A stretch of DNA of 64,000 bases, from contig DROQ01000096.1 in NCBI GenBank assembly GCA_011321845.1, positions 21,181 through 85,180 on the forward strand. The letters are read 5' to 3'. Below are positions 1 to 64,000 of the stretch, piece by piece (the first letter of the stretch is position 1; every line of letters starts with the position of its first letter). The notes below the pieces were generated by a model. That model saw nothing but the letters and a program-made list of their open reading frames with translations, made no database searches and was not told the DNA's origin. The translations under genes and the position numbers were made by a program. This DNA comes from Planctomycetota bacterium (GTDB lineage: Bacteria; Planctomycetota; UBA1135; GCA-002748355).

Positions 1-1
1 C

Positions 2-2572
2 GCACAGGGATCGACTCTCTTCAAGAGTGATGGGACTCCAAAGGGAACCCTCTCCATCTTTTCGATCCAAGGGAACCTGGTGAACCTCACCCCCCTGGGA
101 AACAAGCTGGTCTTCGAAATCCAGGGCAATGTTTCGCTCCAAAATGGCCTGGCGATCAGTGATGGGACAAGAACGGGAACCCATGTCATCTTCCGGCCCC
201 TCTCCATGGACAGCGGAAGAGGGAATAAAGGCTTCGCAACCCTCGGATCCTTCCTACTCTTCTCCGCGGAGACCTATACCTCCGGAACCGGGAAAGAGCT
301 GTTCATCTCCGACGGCACTCCCAAGGGAACGAAACTTCTCAAAGACATCTATCCAGGAACCTATGGGTCCCAACCCAGCGACTTCGCCCGCGTCGGAAAC
401 AAGATCTACTTTGCGGCGGAAGACCCCAAATACGGAAGGGAGCTTTGGAGCAGTGACGGGACCGCAACTGGAACGGTCCTTGTCAAAGACATCGAGCCGA
501 AAAAGCGCCAAGGGTTTCCCTTTTCAAGCAAACCCACCAAGCTCCATGCCTTGGGAAACAAGCTTCTGTTCCAAGCAGCGACCCTGGACTCCGGGGAAGA
601 ACCCTGGATCAGCGATGGAACCAGGCAAGGCACCTTCCTCTTGAAAGACCTCACAAGAGGCTCAGCATCGACCAGGCTCCAAGCAATCCTGGCTTTGGGT
701 TCCCACGCCTACTTCGTGATCCCGAACCTCTCCAAGACCTACACCCTCTACCGGACGGATGGAACCACACAAGGAACGCAACCCATAACCGAGTTGGGGA
801 TTGAATGGCCCCAACCCATCAGCCTGACCCCTTACGGCAACCGCTTCCTTTTCCCTAACAAGGACTCCGCCCACGGCCTCGAGCCATGGATCGGCGATGG
901 GACCCCCCAGGGCACCAAGATCCTCGTAGACCTGGTCCTGAAACGCACCCTTACCCAAGGCTCGGATCCACGAAACTTCAGGGCGCTGGGAGACCTCCTT
1001 TACTTCTCCACTGCCCAGTTGGGGCATATCAATTCTCTCTGGAAAACGGATGTCGCCGGGCTTGGAGCCAAAAAAATCACGACCGTAAGGACGGGTGCAA
1101 GGATCCAGAAAGCGGGCGATCGAATCCTCTGGATGGAGGGAGCAAACCCAATGTGGAAACTCCTTGCGTACGATCCCAGGCAAAAAAAGATCACCCCTCT
1201 CCTGACCACCCAGGGGGCCTTCTCCGAACTCAACACCCTGGGAGAGAAGTGGTATTTCTCCGAGAAGCCCCTCAATGGGAAGACTCTCAAGTTTTGGGTA
1301 ACAGACGGCACTAAGGCCGGAACGAAACCTCTCTCCTGGATCCCGAGCGGATCCCTTGATGTTCGGTATTCCACCATTCCCTTTGGACGAAGAGCCCTCC
1401 TCATCGGCCCGATCTATCGCACCCTGCCTCAAAAAACCTTCTCCATCTGGCTTACGGATGGGAGCAAGGCTGGAACCCAGGCTCTTGCCACCATCACCTC
1501 GCCCATCCCCCTCAAATTCATCTTCCCTCAAGGTTATGCTCAATGGGGCAACGATCTTGTCTTCGCGTTCAAGATGATCGATTCCCGGTACGCATCCAAA
1601 ACCCTGCTCTTCCATACAAATGGCACGCCAGCCGGAACGAAGCTGATCAAGACCTTGGCTCAAGACAGACTTCCGCGGATCGAGGCTCTTGGGGGCAAAT
1701 TTTTCTTTTCCCTTTATGCCAGAAACACAGGAATGGAACTCTGGGTTTCAGACGGAACCCCAAAGGGGACCAAGCTCCTCAAAGATCTCCTTCCTGGACC
1801 CGCCAGTTCTTTCCCATCCTCCATGACCCGGGTGGGGAACCGAATTGTCTTCTCGGCTTATTCTCCCAACCTGGGTTGGGAGATTTATGTCAGTGATGGG
1901 ACAGCCAAGGGCACCAAGCTCCTCAAGGACATCTGGCCAGGGAAGAAGAGCGGCCTGCTGCGTTTCCTCCACATCATTCCCATTGGCTCGAGGCATGTGG
2001 CCTTCCTCGCGAATGATGGAACCTCTGGAAAGCGCCTATGGGTCACTGATGGGACCCCTTCCGGGACCAAACCGGCCAGCCGACCCTTGAAGGATGCGGA
2101 CACCAACATCGACCTGGAAAACCCCCGCTTCGCCCTCGGGAGACTCTTCTATTCTTGGGCAACCCGAGCCTATGGGAGAGAACCCTGGGCCTGGTTCCCC
2201 GGAGCGAGCGCACATGGCCATGATTTCGGATGCGGAACCGAGCCCAGCCTCGAAGCGAGCGATCCCGTCCTAGGAAGCACCATGCGTTTTGTCGGACAGC
2301 TCTCCAAAAAACAACCCGTGGCGGTGCTCATGCTCGGGCCAACGGCTCCGATTCCCCTCCGCATGCCCGGCGGCTGTTACTTGCACGTCGATCCCTACCG
2401 TCTGATCGTTCCTGTGCCGGTCCAGGCCAGGCTGGGCAAATGGAATCTGGTCGTTCCGGTTCCCAACAAACCCAGTCTCAGCGGTCTCCTGTTCCAGGCG
2501 CAGGTCCTGCACCCATTGAAAGGGGGAGGCTTCGATCTCAGCAACCCGGTGGACTGTGTTTTAGGTCGTTGA
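2..2572 (+). CDS. ELWxxDGT-repeat (hyalin-like) secreted/surface protein, 5' truncated by window
   Basis: Frame is open upstream of the listed Met at 80 (..TLFKSDGTPKGTLSIF..); many repeats of the type ELWVSDGTPKGTKLLKDLLPG..VGNRIVFSA. Confidence 0.85.
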   Translation, partial: AQGSTLFKSDGTPKGTLSIFSIQGNLVNLTPLGNKLVFEIQGNVSLQNGLAISDGTRTGTHVIFRPLSMDSGRGNKGFATLGSFLLFSAETYTSGTGKELFISDGTPKGTKLLKDIYPGTYGSQPSDFARVGNKIYFAAEDPKYGRELWSSDGTATGTVLVKDIEPKKRQGFPFSSKPTKLHALGNKLLFQAATLDSGEEPWISDGTRQGTFLLKDLTRGSASTRLQAILALGSHAYFVIPNLSKTYTLYRTDGTTQGTQPITELGIEWPQPISLTPYGNRFLFPNKDSAHGLEPWIGDGTPQGTKILVDLVLKRTLTQGSDPRNFRALGDLLYFSTAQLGHINSLWKTDVAGLGAKKITTVRTGARIQKAGDRILWMEGANPMWKLLAYDPRQKKITPLLTTQGAFSELNTLGEKWYFSEKPLNGKTLKFWVTDGTKAGTKPLSWIPSGSLDVRYSTIPFGRRALLIGPIYRTLPQKTFSIWLTDGSKAGTQALATITSPIPLKFIFPQGYAQWGNDLVFAFKMIDSRYASKTLLFHTNGTPAGTKLIKTLAQDRLPRIEALGGKFFFSLYARNTGMELWVSDGTPKGTKLLKDLLPGPASSFPSSMTRVGNRIVFSAYSPNLGWEIYVSDGTAKGTKLLKDIWPGKKSGLLRFLHIIPIGSRHVAFLANDGTSGKRLWVTDGTPSGTKPASRPLKDADTNIDLENPRFALGRLFYSWATRAYGREPWAWFPGASAHGHDFGCGTEPSLEASDPVLGSTMRFVGQLSKKQPVAVLMLGPTAPIPLRMPGGCYLHVDPYRLIVPVPVQARLGKWNLVVPVPNKPSLSGLLFQAQVLHPLKGGGFDLSNPVDCVLGR

Positions 2573-2604
2573 TGGTCTGCGCATAGAGTATAGGAGCTTC
2601 GGCG

Positions 2605-3954
2605 ATGGGTCTTTTTCTTGCCTCCATTCTCCTCTCGCTTCTTCCTCCGGCTCTTGCCCAGGAAAGAGGGTGGAAATTCTCTTGGCTTCCGGAGGATCAA
2701 ACCTTTTCCCATGTCAAGACCGTCTTCGACCTCAACTTTTTGGCCGAAAGGGTGGGAGGGGAGGATGAGACCCAAGGAAATGAATACCACCACTGGCGTA
2801 AGGTTCGCCTCCAATCAGGAAGGCTGGGAGACAAAGAAGTCAAGAAGGTCACGATCTGGAAAGAGGTTGCCGACGAAGAGAGAGGACGCATCCTCCAGTA
2901 CCGAAGCGAATCCTATTGGAACAAGAAAAAAGAACTCATCGTGCTCTACGCGGTTGAAAACGTCCAAGGGATTGAAACTCATCGAGAATACCGATGGCGG
3001 GAAGGGGGGCTCTTTTTACATGTGGGCCCTTCGGAGAAGGCGTCTTCGAAGGGGAAGAAAAGGAGACGGAAAAAACGGAGGAAGGGGGCTCCTCCCGACT
3101 GGCGACCGATTCCCACCAAGGAGCGTCCCCGCTCGCTGACCTTGTTGCTCGCTTCCTCCCCTTACTGGAACTCCGATCAGAGGGTCCGCTTTTCCCAGCT
3201 TGATCCATGGGAGGAGAAGACCAGCGAGGAGACTCTCCATCGAACCGAAAAAAAGGTCCTCCTTGGAGGCGGTATGCTTACTCGGCGCATCGAAGGAACC
3301 CAAGAAGGCGGCATCTACTATTTGGTCCGACGAAAGGATGGAGCCGCCTATGTCACAGCCCCCACGAACAAGCTGTATTACGAGTCCATCTCGGGTTACG
3401 ACGAATTGGAAGATACCCGGGAAAGGATCCGGAGCAATTCTCCCATGCAGGCCAAGGCCCACAAACTCGCCACCAACACCTGGAAAAAGAGGGGAAGCGA
3501 GCTTCGCAACGACTTTTTGGGTCTCCGCCTTCGTTCACCAAGTGGAAAAAAGTGGAGCCGCATCCAAGGGCTGAAAACCCCCTATTGCTTCGGTCTGGAA
3601 GCGCCCTCGGAGGGAGCTTCCTTTCGTATCTGGATGCGCGCCTGGGGAAACGGGGACCTTGACGAGGCCCTCTCCCAATTCAAGCACTACCTCTCCTTCC
3701 TGGTCGATTCCATGGAGGAGATCAAGATCGAGCGGACCGACTTCCTCAAGGCGCCTGCCTTCCGCTTCGCCTTCCGCGGAACAGACCTCCTCAAGGAGGA
3801 TCGCTGGTCGACCCGGATCATCGCCTTTCTCCATCGAGGGGTCTTCCTGGCTCTCGAATTTCGCGTCCTACCCTCCGAGAAAAAAGAATGGGAGAAGGAT
3901 CTCAAACGGATCGAGCGCTCCATCAAGTTTTTGAAGCCCCGGCGCACCCATTAG
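2605..3954 (+). CDS. Hypothetical secreted protein
   Basis: 449-aa ORF, N-terminal hydrophobic signal-like segment, follows the preceding gene closely. Confidence 0.65.
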   Translation: MGLFLASILLSLLPPALAQERGWKFSWLPEDQTFSHVKTVFDLNFLAERVGGEDETQGNEYHHWRKVRLQSGRLGDKEVKKVTIWKEVADEERGRILQYRSESYWNKKKELIVLYAVENVQGIETHREYRWREGGLFLHVGPSEKASSKGKKRRRKKRRKGAPPDWRPIPTKERPRSLTLLLASSPYWNSDQRVRFSQLDPWEEKTSEETLHRTEKKVLLGGGMLTRRIEGTQEGGIYYLVRRKDGAAYVTAPTNKLYYESISGYDELEDTRERIRSNSPMQAKAHKLATNTWKKRGSELRNDFLGLRLRSPSGKKWSRIQGLKTPYCFGLEAPSEGASFRIWMRAWGNGDLDEALSQFKHYLSFLVDSMEEIKIERTDFLKAPAFRFAFRGTDLLKEDRWSTRIIAFLHRGVFLALEFRVLPSEKKEWEKDLKRIERSIKFLKPRRTH

Positions 3955-4010
3955 GTTCCCACCCATGAGGTTTTCGGGTCGGGAAGGTTGTTGGAAATCG
4001 TCGGCAGGCG

Positions 4011-5997
<1,987 letters not shown>

Positions 5998-6001
<4 letters not shown>

Positions 6002-6963
6002 GCGCCCCCTCCTACCTTCCTCGCCAGCATGTGGAGATCCTGCCCCATTCGGAGGGCGGAGACCAGTTTTGCCGGCCAAATGCAATTGCTGATCCAAAAA
6101 GGGATGCGGCGATGGGTCAAGAAGGCGACATAGGCTTCCTGCGCCTTAGCGTCGAAGTCCCCCCCCTCGATCCCGCACCAACGAAGCAGTCTCTCCTCCT
6201 GGCCCAAGCGCCGCATGAGATCGTAGATGAGGCGGGGATCCCTCCGGTCGGACCAGGTCTCATAGCCGAGGACCTTGAACCCACGGCGCAGCAGAAGCAT
6301 CTTGAGCGAGCGGGGGGAAAACAGGTTGAGGTGTTCCGGGGTCACCCCGTAGCTCCAACAGGCCCCGAACATCCGGGCCTTGAGGCAGGCATGGTTGGGT
6401 TGGGCCGTGTAAAAAACCCCACCCTCCCGCAAAAGCCCCCGCACCAGCTCGGCCACCCGGTCCGGATGGCGCAGATGCTCGAAGGTGTGGTGCATCAACA
6501 CCGCGTCAAAGCTCCCCGCCTCCAAACCCTCCTGGGCGAAGGCTCCCTCCTCCAGACTCGTCACCCGGATGTCCAGCCCCAATTCCTCCCGCCCATACTC
6601 CGCGGCCGGCACGCAGAGTTCGGTTCCCACCGCCTCCCATCCTCGCTCCCGGGCGGCGACCAGGGAAGTCCCCATGGAGCAACCCACGTCCAGAATGCGC
6701 CCCCGTGGGACGACTTTCTCGATCCGTTCGAGGATCTTGTGAAAACGCCCCAGGTTCTTTTCGTGCTCCTGGTAGGCCTCCATCGCGTGTTGCCGACTCT
6801 GCGAGTAAAACCCGTCCAGTTCCCCGGGCTCCGGGGGGTCTGCCATGCGCTGGAATCCGCAGCCCCGACATTCCTCGTAGGTATGATCCCACATGGCGAA
6901 GAGAGGAAAGAAGTCCTTCCCCCCGCAGGCAGGGCAATGGGACCGTTCCACCCGCTCGTTCAC
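5998..6963 (-). CDS. Class I SAM-dependent methyltransferase with N-terminal zinc-ribbon-like CxxC pairs
   Basis: CPACGG..CRGCG N-terminus; GRILDVGCSMGTSL motif I; FDAVLMHHTFEHL. Confidence 0.85.
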
Positions 6964-7991
6964 CGTCCCCGCCTCTTCTCCTCGGGGATCGCCCGGTTCT
7001 CCCGCAACCAGTCCAGGAACAGCCTCATGTCCTCGGGCAGAGGCGCTTCCCAGGCCATCCGTTCGCCTGTCACGGGGTGGGCCAACTCCAAGCGCCCCGC
7101 ATGCAGGGCCTGCCGCCCCGGCACCGGAGCCTCCTCCGGAAGCCGGATCCCCTGCACCTTGCGGGAGCGATAGACCCGGTCCCCGACGATGGAGTGATGC
7201 ACCGAGTCCAGGTGCACACGGATCTGGTGCGTGCGCCCCGTCTTGGGGCGGCAGAGAAGGAAGGTGAAATCCCGGAACCGCTCCCTCACTTCGTAATAGG
7301 TTTCCGCAGCCCGCCCATCCTTAGGGGCAACCCGAATGCGCTCCGGCCGCTTGGGGTCCCGCTCCAAAGGAGCCGTGATCCAGTCCGAGAAGAAACGGGG
7401 CTCCCCGAAGACAATGGCCAAATACTCCTTCTGGACCTCCCGGTCGTGGAATTGCCGCTGCAGGGCGCGCATGGCGGGAATGGTTTTGGCGAGGATCATG
7501 ACCCCCGAGGTCTCCCGATCGAGGCGATGCACAATCCCGGGCCGCGCCTCCCCGGGTGGAGAAGGGAGGACCGAACCGCAGTGGGCACAGGCCATGTCCG
7601 AGACCGTCACCCGACGCTCCCCAGCGCCGGGATGGCAGACCAGCCCCGCCTCCTTGTCGATGACAAGGATGTCCTCATCCTCGTAGAGCGGTTGCAGAGG
7701 AGGGATGTCCCCCACGCGCTCCGGGGGCAGCTCACTGGACTCGTAATAGGCAACCCGAACGACCTCCCCCTCCCGCAGTCGCGTCGAAGGCGCAGGGGGA
7801 GGTTGGCCCTCGACCTCCACCCGCCCCTCCCGAATCAGCTTTTGGAGCCAGGCGCGGCTGGACTCTTCGAATCTCCGAGCCAGCAATTGGTCCAGGCGCA
7901 TCCCAGCCTCCTCGGCACCCACCTGGATCCCGACAGCCCCTGCCCAGCTCACCTTTTGCTTGTCCTCGCTCACAGCGTCCTCAGGTCTCAT
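6960..7991 (-). CDS. RluA/RluD family pseudouridine synthase
   Basis: S4-like N-term (MRLDQLLARRFEESSRAWLQKLIREGRVEV) and catalytic GIVHRLDRETSGVM; start chosen at 7991 because the longer ORF overlaps the divergent HD-GYP gene. Confidence 0.93.
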   Translation of the reverse strand: MRPEDAVSEDKQKVSWAGAVGIQVGAEEAGMRLDQLLARRFEESSRAWLQKLIREGRVEVEGQPPPAPSTRLREGEVVRVAYYESSELPPERVGDIPPLQPLYEDEDILVIDKEAGLVCHPGAGERRVTVSDMACAHCGSVLPSPPGEARPGIVHRLDRETSGVMILAKTIPAMRALQRQFHDREVQKEYLAIVFGEPRFFSDWITAPLERDPKRPERIRVAPKDGRAAETYYEVRERFRDFTFLLCRPKTGRTHQIRVHLDSVHHSIVGDRVYRSRKVQGIRLPEEAPVPGRQALHAGRLELAHPVTGERMAWEAPLPEDMRLFLDWLRENRAIPEEKRRGR

Positions 7992-8171
7992 GCACCAGCC
8001 CGGGAACGCTAACAACCCTCGCCCTCCGGGGCCAGCCCAATCGGGCGGACCATTCAGACAGAGCTTGCGGGTATAGCATTTTCGGTTAGAGTTTGGGGTC
8101 GAGGCCAGAGACTCCATCACAGCGAGAAAACGCGGAGTTCCAAAGCCCATATCCAACCTGGGAGGATCTTT

Positions 8172-9224
8172 TTGGAAGGAATGGAAGGGATCAGCGTTCT
8201 TCTGGTCGACGACGAAAAACACCTCGCCCGCAACATCGGAAAATGGTTCCAGTCCAAGGGCTGCCGAGTCCACACGGCTTTTGAACTCGAAGAGGCCCTC
8301 AGCGCCCTGGAAGCCCTCCCGGAGCTGGACCTGCTGATCACCGATGTCTACCTGCAGGCGGGCAGGGCCACCCCGGGGGGACAGATTCTCGCCAAATACT
8401 GCGCCGAGAAACGCCCCAACCTCCCCGTCATCCTCTTGACAGGCAAGCCCTCCATGGATCTCGCCATCGCCGGGATCCGGACGCACGCCTTCGATTTTTT
8501 GACCAAACCCGTGCACATGCCGACCCTATGGAGGCGAGCCCAAAAAGCGATTACCGAAATGCGGCTCCGGGCCCGACTCTCCGAGCTGGAGCGGGACAAC
8601 AAGCTCCTTTCGGCCATTCTCCCCAACGCGATCGAGGCCAAAGACCCCACGACAAGGGGGCATTCGGACCGGGTGGTCCGTTACGCGGACACCCTCGCCA
8701 TCAAATCTGGGGTCGGGGAAGAGGAGCGCCGGGACCTGCGCCTTGCCGCCAGACTGCACGATGTAGGAAAAATAGGCATCCCTGAGGCCATTTTGACCAA
8801 ACCGGGTCCTCTGGACCGCGAGGAGCGCCTTGTGATCCAGCAGCATCCCGAGATCGGGTTCAAGATCATCGAACCCCTCAAGGACTTCCCAAGAGTCCGG
8901 GATTGGGTCTACCAGCACCACGAGCGCTGGGACGGCAGGGGTTACCCCCAAGGTCTGAAGGGCGAGGAGGTTGCGCTCCCTGGACGCATCCTGATCCTCG
9001 CCGAAGTCTACGATGCCCTCGCCACGACGAGGTCCTACAAGAAACCCTGGAGCAACGAAAAGATCGCCGACTTCTTCGAGGAGGAGGCAGGCCACCACTT
9101 TGATCCCGATTTGGGAAAAATTGTGGCCGAAGGAGTCCGAGAGAAAGGTCAAGATTTTTTTCAAGCCTTTTCTGGCAATTCTGAGCAGGAAGGGGGACAG
9201 ACCCTCTCTTCCCCGGCGCAATGA
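8172..9224 (+). CDS. Response regulator with HD-GYP domain (RpfG-like)
   Basis: REC domain (VLLVDDEKHL, LLITDV, LLTGKPS, FLTKPV) followed by HDVGKIGIP and HHERWDGRGYPQGL HD-GYP motifs. Confidence 0.94.
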   Translation: MEGMEGISVLLVDDEKHLARNIGKWFQSKGCRVHTAFELEEALSALEALPELDLLITDVYLQAGRATPGGQILAKYCAEKRPNLPVILLTGKPSMDLAIAGIRTHAFDFLTKPVHMPTLWRRAQKAITEMRLRARLSELERDNKLLSAILPNAIEAKDPTTRGHSDRVVRYADTLAIKSGVGEEERRDLRLAARLHDVGKIGIPEAILTKPGPLDREERLVIQQHPEIGFKIIEPLKDFPRVRDWVYQHHERWDGRGYPQGLKGEEVALPGRILILAEVYDALATTRSYKKPWSNEKIADFFEEEAGHHFDPDLGKIVAEGVREKGQDFFQAFSGNSEQEGGQTLSSPAQ

Positions 9225-9501
9225 CCTCCTTGCGGTCTTTACCCGCCGGGACCCTTCTTGTAACCTAGCTTCCTTCTCTAGCTATTCGGTCGGGTTGCCC
9301 CCCCTCCAAGGCTGTGGATTAAGAGCCCTTTTTTTCCGCTCTGACGTGTCCTTAGAACGTTTCCCCTAGACCTCCTCCAGGAGATGGTCGGATTCAGACT
9401 TTCTTCCTGGAAGTTTTTCTTTTGAGGTTCCCTGGAGAGGCGACCACGAGGCAAACAGCGGGAATTCAGGGAGAAACCTTCTTACCGAGATCCAACGAAT
9501 C

Positions 9502-11763
9502 ATGGTCCGACGTCTTCCCTCGGTCTTCCCCATTCGAGCCCCCTTGACAGGCCTTTGCTCCACGCTGCTCCTGGCCGCGACCCTCCCCACGGTGGTGTTT
9601 CCTACCCCTGCCTGGGCCCAAGGAAAGAAGAAGGAATACAGGTTCGAACTCCCCAAGGGGTATCCCCGAGACCTTGTCCTGATTCCTGGTGGACCTGTCC
9701 ATCTCGGAATCGATGGAAAAAAAGACCTGGAGCCCATCGCCGAACTGCATGCCAAGGGTCGTGAAGCGGAACTCAAAAAGGCCCGGAGGATTCAGGCCAG
9801 GGAGCTGGGGGACGAGAGGATCTTCCTACCTTCCTTCTTCATCGGGAAGCACGAGGTCACCAACGCCCAATTCAGGGCCTACGTCCTGGCCCACCAGACC
9901 AAGAAGAAGGTCATGCGGGATGGCAAAGAGGTCACCATCACCATCAACCAGGTCCGATTCCCCTTCGACTGGTGGCCCCGAAAAAACCAGGACAAACAGC
10001 GCAAGCTGTATTACGCCAAGAACAAGGTGAGCAAGGCACCCCCCTTCCGCCCCATCGAATTCTGGAAGACCAACTACCAGGAACTGGAATGGAAGATGCC
10101 CAAGGGCAGGGAGAACTATCCGGCGCGCTACATCTCCTACCGCGAAGCGCTTGGCTACTGCCGCTGGGCTGGACTCCGCCTCCCCACGGAACCCGAGTGG
10201 AACCGGGCACTGCGGGGTGACAAAAGCGATCGCCTCCTCTGGGGCAAGGATTGGAAGTCCGCCAAGACCCTGGAGAGGTTGGGCTATGACAAGAAACGGA
10301 ACCGGAGACTCCGTCCTGTCTGTCACGCGCCGGAATCCAAGTCGATCTTCGGCGTCGAAGACCTCCTGGGCGGGGTATGGGAATGGACCCAGTCTCCCTT
10401 CAAACCCTTTTCCGGCTTTGATTCCGCCTTCCGCTCCTACAACCGCGAGCTGAAGAGGCGCAAGAACCCCGTCCTCTTCCCCCCCACCTTCGACCCCACT
10501 AAGAGAGTCTGCCTCGGGGGCTCCTACGTCACAGCCTTACACCAGCCCATCCTCGCCTTTACCACGACGGCTCGTCTCGCCAAGGATCAGAGCGTTCTCT
10601 TCGAGGACCTGGGATTCCGCGTTGCCAAGTCCCCGCAACCGGGTTTCGACGCCTCCATCATCTGGGCGCTCGACCTCAACTCCGAACACATCGGGGAACG
10701 GGACATCGACCTGCCCAAGCGCAGTGAACTCTCCCGCCTGGAGCGTGGCCAGAAACTGACCTTCGAGCAGCGTGGAATCGAGCGCTGGGATCTGGACCAG
10801 GAGAACCCGGAGATCATCCGGTCCTACCACATGGTCTCCATCGTCCCCGTTCGCGAGCTGCCCTACACCAAGGAAAAGGAGTTTCTGGTTCGAACCTCCC
10901 AGATCGGCGACAAGAAGCACGTCGGTGCGCCCATCGCGGTGGTCTTCAGCTCCGAGACCATCAAGGTCAAGCAACCCACCCTCCCCGTGGGCAAACCCAG
11001 CATGGTGGCCCTCGAGAAAGGCATTTACTCCATTCACTTCCGTGGCGCGGGCCTCCCCCGGGAGTTGGAGGTCGCCCTGGGCGCCGGAGCCAAGTATCTC
11101 AAGCTCCACAAGAAACGCCCCAGCGTCGAGGCTCGAGAAGCCGCCGAGAAGGCCAAGGCCGAAGCGGAAGCCAAGAAGAAGGGCAAGTCCGTCAGCAAGA
11201 AGGCCAAGAAAAAGAAGGCTCCTAAGAAGCGCAAGAAAAAGACCCGCAAACCCAAAAGGAAGAGGTCCAAGAAGAAATCCAAGAAGCAGAGCAAGAAGGA
11301 GATCAGCGCCACCCTCAAGCTCATCGCAAAGAATTGGGAGCCCGTTGTCGACCGCTACGGCATGACGGACGAGGACATCAAGAACTATGGTTCCAAAAAG
11401 CTCCCCAAGACCATGGTCCTAAAACCGGGGAACCTGCGGGTCCCCACGGACCGGGCCATCCTCCTCTTCCGGGACAACAATGGGCAATACGTGGCTTGGA
11501 CGCCCTACTCCAAGGCGATCATCCGCCAGGCGACCCGAAACAATCCTCCCAGCCTCCAGATGAACGCCGGCAACAACAGCCTGATCTATCGCGGGGGGCC
11601 ACGGATCAAGCCCTCGGCCTTCCGCTTCCAGTTCGAGATTCCCTTGATCCTCGAGGACGGAACCTTGGACGAGAGCTGGATCAGCAAGAACCCCATCGAA
11701 AGCATGGGGAAGGGTCAAAAAAAAATTAAAGGCCCGAGCTTCAGCCCGAAACGACGAAAATAA
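9502..11763 (+). CDS. SUMF1/formylglycine-generating-enzyme-like domain protein with Lys-rich segment
   Basis: Signal peptide; FFIGKHEVTNAQFRAY, SYREALGYCRWAGLRLPTEPEWNRALRG, LLGGVWEWT, DLGFRVAK; polybasic stretch KKKGKSVSKKAKKKKAPKKRKKKTRKPKRKRSKKKSKKQSKKE. Confidence 0.85.
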   Translation: MVRRLPSVFPIRAPLTGLCSTLLLAATLPTVVFPTPAWAQGKKKEYRFELPKGYPRDLVLIPGGPVHLGIDGKKDLEPIAELHAKGREAELKKARRIQARELGDERIFLPSFFIGKHEVTNAQFRAYVLAHQTKKKVMRDGKEVTITINQVRFPFDWWPRKNQDKQRKLYYAKNKVSKAPPFRPIEFWKTNYQELEWKMPKGRENYPARYISYREALGYCRWAGLRLPTEPEWNRALRGDKSDRLLWGKDWKSAKTLERLGYDKKRNRRLRPVCHAPESKSIFGVEDLLGGVWEWTQSPFKPFSGFDSAFRSYNRELKRRKNPVLFPPTFDPTKRVCLGGSYVTALHQPILAFTTTARLAKDQSVLFEDLGFRVAKSPQPGFDASIIWALDLNSEHIGERDIDLPKRSELSRLERGQKLTFEQRGIERWDLDQENPEIIRSYHMVSIVPVRELPYTKEKEFLVRTSQIGDKKHVGAPIAVVFSSETIKVKQPTLPVGKPSMVALEKGIYSIHFRGAGLPRELEVALGAGAKYLKLHKKRPSVEAREAAEKAKAEAEAKKKGKSVSKKAKKKKAPKKRKKKTRKPKRKRSKKKSKKQSKKEISATLKLIAKNWEPVVDRYGMTDEDIKNYGSKKLPKTMVLKPGNLRVPTDRAILLFRDNNGQYVAWTPYSKAIIRQATRNNPPSLQMNAGNNSLIYRGGPRIKPSAFRFQFEIPLILEDGTLDESWISKNPIESMGKGQKKIKGPSFSPKRRK

Positions 11764-11831
11764 TCGAGAGTCTTGCCCCCCTTCCAAGGTGTTTCCGCCA
11801 AGTCTCCCGGCGGACACCAGATCCGGAAGGA

Positions 11832-14777
11832 CTATTTCAAAGCCTCGAGTTTTTGGAGAAGCGACCGAAAACGGGAGTTCCGGGGATAAGCCTTGACCAG
11901 CTTTCGAACCTGCTGGAGCCCCTCCTCCAGAACCTCATGTCCCTCCTTTTTCCTCCCATCGCTGAGGAGAGCTGCGGCGAGGTTCTGGGCGCCAATCGCG
12001 AATTTCCGCATCGCGATGGTGGACCTTGGATTCCTCTGGAGGAGTTTCTTCTTGATGTCGAAGGCTTTTCGGAAAGCCTCCAGACCTTCCTTCCTTCTGC
12101 CCTGGATCCGATGGATGCGCCCAAGAAGGTTCAGAGAGCTTGCAAGACTGAAGAGGTAGGGGGTGTGCTCCACTTCTCTCTGGAGGAGTTCGGATTTGAT
12201 CGCAATCGCCTCTTCGACCATTTTCCGGGAAGCGGCCCATTCCTTCCTTGATGCATGGAGGATCGCCGTATCATTCAGGATCTTGGCCCATTCATAGCGG
12301 TATCCGGCATTGGAGGGAGCCGCCTTGGAAATCTCTCGAGCCAACTCGAGCCCTCGCTTGTAGGCGACGAGGGCTTTGGCCTTGTCTTTTTTTCTTCGGA
12401 GCCAGTACCCTCCTAAGCCTCCCATAACCTTGAGAAAAAGCTCTTTTGCATCCAAGTCTTGGGGATGGGTTTTGCACCACTCTTCAAGCTCGCTTCGGGC
12501 GAATTCCAAATGGGATCGCCAAAGATCGTCCTCACCTCGATCCTTGGCGACTTTACTGAGGAAAAAAGCTCCCTCGCACATATGGATCAAACAGTTCGGT
12601 GTGTCCGGATACTTTCGCAAAATAGCCCGGCTCTCAGCGATCGAGCGACGCACCAGCCCCACCCCCTCCTTGTCACCCGCAGTCCGATGCAGAAACCTTC
12701 CAAGGAAATAAAGAGTCCTTGCCAGGATCATTCCGACATTCGGATCCTCGGGCGCGAGTCTTTTCGCCTGCTCTGCAAGCTTCAAAGCCTTCCGCCCATA
12801 GGTGACCCCCTTGGCAACTTCGGTGGCCCCATCCTGCATCCCCATCAAGAGCAAGTTGGCCTTGGAAAGAACCGTCAAAACGCCAAGAGTCTTGGGACTT
12901 TTTTTCCCCTCTTCCAGGATCCGCTCGAACCATTTCCTGACTTCGGGGAAGTGGGCGGCTTCCCGCTCCAGATAGGCCAGAGACAGCATGGTCTGGAAAT
13001 AGAGTTCACCTGCCCTTCCCGTTCTTTCCGGGAGTTGCTCAAACGTTTGCAAGGCGGCCTCCAACTCCCGCCGGGCCATTCCTTCCTTCCCTTGGATCCG
13101 GAGTCCCTCTCCCTGAAGGCTTCGGATCGTCGCCCCCTCCAAGAGGATGCGATCCCTCTCCCCGGAAGACTTGGCCCTGGGTAGGAGACTCGCAACCAAC
13201 CGCCTGGCCTCATCCCAATACTGGTCCCTCTTCTTTGGATCCAACTCCTGAGCCCAGGACATCAAGCTGCTCAGGACCTGGAGGCGTGAAAGCTTCAACT
13301 CCCCATCGAGAGAGAAATCCTGGAGGCCCCTGTAAAAACGATCCGCTTCCTGAAGGAGGGCCCGGCGAATCGCCTTGGTCTGGGGGGTTCGCGCAAAATC
13401 CTCCTTGGCCGCTTTGACGAGAAAACGGTCCACTGCTCCTTTGGCCAGCCCGAAGGCCTTCAAGGCCTGTTGTTTTTCATGCTCCAACTGCTCCCTGGCC
13501 TTGGACTCTTGGTAGAGCAGCCCCATGGGAAGGAGTCCAAAGGCAACGAAGGCGGCCAGGCCTCCAAAAGCGCGGGACGGGTGCCTTCGGGACCAACGTG
13601 AAAGCCTGAGCGCAAGATTGGGCCGGCGGGCCCGAACCCCCTCCCTCCGAAGGAAGCGACCCAGATCCTGGGCAAAGCTCTTCATGGAGGAATAGCGCCG
13701 TTCCGGATCCACATCGATCGCCTTCATGGTGATCGCCTCGAGATCTCTGGGGATCCCTGGGGCGAGTGTTCTCAGGGGAGAGGGGGTTCCCGCGGCGATG
13801 GACTTCTGGATCTCTTGGGGACTCTTCCCCTGGAAGGGAAGCTGCAGAGAAAGAGCTTCATAGAGAGTGATCCCAAGGGAATAGATGTCACTCTGCACTC
13901 CCAGAGCCCTGGAACCTTCTTTGTGAAGCTCCGGAGGCATATAGGCAGGCGAACCCAAGACCGCCCCCGAGACGGTGAGATCCTTGGACCTCTCTTCGCG
14001 GGCCAGGCCGAAATCGACCACAAAGACCCGGCCATCCACCGTAAGCATCAGGTTGGAAGGTTTCAGATCCCGGTGGAGGACCCCTCTGGAATGCGCGTGA
14101 TCCATAGCAAGGCAAACCCGGTGGAACACATGGGCGATCGCCCTGGGCCAATTCTCCTCCTCGAGACCCTGACGTTCGGGTCCCGGCTCCAGGGCTACGT
14201 CCTCCCCCCAGGAAAAACGCTGGGCCTTCTGTTCGGTCAGCCGGAGGAGGGTCTGGGACAAGGTCTCTCCCCCGAGATCCGAAACCCTGCTCTCGGAAAG
14301 CTCGGCGAGGATCTCCGCCAGAGAAGCTCCGTGGACCAAGGTCATCGCGAAAAAGGGGATCCCCTTTTCCTCGCCGACGGAGAGGACAGGAAGGATTCCG
14401 GGATGGTGGAGCTTGGAAACCGCCTGGATCTCTCTCCGGAAGCGCTCCTTCCCCCCCTCGAAGAACAAATGCTCCGGCCGCACGACTTTGAGGGCGACCC
14501 AGCGGTCGAGGCCCTTTTGGCGGGCTGCGAAGACCACCCCCATTCCCCCATCGCCCAGGCGCTCCACCAGCTCGAACTCTCCCATCTCATGGGGGATCTC
14601 GGAGAAGGAGCCAACTCCCACAAAGCCCATTCCAGTGAGTCGGCGCACCATCCGGAGGAGGTCCTTCTTCTCCCCGGGGTGTTCCTCCACAAAGGCCCGG
14701 AACGCACTCTCACCCTCGGTTTCAAGCTTGGATACAGCTTGAAAGACCAATTCTTCGATCTTTGGAGAAGGGTTCAC
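11832..14777 (-). CDS. Membrane Ser/Thr protein kinase with C-terminal TPR-like region
   Basis: LGDGGMGVVFAARQ, HRDLKPSNLML, VDFGLA, PAYMPPE; single TM after the kinase domain, long helical repeat region. Confidence 0.94.
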   Translation of the reverse strand: MNPSPKIEELVFQAVSKLETEGESAFRAFVEEHPGEKKDLLRMVRRLTGMGFVGVGSFSEIPHEMGEFELVERLGDGGMGVVFAARQKGLDRWVALKVVRPEHLFFEGGKERFRREIQAVSKLHHPGILPVLSVGEEKGIPFFAMTLVHGASLAEILAELSESRVSDLGGETLSQTLLRLTEQKAQRFSWGEDVALEPGPERQGLEEENWPRAIAHVFHRVCLAMDHAHSRGVLHRDLKPSNLMLTVDGRVFVVDFGLAREERSKDLTVSGAVLGSPAYMPPELHKEGSRALGVQSDIYSLGITLYEALSLQLPFQGKSPQEIQKSIAAGTPSPLRTLAPGIPRDLEAITMKAIDVDPERRYSSMKSFAQDLGRFLRREGVRARRPNLALRLSRWSRRHPSRAFGGLAAFVAFGLLPMGLLYQESKAREQLEHEKQQALKAFGLAKGAVDRFLVKAAKEDFARTPQTKAIRRALLQEADRFYRGLQDFSLDGELKLSRLQVLSSLMSWAQELDPKKRDQYWDEARRLVASLLPRAKSSGERDRILLEGATIRSLQGEGLRIQGKEGMARRELEAALQTFEQLPERTGRAGELYFQTMLSLAYLEREAAHFPEVRKWFERILEEGKKSPKTLGVLTVLSKANLLLMGMQDGATEVAKGVTYGRKALKLAEQAKRLAPEDPNVGMILARTLYFLGRFLHRTAGDKEGVGLVRRSIAESRAILRKYPDTPNCLIHMCEGAFFLSKVAKDRGEDDLWRSHLEFARSELEEWCKTHPQDLDAKELFLKVMGGLGGYWLRRKKDKAKALVAYKRGLELAREISKAAPSNAGYRYEWAKILNDTAILHASRKEWAASRKMVEEAIAIKSELLQREVEHTPYLFSLASSLNLLGRIHRIQGRRKEGLEAFRKAFDIKKKLLQRNPRSTIAMRKFAIGAQNLAAALLSDGRKKEGHEVLEEGLQQVRKLVKAYPRNSRFRSLLQKLEALK

Positions 14778-14824
14778 GACATCGGGTCCCTTGGGAAAAT
14801 TCGGATTGTTATGATAGGCCGCAC

Positions 14825-15454
14825 ATGGACCACATGCGAAAAACCGTTCTGGACGCCAGCAGAGGGGATCCCAAGTCGATTGACACCCTCCTCCAACAGA
14901 ACCTCGCGGACCTCCATCTTTTCGTCCAGGCCAAAATGGGTCCTAAACTCTTGAGCCGGGAATCCACTTCGGATCTCGTACAATCGGTTTGCCGCGAAGT
15001 CCTCCAGGAGATGAAGGATTTCGAGTTCAGGGGCCTTCCCGCCTTCCGAGCCTGGTTGTTTCGTAAAGCCCTCCACAAGATCGTGGACAAGGCCCGCTAC
15101 CATGGAGCGGAAAAGAGAGATCCAAACAAGGAACAAAGCCTGGTTCCACAGGAAAACGGGGATGCATCCCGAATGGAGTCTCTCTCTTCCCGGGAGGGAG
15201 GGCTCATGGATTCCCTGAGCCCTAGCCGAATCGCCATGGAGCGGGAGCATTTGGAAAAACTAGAGGCCTGTCTCCACGCCCTCCCCGAGGACTACCGAGA
15301 GGCGATCCTTCAAACCAAGCTGATTGGAAGATCCTACAAGGAGTTGGCCCAGGAATGGAACCGGAGCGAGGGGGCCGTGCGAAACCTCGTCTATCGAGGC
15401 CTCGCACGCTTGGCCCTCCTCTTGGAGGAAGAAGGGCTCCCCCCTCTTACTTGA
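14825..15454 (+). CDS. ECF-type RNA polymerase sigma factor
   Basis: Region 2/4 pattern (SDLVQSVCREVLQEM..RAWLFRKALHKIVDKARYH; LPEDYREAILQTKLIGRSYKELAQEWNRSEGAVRNLVYRGLARL); divergent to the kinase gene. Confidence 0.88.
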   Translation: MDHMRKTVLDASRGDPKSIDTLLQQNLADLHLFVQAKMGPKLLSRESTSDLVQSVCREVLQEMKDFEFRGLPAFRAWLFRKALHKIVDKARYHGAEKRDPNKEQSLVPQENGDASRMESLSSREGGLMDSLSPSRIAMEREHLEKLEACLHALPEDYREAILQTKLIGRSYKELAQEWNRSEGAVRNLVYRGLARLALLLEEEGLPPLT

Positions 15455-16508
15455 CCTCGAAGATCTGGATGTTCCCATTATTCCTGTAGTAAGAACCTCT
15501 CGAAGCACTCAGGATGCTGGTCTGAATCATGAAAGACGGTGGTGCAGCCCCGATCTTTACCGAAGCTCCATTGGAAGTCACATACCCAGCGGCATTCGCG
15601 AATAGATCCAGGCTGAGCACCTGTGTGAAGACTTCCACTCCATAGAGCCTTGTATCCTTCGGAAGGAGGAGTTTTTTCGTTCCATTCCCCCCGGTGTTCG
15701 TGGTGAAGGAGAGGGGAAGTTGGATGTCCACAAAGAGCTTGCAACCCTTCGCCCCCAAAAAGTCCAAGGAAAGAGGAAGGGGAATGCTTCCATTCAGTTT
15801 TGTTTTCGAAATCCCATAGAAAATGAGGCCGCCGCTTGAAGCGGGAGCACTGGACAGGCTGGCTGTCAGGTTTCCTCCAATGGCGACGGGGGACATCCGG
15901 AGAAACGGGCTCTTTTTCGAGGAGCCGGGGCAGCCCTTTCCAAAGGTGGAAACCGGAGAAAACACGCCTGCATAGTCCACAGGATAAATAAACTTCTTGT
16001 TCCCATTGGAATTCGCGTAGATCACGTATTCGAGGACCAGATTTTTTGTGGAGTCGTATTTATAGGGTTTGTCCAGAGGAATCAGGATCATCTTCTTGGA
16101 AGGGGCCTTGGGCGGAACGGAGAAGGTGGGAAGGCTGAAAATCTTCTTCCGGTAAACCTCCTGGCGAGCGGTGGTGTAGGCAGCAGCGAAATTCTGGTCA
16201 AGCTTGGCAAGAGGCTTGATGGTCTGCCCCATGAAGATTTGGAGCTGAATTTTCTTTCCGGAAACCGCTTGAAACCCATCCTGCCGGAACCCGACCTTCT
16301 GAATCATCCCCCCATTGGGGATGGTGATTCCCCATTTGTCGAAAACAAAAAGGGTGCGGTTGACTCCCGCGGTGAGGGGGCAGGTATTGGCGGCATAGCC
16401 TTCTCTGTTGGCGTGATCCTTGGGAAAAACGTGGACTGTCTGCCCCATGGCTTGGGGAAGAAGGCCCCCCAAGAAAAGACCAAGAAAGGTAAAACGGAGA
16501 TTCATCAT
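15447..16508 (-). CDS. Hypothetical secreted protein
   Basis: Signal peptide MMNLRFTFLGLFLGGLLPQAMGQ; start at 16508 (internal ATG of longer ORF). Confidence 0.7.
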   Translation of the reverse strand: MMNLRFTFLGLFLGGLLPQAMGQTVHVFPKDHANREGYAANTCPLTAGVNRTLFVFDKWGITIPNGGMIQKVGFRQDGFQAVSGKKIQLQIFMGQTIKPLAKLDQNFAAAYTTARQEVYRKKIFSLPTFSVPPKAPSKKMILIPLDKPYKYDSTKNLVLEYVIYANSNGNKKFIYPVDYAGVFSPVSTFGKGCPGSSKKSPFLRMSPVAIGGNLTASLSSAPASSGGLIFYGISKTKLNGSIPLPLSLDFLGAKGCKLFVDIQLPLSFTTNTGGNGTKKLLLPKDTRLYGVEVFTQVLSLDLFANAAGYVTSNGASVKIGAAPPSFMIQTSILSASRGSYYRNNGNIQIFEVK

Positions 16509-16835
16509 GCTTTTTTCCTGTTTTGAAACAATGAGGGATGGAACGAGAGGGAAGGGTGGAATCCCTCCCACAACAGGAAAAAGCGAAATCCCGAAGAGAC
16601 TGTCACAGGGAGATGAAAAAAAAAAAGCGGGAATCCCCTCCCACTGCGAACCAGTGCTGTCCAAGATCATCCACCCCTCTCTCTGAAACCCCCCTCCATC
16701 CTCCTGGGAATCCGCATTCTAAGGCCAAAACTTCACCCTCCGAAATCAGGTTCCCCTTTTCCGCTGTCCAAGTTTTGGGGCTTCAACATGAAGTCTTGGC
16801 GCTTGGAGAAAGGCGATCTTGGACAGGCCCGAGTG

Positions 16836-17060
16836 CGAGCATCGATGCCGGATCCCATTTCGAGGCGTTTCCGCTCGCTTCGATACTGCAAGCTCGGTTG
16901 GGCCGAGAATGAGACATGGATGCGGAATCAGACTCCGAGGCGATAAAGCGCAGAAGCATTCCCCAGGCTCGGTTTTACTTTGGATGAGGCATGAATGCCG
17001 GATCAAACTTCAAGGCAATGCAGTCCCCTGGCCCTTCTCTGGTTCTTTGGGCTCATCCAG
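16836..17060. repeat. Degenerate direct repeat, 3 units, period 75 bp
   Basis: Core gAtGCcGgAtC starts at 16844, 16919 and 16994; each preceded by gag-cat and followed by t-cgaggc; copies 1 and 2 also share AGCTCGGTT/GGCTCGGTT. Confidence 0.8.
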
Positions 17061-17861
17061 TGGTGAAACCAGGGTTGCCAAGGAACAATCCTTGGGACGA
17101 GGGGCTCCGGGCCAGTCGAGCCTGCTCGCCTCCTGGATCAGGGATACATCACAACCGGCCCTCTCGGCAAGCATCCACCCCAACTGGAACCGCGAAAGCG
17201 CCTTGGGGCCGGGGAGATGCTGGATCCCTTTGCGCTCCGGTTTCATCGCCAGGTCCACCAGAGTCTCGGCAGCGGTAGAGACCTCGAGAGGAGTTCGGAT
17301 TTCGTCGGAGAAGAGTCGGACCCTTTCTCCTTTCCTGAGGGAATGGAGCAAAGGGTCGCTTGCCCCGTGCCTGCCATCGAAAGAAGGACCGTAGAGAAGA
17401 GGAAGCCTCAGAACCAGGTTGTTTGCGTCCTCGAGAACGAAGTCCTCCCCGGCCGCCTTGGTCTCGCCATAGACCATCAGGGGTTTGGGGAGGGCCTTTT
17501 CATCGTAGGGAGGGTGCTCTCCATCGAAGACCAGGTCGGTCGAAGTGAAGACCATCCGCCCCCCGAGGGAGCGGATGCATTGGGCGAGGGCTCCTGTGGA
17601 CTCCACATTGACCCGAGAGGCGTCCTCGGGTTTTTCCTGGCATTCGGAGACTTTGCTCATGGCCGCGAGATGCAGGAGAAGGAGGTCTTGATCTTCACTC
17701 CCGTATTTCCGCAGGAAACGCTCCTCGATCTGAAAGGGCCAGAACAGATCGAATCCTTGGGCCCTTCCCAAGAGTTCGTAGGCGAGTCCCCGTTTCTCCA
17801 GGGCCTTGAGGACCTCGTGGCCCAGATAGCCCGTTCCTCCAGTCACCAGGATTTGCGGCAC
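17010..17861 (-). CDS. RmlD-like NAD(P)-dependent sugar reductase (SDR)
   Basis: ILVTGGTGYLGHEVLKAL; FTSTDLVFDGEHPPYDE; VYGETKAAGE. Confidence 0.88.
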   Translation of the reverse strand: MPQILVTGGTGYLGHEVLKALEKRGLAYELLGRAQGFDLFWPFQIEERFLRKYGSEDQDLLLLHLAAMSKVSECQEKPEDASRVNVESTGALAQCIRSLGGRMVFTSTDLVFDGEHPPYDEKALPKPLMVYGETKAAGEDFVLEDANNLVLRLPLLYGPSFDGRHGASDPLLHSLRKGERVRLFSDEIRTPLEVSTAAETLVDLAMKPERKGIQHLPGPKALSRFQLGWMLAERAGCDVSLIQEASRLDWPGAPRPKDCSLATLVSPLDEPKEPEKGQGTALP

Positions 17862-17872
17862 GACCCAGACTC

Positions 17873-19348
17873 CTAAACCGGTGTGGATGCAACGGGCACC
17901 GAGTCCGGGACGAACTCGGGATAGAGACGGCGGGAGAGATTGGTCTGGAGGAGTCCCTTGGGGTCCAGTTTTCGTTTGAGCGCGAGAAAGGCCTCCAGGT
18001 TCTCCCTCGGGAAGAAGCGATGGGCGCTGGAGGGCTCCAGAGTGGCGTCCTTGGCGAAGTAGAATTTACCGCCCGCCTCGAGGACGACCTCGTCCATCTT
18101 GTGGCAGTGGTACCAGAGCCGTTCCCGGTTCTGGTCGGTGACCTTGAAATCCATGGCGAAGGAGAAGCCGTCGATGGCGTGGGTGAGGAGGAAGGGGTCG
18201 GGGCGGTGGCGCTTGTAGACACCGAGGTAGGGGATGAGGCCGTCGCGATGGCACATGCGGAGCAGCTCCGTGTGCACGCGGGTGGCGTTCTCCTTGGGGA
18301 CGAAGGACTGGTATTGGATGAGACCGCCGGGGAGGTAGGCCTTCTTCCAATCGGGGACGTAGTCGAGGAGAAAGTTGAAGGCAGCGTGGCCCTGTTGGTA
18401 GGGCTTGCCCCGGGTTTGCCCCCGGGTGCCCATGTGGAACTTGGCCGCGTTGACCAGGCGCATTCCAAAGTCGTTCATGAAGAACTTGAGTCCATGCCAC
18501 ATCCATCCCTTGGGGATGACCCCGAACAGGCGCTTGGGCAGGTCCTGGGCCTGCTCGTCGAGCATGGCCCTCGGGTTGGGATCCTCGCCCTCCTCGAGGT
18601 AGCGGGCTGCGTGGATGAGGCCTCGACCGAGGCGCTTTCCCCGGGGGAAGCAGTCGATCCAACCCACGAGGTAATCATAGTCATCCCGATGCTCGTCCAG
18701 ATAGCAGGCCATGTGTTCCAGCGTCGGTGTTGAGACAGCCTCGACCTCCACCTTGCCGGAGTAGATCTTTTTGAGACGCATGCGGATTTCCAAAAAGCAG
18801 CCCAGCATCCCAAAGCCGGAGATCGCCGCGAAGAACAGCTCTTCGTTCTCCTCGCGGCTGCAATGGTGCACCTCCCCGTCCAAGGTCATGAACTTGAAGG
18901 AGAGGACGTGCTCGCCGACGGTGCCGTACTTCCAGTTGTTCTTGCCGTGCACATTCATGGAGAGGAGACCGCCGTAGGTGGGGTACATGGTTCCCGACAC
19001 GACGGGAGGCCAGTAGCTCTTGGAGATCACACTGCGCCAGACCTTCTCGATCGTGACGCCCGGTTCCATGACAATGATTCCGCTCTCCTCGTCGAAGGAA
19101 CGAATCCTGTCGAACTGACTGAGATCCAGGAGGATGCCGTCTCCATTCTGGGAGGCGTCCCCGTAGCTGCATCCCGCACCTCGAAACCCCACGGCCACTC
19201 CGTTCTCTCGCGCGAAGGCGAAGATCCTGGCGACATCCTCCTGGCTCTTGGGATGGACGACCACGGAGTTGGAACGGGTGGACATACCCCAGCCCTCGAC
19301 CTCCTCCGGGACGATCCCGAGTTTCGCTGCGATTTCGATCAGATCCAT
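17873..19348 (-). CDS. FAD-linked oxidase, DprE1-like
   Basis: GWGMSTRS..FRGAGCSYGDASQNGDGILLDLSQFDRI, NVHGKNNWKYGTVGEHVLSFKFMTLDGEVHHCS, FAKDATLEP..LKRKLDPKGLL pattern as in DprE1 (remembered sequence). Confidence 0.85.
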   Translation of the reverse strand: MDLIEIAAKLGIVPEEVEGWGMSTRSNSVVVHPKSQEDVARIFAFARENGVAVGFRGAGCSYGDASQNGDGILLDLSQFDRIRSFDEESGIIVMEPGVTIEKVWRSVISKSYWPPVVSGTMYPTYGGLLSMNVHGKNNWKYGTVGEHVLSFKFMTLDGEVHHCSREENEELFFAAISGFGMLGCFLEIRMRLKKIYSGKVEVEAVSTPTLEHMACYLDEHRDDYDYLVGWIDCFPRGKRLGRGLIHAARYLEEGEDPNPRAMLDEQAQDLPKRLFGVIPKGWMWHGLKFFMNDFGMRLVNAAKFHMGTRGQTRGKPYQQGHAAFNFLLDYVPDWKKAYLPGGLIQYQSFVPKENATRVHTELLRMCHRDGLIPYLGVYKRHRPDPFLLTHAIDGFSFAMDFKVTDQNRERLWYHCHKMDEVVLEAGGKFYFAKDATLEPSSAHRFFPRENLEAFLALKRKLDPKGLLQTNLSRRLYPEFVPDSVPVASTPV

Positions 19349-19378
19349 GCTTCTCTTATATCGGCTGGACTCTGGGAC

Positions 19379-20191
19379 TCATAAAAGATCCAGGAGAAGG
19401 GCTTCCAAATCCGCGAGTCGGAGCATGTTGGGGCCGTCGGAGGGGGCATGGTCGGGGTCCTCGTGCACCTCGAGGAAGAGGGCGTCGATGCCCACGGCGA
19501 CGGCGGCCCGGGCAAGGGGAGGAACCATGCTCCGGTCCCCCGAGGTCGCGGCCCCCGCCCCTCCCGGACGCTGAACGGAATGGGTTGCGTCAAAGACGAC
19601 GGGAGCCCCCAAGCTGCGCATTTCCACCAGCCCGGTGAAATCCACAACGAGGCGGTTGTAGCCAAAGCTCGTCCCCCGCTCGGTCAGGAGGACCTGCGGG
19701 TTGCCGCCCGCCAGGACCTTGTTCAGAGGGTGCCGCATGTCCTGGGGGCTCAGGAACTGGCCCTTTTTGATGTTGACGGGTTTGCCCGTCTTGGCGGCTG
19801 CCAAAAGCAAATCCGTCTGCCGGCAGAGAAAGGCCGGAATCTGGAGGAGATCCACGACCTCGGCAACCGGAGCGGCCTGCGCGGGTTCGTGGATGTCGGT
19901 GAGGATGGGCCTTCCGGTCTTCTCCTTGACGGCCGCAAGCCACTCGAGGCCCTTGGCCATCCCCGGGCCTCGGTACGCGTCGATGGAGGTCCGGTTGGCC
20001 TTGTCGAAACTCGCCTTGAAAACGAAGGGAAGGGAATGGCGGTCACAGATCTCCCCGATGGTCTCGGCATGGCGGATGGCGTGGTCCAGGTCCTCGAGGA
20101 CACAGGGGCCTGCGAGGATGGCGAGGGGGCCTCCCCCACCGATCCGCACCTGTCCCACTTGGATCGGATTGGCAGCTTTCCGTTCTTTCAT
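19379..20191 (-). CDS. kdsA: 3-deoxy-8-phosphooctulonate (KDO 8-P) synthase
   Basis: [71 protein letters not shown]. Confidence 0.96.
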
Positions 20192-21144
20192 CGTTTCTCT
20201 CCTGGCTCCTCCCCGGAGCCGGATCCAGGCGCATCGCCCCGGGGACCCGGGACGTAAAAAGAGAGGGCCCCAGGGATGACCTCGATCTCCAGGGGGGCCG
20301 CAGGGCCAGGATCCCCATCCACCTGGATCTCTCCTCCGCTCTCGGTTTCGATCCGCACCTTGCAGACCTGCCGGCGCACGAGACGATCCCCTTCCTGCAA
20401 CCCGCCGAATACCCCCTTGACCACGTGTCCAAGCATGGAGGTCGCCGTTCCGGCCGAGAAGCCCAGGACATCCAGAAGCCCGTCATCCCAGCGAATCCCC
20501 CTCGGAAGTTTCCAGAACCCCCCGATCTGGGCCACGTTGGTCACCAGGACCTCATCGAAGGGACCGAGCCGCTCCCCGTCCTCGAGGACGAAGAAGTGCC
20601 TTCCCTTTTCGTAATTCCAAAGGGAGCCCAGGATGGGACCCAAGTACTTGAGCTTGCCCAGCGTCCCCCCACCCCGCTTGGCGTGGACCTCGGCCACGAT
20701 CCTGCCGTCAATGCCCAGGCCCGCGCAGAGGAAGAAGCGTCGCTCCTCGGCCTCCGAGCGGATCTTTCCCGCGTCGAAGCTGCGCCGGTGCCCGGCCTTG
20801 ATCATCGCGGCGGTCTGGCGGGGGGACTTGGGGAGCTTCAGCTCGCTCGCCAGGACGTTGGCTGTCCCCGAGGGGCAGACAGCGATTCCAAGGCCGGGAC
20901 CCGGATCCGCCTCCACCACTTCGGCAATGGTTCCATCACCCCCCACCACGCAGATGGCCTCGTAGGCGTCAAGGGGCCCCTGGACTCGCTCCCGGATCTG
21001 CCCCGGCCCCGAGCTGAGGAAAAGCTCGACGGGGTGCCCCATCTCCTGAAGGTCCTTGGCCAGATAGGGGACCAGTTCCCCGGCAAGGCCACCACCGGCC
21101 TTGGGGTTCGCGAGGATCAGGATGGTCGAGAGGACTGCCGCCAC
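20188..21144 (-). CDS. Diacylglycerol kinase-family lipid kinase (YegS/DgkB-like)
   Basis: [40 protein letters not shown] start proposed at 21144; ATGA overlap with kdsA. Confidence 0.85.
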
Positions 21145-21159
21145 CCCCGAAATCGTAGC

Positions 21160-21300
21160 CCCAACTTCGCCCAAAGGTAGGGTGTCCCTCTTCCGGGACC
21201 ACCCCCTTCCGGGATTGGGTGTCCCGCTTGCATGCGCCCAAGGGTAGGGTGTCCCTCTTCGGAGAATGGGTGTCCCGTTCGCCGCCCCGCCTCGGCGGGG
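21160..21300. repeat. Intergenic repeat locus: four GGGTGTCCC boxes and a GC-rich hairpin
   Basis: GGGTGTCCC at 21180, 21217, 21247, 21268; near-identical GCCCAARGGTAGGGTGTCCCTCTTC at 21169 and 21236; palindrome CCCCGCC-TC-GGCGGGG at 21285-21300. Confidence 0.75.
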
Positions 21301-21357
21301 GCAATCGGGAGATCTGATTGCTGGAGGTCCCTGGTCGCGGCGGCTAACCTCCGGGGC

Positions 21358-22107
21358 ATGAGCAGCAGCAAAAACGCCATTGTGGTAGGAGCCTCGTCGG
21401 GGATCGGGGCGGCTTTCGCGCGGACCCTCGCTTCTCAGGGATACAGGGTCGCCCTCCTCGCTCGCCGGATCCCGGAGCTGGAGAAGGTCCAGCGGGGCAT
21501 CGAGACGGGCTGGGGGGAGGGGCGGGCCCGAGTCTACGAGAACGATGTCTGCGACTACGAGGCGCCTCCGGCCCTGCTGGCCAAGATCGAGGAGGACATG
21601 GGCAAGGTCTCGCTCTTCTGCTACGCGGCTGGGGTTATGGCTGAGGTCGGCAAGGACGAGTATGACTTCGCCAAGGACAAGAAGGTCCTCGACGTCAACC
21701 TGACCGGTGCGATGGCCTGGCTGGACGAGGTTGCGACCCGTTTCCAAGCCCGGGGCGAAGGGACCATCGTGGGGATCTCCTCCATCGCGGGAGACCGGGG
21801 GCGGCGGGCCTTCCCCTCCTACCATGCGGCCAAGGCAGGGCTCAGCACCTTTCTCGAGTCCCTGAGGAACCGCCTCTTCCAGCACGGAGTGCAGGTCACC
21901 ACGATCAAACCCGGATTCATCGACACTCCCATGACCCGGGGAATGGACGGGCTCTTCTGGCTCAAGACGGCCGACGAAGCCGCCCAGATGATCTGGAAGG
22001 CCGTGAGGCGCGGCCGCTCCACCGCCTACGTTCCCGCCCGCTGGGGCCTGGTCTCCCTCGTGATCCGCAGCATCCCCTCCCTGCTCTTCAAGCGGCTGGA
22101 CATCTAG
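21358..22107 (+). CDS. SDR family oxidoreductase, DprE2-like
   Basis: IVVGASSGIGAAFA; GTIVGISSIAGDRGRRAFPSYHAAKAGL; C-terminus VPARWGLVSLVIRSIPSLLFKRLDI resembles DprE2 C-terminus (from memory). Confidence 0.85.
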   Translation: MSSSKNAIVVGASSGIGAAFARTLASQGYRVALLARRIPELEKVQRGIETGWGEGRARVYENDVCDYEAPPALLAKIEEDMGKVSLFCYAAGVMAEVGKDEYDFAKDKKVLDVNLTGAMAWLDEVATRFQARGEGTIVGISSIAGDRGRRAFPSYHAAKAGLSTFLESLRNRLFQHGVQVTTIKPGFIDTPMTRGMDGLFWLKTADEAAQMIWKAVRRGRSTAYVPARWGLVSLVIRSIPSLLFKRLDI

Positions 22108-22336
22108 CGGGTTTTCCGAGACTCGTATCCACCTGCGCCCCCTTTTGCCCGAAGGGCTCGCGGAATGCTGCCCGTCCTTTACACAGCCACGCAATTTTCT
22201 CAGCTGTCCGGAACGCAGGTCCCTCCCTCCCGTATACCCCCCTCGCTGCCGCCGGAAAACCTGCGCGGCTTCCACTCCGGCTACCTCGATTCCTCCCTTT
22301 GAGTGGATCTCTCAACACAAGTCTGGAGTAGAAAGA

Positions 22337-22876
22337 ATGCGTAAAACCTCGATTGCAGCCTCTCTCGCGCTGTTGACAGTTCTCAGTGTTTCCGTCAGCT
22401 CATGCATGTCGAACAGGAAAAAGGGCATGATGAAGCCCCCCTTCGGCTCCCCCAAGGACGTGGCGCAGGCCAATGACCTCTGGAGCCGGATCAGCGGTTA
22501 CCGCACCTGGCAGAGTCCCGCCGGTATGTCGGGCTTCCAAAAAGGGCGCAGCCCCCACGGCAAGTACCTCAAGTACTACCTCAACTCCATCGCCGCCCGC
22601 GACCCGCTCGCGCCCGGCGCGATCGTCGTCAAGGAGAACTACATGGGAAAGAGCGATTCCATGCTCGGCCCCGTGACCGCGATGGAGAAGATCCCCGGCT
22701 ATGACCCCGCCGACGGCGACTGGTTCTGGGTCAAGTTCAACCCCAGGGGCGAGGTCATGAAGAACCCCATGGGTATGTCCCTCGCGGGTAAGGTGGCCAA
22801 AGGCATGAAGAAGGGCTGCATCGCCTGCCACGCCAACGCGGGTGGAGGTGACTTCCTCTTCGTCAACGACGAATAG
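22337..22876 (+). CDS. Cytochrome P460-like c-type cytochrome (lipoprotein or exported)
   Basis: Lipobox-like SVSSC; GRSPHGKYLKYYLN, IVVKENYMGK; C-terminal CIACH haem-binding motif. Confidence 0.82.
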   Translation: MRKTSIAASLALLTVLSVSVSSCMSNRKKGMMKPPFGSPKDVAQANDLWSRISGYRTWQSPAGMSGFQKGRSPHGKYLKYYLNSIAARDPLAPGAIVVKENYMGKSDSMLGPVTAMEKIPGYDPADGDWFWVKFNPRGEVMKNPMGMSLAGKVAKGMKKGCIACHANAGGGDFLFVNDE

Positions 22877-22878
22877 CC

Positions 22879-23355
22879 ATGGATCGCCGCGGGGCGCTCG
22901 CCACCATCCTGGCTCTCCTTGTCGGCCTCGGGGGCTCGATCACCGGGCTGATCGCGGCCTTCATCAGCAACGCCTTCGGCAGGCCGCGGGCGAAAGGCTG
23001 GATCAAAGTCGGCAAGGCCGAAGATCTCAGTCCCGACACCTTCGGGCGGATCGTCCTGACCCTCGAACACAGGCACGCCTGGATGGACGCATCGGTCCCG
23101 ATGACCATCTTCGTCAAGGACATGTATCCCAAGGATCCGATCGCCTACCTGGGGACCTGCAGCCACCTGGGTTGCACGGTCGCCTGGAAGGACAAGAGCA
23201 AACTCTTCGAGTGCCCCTGTCACGGCGGCAAGTACAACGCCAAGGGAGAAGTGGTCGATGGGCCACCCCCCCGCCCGCTGACCCAACTCAAGACCAGGAT
23301 CAAGGGAGAAGACTTCTTCATCCTCCTTCCCGAGAAACGGGAGGGGATGGCATGA
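22879..23355 (+). CDS. Rieske iron-sulfur protein of a bc-type complex
   Basis: TM N-term; CSHLGCTVAW...CPCHGGKY ligands. Confidence 0.95.
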   Translation: MDRRGALATILALLVGLGGSITGLIAAFISNAFGRPRAKGWIKVGKAEDLSPDTFGRIVLTLEHRHAWMDASVPMTIFVKDMYPKDPIAYLGTCSHLGCTVAWKDKSKLFECPCHGGKYNAKGEVVDGPPPRPLTQLKTRIKGEDFFILLPEKREGMA

Positions 23356-24683
23356 AGCTCTGGTGTGCCACCCTCGATTGGTTGAAAGCCCGAACCGATC
23401 TCCCCGACAAGACCAGAACCTTTTTGAACAAGCCCATCCCGGGCAACGTGGGCTGGCTCCACACCCTCGGAGCTCTCCTCCTCTTCTACCTGGTCCTGCA
23501 GACGATCACCGGGATCCTGATGGGCCTGTATTACAGCCCCTCCCCCGACCAGGCCCACGAGAGCATCCGTTACATCGACACCGAGCTGCGCCTGGGGGCC
23601 TTGGTCCACTCCCTGCATCACCACGGGGCCGCCTTCATCCTGATCACGGCCTTCCTCCACCTGATGCGCTCTTTCTTCCTCGCGGCCTATCGAGCGCCGC
23701 GGGAGCTGCTCTGGTGGTCCGGCCTCGTCCTCTTCCTCCTCCTCACCCTCTTCGCCTTCACGGGCCAACTCCTCCCCTTCGACAATCATGGCTATTGGGC
23801 CACCGAGGTAGGGATCCGAATCGCCTCGGCGCCTCCGGTGCTGGGACCCTACATCCGCGAATTCCTGACCGGGGGCTACGGCGATCTTGGAGCGACCACC
23901 TTGAGCCGCTTCATGATCCTCCACGTCGCTGTCCTGCCCCTGGTCTTTTTTGGTCTGGTGGGTCTCCACCTGGCCCTCCTCCAGAAGGTGGGCTCCGCTG
24001 GGCCGCTTCATGGCAGCCCCGAGCCCTACCGCAGCTTCTTCCCCGGTCAGGTCCTCAAGGATCTCAGCGTGGCGGCCCTGGGAGCGCTCGTCCTCTTCCT
24101 CGTAGCCTGGTTCATGCCTCCCGGGGACAGTGGTCCCGCCGACCCGGGGGCCACCGGCTTCGTCCCGCGGCCCGAGTGGTACTTCTTCGCCCACTACGAG
24201 ATCCTCCGCATGCTCCCCTCGGGCTGGCAACTCCTCGGGACCTTTGTTCTTCCCACAGCCGCGGGAGGAGCGCTGGTGCTGCTCCCCCTCCTCGACCGCA
24301 AAAGCGGGGGGCTCTTGACCGACCGCCTGAGGTTCACTCTGGGAGGCCTCGTCCTTTTCGGGGTGGTGGGCCTCACGATCACCGGCCTGGTCGAGGAATC
24401 CCGCGAAAAACCAAAGGAGACCGCCATCGTCGGGGATCCGATCGCGGCGGGGAAGAAGCTCTTTCACACAAAAAAGTGCACCAAGTGCCACAGCATCGGC
24501 AAGGAGAAGGGCGGGGACAAGGGACCCAACCTCGCGCGGGTCGCCAGGCGCATTCGCCGGGACTTTTTCAAACCCTGGATTCGCAAACCCGGGTCCTTCC
24601 GGCCCGACACCGAGATGCCCAACTTCGAAGGTTCAGAGGAGGAGCTGGACGCCATCGTCCGCTACCTCCAGACCCTCAAATGA
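23352..24683 (+). CDS. Cytochrome b fused to C-terminal cytochrome c domain
   Basis: ATGA overlap with Rieske gene; haem His pairs (SLHHHGAAFILITAFLH; MILHVAVLPLVFFGLVGLH), PEWYFFAHYEILR, C-terminal CTKCHSIG..EMPNF. Confidence 0.95.
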   Translation: MKLWCATLDWLKARTDLPDKTRTFLNKPIPGNVGWLHTLGALLLFYLVLQTITGILMGLYYSPSPDQAHESIRYIDTELRLGALVHSLHHHGAAFILITAFLHLMRSFFLAAYRAPRELLWWSGLVLFLLLTLFAFTGQLLPFDNHGYWATEVGIRIASAPPVLGPYIREFLTGGYGDLGATTLSRFMILHVAVLPLVFFGLVGLHLALLQKVGSAGPLHGSPEPYRSFFPGQVLKDLSVAALGALVLFLVAWFMPPGDSGPADPGATGFVPRPEWYFFAHYEILRMLPSGWQLLGTFVLPTAAGGALVLLPLLDRKSGGLLTDRLRFTLGGLVLFGVVGLTITGLVEESREKPKETAIVGDPIAAGKKLFHTKKCTKCHSIGKEKGGDKGPNLARVARRIRRDFFKPWIRKPGSFRPDTEMPNFEGSEEELDAIVRYLQTLK

Positions 24684-24752
24684 GTTTTACGAGGGCTTCT
24701 GCGCGCCCCGGCTGGAAGGAGCCCCAACACCAACCACTTTGGAGGAACAGAC

Positions 24753-25292
24753 ATGATTCGGATCTCATTGGCAGGCCTCGTTGGTCTCACTGCGGCCCTC
24801 TTCGCCTATCCTCAACCAAAGGGCGAAGACAAGAAACCCTTTGGCGGCCCGAAGGACGTCGCCTTCGCCAGGAAGGTCTGGACCCGGATGAAGAACTACC
24901 CCGACTGGGAGCTTCACTCGGATGTCATCAAGGGGCAAACCCCCCATGGAAAGTGGGTCAAGATCTACTCCTCCTGGATCCGGGTGGACGGCAAGCTCTT
25001 TCCCATCCTCGTCAAGGACAATTTCCGGGGGCGTGGTGTCAGCCCCAAGCGAATCCAGGAGGATCGAGGCAAGTGGCTCAAGGCCGTGACCATCATGCTC
25101 AAACGCAAGCCCGGCTATGACAAGGAGAACCAGGACTGGTTCTGGGCAAAATTCAGCCCCGACGGGAAGCTGGTGAACAACCCCAAGGGTGTCCCCCTTG
25201 CGGGCAGGGTGGCCAAGGGCTCCTCCAAGGGATGTATCAGCTGCCACTCCCAAGCCGACGGGGACGACTACCTTTTCTCCAACGACGGCTGA
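24753..25292 (+). CDS. Cytochrome P460-like c-type cytochrome, paralogue of 22337-22876
   Basis: PFGGPKDVAFARKVW, GQTPHGKWVKIY, ILVKDNFRG, VAKGSSKGCISCHSQADGDDYLFSND parallels the first copy. Confidence 0.85.
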   Translation: MIRISLAGLVGLTAALFAYPQPKGEDKKPFGGPKDVAFARKVWTRMKNYPDWELHSDVIKGQTPHGKWVKIYSSWIRVDGKLFPILVKDNFRGRGVSPKRIQEDRGKWLKAVTIMLKRKPGYDKENQDWFWAKFSPDGKLVNNPKGVPLAGRVAKGSSKGCISCHSQADGDDYLFSNDG

Positions 25293-25449
25293 AACGGCGG
25301 GAACCCGCATCCCCCTCCGCCTGAAGCCGGAAAGCCTTCTCCCCCTCCTATGGGGATTTGAAACAGTGCTGAAATTTTCGACAAATTGAGCACGCCTCCC
25401 CCCCCATCCCTGCCGATAAATCGGACACTCACCGGGGAATGGGGGGAAA

Positions 25450-26400
25450 ATGGACAAAGTCCACTTGGGGATGATCGCGGGGATCGGACTCCTCGTGCTG
25501 CCTATGGGAATCATCGGTTTGGGAGGAGCGACCCGGCAGCTCGAGGAGGAGCTGCCGGCCTTGGACCGTGGGAGGGCCGAAGGGCAACGGCTCCAGCTCC
25601 GCGTTCCGATGCCCGAGGAGCCCGGAAAACCTTCCTCTCCCGGGCTCGAGAGACGGAGCGCCCCGAGGCGTAAGCAGAGCAAGCGGGAGATCCGCATCCT
25701 CTTGGACCCGGTCACCTTTGGAATGCAGCGTCCCGACTTCGTTCGGAGTCTGGAGGAGCGTTTCCCCGGCTTCCATTTCCCAAGGGTCCGGCTCCGCGTG
25801 GAGGAAGGGAGGCAGAGGCTCTATGGGGGAACGGGCAGCATCCTGATCAGCAGCTGGGGGCTTCGCCACCGGGACAAGAAAAGGGGAATCCGGGAGAACA
25901 AGCTGGGCTACGTGGCTGCCGTGATCGCGGCCGGCAAGGAGGCTGGCCTGCCCCCCCGGATCGCCCGGAACCAGATCTACGATTTCTTGATCGGAGCCCC
26001 CGCACTCGGCGCGACCGGGCCAGTCGCTCCCCCGGCTCCCTTGAATCTCCAAGCCTACAACGCTCCCTGGTTCGCGGGGGGGCTGCTCAAAGGGCGTTTC
26101 TTCCCGGCCGCGACCTCGAGCCGGGTCCCGCTGCGCCTGAACTCCATCGACAAGGCGCTAAGGGGGAAGGGATACTCGCTCATTCCCCTCCCACGCAAAA
26201 ACAAGGGCTTTCTCTACTCCATGGTGGATGGGGTCCTCCCGACCCGGGACAACCTCGTATTGGAGCGCTACCCCCTCAAGGTCTCCATCTACCTCGCCTA
26301 CAACGAACAGGCAAAAAACAGCATAAGTCTCATGCGCATCCTGGCTTGGATCGCTTCGAAACAGGGGAAAAGGGCCTTTTCGGACTGGCTCATCTATTGA
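25450..26400 (+). CDS. Hypothetical protein; weak resemblance to periplasmic phosphate-binding-like proteins
   Basis: N-terminal hydrophobic segment; YPLKVSIYLAYN..ILAWIASKQGKRAF near C-term. Confidence 0.55.
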   Translation: MDKVHLGMIAGIGLLVLPMGIIGLGGATRQLEEELPALDRGRAEGQRLQLRVPMPEEPGKPSSPGLERRSAPRRKQSKREIRILLDPVTFGMQRPDFVRSLEERFPGFHFPRVRLRVEEGRQRLYGGTGSILISSWGLRHRDKKRGIRENKLGYVAAVIAAGKEAGLPPRIARNQIYDFLIGAPALGATGPVAPPAPLNLQAYNAPWFAGGLLKGRFFPAATSSRVPLRLNSIDKALRGKGYSLIPLPRKNKGFLYSMVDGVLPTRDNLVLERYPLKVSIYLAYNEQAKNSISLMRILAWIASKQGKRAFSDWLIY

Positions 26401-26444
26401 ACTTCCCCAAGCCGGAGTCGGCTGAGGAAGCTCCAGGAATAAAT

Positions 26445-26472
26445 CAAACGATCGCTTGAAACGATCGCTTGG
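26445..26472. promoter_or_regulatory. Probable TetR-family operator: two abutting copies of AAACGATCGCTTG
   Basis: Exact 13-bp direct repeats at 26446-26458 and 26459-26471; first copy lies in a near-palindrome TCAAACGATCGCTTGA; 22 bp upstream of tetR start. Confidence 0.75.
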
Positions 26473-26493
26473 ACTCAGATATACTCTCCATCC

Positions 26494-27240
26494 ATGGGAG
26501 ATTCTGAGAAAACATGCGGGAGCGGTCCGGGAGGCAAGTCCACCCCTTCGGCGCGGACGCGCATCCTGGACGCAGCAGAACGGATCTTCGCTGAACAAGG
26601 GGTGGATGCCGCCTCTCTTCGCCGCATCACGCGCGAGGCCGAGGCCAATATCGCTGGAGTCCATTACTATTTCGGCTCCAAGAACGGACTGGTCCTGGAG
26701 GTTTACCGCAGACTGATCCGCCCGGTGAACAAAAAAAGGCTCTCCCTCCTCGACCAGGCCCGGGCCTCCGCTGGAGAGGATCCCATCCCCCTCCCCGAAC
26801 TGGTCAAGATCTTCTTCATCCCCCCGCTCCTCATCTGCTATCAGGAGCACTGCGCCCGCCCCCACCTCCCCAGGCTGATCGGCCGGATGTTCAGCGATGC
26901 GCCGGACCTGATCCGAAAAATGATCGACGAGGAATTCTCCAAGATGAAGACCCGCTTCCTCGAAGAGCTAGGCATGAGCCTTGGACGACGCCCCAAGGAG
27001 GAACTGATCTGGAAGCTGCACTTCATGGTCGGGATCCTGGTCAACACCATGTTGGCCACCGAGTTTCCTCCCCTGAGTCTCCTGGACCACCACCCCGCAG
27101 AAAAACCCGCCCAATCCCTACGCCAAATCCTCGCCTTCGCCCTCGCGGGGATTCAGCAGGATCCAGAAAGCTTGGACCTCTCCATGGATGATTTCGAGTC
27201 CTACCGCGTGGACGAAGCAGTGTTCGGAGAAGCAGAATGA
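26494..27240 (+). CDS. TetR/AcrR family transcriptional regulator
   Basis: ARTRILDAAERIFAEQGVDAASLRRITREAEANIAGVHYYFGSKNGLV. Confidence 0.93.
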   Translation: MGDSEKTCGSGPGGKSTPSARTRILDAAERIFAEQGVDAASLRRITREAEANIAGVHYYFGSKNGLVLEVYRRLIRPVNKKRLSLLDQARASAGEDPIPLPELVKIFFIPPLLICYQEHCARPHLPRLIGRMFSDAPDLIRKMIDEEFSKMKTRFLEELGMSLGRRPKEELIWKLHFMVGILVNTMLATEFPPLSLLDHHPAEKPAQSLRQILAFALAGIQQDPESLDLSMDDFESYRVDEAVFGEAE

Positions 27241-28739
27241 AGGCCAATCCCCCCCTCAAAGCGCCCTCCAAGCTCGCCCTGATCACAGTCTTCGCTCTCG
27301 CCTCCTGCTGGGGCAAGGCGGACTTCGACCCCGGAGAGCTGGACCTCTCTTTCCCCGAGCGCTTCACGAGCGATCCACCCAGGGTTTCCAGGAAGGCTCT
27401 CTGGGAAGGCCAGCGCTGGTGGGAAAGCCTCCGCGCCCCTGAACTGGATCGACTCATCCGGGAAGGACTCGAAGGGAGCAGAAGCCTCGCAGCCGCCGCA
27501 CAAAGGATCGCCGCCGCCCGCGCCCAGGCCGAGGCCGCGGGAGGCAGCCTCTATCCCCAGGTCAGCGCGGGTCTCTCGGGTTCTCGGACCAAGCAGATCT
27601 TCGTGGGCTTTCCCATCCCTGGCCGGAGCGGCCCCCTGAGCAGTCGGACCAACAGCTATGGCCTCTCGCTGAACCTCTCCTGGGAGCTGGATCTCTGGGG
27701 CAAGCTCTCCGCACAAGCCCGTTCGGCCACCCTCGAAGCCAAACGGAGCGAAGAGCTGTACCAGGGAGCCGCCCTCAGTCTCTCGGGCCAGATGGCCAAA
27801 ACATGGTTCGCCCTCATCGAAGCCAAGGAGCAGGAGAGGATCGCCAAGGGGACCCTGGAGACGGACAAGCAGATCCTCGGTTTCATCGAAGGGCGTTACC
27901 GCTCGGGCAAAAGCCGCCTGGTGGATGTCCAGCTCGCCAAGGAGCGGGCCATGAGTTCCGAGACGACCCTCGCGCGGGCAAAGCGCCTGGTAGCGCTGAC
28001 GACGCGGCAGCTCGAGTATCTTTTGGGGCGACCCGCGCAAGGAACGCTCAGCAGCGCGACGAGGTTGCCCCCCCTTCCTCCCGCTCCGCCCGCCGGCCTC
28101 CCTGCCAGCCTCCTGGACCGAAGGCCCGACCTGCGCGCTGCGCGCCTCGCCCTCCTCTCCCGCAAGGAACTCCAAAAGGCCAGCAAGGCATCCCTCTATC
28201 CCAGCCTCTCCCTGACCGCCAGCGCGGGAACAAGGTCCAACCAGCTCAAGGATCTCATCGACGGGGACTTCAGCGTCTGGAGCCTGGCGGGAAACATCCT
28301 CCAGCCCATCTTCATGGGAGGGACCCTTCGCGCCCAGCTGCGCGCAAACCAGGCCCTGGCCGGAGCGAGCCTGCAGGACTTCGCCGACAAGGTGTTGAGG
28401 GCCCTCCTCGAGGTGGAGCAGGCTCTCAGCAACGAACAACATCTCCGCGAGGAACTCAAAGCAAGCCTCGCCTGGGTTTCAGCGGCCAAGGCTTCCGAAG
28501 CGACCACAAGCGACCGCTACCGCAGCGGCCGGGCCACCATCCTCGAAACTCTCAACGCGAAAAAGGCGCTCTTCCAGGCCCAATCCGCCCTGAGCGCCGT
28601 TCGCCGCAACCTCCTCCAAAACCGGGTCGACCTCTGCCTCGCCATGGGTGGACGCCTCGACCCCCCTGAGACGAGTCCCCAAACTCCCAAACAGGGCGAG
28701 CAGCCCTCCAGTCCCGCCCCCGAGGTGAGCCGACGATGA
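27237..28739 (+). CDS. RND efflux outer-membrane lipoprotein (NodT/TolC-like)
   Basis: Lipobox ALASC; internal OEP repeats (LDRRPDLRAARLAL, LTASAGTRSN); overlaps tetR stop. Confidence 0.93.
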   Translation: MKANPPLKAPSKLALITVFALASCWGKADFDPGELDLSFPERFTSDPPRVSRKALWEGQRWWESLRAPELDRLIREGLEGSRSLAAAAQRIAAARAQAEAAGGSLYPQVSAGLSGSRTKQIFVGFPIPGRSGPLSSRTNSYGLSLNLSWELDLWGKLSAQARSATLEAKRSEELYQGAALSLSGQMAKTWFALIEAKEQERIAKGTLETDKQILGFIEGRYRSGKSRLVDVQLAKERAMSSETTLARAKRLVALTTRQLEYLLGRPAQGTLSSATRLPPLPPAPPAGLPASLLDRRPDLRAARLALLSRKELQKASKASLYPSLSLTASAGTRSNQLKDLIDGDFSVWSLAGNILQPIFMGGTLRAQLRANQALAGASLQDFADKVLRALLEVEQALSNEQHLREELKASLAWVSAAKASEATTSDRYRSGRATILETLNAKKALFQAQSALSAVRRNLLQNRVDLCLAMGGRLDPPETSPQTPKQGEQPSSPAPEVSRR

Positions 28740-29956
28740 CCGAACCAGAAAAACGTAGCGCCTTTTCCCTCTTTCTCGCCTGGGTCCTGCCGGTCCTTGT
28801 CCTCGGGATCGGGGTCTTTGGAACGATCCTGCTGATCAACAGCCGGACCCCTCCCAAGCGCATCCCTCCCAAAAAGCTCGTCCCTCTTGTGCGCTTCCAC
28901 ACGGCCCAGGCAAAGGAACACACCTTCAAGATCTCCACCAACGGGACGGTTCAAGCGGCGCACGAATCCTCCATCGTCGCCCTCGTCCCCGGCCAGATCG
29001 AATGGATCTCCAAAAAGCTCGAGGCCGGACTCAAGGTGCACAAGGGCGAGGTCCTCATCAAGATCGACCCCCGCGATTTCCGCACCCAGATCGAAGCCGC
29101 CAAGGCCGGGGTGGCCAAGGCTCAGAGGCGCCTCGCCGAGGAGAAGAAGGAGGCCCAGCTCGCCTTGGAAGAGTGGAAACGATCCAAGCAAAAGGGGGAA
29201 CCCGACCCCCTCCTCTTGAGAACACCCCAGATCGCAGAGGCCCGGGCAGACCTCAACGCCGCCCGGAACAACCTGGAGCAGGCCCAGCGCAACCTCGAAC
29301 GCACCCAGGTCAAGGCCCCCTTCGAAGGCATCATCGATAGCCGACTCGTGGACCTCGGCACCTGGGTGGGACCCGGGACTCCCCTCTTCCGCATCTTCTC
29401 CACCGATGCGGTCGAGGTGCGGCTCCCGGTGCGAACCGAGGACCTGGCTTGGATCGATCTCCCGAGCAACGGTCCCGCTCCCGTGGAGAGGACCAGCCTG
29501 CCGAGGGTCCGCCTGTCCACGCAGTTCGCCGGAAAGGAGGTCTGGTGGGAAGGCCATATCGTCCGCATGGAAGGCAAGATCGACCCCAAAAGCCGAATGG
29601 CCCACCTCATCGCCAGGGTGGAAGAGCCCTTCGCCAAGGCGCCCCCACTCTTCCCCGGACTCTTCGTCCGAGCCCGGATCCACGGGCGCAGGGTGGCCGA
29701 GGTCTTCGAGATCCCCCGGATGGCGATCCAGGAGGAACGCTTCGTCACCGTCATCGACTCGGAAAACCGGCTCCACCGAAAGAGGGTCGAAATCCTGAAA
29801 AAGAACCGGGACAGCGTGATCATCGGTTCCGGGATCCAGGCGGGACAGCGTCTTCTTCTCAGCTTCATCGAGACCGTCGTCGAAGGAATGAAGGTCCGCA
29901 CAACAGGAGAAGGAGGGGCTCCAGGGGAAACGAACGGCGGCGAGGAGAAGAAATGA
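28736..29956 (+). CDS. RND efflux periplasmic adaptor (MFP)
   Basis: TM, biotinyl-lipoyl-like and coiled-coil regions (GQIEWISKKLEAGLKVHKGEVLIKIDPRDF). Confidence 0.93.
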   Translation: MTEPEKRSAFSLFLAWVLPVLVLGIGVFGTILLINSRTPPKRIPPKKLVPLVRFHTAQAKEHTFKISTNGTVQAAHESSIVALVPGQIEWISKKLEAGLKVHKGEVLIKIDPRDFRTQIEAAKAGVAKAQRRLAEEKKEAQLALEEWKRSKQKGEPDPLLLRTPQIAEARADLNAARNNLEQAQRNLERTQVKAPFEGIIDSRLVDLGTWVGPGTPLFRIFSTDAVEVRLPVRTEDLAWIDLPSNGPAPVERTSLPRVRLSTQFAGKEVWWEGHIVRMEGKIDPKSRMAHLIARVEEPFAKAPPLFPGLFVRARIHGRRVAEVFEIPRMAIQEERFVTVIDSENRLHRKRVEILKKNRDSVIIGSGIQAGQRLLLSFIETVVEGMKVRTTGEGGAPGETNGGEEKK

Positions 29957-32900
29957 AAAAATGGGTCGAATGGTTCGCCGAGAACTCCGTTGCGGCCAAT
30001 CTCTTGATGTTCCTGGTTGTCGTCGGCGGTTTTTTGACGATGTTCCAGTTGCGCAAGGAGGTCATCCCTGAAATCAACACGGAGCGGATCACCATCACGG
30101 TCCCCTACCCCGGCGCGACTCCCAGCGAGGTGGAGGAATCCATCTGCGTCAAGATCGAAGAAGAGGTCCAGGACCTCGCGGACATCAAGCGTGTCACCTC
30201 TTCCTCCCAGGAGGGGGTCGGTGTGGTCGTCATCGAAGCCCTCGAAGGGAGCGACATGGGCAAGCTCCTGGGAGAGGTCAAGAACCGGGTGGACGCCATC
30301 GACACCTTCCCCGAGGACGCCAAGGAGCTGGTCGTGCAGCAACTGGAGGTGCAGACCGAGGTGCTGACGATCGCCCTCGCGGCACCTACCTCCGAGATGG
30401 GCCTGCGCCGCTTGGGGGAACGGATTCGTGACGAGATCTCCGTCCTGGACGGGATCACGCGGGTGGACCTGATCGGGGGGCGGCCCTTCGAAATCAAGAT
30501 CCAGGTTTCGGAGGAGAACCTTCGCAAGTGGGGTCTCAACTTCAGCCAGGTCGCCGATGCGATCCGGATGTCGAGCCTGGATCTCCCGGCGGGGACCCTG
30601 AAGACGCGAGGAGGTGAAGTCCTGATCCGCGGAATCGGACAGGCTTACGACCCCAAGGCGTTCGAAGAGATCCCGGTTCTCACGCAACCCGGAGGGGAGC
30701 GGGTCCTCCTTGGCGATGTGGCCAAGGTCGTGGACGGGTTCGAGGACATCGCGACCAGAACGCTTTTCGACGGCAAGAACTCGCTCCTGATCAAGGTCTA
30801 CCGAGTGGGAGACCAGAGCGCGATCGCCGTCGCGGAAACCACCAAGGAATACCTCAAGCGCAAGCAACAGCAGCTCCCCGAAGGAGTGTCGCTCACGGTT
30901 TGGCTCGACAACGCGCGCTTGCTCAACGGGCGCCTCGACCTCCTCATGCGCAACGGGCGCATCGGGCTCCTTCTTGTGTTCCTGACCCTGGCCCTCTTCC
31001 TCCGGCTCAGGCTTGCCTTCTGGACCGCCTTCGGCATCCCGGTCTCCTTTCTGGGCGCCCTTTGGCTGCTTCCCGGACTCGAGGTCACGATCAACCTCAT
31101 CTCCCTCTTCGGCTTCATCGTCGTCCTGGGGATCGTGGTCGATGACGCAATCGTCGTGGGCGAGAACGTCTTCTCCCATCTCGCCCGTGGCAAACCCATC
31201 AAGCAGGCGATCAAGGACGGAACCACCGAAGTCCTGGTCCCCGTGGTCTTCGCCGTCCTCACGACCATCGCCGCCTTTCTCCCCATGCTCGGCCTCCCTG
31301 GTACCTATGGGCAGTTTTCGCGCAACATCCCTTTGGTCGTCATCGCTTGCCTTTGCTTCAGCCTGGTCGAATCCCTCTTCGTCCTTCCAAGCCACTTGAG
31401 ACACCTCAAAGTGGAGACCAGGGACCCCCTTGGGTGGAACCGGCTCTGGCTCGCCTTCCAATCCATCTTTACCAAGGGACTCGACCAGTTCATCCGCTTC
31501 GTGTACCGGCCCAGTCTCGACTTCCTCCTGCGCTGGCGTTACCTGACTCTTGCGGCGGGGGTTGCAACCTTTCTCCTCACGGTGGGAATGGTCGGGGCCG
31601 GCTGGCTCAAGTTCACCTTTTTCCCCAAGATCGACGCCGACAATGTCTCCTGCGCATTGACGATGCCCATCGGAACTCCCGCCGAAGCGACGCAAGAAGC
31701 CTTGGACCGAATCACGAAGGCGGTGGACCAGCTCAAGGCGGAGTTTGAAAAAACCCCGGGGAGCATCATCCGGCACACCCTCTCCACCTTGGGCTCCCAG
31801 CCCTATCGAATCCAACAGTCGAGGAATTCGGGAGGGGGACTCCTCCAATCGCGGCCCGTCTCCCACCTCGGCGAAGTGACCCTCGAACTCTCGCCCTCCG
31901 AAAACCGCCACATCAGCAGCCGCAAGATCGCCGACCGCTGGAGGGAGCTGGTCGGAAAGATCCCCGACGCCCTCGAACTCAGCTTTACAGGAGACCTCGT
32001 CTCCAGCGGAGCGGACATCAGCCTGCAGCTGACCAGCCCTGACATCGCCATCCTCCGTAAGGCCCGCAAGGAGGTCAAGGCGGTCCTCGCCTCCTACCCG
32101 GGTGTCTACGATCTCTCGGACTCCTTCCGGGTGGGGAAAAAGGAGATGCACCTCCGCTTGAAACCCAGCGCGGAGCCTCTGGGCCTGAGACAAGTTCCAC
32201 TTTCGCGGCAGGTCCGGCAAGCGGTCTATGGTGAGGAGGCCCAGCGTGTCCAGCGGGGGCGGGATGACGTCCCGGTCATGGTCCGCTATCCCGACAAGGA
32301 CCTCAAGAGTCTCTACGCCATCGAAGACATGAGGCTCCGGTTTCCCGGCGGAGACGAGATCCCCCTCAGCACAGTCGCCGACGTCTCCTTCGCGAGAACC
32401 CTCGCAGAGATCAAACGATCCGATCGCAACCGGGCCGTGCTCGTCAAGGCGAACGTGGACAAGGACAAGGGAGACCAGGAGAAGATCCTCTCGGATCTCA
32501 AGCAGCACATCCTTCCCCAAATGAGGCTTCGATATCCGGGGCTCAACTTTTCCTTCGAGGGAACGCAGCGGGAGCAGCGCTCCTTCATGGAAGGAATGAA
32601 GAAGCAGGCGCTCTTTTCGATCATCCTGATCTTCATCCTCCTCGCCATCCCCTTCCGCTCCTACCTGCAACCCTTGATCGTGATGTCGGTCATCCCCTTC
32701 GGGATCGTAGGAGCGGTCTGGGGGCACCTCCTCCTGGGGATGGATCTGACCATGATGTCCCTCATCGGACTCCTCGCGCTCTCGGGGGTGGTCGTCAATG
32801 ACAGCCTGGTCGTAGTCGACTTCATCAACCGGGCGCGGCGCAAGGGCCTGGACTTGCACAAGGCGGTCCGCGAAGCGGGTGCGCGGCGTTTTCGCCCCAT

Positions 32901-33135
32901 TCTCTTGACTTCGGCGACCACTTTCGCGGGGCTGACCCCCATGCTCCTCGAAAAGAGCCTGCAGGCGCGGTTCTTGATCCCCATGGCGGTGTCCCTGGGG
33001 TTCGGCATCGTCTTTTCGACGGTGATCACCCTCATTCTCGTGCCCTGCCTCTACCTCGTTCTCGAAGATGTCACGGGGGGCCGCCGTGGTCTGGGCGACG
33101 TGGATTCGGAGGGGGAGAGGAGGAAAAGCCCATAA
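29953..33135 (+). CDS. RND efflux inner-membrane transporter (AcrB family)
   Basis: ATGA overlap with adaptor; VPYPGATPSEVEE, LFGFIVVLGIVVDDAIVVGENV, LIGLLALSGVVVNDSLVVVDFIN. Confidence 0.96.
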   Translation: MKKWVEWFAENSVAANLLMFLVVVGGFLTMFQLRKEVIPEINTERITITVPYPGATPSEVEESICVKIEEEVQDLADIKRVTSSSQEGVGVVVIEALEGSDMGKLLGEVKNRVDAIDTFPEDAKELVVQQLEVQTEVLTIALAAPTSEMGLRRLGERIRDEISVLDGITRVDLIGGRPFEIKIQVSEENLRKWGLNFSQVADAIRMSSLDLPAGTLKTRGGEVLIRGIGQAYDPKAFEEIPVLTQPGGERVLLGDVAKVVDGFEDIATRTLFDGKNSLLIKVYRVGDQSAIAVAETTKEYLKRKQQQLPEGVSLTVWLDNARLLNGRLDLLMRNGRIGLLLVFLTLALFLRLRLAFWTAFGIPVSFLGALWLLPGLEVTINLISLFGFIVVLGIVVDDAIVVGENVFSHLARGKPIKQAIKDGTTEVLVPVVFAVLTTIAAFLPMLGLPGTYGQFSRNIPLVVIACLCFSLVESLFVLPSHLRHLKVETRDPLGWNRLWLAFQSIFTKGLDQFIRFVYRPSLDFLLRWRYLTLAAGVATFLLTVGMVGAGWLKFTFFPKIDADNVSCALTMPIGTPAEATQEALDRITKAVDQLKAEFEKTPGSIIRHTLSTLGSQPYRIQQSRNSGGGLLQSRPVSHLGEVTLELSPSENRHISSRKIADRWRELVGKIPDALELSFTGDLVSSGADISLQLTSPDIAILRKARKEVKAVLASYPGVYDLSDSFRVGKKEMHLRLKPSAEPLGLRQVPLSRQVRQAVYGEEAQRVQRGRDDVPVMVRYPDKDLKSLYAIEDMRLRFPGGDEIPLSTVADVSFARTLAEIKRSDRNRAVLVKANVDKDKGDQEKILSDLKQHILPQMRLRYPGLNFSFEGTQREQRSFMEGMKKQALFSIILIFILLAIPFRSYLQPLIVMSVIPFGIVGAVWGHLLLGMDLTMMSLIGLLALSGVVVNDSLVVVDFINRARRKGLDLHKAVREAGARRFRPILLTSATTFAGLTPMLLEKSLQARFLIPMAVSLGFGIVFSTVITLILVPCLYLVLEDVTGGRRGLGDVDSEGERRKSP

Positions 33136-33150
33136 AAAAGAAAAAGAGTA

Positions 33151-33180
33151 GGGAAGGGCCGGGTGGGCCAGGCCCTTCCC
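33151..33180. terminator. Strong hairpin, probable terminator after RND operon
   Basis: GGGAAGGGCC-(10 nt)-GGCCCTTCCC perfect 10-bp stem; T-rich flank is on the minus strand. Confidence 0.65.
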
Positions 33181-33326
33181 TCTCAAGGGCACCGAGAAAA
33201 TGGGTTTTCTCAGAACGAATCAGCATAAGTGGTATGGGAGATCTTTCCAGGGGGGGAACAAGCACCTATCGAGGGAAAAACTCCAGACATGGCCTGGATG
33301 GCTGCGCTTTGGGGTAGATTGAGCGC

Positions 33327-34361
33327 ATGCTCAGCCTTCTTCTGACCTGCTCCCTCAGCGCCATGGCCTTGCAGGATCCCGGCCCTCCCAAGGGAGAAGC
33401 GGTCCGGGGCATCACGATCTCCACCCATGGAATGGGTCGGGAATGGGCCGACCCAGAGGTGATGCAGCCCACGCTCAAAAAAATCCTGGAAACCGGGGCT
33501 GAATGGATCGCCTTGCATCCCTATGCCCGGATCCACGAAGATGGGCGCGTCACCTGGAGGAGGCGGAAAAATGGGGGGACACCCTCCTATTGGAGCAAAC
33601 CGATCGCGCTTGCCCACAAAGCTGGGCTCAAGATCCTGATCAAGCCGCACATCGCCTACTGGGGTACCCGCTTCGCCTGGCGGGGGGAAATCGCGTTCAA
33701 GACGGAAGCGGAGTGGGAGCGTTTTTTTCAAGGATATCGGGATTGGATCCTGGCCCTCGCCGAGGCTTCCAGGGATGCGGACGGGTTTGTCGTGGGGACG
33801 GAACTGGACAAGACCCTGGGGCGGGAAAAGGAATGGAGGGCCCTGATCGCGGAAGTGCGCAAGAGGACGAAGGCACCCCTGACCTATGCAGCGAACTGGA
33901 CGGACTATGAACGTGTCCCTTTTTGGGACGCCTTGGATGTAGTCGGGATCCAGGCTTATTTCCCTCTGACCGAGGCGAGGAGGCCCGACGACCGGGAACT
34001 GGACCGGGCTTGGGAAGAGCGGATGAAAAAGCTGAGGGCCTTTGCGAAGAAAACGAACCGCAACATCGTGTTCACCGAGATCGGTTACAATCGCAGTCAC
34101 AAGGCGGCCCGGGAGCCATGGACCTACCGGACGGACGGAGCGGACGCCAAGCCCTTGCAGCGGCGCTGCCTGGGTGCGGCCCTGCGAGCCATCGAAAGAG
34201 AGCCCTGCGTCCTGGGTGCCTTTTTATGGAAGTGGTTCCCGGAGCCCTACCCGGTGGGGAGGAACTTCCAGTTGGCGACCAAGGAAATTCGTGCTTTGAT
34301 CCGAAAGCACTGGCGCCCCGAGGAAAGGAAAAAGGCCAAGAAGCAAACCTCCGGGCGCTGA
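33327..34361 (+). CDS. Glycoside hydrolase TIM-barrel protein, GH113-like
   Basis: Signal peptide; ITISTHGMGREW, LKILIKPHI, FVVGTELDKT, LTYAANWTDYERVPFWDALDVVGIQAYFPL, IVFTEIGYN. Confidence 0.7.
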   Translation: MLSLLLTCSLSAMALQDPGPPKGEAVRGITISTHGMGREWADPEVMQPTLKKILETGAEWIALHPYARIHEDGRVTWRRRKNGGTPSYWSKPIALAHKAGLKILIKPHIAYWGTRFAWRGEIAFKTEAEWERFFQGYRDWILALAEASRDADGFVVGTELDKTLGREKEWRALIAEVRKRTKAPLTYAANWTDYERVPFWDALDVVGIQAYFPLTEARRPDDRELDRAWEERMKKLRAFAKKTNRNIVFTEIGYNRSHKAAREPWTYRTDGADAKPLQRRCLGAALRAIEREPCVLGAFLWKWFPEPYPVGRNFQLATKEIRALIRKHWRPEERKKAKKQTSGR

Positions 34362-34373
34362 CCCGCATGATTC

Positions 34374-37300
34374 ATGAGCCCTGAACGGACCCAGCCCCTG
34401 CCTTCCCTGGAAAGCTTTGCTGATCGTTTCCTCCAGACGGTAAGCCGAAGGAGGCCCAAGAAACCCGGCGACCCCAGGCTTCTCTGCCTTGTGCCCTCGG
34501 CCCTCTTCGCCGAGGAATGCGCCCACCGTCTTCTCGAACGCTGCGGCTCGACCGCCGGGGTCGCCTTCCACACCCCCAACTCCCTCTCCCGTATCCTCTC
34601 CGAGGAAAGCGGGACACCCATGTTTCCGGCGGTTGGGCGGGCGGCGGTCCAAGCCTGGATGGAGCATCGGCTTGGAGCGATTCCTGCGGATGAGAGAGCA
34701 CACCGTTCCAAGGTTTTGGAGGAGGACCTGGCCTACATAAAGCGTTTTCCCAAGGCGCGGCGGGCGCTCGTGGAAGCTCTCCTCCTCACCCGCCTGCATG
34801 GCTGCCGATCCAAGAACGACCTCCCTGATTCCCGAGGGGGTCGATTGCTGGGCCTCTTTCTCGAACCCTTCGCCCAAGCCCTGGAACAGGCAGGCCTGGC
34901 CGATCCGGCCCGCCGCCTGGAAGCCGGCCTGGCCCAGCTCCCCGGCTGGCTCGCCGCCAAAGAATGGGTGTCCCTCATCGCCTTTCCGGCGGCGGCGCAG
35001 AGTCCGGAGTTTTTGGCCTACGCGGAATGCTTGCAAGGAGCTGGGGGAGCGCTTGTGAAGGAGGAACGGGCGGAGGCGTTTCCCAGAATCCTTCCGGAGC
35101 TTCATTTTTTTTCGGCGCAGGGGGAGGAGGTCGAAACCGAGGAAGCGCTGGAGCGGATCCGGGGGCTGCTCGAGAAAGGAGTGCGCCCGGACCGGGTTGC
35201 TCTGTCCTTTGTCCAGGGGGAGCCCTACCTGCGGCTCATCGAGGAACGGGCGGATCGAATCGGACTGCCGCTACGGCCGACCAAGGGGATGGCGGTCCGT
35301 TTGACGGGGCGGGGTCGAGCAGGAAGGAACTGGTTGCGCTTTGTGCTCCTGGACGCGCCTTCGGAGCTGAGGGCCAAGGTTCTCCTGGAGCCTTTGCTCA
35401 AAGGGACGGGCAATGCGGCAGCGGCCGCCCTCGACCGGAGGGCGCGGGACGAAGGGTTCATAGGCGGGTTGGAGGAACTCCAATCCTTGTTCACGGAACT
35501 CCCGCAAGAGGTGGAGGGGCATGCCGCCCTGAGGAAGTTCCTCCGCGACTGCCTGGCGCTCCGCGAGGACCTCCTCGCAGCTCCCAGGACGAGCGCGCGC
35601 TGCCAGCTCCTGGCCGAGGGCATGCGAGACCAGATTCTCCTCCCCACCGGGAAAGAGGACCCCCTCCTTCGGACGCTCCAATCCTTGGCACAGGCGCGGG
35701 AGCTTTTGCCCCCGGACCATGCCCCCTGGTCGCTCGAAACGATGGCGCAGCTGTTCGAGGAGCTGCTCGAGGAAAGCTCCCTCCCCCTCCCCCAGACCGC
35801 GAAGGAAGGAATCCGCGTCCTCCCCCTTCAAAGGATGGGTGTCCTCGATTTCGACCATATTTTCGTCCTTGGCTGCCTGAGGGGCAGCTGGCCCAGGGCG
35901 CAGCGCCCCCATCCATGGCTGTCCCCCAAGGATCTCGAGTTCCTGGGAGCCAGGCCTCAAGAAGAGCAGGAGCGGGAAAGGCTCCACCTCCTCCTCCGAA
36001 AAGCGCGGCGCTCCCTCTGCCTCTCCTACCCCGGCGTCGATCTCCGCGCCAGGCCCAAGTCCCCCTCCCCCTGGCTCGAAGAACTCCGCGCGCTGAAGGG
36101 GGACACCCATCCCTTGCGCCCCGTCAGCGCCTCGCCCCGGGAGCGGCTGAGGCGGCGAGAGGTCGAGCGGATGGGGCTCTCCGAACTGGAGGCTATGACC
36201 CTGGCGGCTTTTGAGCGCAAGGACACCGCCCTGCGCCACTTCGGAGGGCGGGTCCCCTGTGTTCCTCCCCGGGGCGCCGAGTTCATCGCCCAGCGCGACC
36301 GCTTCCGCCCCGGCGAGGAGGCTGGCCCCTTCGACGCTCTCGGGCTCGGCCCCAGCCTCCAGGAGGACCAGCCCCTCTCGGTTACCGCTTTCGAAGACCT
36401 GGGGACCTGCCCTCTTCGTTTTTTCTTCCAGCACATCCTGGGCCTTCGCCCCCTTCCCCCGGAGCCGAGCATCGACCTTGTCTCCGCCCTCGACCGTGGT
36501 TCTGCCGTGCACCGCATCCTTCAAAAGGTCTTTGAGACCCTGATCGCAAAAGGCCTCTTCGATGAGGACCCCCTCCCCCTCGAAGCCTGCCTGGATGTCG
36601 GGCTCCAGGAGATGGGACGCCTCCTGCGCGCGGAGGCGGACCGACTCATGTCTCGCCAGTTTCTTCGCTTCCCCCGGCTTCGGCAGGAGGTCCTGGCCCT
36701 CTGGGGAAAAAGTCTCGAAGGCCAGCTCAGGCTCGATCTGCAGGACCTCGCCGCCACCCACAGCCGCCCCGTGGACCTCGAGAAAAAGCTGCAGGCCGCC
36801 CTCGTTTTTCGCAAGCAAGGCGAACAAGGCCCCAAGGAGAGCCGCCCCATCCTTCTCAAGGGCAAGTACGACCGTCTCGACCAGCTCCCGAGTGGGCGTT
36901 TTCGCATCCTCGACTACAAGACCGGTTCCAGTGCCAGGTCCATCTCGCGCAGAGAAGTTCTCCAGGGACACAAGACCCAGCTCTACCTCTACCAGAGACT
37001 CTTCCTCGAATCGGATCCCAGCCGAGGGGGTTCGGACCTCCTCCATCCCCTCGCCGCCCTTCGGGGCGTCGGCCCCAAGTTCCTCGTCCAGGAGAACGGT
37101 CCTCTCCCCGAGGCAGGGCTGGATGAAGACTTTTGGGAGGATCCCCTCAAAAGCCAGCTCGAGGACAGCCTCGCTACTCTGGTGGAGCTTTGCGATCGTG
37201 GGAACTTCCCCTTCGAAGCAAAGTCGGGAATCTGCAGCCACTGTGACTTCCAAAAGGCCTGCCCCCGGCACCACAGCCCCAGCCAGGACCGCATGGCCCG

Positions 37301-37385
37301 GGAGCCCAGGGCCGCCGAATACCAAAAACTCCAGAGCAAGCGGGCGCCCCGGAAAAAAGCTTCTTCTCGGAGGCCCAAACTGTGA
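34374..37385 (+). CDS. addB: AddB-like helicase-nuclease subunit (PD-(D/E)XK domain, Fe-S-type Cys pattern)
   Basis: FRILDYKTGSSAR nuclease motif; CPLRFFFQHILGL and C-terminal CSHCDFQKACP. Confidence 0.82.
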   Translation: MSPERTQPLPSLESFADRFLQTVSRRRPKKPGDPRLLCLVPSALFAEECAHRLLERCGSTAGVAFHTPNSLSRILSEESGTPMFPAVGRAAVQAWMEHRLGAIPADERAHRSKVLEEDLAYIKRFPKARRALVEALLLTRLHGCRSKNDLPDSRGGRLLGLFLEPFAQALEQAGLADPARRLEAGLAQLPGWLAAKEWVSLIAFPAAAQSPEFLAYAECLQGAGGALVKEERAEAFPRILPELHFFSAQGEEVETEEALERIRGLLEKGVRPDRVALSFVQGEPYLRLIEERADRIGLPLRPTKGMAVRLTGRGRAGRNWLRFVLLDAPSELRAKVLLEPLLKGTGNAAAAALDRRARDEGFIGGLEELQSLFTELPQEVEGHAALRKFLRDCLALREDLLAAPRTSARCQLLAEGMRDQILLPTGKEDPLLRTLQSLAQARELLPPDHAPWSLETMAQLFEELLEESSLPLPQTAKEGIRVLPLQRMGVLDFDHIFVLGCLRGSWPRAQRPHPWLSPKDLEFLGARPQEEQERERLHLLLRKARRSLCLSYPGVDLRARPKSPSPWLEELRALKGDTHPLRPVSASPRERLRRREVERMGLSELEAMTLAAFERKDTALRHFGGRVPCVPPRGAEFIAQRDRFRPGEEAGPFDALGLGPSLQEDQPLSVTAFEDLGTCPLRFFFQHILGLRPLPPEPSIDLVSALDRGSAVHRILQKVFETLIAKGLFDEDPLPLEACLDVGLQEMGRLLRAEADRLMSRQFLRFPRLRQEVLALWGKSLEGQLRLDLQDLAATHSRPVDLEKKLQAALVFRKQGEQGPKESRPILLKGKYDRLDQLPSGRFRILDYKTGSSARSISRREVLQGHKTQLYLYQRLFLESDPSRGGSDLLHPLAALRGVGPKFLVQENGPLPEAGLDEDFWEDPLKSQLEDSLATLVELCDRGNFPFEAKSGICSHCDFQKACPRHHSPSQDRMAREPRAAEYQKLQSKRAPRKKASSRRPKL

Positions 37386-40300
37386 TCCAGGATCAGAACG
37401 AACGGGAAAAAGCCCTGCGCACCTTCAGCGAGAACACCTTGGTGATCGCAGGGGCGGGCACGGGCAAGACGAGCCTCCTCACCGGCCGGGTCCTGACAGC
37501 ACTCCTCGGGCAGGGACTTGAACCGGAACAAATCCTGGTGACCACCTTCACCGAATCCGCGGCGCAGGAGATGGCGGAGCGCATCGAGCTTGCCCTCCGC
37601 CATTGCAGCCAGGGCGAACTCCCCCCGGGCGGCGACGCTGCCCGCGCCCTCGCCGCCCTGGGTCTCGCTCCCGAAGGGGTCCAAGCCCTCGCCCAGCGCC
37701 TTCTGCAAGTGGGCCTTCCCCCCATGCAGACGATTCACTCCTTCTGCCTCGGCGTCCTCCGGGACTTCTCCCGTGAGGCGGGGCTCCCTCCCAACCTGGA
37801 TCTGCTGGATGAGGTGGCCCGCGACCAGCTCTTCGCGGCCTTTTTTCAAGGTTTTTTGGATTCGGAGTTCGGGGAGGGCAAACCCATCCTCAGCGAGGAG
37901 CAATGGGACCGTTGTTTTCAATGGCTCAGCATGGAGGAACTCCGGGAACTGCTGGAAAAGTGGCTTTCCAATCCAAGATGGGCCGCCCTGCCCCTCGACA
38001 AGGACCTGGCTCCTTTACAGGAACGAGGGCGGGCTTTGCATGCGCAAATGCGAGATCAAATCGCGGCTGTTTACGAAACCTGTTCGCTCCGAGCTGGTTG
38101 CAATTTCGAAACCGTCCTTGTCCCTTTTCACCGGGCCTTGGGGGAGTTCGTGGAGAAGGGTTTGGACTGCAGAAAGACTCCCGAGTGGCTCGCGATCGCG
38201 GCCATGCTTCCGAGCGGCATGGAAAGGACCCCCGGTGTTCCCTCGAAATATGCGCAAAAAGAACTGCTGGAAGGACTCTTCAAAACCTGCCGAAGCATGC
38301 TCCAGTCCATCAGCAAGATCCCCGATTCCGAGACCCTCGAGGCTCTGGGGATCCTCCTTGCCGAGTTGTCGAACCGTTTCAAGGAGTTCTGCGCCATCCA
38401 GGGGAAACTCAGCTTCGATGACATGATCGAGCGGACACGGCAGCTCGTCTGCCGCGGAGACCGGGTGCGCGACCTCCTCCGCCAACGCTACCGTCTCATC
38501 CTGGTCGACGAGTTCCAGGATACGGACCCTTCGCAGAACGAACTCTTTCTCCAGCTCGGAGACAGGGCGGGATCCCTCTTCGTCGTCGGTGATCCCAAGC
38601 AGAGCATCTATCGCTTCCGCGGCGCCGACATGGAAGCCTACGAGGAGGCCACCACCCGCATCCTGGCCCAGGGATCGACCTGCAAGCTCAGCGCGAACTT
38701 CCGCAGCCGGCCCGAGATTCTCGACTTTGTCAACCGCATCTGCGCAGTCCGAATCAGCCCAAGTCCGGGCCTGCAGCCTCCCTATGAAGAACTCAGCAGC
38801 GGAAGAGAGTTTCCCCCTCCATCCCAGCCCGCCATCCGCCTCCTTCGCAGCGAATGCCCACGGCGCACCCCCGCCCCGGAGCGGCGCATCCAGGAAGCAA
38901 GGATCCTTGGCGCCCAGCTCCTGGCCCGCAGAGAACGCATCGGAAGCGATGAGGCCTGGAAGGGGGTCGGACTTCTCGTCCGGACGCTGAACACCGGGGA
39001 AACCCTCGCCAAAGAGCTGCGGAAGATGGGTGTCCCCGTTCTCAAGGAGGGCGGAAAGAAGTTTTATGAACGATTCGAGATCCAACGCTTTCTGGCGCTC
39101 CTTGGGCTCATGGTGCACCCCCATGACGAAGCCTCCCTTCTCGCCATCCTACGGAGCCCCCTCGCTGCGGTCCCTGATGGGGAGCTGCTCCGCTATGCCA
39201 AGCAGGTCCAAGGTGGGGATGCGCCCCCCTTCGGGGAACTGCTCCTCTTGGGAGAAGAGGCTCTGGGCGGGTTGCCTGAGCCGCTCCGAGAAGCGATCCT
39301 CTCCCTCCAAACCCTGCGAGCCAGGATTCTCGACCTCCCCAGCGATCTTGCCCTCAAGCGCCTCCTCTGGGATTCGGGGCTCCAGGTGGCCGAGGCCGCA
39401 AGCTACGACGGCCATCAGCGCCTCGCCAACCTCCAACTCTTCATCGATGACTGCGCGACCAGGCTGCGCGAGGAGGGAGGGGACCTGCACGCGGCCTATG
39501 ACAACCTCATCCGCCAGGCCCAGCGGGCGACCGACTTCAACGAGGCATCCCTCTTCGATCCCGAAACCAGGGCGGTTCGCGTCATGACCATCCACAAGGC
39601 AAAGGGGCTCGAGTTCGACCTCACGATCCTGGCGGACCTCACCGCTCGAAAGAACCACAAATCCAGCAAGGGCGCTTTTGGGTTCAAGACCTCTTCGGGG
39701 CGATGGCGGACAGTCTTCGACATCGGCTCCTGCAATTCTCCCCAGTTCTTTCTGATGGAAGAACGCCGGAAGCAGCACGAAGAAGCCCAGGAACGTCGCC
39801 TCGAATACGTTGCGATGACGAGGGCGCGGAGCGAACTCTGGTTGAGCTGGAACTCGGTCCCCACCAACAAGGCAGCTTTCGAACTCCCCGACCTGCTGGA
39901 AGGCCTGGGCCTGGAAGACCGGATCGAAGGTTTCACCGCCGAAGAGGAGGAGCCCCAAGCGCGGGGACGTCCCTCATCCAAACTCTCCTTGGATACCGTG
40001 GACCATTGGATCAAGCTCCGTGAAAAGACGGCGCGCAGGGCCTTCGCCTCCATGCGGGCATCCTTGCTCCCTCCCAGCAGTCAGGATCAGGGCACGCCCC
40101 AAGAGAGAGGGCAAGTCCGGGAGGGCCCCTCTCATGCCCCGAATCCTGAGGGAGAGGCTTTTGCCAAGAACCTTGGCACCCTCTGCCACTGGGTCCTTCA
40201 ACAAAGGATCGAGCGCGGCCTGGCGGAGAGAATGGCCGTCGCCCGCAATTGGGTCCGGCAGGTGCCCGGGGAGGAGGACAGGGAGCGTCTCCTGGCCGAG

Positions 40301-40645
40301 TGCGCGATGATCTTCGACGCCTTCGAAGGATCCCCCCTCCAAGACCGCCTCGATGGGGGACGCGTCCTGGAACAGGAACTCCCCATCCTCCACCGCGGCA
40401 GGGACGGAAAAACTTGGCGGGGGACGATGGATCTCCTGTTGGAGGAGGGGGGGGACCTTGTGGTGGTGGATTTCAAAACAAACCGCCTGGGAGAGGATGG
40501 GATCCTCTCCTTGGCAAGCCGCTATCAGTGGCAGCTTCGCGTCTACCAGGAGGCGATCCAGGCGGCCTATGAGCTGGAGGAGGCTCCCGAGGGAGAGATC
40601 TGGGTCCTCCGCGAAGGCATCTCCCACCGCTATCCCAAGCCCTGA
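37382..40645 (+). CDS. addA: AddA-like UvrD/Rep superfamily helicase-nuclease
   Basis: VIAGAGTGKTSLLTGRV, ILVDEFQDTDPSQ, VGDPKQSIYRFRGAD, VMTIHKAKGLEFD, VVVDFKTNRL. Confidence 0.93.
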   Translation: MIQDQNEREKALRTFSENTLVIAGAGTGKTSLLTGRVLTALLGQGLEPEQILVTTFTESAAQEMAERIELALRHCSQGELPPGGDAARALAALGLAPEGVQALAQRLLQVGLPPMQTIHSFCLGVLRDFSREAGLPPNLDLLDEVARDQLFAAFFQGFLDSEFGEGKPILSEEQWDRCFQWLSMEELRELLEKWLSNPRWAALPLDKDLAPLQERGRALHAQMRDQIAAVYETCSLRAGCNFETVLVPFHRALGEFVEKGLDCRKTPEWLAIAAMLPSGMERTPGVPSKYAQKELLEGLFKTCRSMLQSISKIPDSETLEALGILLAELSNRFKEFCAIQGKLSFDDMIERTRQLVCRGDRVRDLLRQRYRLILVDEFQDTDPSQNELFLQLGDRAGSLFVVGDPKQSIYRFRGADMEAYEEATTRILAQGSTCKLSANFRSRPEILDFVNRICAVRISPSPGLQPPYEELSSGREFPPPSQPAIRLLRSECPRRTPAPERRIQEARILGAQLLARRERIGSDEAWKGVGLLVRTLNTGETLAKELRKMGVPVLKEGGKKFYERFEIQRFLALLGLMVHPHDEASLLAILRSPLAAVPDGELLRYAKQVQGGDAPPFGELLLLGEEALGGLPEPLREAILSLQTLRARILDLPSDLALKRLLWDSGLQVAEAASYDGHQRLANLQLFIDDCATRLREEGGDLHAAYDNLIRQAQRATDFNEASLFDPETRAVRVMTIHKAKGLEFDLTILADLTARKNHKSSKGAFGFKTSSGRWRTVFDIGSCNSPQFFLMEERRKQHEEAQERRLEYVAMTRARSELWLSWNSVPTNKAAFELPDLLEGLGLEDRIEGFTAEEEEPQARGRPSSKLSLDTVDHWIKLREKTARRAFASMRASLLPPSSQDQGTPQERGQVREGPSHAPNPEGEAFAKNLGTLCHWVLQQRIERGLAERMAVARNWVRQVPGEEDRERLLAECAMIFDAFEGSPLQDRLDGGRVLEQELPILHRGRDGKTWRGTMDLLLEEGGDLVVVDFKTNRLGEDGILSLASRYQWQLRVYQEAIQAAYELEEAPEGEIWVLREGISHRYPKP

Positions 40646-40682
40646 GTTGACAGCCAGTGATCCCGGCCCGACACTCTCCAGC

Positions 40683-41354
40683 ATGAAGCTCAACGTCTCC
40701 GAAGCAGCCAACCTCCTCCAAGTCTCCGAACGGACCATCCGTCGGTGGATTGACATCCTCGGCCTCCCCGCCACCGAGGGAGAAGATGGGCCGGAGTTCC
40801 ACCGCAGGGAACTGATCGAATGGGCGGACGCGCACAGCTTTCATCTCGCCAAGGAGGTCCCAGGCGAAAAAGACGCCACTCCTCCCAGCATCCAAGAGGC
40901 TTTGGAACAGGGCGGGATCCATCACCAGGTCCCGGGAAAAAGCGTCGAGGAATGCCTGGAACAGGTCTCCAGATTGCTCCACCTCCCCGACCCCATCGAC
41001 CGCGTCTTTTTCCACCATGTCCTTTTGGCACGCGAGGACCTCGCCTCCACCGGGATCGGAGAAGGGATTGCCATCCCCCATGTCCGGGCACCCTTGGTGC
41101 TCCATGTGGACGTCCCCACACTCGGCCTCTTCTTTCTCGAATCCCCGGTGGACTGGGGAGCCATCGACAACAAACCGGTTGAAATCCTCTTCGCCCTCGT
41201 CAGCCCCGGAGTGCGCCAGCACCTTGGCCTCCTCTCCAGGATCTCCTTCGCGGTCCGTGACCCCGAATTTCACAACCTCCTCAAGGAACGCGCCTCTGGC
41301 CAGGCACTCCTCGAGGCGGCAGGAAGCATCGATCAGAAATTGGCCCAAAGGTAA
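40683..41354 (+). CDS. HTH (excisionase/MerR-like) - PTS EIIA (fructose/Ntr-type) fusion
   Basis: MKLNVSEAANLLQVSERTIRRWID; GIGEGIAIPHVR active-site His motif. Confidence 0.82.
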   Translation: MKLNVSEAANLLQVSERTIRRWIDILGLPATEGEDGPEFHRRELIEWADAHSFHLAKEVPGEKDATPPSIQEALEQGGIHHQVPGKSVEECLEQVSRLLHLPDPIDRVFFHHVLLAREDLASTGIGEGIAIPHVRAPLVLHVDVPTLGLFFLESPVDWGAIDNKPVEILFALVSPGVRQHLGLLSRISFAVRDPEFHNLLKERASGQALLEAAGSIDQKLAQR

Positions 41355-41361
41355 AACAACA

Positions 41362-42459
41362 ATGCTCGCGATCCTCTTCTCCACCGCCCCCCTCCTCCTC
41401 AACGGGGCTCTCCCCCCCACTCCTCAGAACGGAAAGGCTTCCAAGCCCGCCCAGGAGGAAACCGCCAGGTTTCAAAACTATGCCTTCCAGATTCCGAAAG
41501 AGTGGAGAAAGGCCAAGACCCAAGGAAAAACGCTCCGCTGGGTCCTGGTTGGAAAAAACGGAAAAAGCCTCTCCATGAGCATGGGAACTCTGGAAACCAG
41601 ACTCAGCCCGCAACAATACCTGGTGGACCGACTCGGTAGACTCGGAGGAAAAGCGACGCCCAAGTACTATGGAGGCGACTCCTCGGGAATTCCCTACCTC
41701 GGGGTGGAGTTCCTGATGAACGCGGGAAAAGAAAAAGACCAGCGTACCCGGACTCTCATCGCCGTCTTCAGCCCGGGCTCGAAGAAAATCCGTTTCGTCG
41801 CCACAGGGGATGGAGACCTCCTTTTGAGCCAGCGGGCTGCCATCAAACGCCTACTCTTTACCTTCCGAGGCTGGGGCAAGCCCCTCCCTCAGAGGCTTCC
41901 CGATCCCGAGCCGGCCAAGCCCCGCTCCATGCCCAGCCTTTCCTCCCCGGGCCCTACCGCATCCCGGCCCTCGAAGAGTGGCGTGGCTCCTTCCAAGCCG
42001 ATCAGCGGCCAACCCAAAGGTTGGAACCGGACCAAGGTCATGGACCTGACCCTCTTCTTCCCCAAGGCTTGGGTCCAACGCCAACCTTCGAACAACATGC
42101 GGCTTCTTGAGCTACACCTCAAAGGCTCAGACGGCGAAGGAGTCCTCGTGGCATATTACTTTGGGCCTTCCAGTGGTTCCATCCGGATGAACCTGGACCG
42201 ATGGAAGGGGCAATTCCAGGATCCCAAGAACGTCCAGGAGAAGGAGATCAAGGGTGCCCGCTTCAAGACCACCCTACTGAGTTTGGATGGGATCTATGGG
42301 GGTGGGATGAGCGGAAAAAAGATCCAGGGCCGCAGCCGCCTCTTCGCCTGGATCACTCGCACTCCCAAGGGACCCTTCTACTTCAAGTTGGTCGCCCCCA
42401 AAAAAACCGTGGACCAATGGGAGGCGGACCTGCTCAAGGTCGCGCAACAGATCCGCTGA
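41362..42459 (+). CDS. Hypothetical exported protein
   Basis: Signal peptide MLAILFSTAPLLLNGALPPTP; start at internal ATG of the longer ORF. Confidence 0.65.
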   Translation: MLAILFSTAPLLLNGALPPTPQNGKASKPAQEETARFQNYAFQIPKEWRKAKTQGKTLRWVLVGKNGKSLSMSMGTLETRLSPQQYLVDRLGRLGGKATPKYYGGDSSGIPYLGVEFLMNAGKEKDQRTRTLIAVFSPGSKKIRFVATGDGDLLLSQRAAIKRLLFTFRGWGKPLPQRLPDPEPAKPRSMPSLSSPGPTASRPSKSGVAPSKPISGQPKGWNRTKVMDLTLFFPKAWVQRQPSNNMRLLELHLKGSDGEGVLVAYYFGPSSGSIRMNLDRWKGQFQDPKNVQEKEIKGARFKTTLLSLDGIYGGGMSGKKIQGRSRLFAWITRTPKGPFYFKLVAPKKTVDQWEADLLKVAQQIR

Positions 42460-42519
42460 CAGGTTTACCTGTAGGATTGGTTCTGACAGGGTCGCTTGCA
42501 GGGGGGAGGCGACAGTCCT

Positions 42520-42882
42520 CTACTGGCGGAGGGATTCGATGCGCCCAGCCTGGTCCAGGATCTGGGTGATCCGGAGGCCGTAGCAGTCATCCACCATGAC
42601 GACTTCACCGCGGGCAATCAGCTTGCCGTTGACCCGGAGATCCACGGGCTCTTCGGATTTCTTGTCGAGAGGGAGGATGCTCCCGGGACCCAGTTCCAGG
42701 ACCTGATCCAAGTTCATCTCCGCCCGGCCCACCTCGACCGAAATGGGGATGGGGACATCCAAGAGAAGGTCCAGATTCTGGCGCTCGGCCTGAGCCCCTT
42801 CACCGCCCTCCAGAGGGCCAAAGTCCACAGCTTGGGCTGTTACTTCGGGATTTGCCTGTTCTTCGCTCATTTCTTCCTCCAC
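42520..42882 (-). CDS. fliN: Flagellar motor switch protein FliN
   Basis: LLLDVPIPISVEVGRAEMNLDQVLELGPGSILPLDKKSEEPVDLRVNGKLIARGEVVMVDD. Confidence 0.96.
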   Translation of the reverse strand: MEEEMSEEQANPEVTAQAVDFGPLEGGEGAQAERQNLDLLLDVPIPISVEVGRAEMNLDQVLELGPGSILPLDKKSEEPVDLRVNGKLIARGEVVMVDDCYGLRITQILDQAGRIESLRQ

Positions 42883-42884
42883 CG

Positions 42885-43886
42885 TTATCCCTTGTGCACC
42901 ACCTCAAGAATTTTGGTGGCATACCGCCTTCCACGGGTGCCCAGCACACCCCGGAATTTCGTTTTCCCTTGAACCGGGATGTTCAGGAGATCTCCCGGTT
43001 TTGTCGTAAGTGAAAGGACATCGCCGGTCTTCAAGGCCAGGATGTCCCGAAGCTTCAATTCCATCTCCCCGAGGAGAACCTTGAGGCCCATGGGGATGTT
43101 CAAGACCGTCTCGGTCAAGAGGTTCCGATAAGCTCCCTCCTTTCCACCATCCGAAAGGAAACGAGAACTCTCCAAGGCTCCGAGATGCGGCTCCAGGGCG
43201 GCGTAGGGGACAGCCAGCCGAAGATCCCCGAAAAGAGGGTTTCCCGACACCTGGAAATGAAGAGCGAGGATGACTTCCTGGGCGGGGAGTACCTGGGCGA
43301 GCGTCGGGTTGGTGTAGCGAGCGATGACCTTGGGCTCGACCTGCACCATCTCCCCGAGCCCCTCCTGGATGTGGACGAGTAGAGGCTGCAAGAGGGCGTC
43401 CGCGACCTCGTACTCCGCTTCCGAAAGATCCTGAGGGCAGGTGTGGACCTCTCCCGTCCCACCAAGGATCCGATCCACTGCGCCATAAAGAAGCTCAGGA
43501 GAAACGGTCAGGATCGAAGGAAAGCGCAGCGGGTCCATCTGGAGGACGTAGGTTCCCGTTGGATTGTCCAAAAGGGAGAGCCAACTCGAGAAACGGAGCT
43601 GCTCCACGCCCACGCAATCGCAGCTCGCATCCAGCCGGAGCCGCTCCGCGATCGCGGACCCCATTTTCCGCGAGACCATCTCCTGGATCCGGGCGAGGAC
43701 CTGGAGCTGAGCCCGGGTAAACCGGTTCGGTTTCAGGAGATCAAGTTCGGAAACCTTGTAAGAACCCTGGGACTCTCCGCCCGAAAAATCGAGGCTTTCG
43801 GCCTCCTCCAGCTCCTCGGGCATTCCCTCGTTCTGAAAAAGATCGAGGAGGGCGTCGATCTCGGCATTTGAAAGGATCTCTTCCAC
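42885..43886 (-). CDS. fliM: Flagellar motor switch protein FliM
   Basis: LSNAEIDALLDLFQ; SWLSLLDNPTGTYVLQMDPL; C-terminal SpoA-like domain. Confidence 0.94.
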   Translation of the reverse strand: MEEILSNAEIDALLDLFQNEGMPEELEEAESLDFSGGESQGSYKVSELDLLKPNRFTRAQLQVLARIQEMVSRKMGSAIAERLRLDASCDCVGVEQLRFSSWLSLLDNPTGTYVLQMDPLRFPSILTVSPELLYGAVDRILGGTGEVHTCPQDLSEAEYEVADALLQPLLVHIQEGLGEMVQVEPKVIARYTNPTLAQVLPAQEVILALHFQVSGNPLFGDLRLAVPYAALEPHLGALESSRFLSDGGKEGAYRNLLTETVLNIPMGLKVLLGEMELKLRDILALKTGDVLSLTTKPGDLLNIPVQGKTKFRGVLGTRGRRYATKILEVVHKG

Positions 43887-43907
43887 GGGCGTTTCCGAGC
43901 AGTCGGC

Positions 43908-44405
43908 CTACTTGATCAAGTATTCGTCAAAGTAAACGTCGGTCACCTTGGCGTGGGCTTCTTCGGGGTTGGGGAAGAAGGTCTCGTTCAGGATGTCCCG
44001 CATCTCCAACTTGAGTTGCAAGGCGTTATCCCCCCCCGTGAGTTCATCCACCTTTTTTCCCAACAGGAGAATCTGGATCCTGCTCCGGGCCTTGGGCATC
44101 CCCTCAAGAATGATACCTTGGGCCTTGAGATCATCTTCTGCCTTGTACTCGAAGGAGATCCCGATCTTGGCGACATTCCTGCGGGTCCCCGGATTGAAAG
44201 TCCAAGAGAGCTTATCGGGCCAAACCTTGGCTGGAAAGCTATCCAAGTCGACCGACTTCTTCTCATCCTCTGGTTTTTTGGGTGCGGTCATGGCAACAAC
44301 ACCCACCGCCCCGCCAACCACGAGGATCACCCCTAAAAGGATTGGAAGTACCTTGGACTTCCCACCTTCGTTTTCGCCGTCTTTCTTTTCCTTGTCGTCG
44401 GCCAT
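43908..44405 (-). CDS. fliL: Flagellar basal body-associated protein FliL
   Basis: Single TM, conserved FliL C-terminus LKLEMRDILNETFF..VTDVYFDEYLIK, synteny. Confidence 0.85.
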   Translation of the reverse strand: MADDKEKKDGENEGGKSKVLPILLGVILVVGGAVGVVAMTAPKKPEDEKKSVDLDSFPAKVWPDKLSWTFNPGTRRNVAKIGISFEYKAEDDLKAQGIILEGMPKARSRIQILLLGKKVDELTGGDNALQLKLEMRDILNETFFPNPEEAHAKVTDVYFDEYLIK

Positions 44406-44571
44406 CTGTCCATTCCTTCACATCTGGAAATCGGATTGGCTCTGGCTCGCACGATCCATGGTCTCGAACCATCCGTGCCAGTCGGGAAAAAAGGTGCCCG
44501 AATCGCGCCACTTCCCTTTGTTATCGGCACTTGGGGCTCACGACTTGCGTGGGATCCCGAACAAAGAGGAG

Positions 44572-45240
44572 CTAGCGTTTTCGGATCACTCGAATCGATA
44601 GAGTCCTCCAGGCGCCATTCTTGGCTTGCTTGGCCCGCAAAACGCCGGCAGAGGGCCGCAGCTCCGCAGTACATCCCACCTCCCGGAGAAACCGCAGAAC
44701 GTTCTGGCAGCGCTGAGCCGCCAGATCCAGGGGAATCATGCTCTCGATAAAGCTGGCATACGTTCGAAACTCCACGGTGAAATCCCCGCCGTTGAGGCTC
44801 CTGGATAACTCGTCCAGATAGGCCAGGCCCTTCTGGGGGATCTCGGCCGAATGGTGGGCGAAGACAAAGGGGGCCGTCATCTCGATCTCTTCGGTGGCCT
44901 CCAGTTTTTCGCTTCGACTCTTGTGGAGTTCCACCTCGTCCCCCGTCCTTTCCTCCTCCGTCAACTCCCCCGGAGTCTTGTCCTGCTTCAGATACTGGGG
45001 TCTTGGGGCGTTGTTCTTGGCAAGGTATTTGGATCCCTCGAGGAGCCCCCCATTGCCCACTGTCGAATAGATCGCATTGGCCATGGACCCTCTCATGGCC
45101 TCCAGGAGCCCCGCCTGCTGTTGCTGAGCATAAACATTGAGAAGGATGAAGAACACCAGCAACAGGGTCATGAGGTCGGCAAAAGTCGCCATATAGGCGG
45201 GAACCCCGGCTTTTTTTTCTTCTTTGACTTCTACCGCCAT
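44572..45240 (-). CDS. MotB-type stator protein, second copy, divergent OmpA-like domain
   Basis: AYMATFADLMTLLLVFFILLNVYA plug/TM with Asp; C-term FTVEFRTYASFIESMIPLDLAAQRCQNVLRFLREVG. Confidence 0.85.
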   Translation of the reverse strand: MAVEVKEEKKAGVPAYMATFADLMTLLLVFFILLNVYAQQQQAGLLEAMRGSMANAIYSTVGNGGLLEGSKYLAKNNAPRPQYLKQDKTPGELTEEERTGDEVELHKSRSEKLEATEEIEMTAPFVFAHHSAEIPQKGLAYLDELSRSLNGGDFTVEFRTYASFIESMIPLDLAAQRCQNVLRFLREVGCTAELRPSAGVLRAKQAKNGAWRTLSIRVIRKR

Positions 45241-45959
45241 CAGCGCCCTTCCTTCCCTGCGGATTCTTTGGGGAGGACCAACAGCTCCACTCTTCGGTTT
45301 TGGGACTGTTCCTCGTCTCCGATTCCCCGGGTTCTCGGGTGCCGATCCCCCTCCGAACGGATGGTCACCATCTCGAATTGAACTCCTTCCAACCCCATGA
45401 TGCGGGCCACCCGTCTCGCCCTCGCAAGAGCGAGGGCGTCGTATCCTCCCAGCTTGGAATCTTTATCGGAGATCGTGTCGCAATGTCCTTCGATCACAAA
45501 GCGGCGTCCCCGATGCAATCGAAGGCGACGCCCCAGCTTTCGGATCTCCTCTTCGAAGCTGGCGGAGGGCCGATCATCCCCCGGTGCGAAACAACTCACC
45601 GTGGTAGGAACGATCCTCACCCCTCCATCCAGGGTCTTGTCCGAGATTACAAAACCATCCAGTTTCCGGATCTGATTTTCCAAGTCGGGGTTGGCTTTGT
45701 CATCCGGTCGAGAGACCCCCGAATCCGCCCGGTATTCCAGGGTGGGCGTTTCCATCAAATCGGGCTTGTTCTTCTGGTCCTTCCCAATGATCCCGAAGCC
45801 GCCTTTGACCATGTCCATCACCTTGTTCAGGGTGTCAGTCTCTTGGGTGGTAAAGGTCAGCATCATGATGAACAGAGTCACCAGGAGGGAGACGAGATCC
45901 GAGAAGGTAACCAGCCATTCGGGCGCGCCCTCTGGTGGGTCTTCTTCAGGTACGTCCAT
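45240..45959 (-). CDS. motB: MotB-type stator protein, first copy, OmpA domain
   Basis: EWLVTFSDLVSLLVTLFIMMLTF; FVIEGHCDTISDKDSKLGGYDALALARARRVARIMG. Confidence 0.9.
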   Translation of the reverse strand: MDVPEEDPPEGAPEWLVTFSDLVSLLVTLFIMMLTFTTQETDTLNKVMDMVKGGFGIIGKDQKNKPDLMETPTLEYRADSGVSRPDDKANPDLENQIRKLDGFVISDKTLDGGVRIVPTTVSCFAPGDDRPSASFEEEIRKLGRRLRLHRGRRFVIEGHCDTISDKDSKLGGYDALALARARRVARIMGLEGVQFEMVTIRSEGDRHPRTRGIGDEEQSQNRRVELLVLPKESAGKEGR

Positions 45960-45983
45960 CGCATCCTCCAGGACTATGCCCGA

Positions 45984-46751
45984 TCAACTCGACTCGACAG
46001 CTTCCCGGTCTTTGGGTGACAGGAAAGACTTCAACTTTTCTTTGACAAGGGCTGGCTTGTCTCCCGCTTGGATCGCGATGATTCCCTCCACCATCAGCCC
46101 CTTTAGAGCGACCTCTTCCTTGGAACGGTTATCCAACTTGGTTGCGAAGGGGATGTAAAAGAGGTTCGCTGTAAAAGCTCCGTAAAAGGTAGTCAAAAGG
46201 GCCACCGCCATACCTGCCCCGATCGCGCTGGGGTCGGACATGTTCTGGAGCATTTGGATCAACCCGATCAAGGTGCCGATCATTCCAAAAGCTGGGGCCA
46301 TGGAACCCATGGTTTCGAGGATGGATTTTCCCTGCGAATGCCTACCCATGAGATTGACCAGATCGATCTCGAGAATCTCCCGGACGGTTGGGCCCGGAAA
46401 ACCATCGATGATCAACCGGAGCCCCTTTTTCATGAATTCATCGTCCAGTTCCTCCAGTTTCTCCTCGAGCGCAAGGAGCCCTTCCTTTCGAGCAAGGTTG
46501 GAGTAAGAGACGATCCTTTCGATCTCCTCGGTAGGAGTGGGCAGAGGATAGAGGAGAACCTTTTTCACCACCCCCATGACCGAGAGGACGGCGGAGAGCT
46601 TGAAGCAGGTCAAAACCGAAGCGATCGTGCCCCCCATGACGATCATGACCGAAGGCGAATCCCAGAAGATGGAGATCGGGCCCCCCATCATGATCGCGAC
46701 AAGCACAAGGACCAAACCCAGGATAACCCCGATCAGTGACGCGAGATCCAT
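45984..46751 (-). CDS. motA: Flagellar motor protein MotA
   Basis: MDLASLIGVILGLVLVLVAIMMGG; SMAPAFGMIGTLIGLIQML; AVALLTTFYGAFTANLFYIPFATKL. Confidence 0.95.
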   Translation of the reverse strand: MDLASLIGVILGLVLVLVAIMMGGPISIFWDSPSVMIVMGGTIASVLTCFKLSAVLSVMGVVKKVLLYPLPTPTEEIERIVSYSNLARKEGLLALEEKLEELDDEFMKKGLRLIIDGFPGPTVREILEIDLVNLMGRHSQGKSILETMGSMAPAFGMIGTLIGLIQMLQNMSDPSAIGAGMAVALLTTFYGAFTANLFYIPFATKLDNRSKEEVALKGLMVEGIIAIQAGDKPALVKEKLKSFLSPKDREAVESS

Positions 46752-46935
46752 GCGGTCCTTCCCCCCTTCTTGGCCAGATACGACTTATCCCAATGGAGAC
46801 GAAGTCCCCATTTCCCATAGGAGAGAAATCGGCTGTTCCCCATCCGGACTGTTCAAAACCACAACAGCCCAGCCTCATGGGGGCTTCGGCTCTACTTGGA
46901 AGTCCCCATTCCCTGCTGAAAACCCCCGCGGGTTC

Positions 46936-47742
46936 TCATTTGGGGCGGATCAATTTGATGGCTTTTTGGATGAGTTGAGCGCCTCGTTGGGTATCCATGA
47001 TCTCCAGGATCTTGGCCGCGGCTTCGGGGTCCATGGTAACAAGGATTTTCACGGCAAGGTCTTCCTTGTCCGGAAGGAACTCAAGAAGGACTTCCGAAGC
47101 CTTCTGTGGCTTCATCAGAGCAAGAGAAACAGCCTGGCGCTTCAGGTTTTTCAGCTCGCTCTTCTTGAGAATTGTGATGTCAGCCTGGAAACGTGTCTTC
47201 AGAGTTTTCAAATCCTGGATTTTTCGATCCACTTCTTCCATCTTCCGAAGAACATTGTCCATCTCCTTTCGGATAGACGCCCTTCGGTCTTCGATGTCCG
47301 ACTCTTGCAATTGGAGTTCGAACTCCCTGGTCTTGATGGAGGCCTTCTTCGCGAGGAGCTGGTCCTTGAGTTCTTCCGCCGATCGATAGAACTCCAGGAT
47401 TTCCTCTCTAGTGGTCTGTGGGACAAAGCTTTTCAGAGTGAAGAGCCGCTTTTTTCGGACGCGGTCCGCTGAAACGATATGAACATCCTTTTTTGCGGGC
47501 TTCTCCTGCTCTTGCTTAGGCTCCTTCTTTTTTGGTTTTTCTTTCACTGCCGAGGCATCGATGGGCCCGAATTCATCGGATTCGGGGGGTTCGGGTTCTT
47601 TCAGGAATTGGTTCAAGACAGGAACAGAACGAACTCCTTCGGGGTTGAGTCTCCCGGCGACTCCAAGGAGTCCTACGACAGAAGCTCCAAATACCGCCAC
47701 CCCGGCGGTCGCCAATCCCATGCCCGCAATGACACCTTTCAT
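46936..47742 (-). CDS. MotE-like protein (coiled coil plus MgtE N-like C-terminus)
   Basis: TM N-term, coiled coil, LVTMDPEAAAKILEIMDTQRGAQLI. Confidence 0.8.
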   Translation of the reverse strand: MKGVIAGMGLATAGVAVFGASVVGLLGVAGRLNPEGVRSVPVLNQFLKEPEPPESDEFGPIDASAVKEKPKKKEPKQEQEKPAKKDVHIVSADRVRKKRLFTLKSFVPQTTREEILEFYRSAEELKDQLLAKKASIKTREFELQLQESDIEDRRASIRKEMDNVLRKMEEVDRKIQDLKTLKTRFQADITILKKSELKNLKRQAVSLALMKPQKASEVLLEFLPDKEDLAVKILVTMDPEAAAKILEIMDTQRGAQLIQKAIKLIRPK

Positions 47743-47753
47743 GCCTCACATCC

Positions 47754-48206
47754 TTATTGAAAAAGAGAACTGTCTCTCTCCTGGGGAGGTCTTCCCCTCG
47801 ACAAGGAGGCAAGCTCCTCGATCTGATTCTGTTCCCACTTGGCTTGCTCAGACATCCAAGCATCCCGCCGAATCTCCCTGAGGCGGTCCAGGGCTTTGCG
47901 CTCCCTGTAGACTTCCAACCAATCCGACTCGATCTCTGCCAGGATCGCTTCGGACCTCCGGATCCGGAGCCCCAAGTTTCGGAGAGAATCTCCGAGGCGC
48001 ATCCAATAGGTCTTCCATATTCCCGCTTGCGCCCCCATTCGGGCCATTTCACTCTCCGCTTCTTTTCGGGCTGCTTCCAGACGTTCCCTTTGCTGCAGGA
48101 GGAGTTCATGCTCGGCCTGAGCCCGCGCAAATTGGATCCGCTTGGTCTTCTCCGTACGAGAGACCAACTTCCGAACCTTCTCCAGACGAAAGACGAAACG
48201 CTTCAT
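47754..48206 (-). CDS. fliJ: Flagellar export protein FliJ
   Basis: FRLEKVRKLVSRTEKTKRIQFARAQAEHELL coiled coil and position after fliI. Confidence 0.88.
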   Translation of the reverse strand: MKRFVFRLEKVRKLVSRTEKTKRIQFARAQAEHELLLQQRERLEAARKEAESEMARMGAQAGIWKTYWMRLGDSLRNLGLRIRRSEAILAEIESDWLEVYRERKALDRLREIRRDAWMSEQAKWEQNQIEELASLSRGRPPQERDSSLFQ

Positions 48207-48235
48207 TGCCCCTTCTTATCGGCAAAATAGGAGGT

Positions 48236-49552
48236 CTAGGATGAGCCCAGGCCCGACGTCAGCCGTTCCATGAGCTGCTGGGTCTCCGCCAGGCTCCGGT
48301 CCTCGGATCCCTGATAGAGCAACTCCTGGATCCCCGGCATGAGATCGATGGCAAGATCCAGTTCGGGATCGGCCCCCCTCTTCCAAGCGCCGACCTGGAT
48401 TAAATCCCGGTTTTCCTCATAGATCGAGAGGGCCTTACGAAGGAGCCGTGCCTTGGAAACAAGCTCGGGAGGCACGATCCGATCCATAAGACGACTCACC
48501 GATCCAAGGATGTCGATCGCGGGGAAATTCCCTCGGGAGGCGATCTTGCGATCCAGGATGATGTGCCCATCCAGGAGCCCTCGAACGGTGTCTGAAACGG
48601 GCTCGTTGAGGTCGTCTCCTTCGACGAGGACCGTGAGCATCCCGGTTATCGTACCCCTCCCCCCTGTCCCCAGGCGCTCTACAAGCCGTGGAAGTGTGGC
48701 GAAAAAGGAAGGCGGATATCCTCGAAGGGTAGGAGGCTCTCCCGCCGCCAACCCAATTTCCCGGGAGGCAGCGGCGAACCGGGTTACGGAATCCATCATG
48801 AAGAGAACGTTCTTTCCCTGATCCCGAAAGTATTCGGCGATCGTGACGGCAGAGAAGCTCGCCTTGTAGCGGAGGAGTGGCGAGGCATCGCTTGTCGCAA
48901 CGATCAAAACCGACTTTGCCATCCCCTCGGGTCCCAAGACTCCTTCGACGAAATCCTTGACCTCACGGCCACGCTCTCCGATGAGAGCGATGACGTTGAC
49001 ATCTGAACTTGCGCCCCTGGCGATCATCCCCAGGAGAGTGGACTTGCCAACACCTGAGCCGGCAAAGATCCCGATTCTCTGACCGAGTCCATTGGTCAAG
49101 AACCCATCAATGGCGGAGATCCCTGTTTCAATGGGGGCGACAATCGGTTGACGTTCCATGGGGGAGGGAGGATCCCGCTGGACATCCAGTTCCTTTCCCC
49201 GAGGGGCGGGCCCCCCATCCAGGGGCCTTCCCAACCCATCCAATACTCTCCCGAGACATTCGTCCCCCACCCGGATGGAGAGAGGGCTCCCCGTCTGCTT
49301 GACGGGGTCTCCCGGGGCAACCCCCAGAGCGTTCCCGATAGGCATCAATACCGCGTGTCCACGGGAAAAACCTACGATTTCCGCGGGGACCGCTCCACTC
49401 TTGGCAGAAACCAGGCACAGCTCGCCCAAGGCAGCTTCCAGGCCCACGGCCTCCATCGTGATACCGGAGAGCCCTGTAATCTTGCCGATCTGCTCCCGCC
49501 GAGGGACCTCCTGTCCCAAGCTCAAGACCTGTTCCCAGCCGGGAAGATTCAT
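48236..49552 (-). CDS. fliI: Flagellum-specific ATP synthase FliI
   Basis: GIFAGSGVGKSTLLGMIAR, ALIGERGREVKDF; start at 49552 (ATGA with fliH). Confidence 0.97.
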   Translation of the reverse strand: MNLPGWEQVLSLGQEVPRREQIGKITGLSGITMEAVGLEAALGELCLVSAKSGAVPAEIVGFSRGHAVLMPIGNALGVAPGDPVKQTGSPLSIRVGDECLGRVLDGLGRPLDGGPAPRGKELDVQRDPPSPMERQPIVAPIETGISAIDGFLTNGLGQRIGIFAGSGVGKSTLLGMIARGASSDVNVIALIGERGREVKDFVEGVLGPEGMAKSVLIVATSDASPLLRYKASFSAVTIAEYFRDQGKNVLFMMDSVTRFAAASREIGLAAGEPPTLRGYPPSFFATLPRLVERLGTGGRGTITGMLTVLVEGDDLNEPVSDTVRGLLDGHIILDRKIASRGNFPAIDILGSVSRLMDRIVPPELVSKARLLRKALSIYEENRDLIQVGAWKRGADPELDLAIDLMPGIQELLYQGSEDRSLAETQQLMERLTSGLGSS

Positions 49553-50163
49553 GCGCCCAACTCTCCACGGATTTTTTGGACCATCCCCTCCAAAACCGTA
49601 CGAGGGTCCTGAACAATCCTGCAATGGTTGCTTTCAATCCTGCAAGATCCGACAGGAACGGTTGGATCCACCTGGTATTCGACACGGCCCACGGAACCCT
49701 CTGCCCCATCGTCCTTTCCGTTTCCCATCCGTTCGAGCACAAGGCCCAGGTCCTGAGGATTCAAATAGATCGTAAGTTGCCCGCTCCCCACGCCCACGGC
49801 ATGGGAGAGCGAGTCCCGGATGGTCGCGACAAGGTCGTAGTTCCCTGCCTCCAACTCCCTCCCCAAAGCTTCCCCAGCCAAGCGAAGGGCGAGTTCCAAA
49901 ACATAAGAAGCCCATTCGTCCAACCGACTCTCAACGAGCCCCCGCAACTCCGGCAGGGTTCTTTCAATGCTCTGGAAGACTCGTTGGACAGCCTCTCGCT
50001 CCTGTTCTTCCTTCCGGACCTTTTCGAGAACAGGGTCGTAAACCTGGTTAGCAGCGTTCTGGGCGGGGTCCATAGCGAGCGGTTCACAGATTCCTTCCCC
50101 AATGGCCTGGGAAAGGCGAACCTGGTGGAGCCTCGCTGGAAAGCGAAGAGTAACAGACTTCAT
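49549..50163 (-). CDS. fliH: Flagellar assembly protein FliH
   Basis: VDPTVPVGSCRIESNHCRI C-terminal FliH/YscL pattern, synteny. Confidence 0.88.
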   Translation of the reverse strand: MKSVTLRFPARLHQVRLSQAIGEGICEPLAMDPAQNAANQVYDPVLEKVRKEEQEREAVQRVFQSIERTLPELRGLVESRLDEWASYVLELALRLAGEALGRELEAGNYDLVATIRDSLSHAVGVGSGQLTIYLNPQDLGLVLERMGNGKDDGAEGSVGRVEYQVDPTVPVGSCRIESNHCRIVQDPRTVLEGMVQKIRGELGA

Positions 50164-51176
50164 ACCATCTGCTCCGCGCCACCGCCCACGGGCTGGATAT
50201 CCCCACTCTCGATCATCGAACGAACGGTTCCCAGGATTTCCTTCTGAGCATCCAGAACTTCGCTCAAGGGAACAGGGCCCTTTGCATCCCGCTCGTCCAC
50301 CACAATCTCCTTAGCCCTCTTCGAGAGATTATTGAAGATGTTCGCCTCCGTCTCCGGACTGCAGGCTTTGAGCGCAAGGGCAAGGACCGCGGTATCAATC
50401 GAAGCCAACACTTTCTGCATCGGCTTCTTATCGAGTAAGGCGAGATCATCAAAAGTGAACATCTCCTCGCGAATGGACTCGGCGACGGTCTCATCCTTGT
50501 CCGAAATCATATCCAGGACCGCCTTTTCCCCCGATCCCCCCACGTTGTTCAAAATACTCGCCGCCTTTTTGATCCATACCTTTGGCTCGGAACGGCCCAT
50601 GGAGAGGTTCAAATCCTTGATCTTCTTCCTCATGACTTCGACAACCCTTTGGATCACTTCGGGCGAGGAATGGCCGAGGGTCGCGATCCGATGCAGGAGG
50701 TTGGCCCGGACCTCCTCAGGAAGTTTGGCAAGCACCTTTCCGGACTTCCCTGCATCCAAATGGGCCAAAAAAATCGCCGTGATTTGAGGGTGTTCGTCGA
50801 TCAGGAGGCTTACCAGATCCTCGTCCGAGATCTCCTCGAACACAGCAAAGGGCCTCTGATCCAGGGTCTTCTGCTCCACACTGCTGATCAATTCCTGCCC
50901 CTTCTCTTCTCCGAAGGCCTTTTTCAACACCTCTCGAATCGTGACCCCCACATCTCCCAGAAGAAGGCCGGCCCCCTTGAATCGCTCCGCCGCCTCGGAA
51001 AAAACGCTCACAAGATCCCCCTCCCCAAAAGCGATTTCCTCCAACTCCTTCATCGCACGTGTCAAGGTTTCGACCTGGTCCTCTCCCATATGGCGAAGCA
51101 CACTCGCAGACAATTCCGGATCGATCCCCAGGAGGATCGCGGCGATCTTTTGGTTTTTTGTCAGACCGTCACTCAT
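50160..51176 (-). CDS. fliG: Flagellar motor switch protein FliG
   Basis: LTKNQKIAAILLGIDPELSASVLRHM; EHPQITAIFLAHLDAGKSGKVLAKLPEEVRANLLHRIATL; start at 51176 (ATGA with fliF). Confidence 0.97.
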   Translation of the reverse strand: MSDGLTKNQKIAAILLGIDPELSASVLRHMGEDQVETLTRAMKELEEIAFGEGDLVSVFSEAAERFKGAGLLLGDVGVTIREVLKKAFGEEKGQELISSVEQKTLDQRPFAVFEEISDEDLVSLLIDEHPQITAIFLAHLDAGKSGKVLAKLPEEVRANLLHRIATLGHSSPEVIQRVVEVMRKKIKDLNLSMGRSEPKVWIKKAASILNNVGGSGEKAVLDMISDKDETVAESIREEMFTFDDLALLDKKPMQKVLASIDTAVLALALKACSPETEANIFNNLSKRAKEIVVDERDAKGPVPLSEVLDAQKEILGTVRSMIESGDIQPVGGGAEQMV

Positions 51177-52696
51177 GATGCGTCCGCTTTCTCCCGCAAC
51201 CAATTCTCCATGAGCCTACCGACGCTTCCCGGGTCCTCGGCGACCACCTTTTCGATCTCCCGGCGGAGCTTTTTAATTTGCTGGGCAGGGGTCAACTCCT
51301 CCTCTCCGACCATTGCCGAAGCCCCGCCCCCCCCAACTCCCACGCTCTCTACTCCCGAAACGGACACCTTCTTCCCCTTTTTGAGGAGTCCCTTCAGGAA
51401 CAGAAGCACAAAGAGGATGGAGAGGATCTGAGCGGCCAAAGGACCATATTGTTTCACCATCTCCATGATCCCATTCTCGGCAGGACCTTCCTCCGCCTCT
51501 TTGGGGAATTCCATCACAGCGGGAGTGATCGTCCCATCACGCTTGGGATCCCAGCCAACGGCCCCCATGACGAGGTTTACGATCTGAGTTTTGTCCTTTT
51601 CCAAACTCTTGTCAATCGCAAGAGAGATTGTGAGCTTCTTTACCTCCGGGGCGAGTGGACGTATCACGCGAGTCCCGAGGTTGGACTCATAGATCTCATG
51701 GGATCTACTCTCCTCCTGGGTATTGGCCCCACCCTCGCCGATCCCTTGGCCGGCGGAACCTCCCGCAATGGATCCTACTCCAGGGTCTCCTTGGGCCACT
51801 TTAGGCCGATTCACGGAGTTGGACTTGGTTGTTGTCTTTTCTTTGAGGATCTTGTCCGTCGGAGTGATGGTTTCCTTGAGGCTTGTAATCGTATTGGCAT
51901 AGGTGACGGAGGCGGAAACTTGGGTTTTTCCCGGGTAGAGACGTTCCAGGGCCATCTGAGCCTTGGCGGTAAGGATCGAGGAATGCTTCATCTCAAGAGA
52001 CAGGAGATCGGAGCTTGCCCCTCCGCCCGCGACATCGCCTTCCGAAAAGGAGTGTCCATCCGTACTATTCACGGTCACCATGGAGCGGTCGATCCCTAAC
52101 GATTTCGTGGTGATCTCGATAGCCTGCCTCGCGACCGACTTAAAGTTTTCGGGCCTCCTCAGAGAAATGATGACACTGGCGCTCGGTTGGGCGGCGAGAT
52201 CCTTGGAGACGAAGAAACTCCTCCGCGGGTTGTTATAGATGACCTTGGCCCACACAACCGAGCGATTGGCTTGGATCGCCTTCTCGACCTCTTTCGCCCG
52301 GACTCTGCGCATCATCTCATGGGTCATGTCCCTGGACATTGTGACCGAATCCAGAGCGCTCAGGGGGGAAGAATCATCACTGCCTTTTCCCAATCCGGCT
52401 TTGGCCAGAGCTGTCCCGGCCTTGGATTTGTCCCGAGAATCCACAAGGAGGACATCCCCTTGAATCCTGATCTGGACTCCCGCATCCTCCAAAAGGCGGA
52501 TCGCTTTGGATCGCTCTTCTCCCACGAGATCATTCCTGAAAGGAACGTAATCAGGTCGCGTGCCAAAGTAGATCAGCGAGACCATCCCCAAGACAACTGC
52601 GGTCAAAACAGCCCCAACGATCAATCTTTGGGCTCCGGACAACTGGATCCAGATGTTCTTGAGTTGGCTTATCAAGTCCTGCAAAAACTGTGGCAT
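51173..52696 (-). CDS. fliF: Flagellar M-ring protein FliF
   Basis: VRIQGDVLLVDSRDKSKAGTALAKAGL; RVRAKEVEKAIQANRSVVWAKVIYNNPRRSFF. Confidence 0.97.
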   Translation of the reverse strand: MPQFLQDLISQLKNIWIQLSGAQRLIVGAVLTAVVLGMVSLIYFGTRPDYVPFRNDLVGEERSKAIRLLEDAGVQIRIQGDVLLVDSRDKSKAGTALAKAGLGKGSDDSSPLSALDSVTMSRDMTHEMMRRVRAKEVEKAIQANRSVVWAKVIYNNPRRSFFVSKDLAAQPSASVIISLRRPENFKSVARQAIEITTKSLGIDRSMVTVNSTDGHSFSEGDVAGGGASSDLLSLEMKHSSILTAKAQMALERLYPGKTQVSASVTYANTITSLKETITPTDKILKEKTTTKSNSVNRPKVAQGDPGVGSIAGGSAGQGIGEGGANTQEESRSHEIYESNLGTRVIRPLAPEVKKLTISLAIDKSLEKDKTQIVNLVMGAVGWDPKRDGTITPAVMEFPKEAEEGPAENGIMEMVKQYGPLAAQILSILFVLLFLKGLLKKGKKVSVSGVESVGVGGGGASAMVGEEELTPAQQIKKLRREIEKVVAEDPGSVGRLMENWLREKADAS

Positions 52697-52757
52697 TCTC
52701 CACCCTTTTCAAAAATGGGCCGAATCGAAGATCCCAGGGGACCCCCGACCAACCGGG

Positions 52758-53114
52758 TCAGACCTGAATCCTGGTTACTTCTTTCCATGCCTCGACAAGC
52801 CGACTGCGAATTTCCAACATGAGCTTGAAGGCGATGTCGGATTTACCCATGGCCGCCATGACTTCTTCCACGCTCTTGGTCTCACCAGTGACGAGGCCTT
52901 CCATTTTCTTTTTCACTTCCATTTGCCGGCCGGAAACTTCTTTCAAACCATCCAGCAACAGGTTCCCAAAATCGACTCCGTCGGCGCTCCTTTTCTCGCT
53001 GTCCCCGGAGATTTCAGGGTCCAGAAAAGGATCTCCACCCTTGGGCCTGATCCCACCCAAGGGTTTCTGAAAAAGGGCCTTAGCCCCGTCTTGAAGCATT
53101 TTTATTGTTTCCAT
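52758..53114 (-). CDS. fliE: Flagellar hook-basal body protein FliE
   Basis: GDTKS-like VTGETKSVEEVMAAMGKSDIAFKLMLEIRSRLVEAWKEV. Confidence 0.9.
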   Translation of the reverse strand: METIKMLQDGAKALFQKPLGGIRPKGGDPFLDPEISGDSEKRSADGVDFGNLLLDGLKEVSGRQMEVKKKMEGLVTGETKSVEEVMAAMGKSDIAFKLMLEIRSRLVEAWKEVTRIQV

Positions 53115-53527
53115 CAGCGCGAACTCATATTGCTTACGGCTTGCTTGGCCATCGACCGATAAGCCCTGAAAGCCTGGAGGTTGGAGATGAAGGATCGACG
53201 AGCGGAGGCGAGATCCACCATCTCAAACATGATGTTTACGTTGGGAAGCCGAACAAACCCCTCGGAGTCGGCATACGGGTGCCCAGGAATCCGAACGCGC
53301 GGATGCTCGCTCTTCAGATCCGGAGCAACAGATTGGACCGCGACACCTCCCTCAACCCCCTCGCCATCCAAGATCTCTCTGAAGGTTACCTGCTTGCGCT
53401 GGTAGGGACCGTCCGGGCCAATCGTGTTCGCGTTTGCGATATTGGAGGCAATGATGTCCATGCGCGTTCGCTCCGCCGACATCCCGGAAATAGAAATATC
53501 AAAACCACCAAAGATTCCTTCTGCCAT
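53114..53527 (-). CDS. flgC: Flagellar basal-body rod protein FlgC
   Basis: DISISGMSAERTRMDIIASNIANANT; PNVNIMFEMVDLASARRSFISNLQAF. Confidence 0.96.
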   Translation of the reverse strand: MAEGIFGGFDISISGMSAERTRMDIIASNIANANTIGPDGPYQRKQVTFREILDGEGVEGGVAVQSVAPDLKSEHPRVRIPGHPYADSEGFVRLPNVNIMFEMVDLASARRSFISNLQAFRAYRSMAKQAVSNMSSR

Positions 53528-53542
53528 GATTCAAATCCTCCC

Positions 53543-53893
53543 TTAACGAGCCCTGATCGCTTCCACCATGGTCTTGTAGGTTCCGCCAGCGGCCTTGGTG
53601 AAGATTTCATGGAGCAGCTTGACCTTCTCCATCTTCATCAGCTCATTCATCACATTCACATCATTGCCATTGGCCTTGATCTCGGTTTTTCCCTCTTGAG
53701 TGACAGAGAACTGGACAGCGTCCAAGTTCTTTGGATCCCCGAGGGCGTCCCCGAGAACCGCCTCAAAGGGAACATCCTTGGTCCTGTAACCGGGGGTGTT
53801 CTGATTGGCGATGTTGTTCGTAATAACCCTTTGTTTGAGTTCCAGCCCGGAGAGGGCCTTCTCATAGAAGAGGGTGATGCGATCCAGATTCAT
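53543..53893 (-). CDS. flgB: Flagellar basal-body rod protein FlgB
   Basis: ALSGLELKQRVITNNIANQNTPGYRTKDVPFEAVL. Confidence 0.96.
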   Translation of the reverse strand: MNLDRITLFYEKALSGLELKQRVITNNIANQNTPGYRTKDVPFEAVLGDALGDPKNLDAVQFSVTQEGKTEIKANGNDVNVMNELMKMEKVKLLHEIFTKAAGGTYKTMVEAIRAR

Positions 53894-53915
53894 CCTGACA
53901 ATCCTTTGCCGTTAA

Positions 53916-53937
53916 AAAGTCCATGCGAATGGACTTT
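53916..53937 (-). terminator. Hairpin followed by T-run between the regulator operon and flgB
   Basis: On the minus strand AAAGTCCAT-TCGC-ATGGACTTTTT: perfect 9-bp stem, 4-nt loop, T5. Confidence 0.75.
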
Positions 53938-54002
53938 AGTTATCGACAGAAAGTGTCGGAAATCTTTACGCCCGGGCGAATTCTCAAGGCTTCCGGGGTG
54001 GA

Positions 54003-55445
54003 TCAGCCGTGGGCGGGAGGTGTTTTTAGACGGTTGTAGAGGGTCCTCGGCGTAACCCCGAGGATCTTGGCGGCTTTTGTTCGATTTCCCCCACAAACCT
54101 TGAGCGTCTCATGAATGAGGCGGTCTTCGACCTCCTTGATCGTCCTCCCGACCAAAGCCTTGATTCCATCCTGGACCGGCTTCTTTGGGCTTGGACGCGG
54201 AAGCTCCACGGTGGGATTGCTCTCTCCAAGCCAAGAGACAACAAGCTCCGGCCGGATCACACCGTCTTGAGCCAGGACCACAGCCCTCTGGACCAGGTTT
54301 CTTACTTCTCTCACATTCCCCGGCCAGGAATAATTCTGAAACAATTGTTCTGTTTTCGCATCCAGGATCAAAGAACGATCTCCCCCCTGTTTTCGGATCT
54401 CCCGGTCCAGGAAGTGCCGAACGAGAGGAAGGATATCCTCCCTCCTCTCTCTCAAAGGTGGGATGTGGATGGGAAAAACATTCAAACGGAAAAACAGGTC
54501 TTCGCGGAAAGCCCCCTTGCCCACCTGCTCCTCGAGGTTTCGATTGGTCGCGGCGACCACTCTTACGTCAACGGCCCTCTCACGGTCTCCCCCTACTCTC
54601 TGGACGATCCGATCTTCGAGCACTCGCAACAATTTCGCCTGGAGGCCAAGAGGGATTTCACCGATCTCATCCAAGAAGATGGTTCCCCCGTTCGCAATCT
54701 CGAATTTCCCAGGACGAGCCTTGTTCGCTCCTGTAAAAGCCCCCGCCTCATGGCCGAAAAATTCGCTCTCCATCAGGGTTTCGGGTACAGCGGCACAGTT
54801 CACCTTGACAAAGGGCTTTCGTTTACGAAGTGAAGCATTGTGGAGTTCATTCGCAATTACTTCCTTCCCTGTTCCACTCTCCCCCGTGAGAAGGACAGTG
54901 ACCGACTCCCTGGCAACCCTCCTTGCCAGGTGGACAACAGCATGCATTCCAGGGCTCTCGCAGATGATCTCTCCCTCGGAATTCGTCTGGGAGCGGAGAT
55001 AGCGATTCTCCTCGACTAAGGTCTGTTTCTTACGAAGCCGCTCTAGAACGAGTTCGATCTGCTCCAACCCCACAGGTTTCACTAAGACATCATCCGCCCC
55101 CAGCCGAAGAGCTTTGACCGCAAGCTCGGTGGTCCCATAGGCCGTCACCAAGACGAGAGGGGTCTCTTTTTCCGCGTCCCTGAGACGCTCCAACAGCTCC
55201 AGACCGGTCATCCGTGGCATTTTTTGATCGGAAACAATCAGGTCGAATTCCGACCTTTCGAGAAGTCTCCAAGCTGCCAGCCCATCATCCACCGCCTTAA
55301 CCTTGACCCCGAGGTTCACAAAGGCTTCTTCCAGGAAGGACCGGGAGAGAGGATCATCGTCCACAACCAGAATCCGCCAATCCTGGATATCCGAACTCAA
55401 GCCCCCTTTCTTGGGGCAAACAGTTCTCTCCTTGACCTCAAGCAT
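54003..55445 (-). CDS. NtrC-family sigma-54-dependent response regulator
   Basis: REC (FDLIVSDQKMP), GESGTGKEVIANELHN, GAFTGA, C-terminal Fis HTH (GNRTKAAKILGVTPRTLYNRL). Confidence 0.95.
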   Translation of the reverse strand: MLEVKERTVCPKKGGLSSDIQDWRILVVDDDPLSRSFLEEAFVNLGVKVKAVDDGLAAWRLLERSEFDLIVSDQKMPRMTGLELLERLRDAEKETPLVLVTAYGTTELAVKALRLGADDVLVKPVGLEQIELVLERLRKKQTLVEENRYLRSQTNSEGEIICESPGMHAVVHLARRVARESVTVLLTGESGTGKEVIANELHNASLRKRKPFVKVNCAAVPETLMESEFFGHEAGAFTGANKARPGKFEIANGGTIFLDEIGEIPLGLQAKLLRVLEDRIVQRVGGDRERAVDVRVVAATNRNLEEQVGKGAFREDLFFRLNVFPIHIPPLRERREDILPLVRHFLDREIRKQGGDRSLILDAKTEQLFQNYSWPGNVREVRNLVQRAVVLAQDGVIRPELVVSWLGESNPTVELPRPSPKKPVQDGIKALVGRTIKEVEDRLIHETLKVCGGNRTKAAKILGVTPRTLYNRLKTPPAHG

Positions 55446-56568
55446 CCCCCCCCCTTTGTCCACATCGAACCCGAAGCTCGAACCTGGCCCCAGGAACTCC
55501 GTCATTGAGGGCAACGATACTCCCTCCCATGGACTCCATGGCCTTCCGGCAAAAGGCGAGTCCCAAACCGGTTCCTTCGCTTTTTCCCGTAACAAAAGGG
55601 TCGAACACCCGTTCTCGCCAACCCGCGGGAATACCGGAACCATCATCCTCCACAAGGAGGGCAATCCACTGGGGCCCTCGACTTTTTCGCTCGAAGCGCA
55701 CTTCCGTGGCGCCTGCTTCCTTGGCGTTTCGGACAAGGTTCTCCAGTACCGTGGGAAAGGCGATAGGATCCGCCTCGATCAAAAGCCTACCGTCCTCTTC
55801 AGAACAAGAGACTCGAAAATCTTCAACCAAAGGGCGCAGCCAGGACCTCAGGCTCATGGTCTTGGGGTTCCCCCGCTTTTCGGGCCGGGCGAATGCGAGG
55901 AGGTCGCTGACGATCCTCTCCACCCTCCCCACTCCCAGCTCGATGTTCTCGGCCCACTGTGCGACTCTCTCTGAATGAGGGTTCCTCCGCATGAGGGAGG
56001 CATAGCCACGAACCCCATTGAGAGGGTTTCTGATCTCGTGAGCAACCCCCAGGGAAAGGGTGGCGAGCCCTTCAATACGGTCCAATCGAGCCAACTCTTC
56101 TTGCAATGAAAGAACCTCTGTCTGATCGACAACAAAATGAAGGACTTCGGACTCCTTGGAACCTAGTTGCAGGCTGGTGACATCCAGGTTGCGCCTTCTT
56201 CCATCCATCCCCTCGATCTCCAAACGCGCGACACCTTTCCCCGGCACAAGCCGGCATAGCTCCGGAGCGAGTACCCCGTCCAGATCCTGGAGGAGACGCT
56301 TTCCCTCATCATTCCCCGGCCTGAGACCCTCGGGTCCTTGATGAAAAACCCCTAGAGGCATGGATTGGAGAATGCGTTCACGTTCCTCCAATCGGCTCCT
56401 CAAGGCTCGATTGGTCTCGGCCAACTCCCGATCCACCGAAGCGGCTCTCTCCTTCAGACTCTGGTAAGCTTTTTGAAGCTCATGGGTCGCCCTTTGGAAT
56501 TGTTGGAACTGCGCCCTCAACTCCTCGATCCCGACCTCTTTGTCCTCAAAGCAGTCCGCGCTTACCAT
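55438..56568 (-). CDS. Soluble sensor histidine kinase
   Basis: N-terminal coiled coil and PAS-like region; VAHEIRNPLNGVRGYASLMRR; HATPase DDGSGIP, GTGLGLAFCRKAM. Confidence 0.93.
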   Translation of the reverse strand: MVSADCFEDKEVGIEELRAQFQQFQRATHELQKAYQSLKERAASVDRELAETNRALRSRLEERERILQSMPLGVFHQGPEGLRPGNDEGKRLLQDLDGVLAPELCRLVPGKGVARLEIEGMDGRRRNLDVTSLQLGSKESEVLHFVVDQTEVLSLQEELARLDRIEGLATLSLGVAHEIRNPLNGVRGYASLMRRNPHSERVAQWAENIELGVGRVERIVSDLLAFARPEKRGNPKTMSLRSWLRPLVEDFRVSCSEEDGRLLIEADPIAFPTVLENLVRNAKEAGATEVRFERKSRGPQWIALLVEDDGSGIPAGWRERVFDPFVTGKSEGTGLGLAFCRKAMESMGGSIVALNDGVPGARFELRVRCGQRGGDA

Positions 56569-57503
56569 TTCAAATCCTTCAGATCGGGGATTTTAAAGGT
56601 CTTGGATTTGACTCCGGAGCGCCAGGAGAGGTAGTCCAACGCGGATTTGGCCGCCTTGGCCCAAGGCCCTGGGAGGTCTTTGCCATCCTCATCCTGCTCC
56701 GTGTCCACTTTAGCCACGATTTGAAGAACCTTTCGGGCCTCGTCCAGCCGCCCCAGGCTCTCAAGAATTCTGGCCCGAAGATAGTGCAAGCGGAGGGATC
56801 TCCGCTCTTTCTTCAGCGCCTTATCGACAAGGACCAGGGCGCTTCGGGGAAATCCCGCCTCCAGAAGCACCCGCAATCTCTTCTCCAATTTCTTCGTCGG
56901 TTCGATGGTCGCAATCAAGGGCCTTCCGGCAAGAAGAGGATCCATCGCCATGGGCAAGGGAAGAAATGGAACCATTTGTTTTTTCACCTCTACGGGCAAC
57001 CGAACCAGGTCCAACGAATGATCCACAGCGCCACTGACTGGATCCCGTAGCTCATTCGGCCCATGTTTCTTCGGGCTGGCCAAGGAATGCTCCGGTCTAC
57101 CACCCGTTTTCCCTTTCTTCCTGCCACCACTCGAACCTTTTTTCGGAGCAATCCCCGAGGGCGCAGCATAGGGAGTTGTCTCCCGCATAAAGACGCCCCT
57201 CTTTAGGGCGAGAAGTCTCTGTTGCAATTTCGTGGTATGCGAAGCCTCCTTATCCATCATGGATTGAAACTCCTCCCGGGAAATCCCTTCGAGAGGCCTG
57301 GAAAAAACCAGGAACTCCTCCTCGGAGATAGGGAGAAGGAGGTTGCGCCGTACCCGCAACCGAATCAACCGATCCATTGCATCCCTTTTCTTCGCCAATT
57401 CCTCTTTGAGGCTCTCCAGGGTACTTTTCGTATCCTTTTGAGCCTTTTCGCCCGCCCCCTGGAGGACGATCCCAAAAAGCAATAGGAATGGAAGCATCGT
57501 CAT
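56562..57503 (-). CDS. Exported coiled-coil/TPR-like protein, unknown function
   Basis: Signal peptide MTMLPFLLLFGIVLQGAGE, coiled coil, helical-repeat C-terminus; overlaps both neighbours. Confidence 0.75.
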   Translation of the reverse strand: MTMLPFLLLFGIVLQGAGEKAQKDTKSTLESLKEELAKKRDAMDRLIRLRVRRNLLLPISEEEFLVFSRPLEGISREEFQSMMDKEASHTTKLQQRLLALKRGVFMRETTPYAAPSGIAPKKGSSGGRKKGKTGGRPEHSLASPKKHGPNELRDPVSGAVDHSLDLVRLPVEVKKQMVPFLPLPMAMDPLLAGRPLIATIEPTKKLEKRLRVLLEAGFPRSALVLVDKALKKERRSLRLHYLRARILESLGRLDEARKVLQIVAKVDTEQDEDGKDLPGPWAKAAKSALDYLSWRSGVKSKTFKIPDLKDLKW

Positions 57504-59170
57504 TGGACCCTCCCACTGAAAGCTGCCGCCGCTTCCCTTTTGCGCCCTAAGGCTAAATAAGCATCGCCCGCGATATCAGAGAACTGCGCCTGGATGTCTT
57601 TGTCCCTGGTAAGGGGCGCAAAGCGACGGACGAGGGCTACAACCCGGGCATAATTTTTCTGGAGAGCTTCGGCGCGAACATATAGGGATCGAGCTCTGTC
57701 TCCTATCTTGGATTTCTTTCCCAACAATGGCGTCACAAGGGCTTTTACCTTTTCAGCCTGCCGGTTGTTCAACAGTTCTTCACCCAAAAAGAGAGTTAAC
57801 TCGGGAACCTTGTTTGCCCCGACTTTCTGGATCTGGGCCAGAAGCCTCCTGAAGGCATCATCCCTTTTCCCAAGAGACAGCAGGAGACGAGCCTCGAAGA
57901 CTTCGGCGGCAAATTTCTCAGATGGCAGGAGATCCTTAGCTGCGGCGGCATTCCTCACGGCAAACAGGGCTTGGAGTGGATCTTCCATCACATATTCCGC
58001 CTTCGCCATTGCGAGCCAGGCCGCGGGAACACGCGAATCTGAAGGAGCCTTCCTGACAAACTGCCAGAGCTTGACTTCACCACGCTCCACATCCTCGGAG
58101 CTTCCCGCCTCGATATCCGAATACCCCGAAAGGAATTGAAAGGAGAGCCAAAGCTCATTTCGAAGAAAGATGGGATCGATAAGCTGCTCGAGTTGGATCA
58201 TTTTGGAACGTACCTGGTCAGGCCTTCCTCTGAGACGATGCCCCTCGGCAACCCAAATCAAAAGCTCGGGGTACGTTTTCCTATCCTGGAATCCATCCAA
58301 GAACAGCTCGAGGCGATGTACCATCTCGTCCAATCGGAGGATGGCATCACTCTTCCGATGGCTTTTGAAAAGCTGCCTCGCCTTCTGCACATAGGCCTTG
58401 GCCATCAGAACAGCGGCCTTCGCTCCAATCTCGAGATCCTTCCAGGTTGACATGACCTGTCGGCTCCGGTCGATGCAAGCCTGGTACTGTCCCAGCTCGA
58501 AATAGCAAAGGGCTTCCTTGTAGAGGGCCTGTGGGACGAAGGGGTGATCGGGAGACAATTTCGCGAATTCCTTGAATTCCTTGGCTGCGGGAAGGAATTG
58601 TTTGGATTCCATGAGCAACAAGGCCATGTCGATGTGAACCCTTGCTTCGGCACTGGAGGTTTCTTTATTGATCCGGAGCTTGGAAGTCATGAGATTCCGG
58701 TACCAACGCAGGCTCCAATGCCTGAGACGCCTTCTCCCCGCCTCCGTGGCTGGGGAGGGAGGGCTGACCACCGTTGCGACTAAGGGTCCGAGTCCTTTCG
58801 TCCCCATGGGTGGAGAGAGCCTCTCTGTAACAAGATCCAAACCGGCGGCGACAGAGATCAACTCGGCGACGGATACGGCCTCCTGCGTATCGAAGCTCAA
58901 GGTCACAGATTCTTTTTCGAGGATGGTCCTCAGCTCTCCCAGCTCCAGGTTGAGCCGAAAAGCCCCAAGGATCTCCAACTCCCGGAGAGCGCTCCAGGCG
59001 GTTACACCGGAGCGGTTGGCGCTCACGAACAGGCGTGTCCCCACCTTTTTCTCGAACTTGAAGATCCTGTCGGGATCCATCGACTTTTGCTCCAGGCCCA
59101 GGGGCTTGGAGCTTCCCCCTCCTCCCTGAAGGGAAAAGAGTAGAGGCAAGAAAAGAACCATTGCTTTCAT
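57500..59170 (-). CDS. Exported TPR protein with N-terminal STN-like region, unknown function
   Basis: Signal peptide MKAMVLFLPLLFSLQ; VTLSFDTQEAVSVAELISVAAGLDLV; TPR-like repeats; start at 59170 (ATGA). Confidence 0.8.
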   Translation of the reverse strand: MKAMVLFLPLLFSLQGGGGSSKPLGLEQKSMDPDRIFKFEKKVGTRLFVSANRSGVTAWSALRELEILGAFRLNLELGELRTILEKESVTLSFDTQEAVSVAELISVAAGLDLVTERLSPPMGTKGLGPLVATVVSPPSPATEAGRRRLRHWSLRWYRNLMTSKLRINKETSSAEARVHIDMALLLMESKQFLPAAKEFKEFAKLSPDHPFVPQALYKEALCYFELGQYQACIDRSRQVMSTWKDLEIGAKAAVLMAKAYVQKARQLFKSHRKSDAILRLDEMVHRLELFLDGFQDRKTYPELLIWVAEGHRLRGRPDQVRSKMIQLEQLIDPIFLRNELWLSFQFLSGYSDIEAGSSEDVERGEVKLWQFVRKAPSDSRVPAAWLAMAKAEYVMEDPLQALFAVRNAAAAKDLLPSEKFAAEVFEARLLLSLGKRDDAFRRLLAQIQKVGANKVPELTLFLGEELLNNRQAEKVKALVTPLLGKKSKIGDRARSLYVRAEALQKNYARVVALVRRFAPLTRDKDIQAQFSDIAGDAYLALGRKREAAAAFSGRVQ

Positions 59171-60057
59171 TTCTTCCCTCCAACGGATCCTTCCCTGGCT
59201 TCGCTTTTCGGACTGGATGGGGCGTTTTCGGGGATTTCCCGGGCTTCGTTCCTGTAACCATCCGCCAAGCGGAGATAAGCCAAGGGGATCTTCTCTTTGA
59301 GGCTCTTGGACATCTGGCTCTGCTGTAACAAGAACCGGGCAAGGTACCGCCGAGACTCTTCGTAATCCCGGACCGCATAGGCCTCTTCCGCCAAACGCCA
59401 AAGATCCGCGGGACCCAGAGCTTTTAATGTCCCCTTTTGAGCCAGGGCGAGGTACCGCCTCATTTCATCAAATCTCCCCGCCAGGCCGCAAAAGTGGGAG
59501 AGCTGGAGTTGGACCGTGCGGCGGACGGCTTCCTCCATGTTGGGCTCTTCCTTGAGAAGCCTCTGCAGATAGAGGATGGCTTGCGAGAGATTTCCCTTTT
59601 CCGATTCTTTCCAGGCCGCCTCCCAATACCTTGACCTTGGAATCGGGGGTTTCTTTTGCTCGGGGAGGACACCACCCTTCATGGCCTCGATACGTTTCCT
59701 GATCGCTGGAGGTAAAACCCCCGGCCTGTCCGCCCCCTCCTTCTTGGGATACTCCACCTTGGGAGGAGTTTTCTTCGGTTCCGGACCAAGACCGGGAATC
59801 GGAACAAGCCCCAAGACCGTCATCATGAGGAGATTGGCCAAAAGAACCATTGCAATCGCCCAATCCACCTTCGAGAAGCTCGCCAAGCGGGAAGGACCTT
59901 TGCGGCCTTTTTTACCTCCTTTTTTCTTCTTGCCCTTTGTCTCCCTGGACTCTTCGATGGCGGCATCCTTGAGAGCTTCACCCAGGTCTTCGTTGCCAGG
60001 ATCCAGGTTGATCCCATCTACATGGATTTCGGGAGAGTCGGAAGGCTTTTCGGTCAT
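59167..60057 (-). CDS. Single-TM TPR-like protein, unknown function
   Basis: Basic cytosolic N-term KGKKKKGGKKGRKGPS, TM VDWAIAMVLLANLLMMTVLGLV, TPR-like C-term. Confidence 0.8.
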   Translation of the reverse strand: MTEKPSDSPEIHVDGINLDPGNEDLGEALKDAAIEESRETKGKKKKGGKKGRKGPSRLASFSKVDWAIAMVLLANLLMMTVLGLVPIPGLGPEPKKTPPKVEYPKKEGADRPGVLPPAIRKRIEAMKGGVLPEQKKPPIPRSRYWEAAWKESEKGNLSQAILYLQRLLKEEPNMEEAVRRTVQLQLSHFCGLAGRFDEMRRYLALAQKGTLKALGPADLWRLAEEAYAVRDYEESRRYLARFLLQQSQMSKSLKEKIPLAYLRLADGYRNEAREIPENAPSSPKSEAREGSVGGKK

Positions 60058-60989
60058 TGCTCCATCTCCCCAAGGCCTTCGGTGTTTGTCCAGAGCAAAC
60101 GGCTCAGGGTGGATTTCTCATGGCTTCCGATTGCCATCCGCTCCCTTCGCAACACTTCCAAACCGAATCGCAGCCAACTCGGTTTACGGGGAAGCCATTC
60201 TTCACTCTTCTGTTCATAGGATCGGAAAATGCCTTCCCAGGTATGGAATTTCTGGGGGAGAAACGGCTTTTCCTCGGATTCGACAAAGGCAAAAGCCGCC
60301 TTCCGGAAGACCCGTAGCTGAACTCCCGTGAGAACCCCTCTTTGATCACGGACCAGCCATAGATCCGAGCCTGGAAATGGGTCTTCTACAGCCGCCCTTG
60401 GGAGACTCTCTTTTTCGGAATGGAGTTCCAACTCCATTGCAACGACTTCATCGCTGACCTCGATCCTCCCAAGAGCTCCATGGAGAAGCGAAGGAAAAAG
60501 GGCACAAAGGCAATGGTCCCTTTCGCTCGGTGAAAGATCATGCTCCTTCAAGCGGTCCTCGGCATTCTGAAAGGGATCTTCAGACCCTTGGCTCATTCCG
60601 GAACTCTTCGTGTTTCCATGCTGGTTCTCCGAGGAATTCAGCAGGCCTTCCTTTTCCCGGATCCATGCCAGCAATTTCCCCGGAGCGATCGGTTTGGGGA
60701 GAAAGAAGACCCGGTCCGAATCCTCAAGCGATCCCAAGGGAGGAGCCTCCCTGGCGCTAAGGAGCAGACTCAAGCCACTCTCCGATTGATGGAACTGGCG
60801 GCACAGATCCAATCCCTGGCCTCCAGGGAGGTTCTGGTCCGTAATCAGAAGAGACCAGCCTCCTTCCTCCAGCATTGCCGAAGCCGGCGCAAAATCATGT
60901 GCTTCCTGGACATCCAAACCATGGAGCCGAAGGAAGGCGGAGAGGGCACCTGCGATTCCAGGCTCATCATCAACGAGCAAGATTCGCAT
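60054..60989 (-). CDS. Response regulator receiver (REC) with uncharacterised C-terminal domain
   Basis: MRILLVDDEPGIAGAL, LLITDQNLPGG, FFLPKP; no recognisable DNA-binding or enzymatic output. Confidence 0.88.
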   Translation of the reverse strand: MRILLVDDEPGIAGALSAFLRLHGLDVQEAHDFAPASAMLEEGGWSLLITDQNLPGGQGLDLCRQFHQSESGLSLLLSAREAPPLGSLEDSDRVFFLPKPIAPGKLLAWIREKEGLLNSSENQHGNTKSSGMSQGSEDPFQNAEDRLKEHDLSPSERDHCLCALFPSLLHGALGRIEVSDEVVAMELELHSEKESLPRAAVEDPFPGSDLWLVRDQRGVLTGVQLRVFRKAAFAFVESEEKPFLPQKFHTWEGIFRSYEQKSEEWLPRKPSWLRFGLEVLRRERMAIGSHEKSTLSRLLWTNTEGLGEMEQ

Positions 60990-60990
60990 C

Positions 60991-61641
60991 TCAATTCTCC
61001 TGGGACTTTGGGACCCGAATCTGAAAACAGGCCCCCCCCAAGGAGCTAGGGGCGGGAACGACCGTTCCACCATGGGCCTCGACCACCTTTTTCACAAAAG
61101 GAAGCCCAAGACCTGAACTGTTCGTCCCGGTAATGAAGGGTTCGAACATCCGCTCCATCAAATCTTCCGGGAGACCCGGGCCCCCATCTTCGACTTGGAG
61201 AAGAAATTCCTCTTCCCCGCCTTCGAAACGCAGTCGCAGCGTCCCTTCCCCCTGCATCGCACGCGCAGCATTTTCGCAGAGGTTGGCGACGGCCCTTTGG
61301 AACAGCGGCTCGTCCACTGGAACCTGCGACTCCCCCACAACCTCCACTTCCACCTCGAGGCCCGGATGGGAGGCCTGGGTTCTCTGCGCGAGGCTTCGAA
61401 CAAGCCCAGGTAAATCATAAAACTTCGCAGTAACCTTTCCGGCGGTGGCAAAGTCCAGACAGGATTTCAGGAGATCTCGTATCCGGACCATCTCCTTTTC
61501 CGCCTGCTGGAGAAAGGGAGTTCGAGGATCCCCCTCGTCGGAAAGCTCGCGGACAACAGCAAGATTGGTGGTCGCCGAGGCAAGCGGGTTTCGAAGCTCA
61601 TGGGCGATCATGCCCGCAAAATGTTCGAGTGTGCCGTTCAT
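60991..61641 (-). CDS. Minimal histidine kinase (HisKA-HATPase only)
   Basis: MIAHELRNPLASATTNL within 20 aa of the start; CENAARAM, VEDGGPGLP, GLGLPFVKKVV. Confidence 0.88.
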   Translation of the reverse strand: MNGTLEHFAGMIAHELRNPLASATTNLAVVRELSDEGDPRTPFLQQAEKEMVRIRDLLKSCLDFATAGKVTAKFYDLPGLVRSLAQRTQASHPGLEVEVEVVGESQVPVDEPLFQRAVANLCENAARAMQGEGTLRLRFEGGEEEFLLQVEDGGPGLPEDLMERMFEPFITGTNSSGLGLPFVKKVVEAHGGTVVPAPSSLGGACFQIRVPKSQEN

Positions 61642-61651
61642 CGGAACCTCT

Positions 61652-63091
61652 CTAAACCCCCAAAGGGTTTCGCATCGGGCGTTTTCCCAATTTGTGAAGT
61701 TTGATTTTGTTGTAGAGAGTTGTCCGGTTGATTCCCAACTTGTCGGCGGCTCTCGAAATGTTCCAACCCATCTCATCCAAAACCCGCTCAATGAGGATAC
61801 GCTCCATCGATTTGAGGGAACGATCATCGCGCGGAAGCTCCAAAGCCTCGGTTGGAATCACATCGCCCCCACCGGGAAGCCCCCCATGCCAGTGCGGGAG
61901 ATGCTCATCTCCGATCAATCCAAAGGGGCAAAGGATTGCTGCATGCTCGACCGCGTTTTTGAGTTCACGAACATTCCCCGGCCAGGTGTACTCCACGAGG
62001 TCTTCCATTGCATCCTCGGTAAACCCTGTCAGGGCCTTGCCCATCTGCTTCCCGAAAAAGTCCAAGAAATAGTGCGCGAGAAGGGGAATGTCCTCCGGGC
62101 GCTCCCTCAAGGGTGGCGTCCGAATGGAGATCACGTGAAGCCTGTAATAGAGATCCTCACGGAACTTCCCTTCCTGGACCAATTGGGCAAGATTCCGGTT
62201 TGTGGCCGCAATGATCCGGACTCTCGACGGGTGATCTTTGACCCCACCCACCTTCCTATAGGACTTTTCCTGCAACACTCGGAGCAGCTTGGCTTGGAGA
62301 TTCATCGGTAGTTCACCGATCTCATCCAGGAGCAGACTCCCTCCGGAAGCGGCAGCAAACAAACCATCCTTGCCTTCCTTGGTCGCCCCGGTGAATGCTC
62401 CGGCCTCATACCCGAAAAGCTCGGCCTCAAGGAGATTCTCGGTCAATGCTGCACAATTGATTCCGACAAAAGGCCCTTGGCTTCGGGCCGAATTCTCATG
62501 AATGCAGCGGGCGACCAGCTCCTTGCCGGTACCACTCTCGCCCTCGATCAGGATCGTTGTATCCGGAGCCTGGGCGACCTGGTGGATACGCTGTAGGGTT
62601 TGCCGGATGGAGTCGCTCTGTCCGACCAGTTCGGTCGAGGTCAACTCCCGAACACGCCCCTTGAGATTGTCGACTTGCCCCTTTAAGCGGCGTGTCTCCA
62701 AGCATCGGGTCGCAACGCCGATCAGTCGATCGGGATCGAAGGGTTTCTCCAGGACATCGAAAGCGCCCTTGCGCATGGCCTCGACTGTGGATCCAACGGT
62801 TCCATGGCCGGTAAGAATCACAACCTCCGGAGGGTTGCTCCCCTTCCTCAATGGGACGATCCCATCCAAGCCATTGGAACCTGGAAGCCGGATATCCAGG
62901 AAAACCAAATCAAAGGAATGGGACTCGTTGCGTCTGACAGCGTCTTCAAGGTCGCCAGACCCTTCCACCCAAAAACCTTTTTGGGAGAGAAGAGCCTTGA
63001 GGCCCTCTCGGATTCCCTCTTCGTCGTCCACAACAAGAATACGAGGAGGATGCATCTGGGGAAGGAGGTCGGTCATTCGTAGGCCTTCCAT
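61652..63091 (-). CDS. NtrC-family sigma-54-dependent response regulator (second copy)
   Basis: REC (FDLVFLDIRLP), GESGTGKELVARCIH, GAFTGA, Fis-type HTH (WNISRAADKLGINRTTLYNKIK); actual start may be 63076 (GGAAGG SD). Confidence 0.95.
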   Translation of the reverse strand: MEGLRMTDLLPQMHPPRILVVDDEEGIREGLKALLSQKGFWVEGSGDLEDAVRRNESHSFDLVFLDIRLPGSNGLDGIVPLRKGSNPPEVVILTGHGTVGSTVEAMRKGAFDVLEKPFDPDRLIGVATRCLETRRLKGQVDNLKGRVRELTSTELVGQSDSIRQTLQRIHQVAQAPDTTILIEGESGTGKELVARCIHENSARSQGPFVGINCAALTENLLEAELFGYEAGAFTGATKEGKDGLFAAASGGSLLLDEIGELPMNLQAKLLRVLQEKSYRKVGGVKDHPSRVRIIAATNRNLAQLVQEGKFREDLYYRLHVISIRTPPLRERPEDIPLLAHYFLDFFGKQMGKALTGFTEDAMEDLVEYTWPGNVRELKNAVEHAAILCPFGLIGDEHLPHWHGGLPGGGDVIPTEALELPRDDRSLKSMERILIERVLDEMGWNISRAADKLGINRTTLYNKIKLHKLGKRPMRNPLGV

Positions 63092-63397
63092 TTGATAATT
63101 GATAATGAGGGAAAGGTGAACAGGGCATCACTGCCCCCTGACACCGCAGTTTCGGCAAAATAGGCAAAGGACTTGAGGAACAATCTTCCTGGTCCCCCCT
63201 GAAAAGCGTTGCATGAGCCCCCATCTCCAGGCTTTGCCGAGGTGGAATTGGGCGAAGGACCCGGATCTTTTCGATGGGATGGGATTTTTCTTAAAGTTCC
63301 AAAGCGCGGACTTCCGATCCTGGAAAAAACTTCCTCGAACCCAGCTTGTGAGCCTGGGTCCGATCACAACGCTCGGTTGAGCTTTTGGAGAGTTCCA

Positions 63398-64000
63398 ATG
63401 GGTTTAAGAGTCAATACCAACATCGCATCCTTGAACGCGCAGCGAAACCTCGAGGGGATCACCGCCCGGCTGAACACAAACTACCGGCGCCTCTCAACCG
63501 GCCTTCGCATCACGACCGCGGCGGACGACGCAGCGGGCCTGGCCATCTCCGAAAGGTTGCGGGCACAAATTCGTTCCATCCAACAAGCGAAGAGAAACGC
63601 GAATGACGGCATCTCTCTCGTCCAGACGACGGAGGGGGCGCTGAACGAAGTCTCCTCCATCATGATTCGTATGCGCGAGCTTGCGATCCAAGCCAACAAC
63701 GGATCCGTCAGCTCCTCGGACCGAAAAACCCTCAACGAGGAGTTCTCGGCCTTGATCAGCGAGGTGGACCGCATCGCCAAGAGCACGCGATTCAACCAGA
63801 TCTCTCTCCTCGATGGGAGCGCGACAAACCTGCAGTTCCAGGTCGGGTTCGGGACAACGGGAGGTGTTGACACCATTCTCGTGAGCCTCTCACCAGCCCT
63901 CTCGACTTCCCTGGGGTTGAACGGGTTGAGCATCAACTCCTCCGGCAGCCCCTCAGCCTCGATCGCAGCCATCGATACTGCCATCGACACGATTTCGAGC
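63398..64000 (+). CDS. fliC: Flagellin, 3' truncated by window end
   Basis: MGLRVNTNIASLNAQRNLEGITARLNTNYRRLSTGLRITTAADDAAGLAISERLRAQIRSI. Confidence 0.96.
   Translation, partial: MGLRVNTNIASLNAQRNLEGITARLNTNYRRLSTGLRITTAADDAAGLAISERLRAQIRSIQQAKRNANDGISLVQTTEGALNEVSSIMIRMRELAIQANNGSVSSSDRKTLNEEFSALISEVDRIAKSTRFNQISLLDGSATNLQFQVGFGTTGGVDTILVSLSPALSTSLGLNGLSINSSGSPSASIAAIDTAIDTISS

Follow-up and report, generated by a model that had tools for sequence, protein, structure and literature searches.

Cytochrome P460 of Nitrosomonas sp. AL212 (NsP460; PDB 6amg, with mutant structures 6e0x and 6w6n) combines a C-terminal CxxCH motif with a lysine, Lys106, that is crosslinked to the haem. The cross-link without a carboxylate gives an inactive protein: NH2OH oxidation requires a correctly placed carboxylate, either Glu or, in McP460, Asp, and wild-type NsP460 has Ala at this position (Ala131), where Glu alone of the replacements tried restores activity (PMC11928373). 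All structurally characterized members of the P460/c'-beta group have Phe or Arg at the distal cap, and published haem potentials for P460 lie between -340 and -424 mV (PMC11928373). The c'-beta cytochromes of Methylococcus capsulatus (McCP-beta; 6hih) and Thermus thermophilus (7ead) have Phe both at the cross-link site and at the cap and lack the carboxylate; an NO-binding role has been proposed for them.

Here we describe a locus in which the genes of a bc-type complex stand between those of two members of this family. Both proteins, A and B, belong to the P460 family and share the C-terminal CxxCH and the cross-link Lys with NsP460. Like wild-type NsP460 and the two c'-beta proteins they lack a catalytic carboxylate. 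They differ from NsP460 in having Thr for Ala131 and His for Phe76, in being only about 15% identical to it, and in sitting in an operon with bc genes. From the c'-beta proteins they differ in having Lys in place of Phe at the cross-link site and His in place of Phe at the cap.

Results

A bc-type gene pair lies between two P460-family genes

The window analysed is a stretch of 64,000 nucleotides from a Planctomycetota bacterium. At 22337-25292 of its forward strand are four open genes, which encode P460-family protein A, a Rieske iron-sulphur protein, a cytochrome b/c fusion and P460-family protein B, separated in this order by 2, -4 and 69 bases. An earlier description made from the letters alone, the sequence-only reading, had proposed just this arrangement of tightly spaced genes on one strand, and both the coordinates and the Pfam assignments agree with it. 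It had also called both flanking proteins P460-like c-type cytochromes and listed motifs common to them. The motifs are present in both proteins, and each protein has a CxxCH motif and scores above the curated cut-off of 27 bits for PF16694 (Cytochrome_P460): A (179 aa; 22337..22876) reaches 28.3 bits and carries CIACH (22817..22831), while B (179 aa; 24753..25292) reaches 35.7 bits and carries CISCH (25233..25247). A signal peptide with a lipobox-like VSSC, recognized on reading the sequence, makes A a probable lipoprotein tethered to the membrane; the signal peptide of B has no lipobox, and B is probably soluble.

Chance does not account for the similarity between A and B, whose alignment of 184 columns shows 43% identity (E = 2e-44). 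A profile of 25 relatives retrieved P460 and c'-beta structures from the PDB (best E 1.9e-8), and profile-profile comparison with canonical P460 gave a probability of 96.6%. The AlphaFold models of the two proteins have a mean pLDDT of 71-72, with a confident sheet and poorly modelled surroundings of the haem motif. In Foldseek searches, the top eight matches of A were all P460 or c'-beta proteins (probability 0.98-1.00, at TM scores of about 0.5 and E values of 2e-3 or worse), the best being the c'-beta proteins of M. capsulatus and T. thermophilus. The best match of B was a cytochrome P460, and it was weak (probability 0.66, E 0.09).

In bc complexes, quinol is oxidized at the Qo site and electrons go via the Rieske protein to a c haem. 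The Rieske protein of the block (158 aa; 22879..23355; PF00355, E 3.8e-11) keeps both cluster motifs, CSHLGC and CPCHGG. The gene that follows (443 aa; 23352..24683) fuses cytochrome b6, subunit IV and cytochrome c (PF00033, PF13631, PF00032 and PF00034). All four expected haem b ligands, His89/His103 and His191/His206, are present in it. The helix-D His pair is separated by 14 residues, the spacing found in b6f, and the Qo motif reads PEWY. The C-terminal cytochrome c domain carries CTKCH, which identifies it as a c-type haem subunit. Matches of the bc genes to NCBIfam models were all below cut-off, and these genes therefore belong to none of the curated NCBIfam subtypes. The same genome holds a second Rieske/cytochrome b-c pair (contig C101, locus L112) that is 35-38% identical to the pair in the block. 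It follows the same plan, a Rieske gene and then a single cytochrome b/subunit IV/c fusion gene, but has no adjoining P460 genes.

We tentatively propose, at somewhat less than even confidence for the whole explanation including the NO role discussed below, that the four genes would form one operon for an accessory, second bc-type complex and two periplasmic P460-fold haem proteins. Upstream of A there was no usable Rfam match to an RNA element, and a promoter and terminator scan found nothing exceeding chance. The leader of gene A (22260-22336) is conserved between both genomes of the genus. It contains an inverted repeat, CCACTC (22272-22277) and GAGTGG (22301-22306), a possible regulator site or RNA hairpin. 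Gene B is followed by a 316-aa open reading frame (window positions 25450-26400) that has no Pfam match and does not adjoin the block in the sister genome. A TetR-type regulator gene and then outer-membrane efflux, HlyD-type and large efflux-pump-like genes occupy positions 26494-33135.

The haem pockets of A and B combine Lys, Thr and a predicted His cap

We compared the pocket residues of A and B with those of solved relatives and counted the residues at each position across 59 domains. The alignment with the solved relatives reproduced the numbering of the published pocket table for NsP460 (76/106/131), NeCP-beta (79/109), McCP-beta (32/61/82) and TtCP-beta (29/61/82) (PMC11928373).

The sequence-only reading had proposed a check for the haem-crosslinking Lys, and this residue is present in both proteins. 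The Lys of VKEN/VKDN, Lys99 of A (22631..22633) and Lys88 of B (25014..25016), aligns with a residue that is Leu in 6w6n, which the PDB describes as the K106L/A131E form of NsP460; it is the equivalent of Lys106. Lys occupies this position in 52 of the 59 domains. Where c'-beta proteins would have Phe or Met, both A and B have Lys.

The position of the catalytic carboxylate corresponds to Glu96 of NeP460, Asp102 of McP460 and residue 131 of NsP460. Here A has Thr114 (22676..22678) and B has Thr113 (25089..25091), in place of the distal carboxylate of the NH2OH-oxidizing P460 proteins. Thr was found in 55 of the 59 domains, and Glu or Asp in none. The cap column is that of Phe76 of NsP460 and Phe32 of McCP-beta. 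It is occupied not by Phe or Arg but by the His of a PHG motif, His74 in A (22556..22558) and His65 in B (24945..24947), and the same His is found in 51 of the 59 domains. For both the Thr and the His, three alignment methods agree, and the numbering was checked against structures. A and B are thus predicted from their sequences to have a His cap, and their pockets are predicted to differ from those of all P460 proteins of known structure.

What do these pockets imply for function? A role in hydroxylamine chemistry had been suggested from the family name. It is weakened in both proteins, because Thr replaces the distal Glu or Asp and the cap is His. Our prediction is that A and B serve in ligand binding or electron carriage and do not oxidize hydroxylamine; their function is probably a different one.

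The block is maintained in one genus

The source genome (4.16 Mb in 268 contigs) is 92.6% complete. Only one other genome of the genus is available (G001, loci L024 and L046), and it has the same four genes in the same order; protein identities are 89% for A, 76% for the Rieske protein, 82% for the cytochrome b/c fusion and 74% for B. Reading of the translations suggests that the block in G001 is bordered on one side by genes for lumazine synthase, NusB and FtsY and on the opposite side by those of a different efflux pump. Apart from a distant efflux-pump match, no further gene of the window recurs at this locus. Since the block is intact in the sister genome despite different flanking genes, we conclude that it is a maintained unit. 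The nearest named record with these genes is a Planctomycetota MAG, JALSSW010000167.1.

Beyond the genus, a genome of the same family (G005) has an ortholog of A, 67% identical, that stands alone; no cytochrome b match was found in this genome, which is only 84% complete. Bc genes near P460 genes were absent from all the loci examined in order-level relatives, other Planctomycetota, Campylobacterota and Sedimenticola. Conserved synteny with the bc genes had been put forward as a check on the sequence-only reading. The linkage is indeed kept in a sister genome with unrelated flanks, but among the genomes sampled only this genus has it. In the open-licence papers searched, no bc operon containing P460 genes was described.

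At three order-level loci (L019, L041 and L045), a P460 gene adjoins a gene for a membrane cytochrome c-DUF2231 protein. This is a second association of the P460 family with a membrane-bound c haem.

In Planctomycetota of family f49 (loci L092-L100 and L124-L126), we observed P460 proteins in which the P460 domain occurs two or three times in tandem; several of these domains have Thr, Glu or Ala in place of the cross-link Lys. Most of these genomes have hydrazine synthase alpha-like genes. Such a match alone is no proof of anammox, because G420 also matched.

A and B are probably old paralogs

In a tree of the 59 domains, A groups with proteins of G005, G420 and order-level relatives. B and its ortholog from the sister genome group instead with proteins from Campylobacterota and Sedimenticola MAGs (loci L048-L054; support 98/92). 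These nearest relatives of B share its PFGG, PHG, Lys and Thr features and an insertion that is missing from A. Unlike in the block, no bc genes accompany them within the flanks examined, which extend up to about 6 kb on each side.

Could A and B have arisen by recent tandem duplication? The tree disfavours this without formally rejecting it: forcing A and B into one clade lowers the log-likelihood by 17.8 units (AU p = 0.066). A recent tandem duplication is probably not their origin. The two had earlier been described as paralogous, which their degree of identity bears out, but the paralogy is old, and B is closer to the Campylobacterota and Sedimenticola proteins than to A.

The genome encodes NO reductase and octahaem cytochromes

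The nitrogen and respiratory enzymes of the source genome were assessed by family-by-family searches. A quinol-type NO reductase with a NorB c-like domain is encoded, and hence the genome handles NO. Two octahaem-type cytochromes, L168 and L169, are related to the HAO/HDH superfamily; one of the two is truncated at the end of its contig. The search of this genome returned no match to NirS-type nitrite reductase and only below-cut-off matches to the NirK model; the nosZ search gave no signal in the genome and none in the controls either. Among respiratory genes, a cluster reading like alternative complex III adjoins a CtaD-type oxidase, and a cbb3 oxidase subunit is encoded. In the sister genome, an octahaem cytochrome related to HAO/HDH adjoins a DsrP/NrfD-type membrane protein (contig C51, L170).

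Discussion

The explanation that we favour, while holding it at a little short of even confidence, is that the block is a bc operon in which A and B exchange electrons with the fused c haem and act on a small ligand, with NO the likeliest, by binding it or turning it over. Quinol would be oxidized at the Qo site, and the Rieske protein would relay the electrons to the haem of the fused c domain. A, tethered to the membrane, and B, soluble, would lie beside the fused c domain on the periplasmic face and exchange electrons with its haem. By binding or turning over NO or another small ligand, they might shield or regulate quinol oxidation while NO is present. Our preference rests on the pocket, which is of the "halfway-house" kind described in a recent review (PMC11928373), on the genome's handling of NO and on the position of another P460 lineage next to a membrane-bound c haem. 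Several points count against it. Most relatives have no bc neighbours, and P460 function therefore does not depend on bc genes. P460 potentials are low, so that reduction of the P460 haem by the c haem of the bc complex would be disfavoured unless a ligand pulled the reaction. The lack of a match to NirS, and of a NirK match above cut-off, weighs against NO as regards its source. Finally, the His cap is a prediction from sequence, and the structure models are of low confidence near the haem motif.

The other explanations considered all have a lower probability than the small-ligand reading. The cap His, present in most domains at a position that is above the iron in solved relatives, might itself ligate the iron. 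A and B would then be six-coordinate, low-spin electron carriers that replace an ordinary cytochrome c between the bc complex and a terminal oxidase, for which the CtaD-type and cbb3 oxidases are possible acceptors; the operon shared with a bc complex also speaks for such carriers. However, the cytochrome b already has its own c domain, the cross-link Lys is kept and in known members accompanies an open ligand-binding site, and no structure of the P460 fold has His ligation. We consider carriers of this kind rather unlikely, though they come first among the alternatives.

A and B might also be stress proteins, peroxidase-like or otherwise, whose genes came to lie next to the bc pair by chance and stayed there through co-expression, with no redox link to the complex. 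Most relatives are encoded by genes that stand alone, and peroxidase-like activity has been reported for one relative with a polar cap, NeCP-beta (PMC11928373). Yet P460 genes stand on both sides of the bc pair, and two genomes that differ around the block both keep it whole, so that we regard this, too, as unlikely. Least probable, and in our estimate doubtful indeed, is that A and B oxidize NH2OH and that the c domain of the bc complex accepts the electrons. Both keep the cross-link Lys, electrons would run downhill from a low-potential P460 haem to a cytochrome c, and the genome has octahaem cytochromes from the region of the HAO/HDH superfamily. But none of the 59 domains has Glu or Asp at the catalytic position, and in NsP460, inactive with Ala there despite its cross-link, Glu was the only effective replacement among those tried.

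A bolder reading would make these proteins, with their cross-link Lys, Thr and His cap, a new functional class of P460-fold cytochrome dedicated to redox partnership with a bc complex. They would serve it as iron-ligated electron carriers or else as a quinol-fed, NO-reducing side branch. We think this unlikely.

The P460/c'-beta fold is a test case of how proteins of a single fold switch from binding gases to oxidizing hydroxylamine or back. The clade to which A and B belong extends to Planctomycetota genomes that have hydrazine-synthase-like genes, and it predicts a third type of pocket beyond those with a Phe or Arg cap. The linkage of A and B to bc genes provides a concrete candidate for a membrane redox partner.
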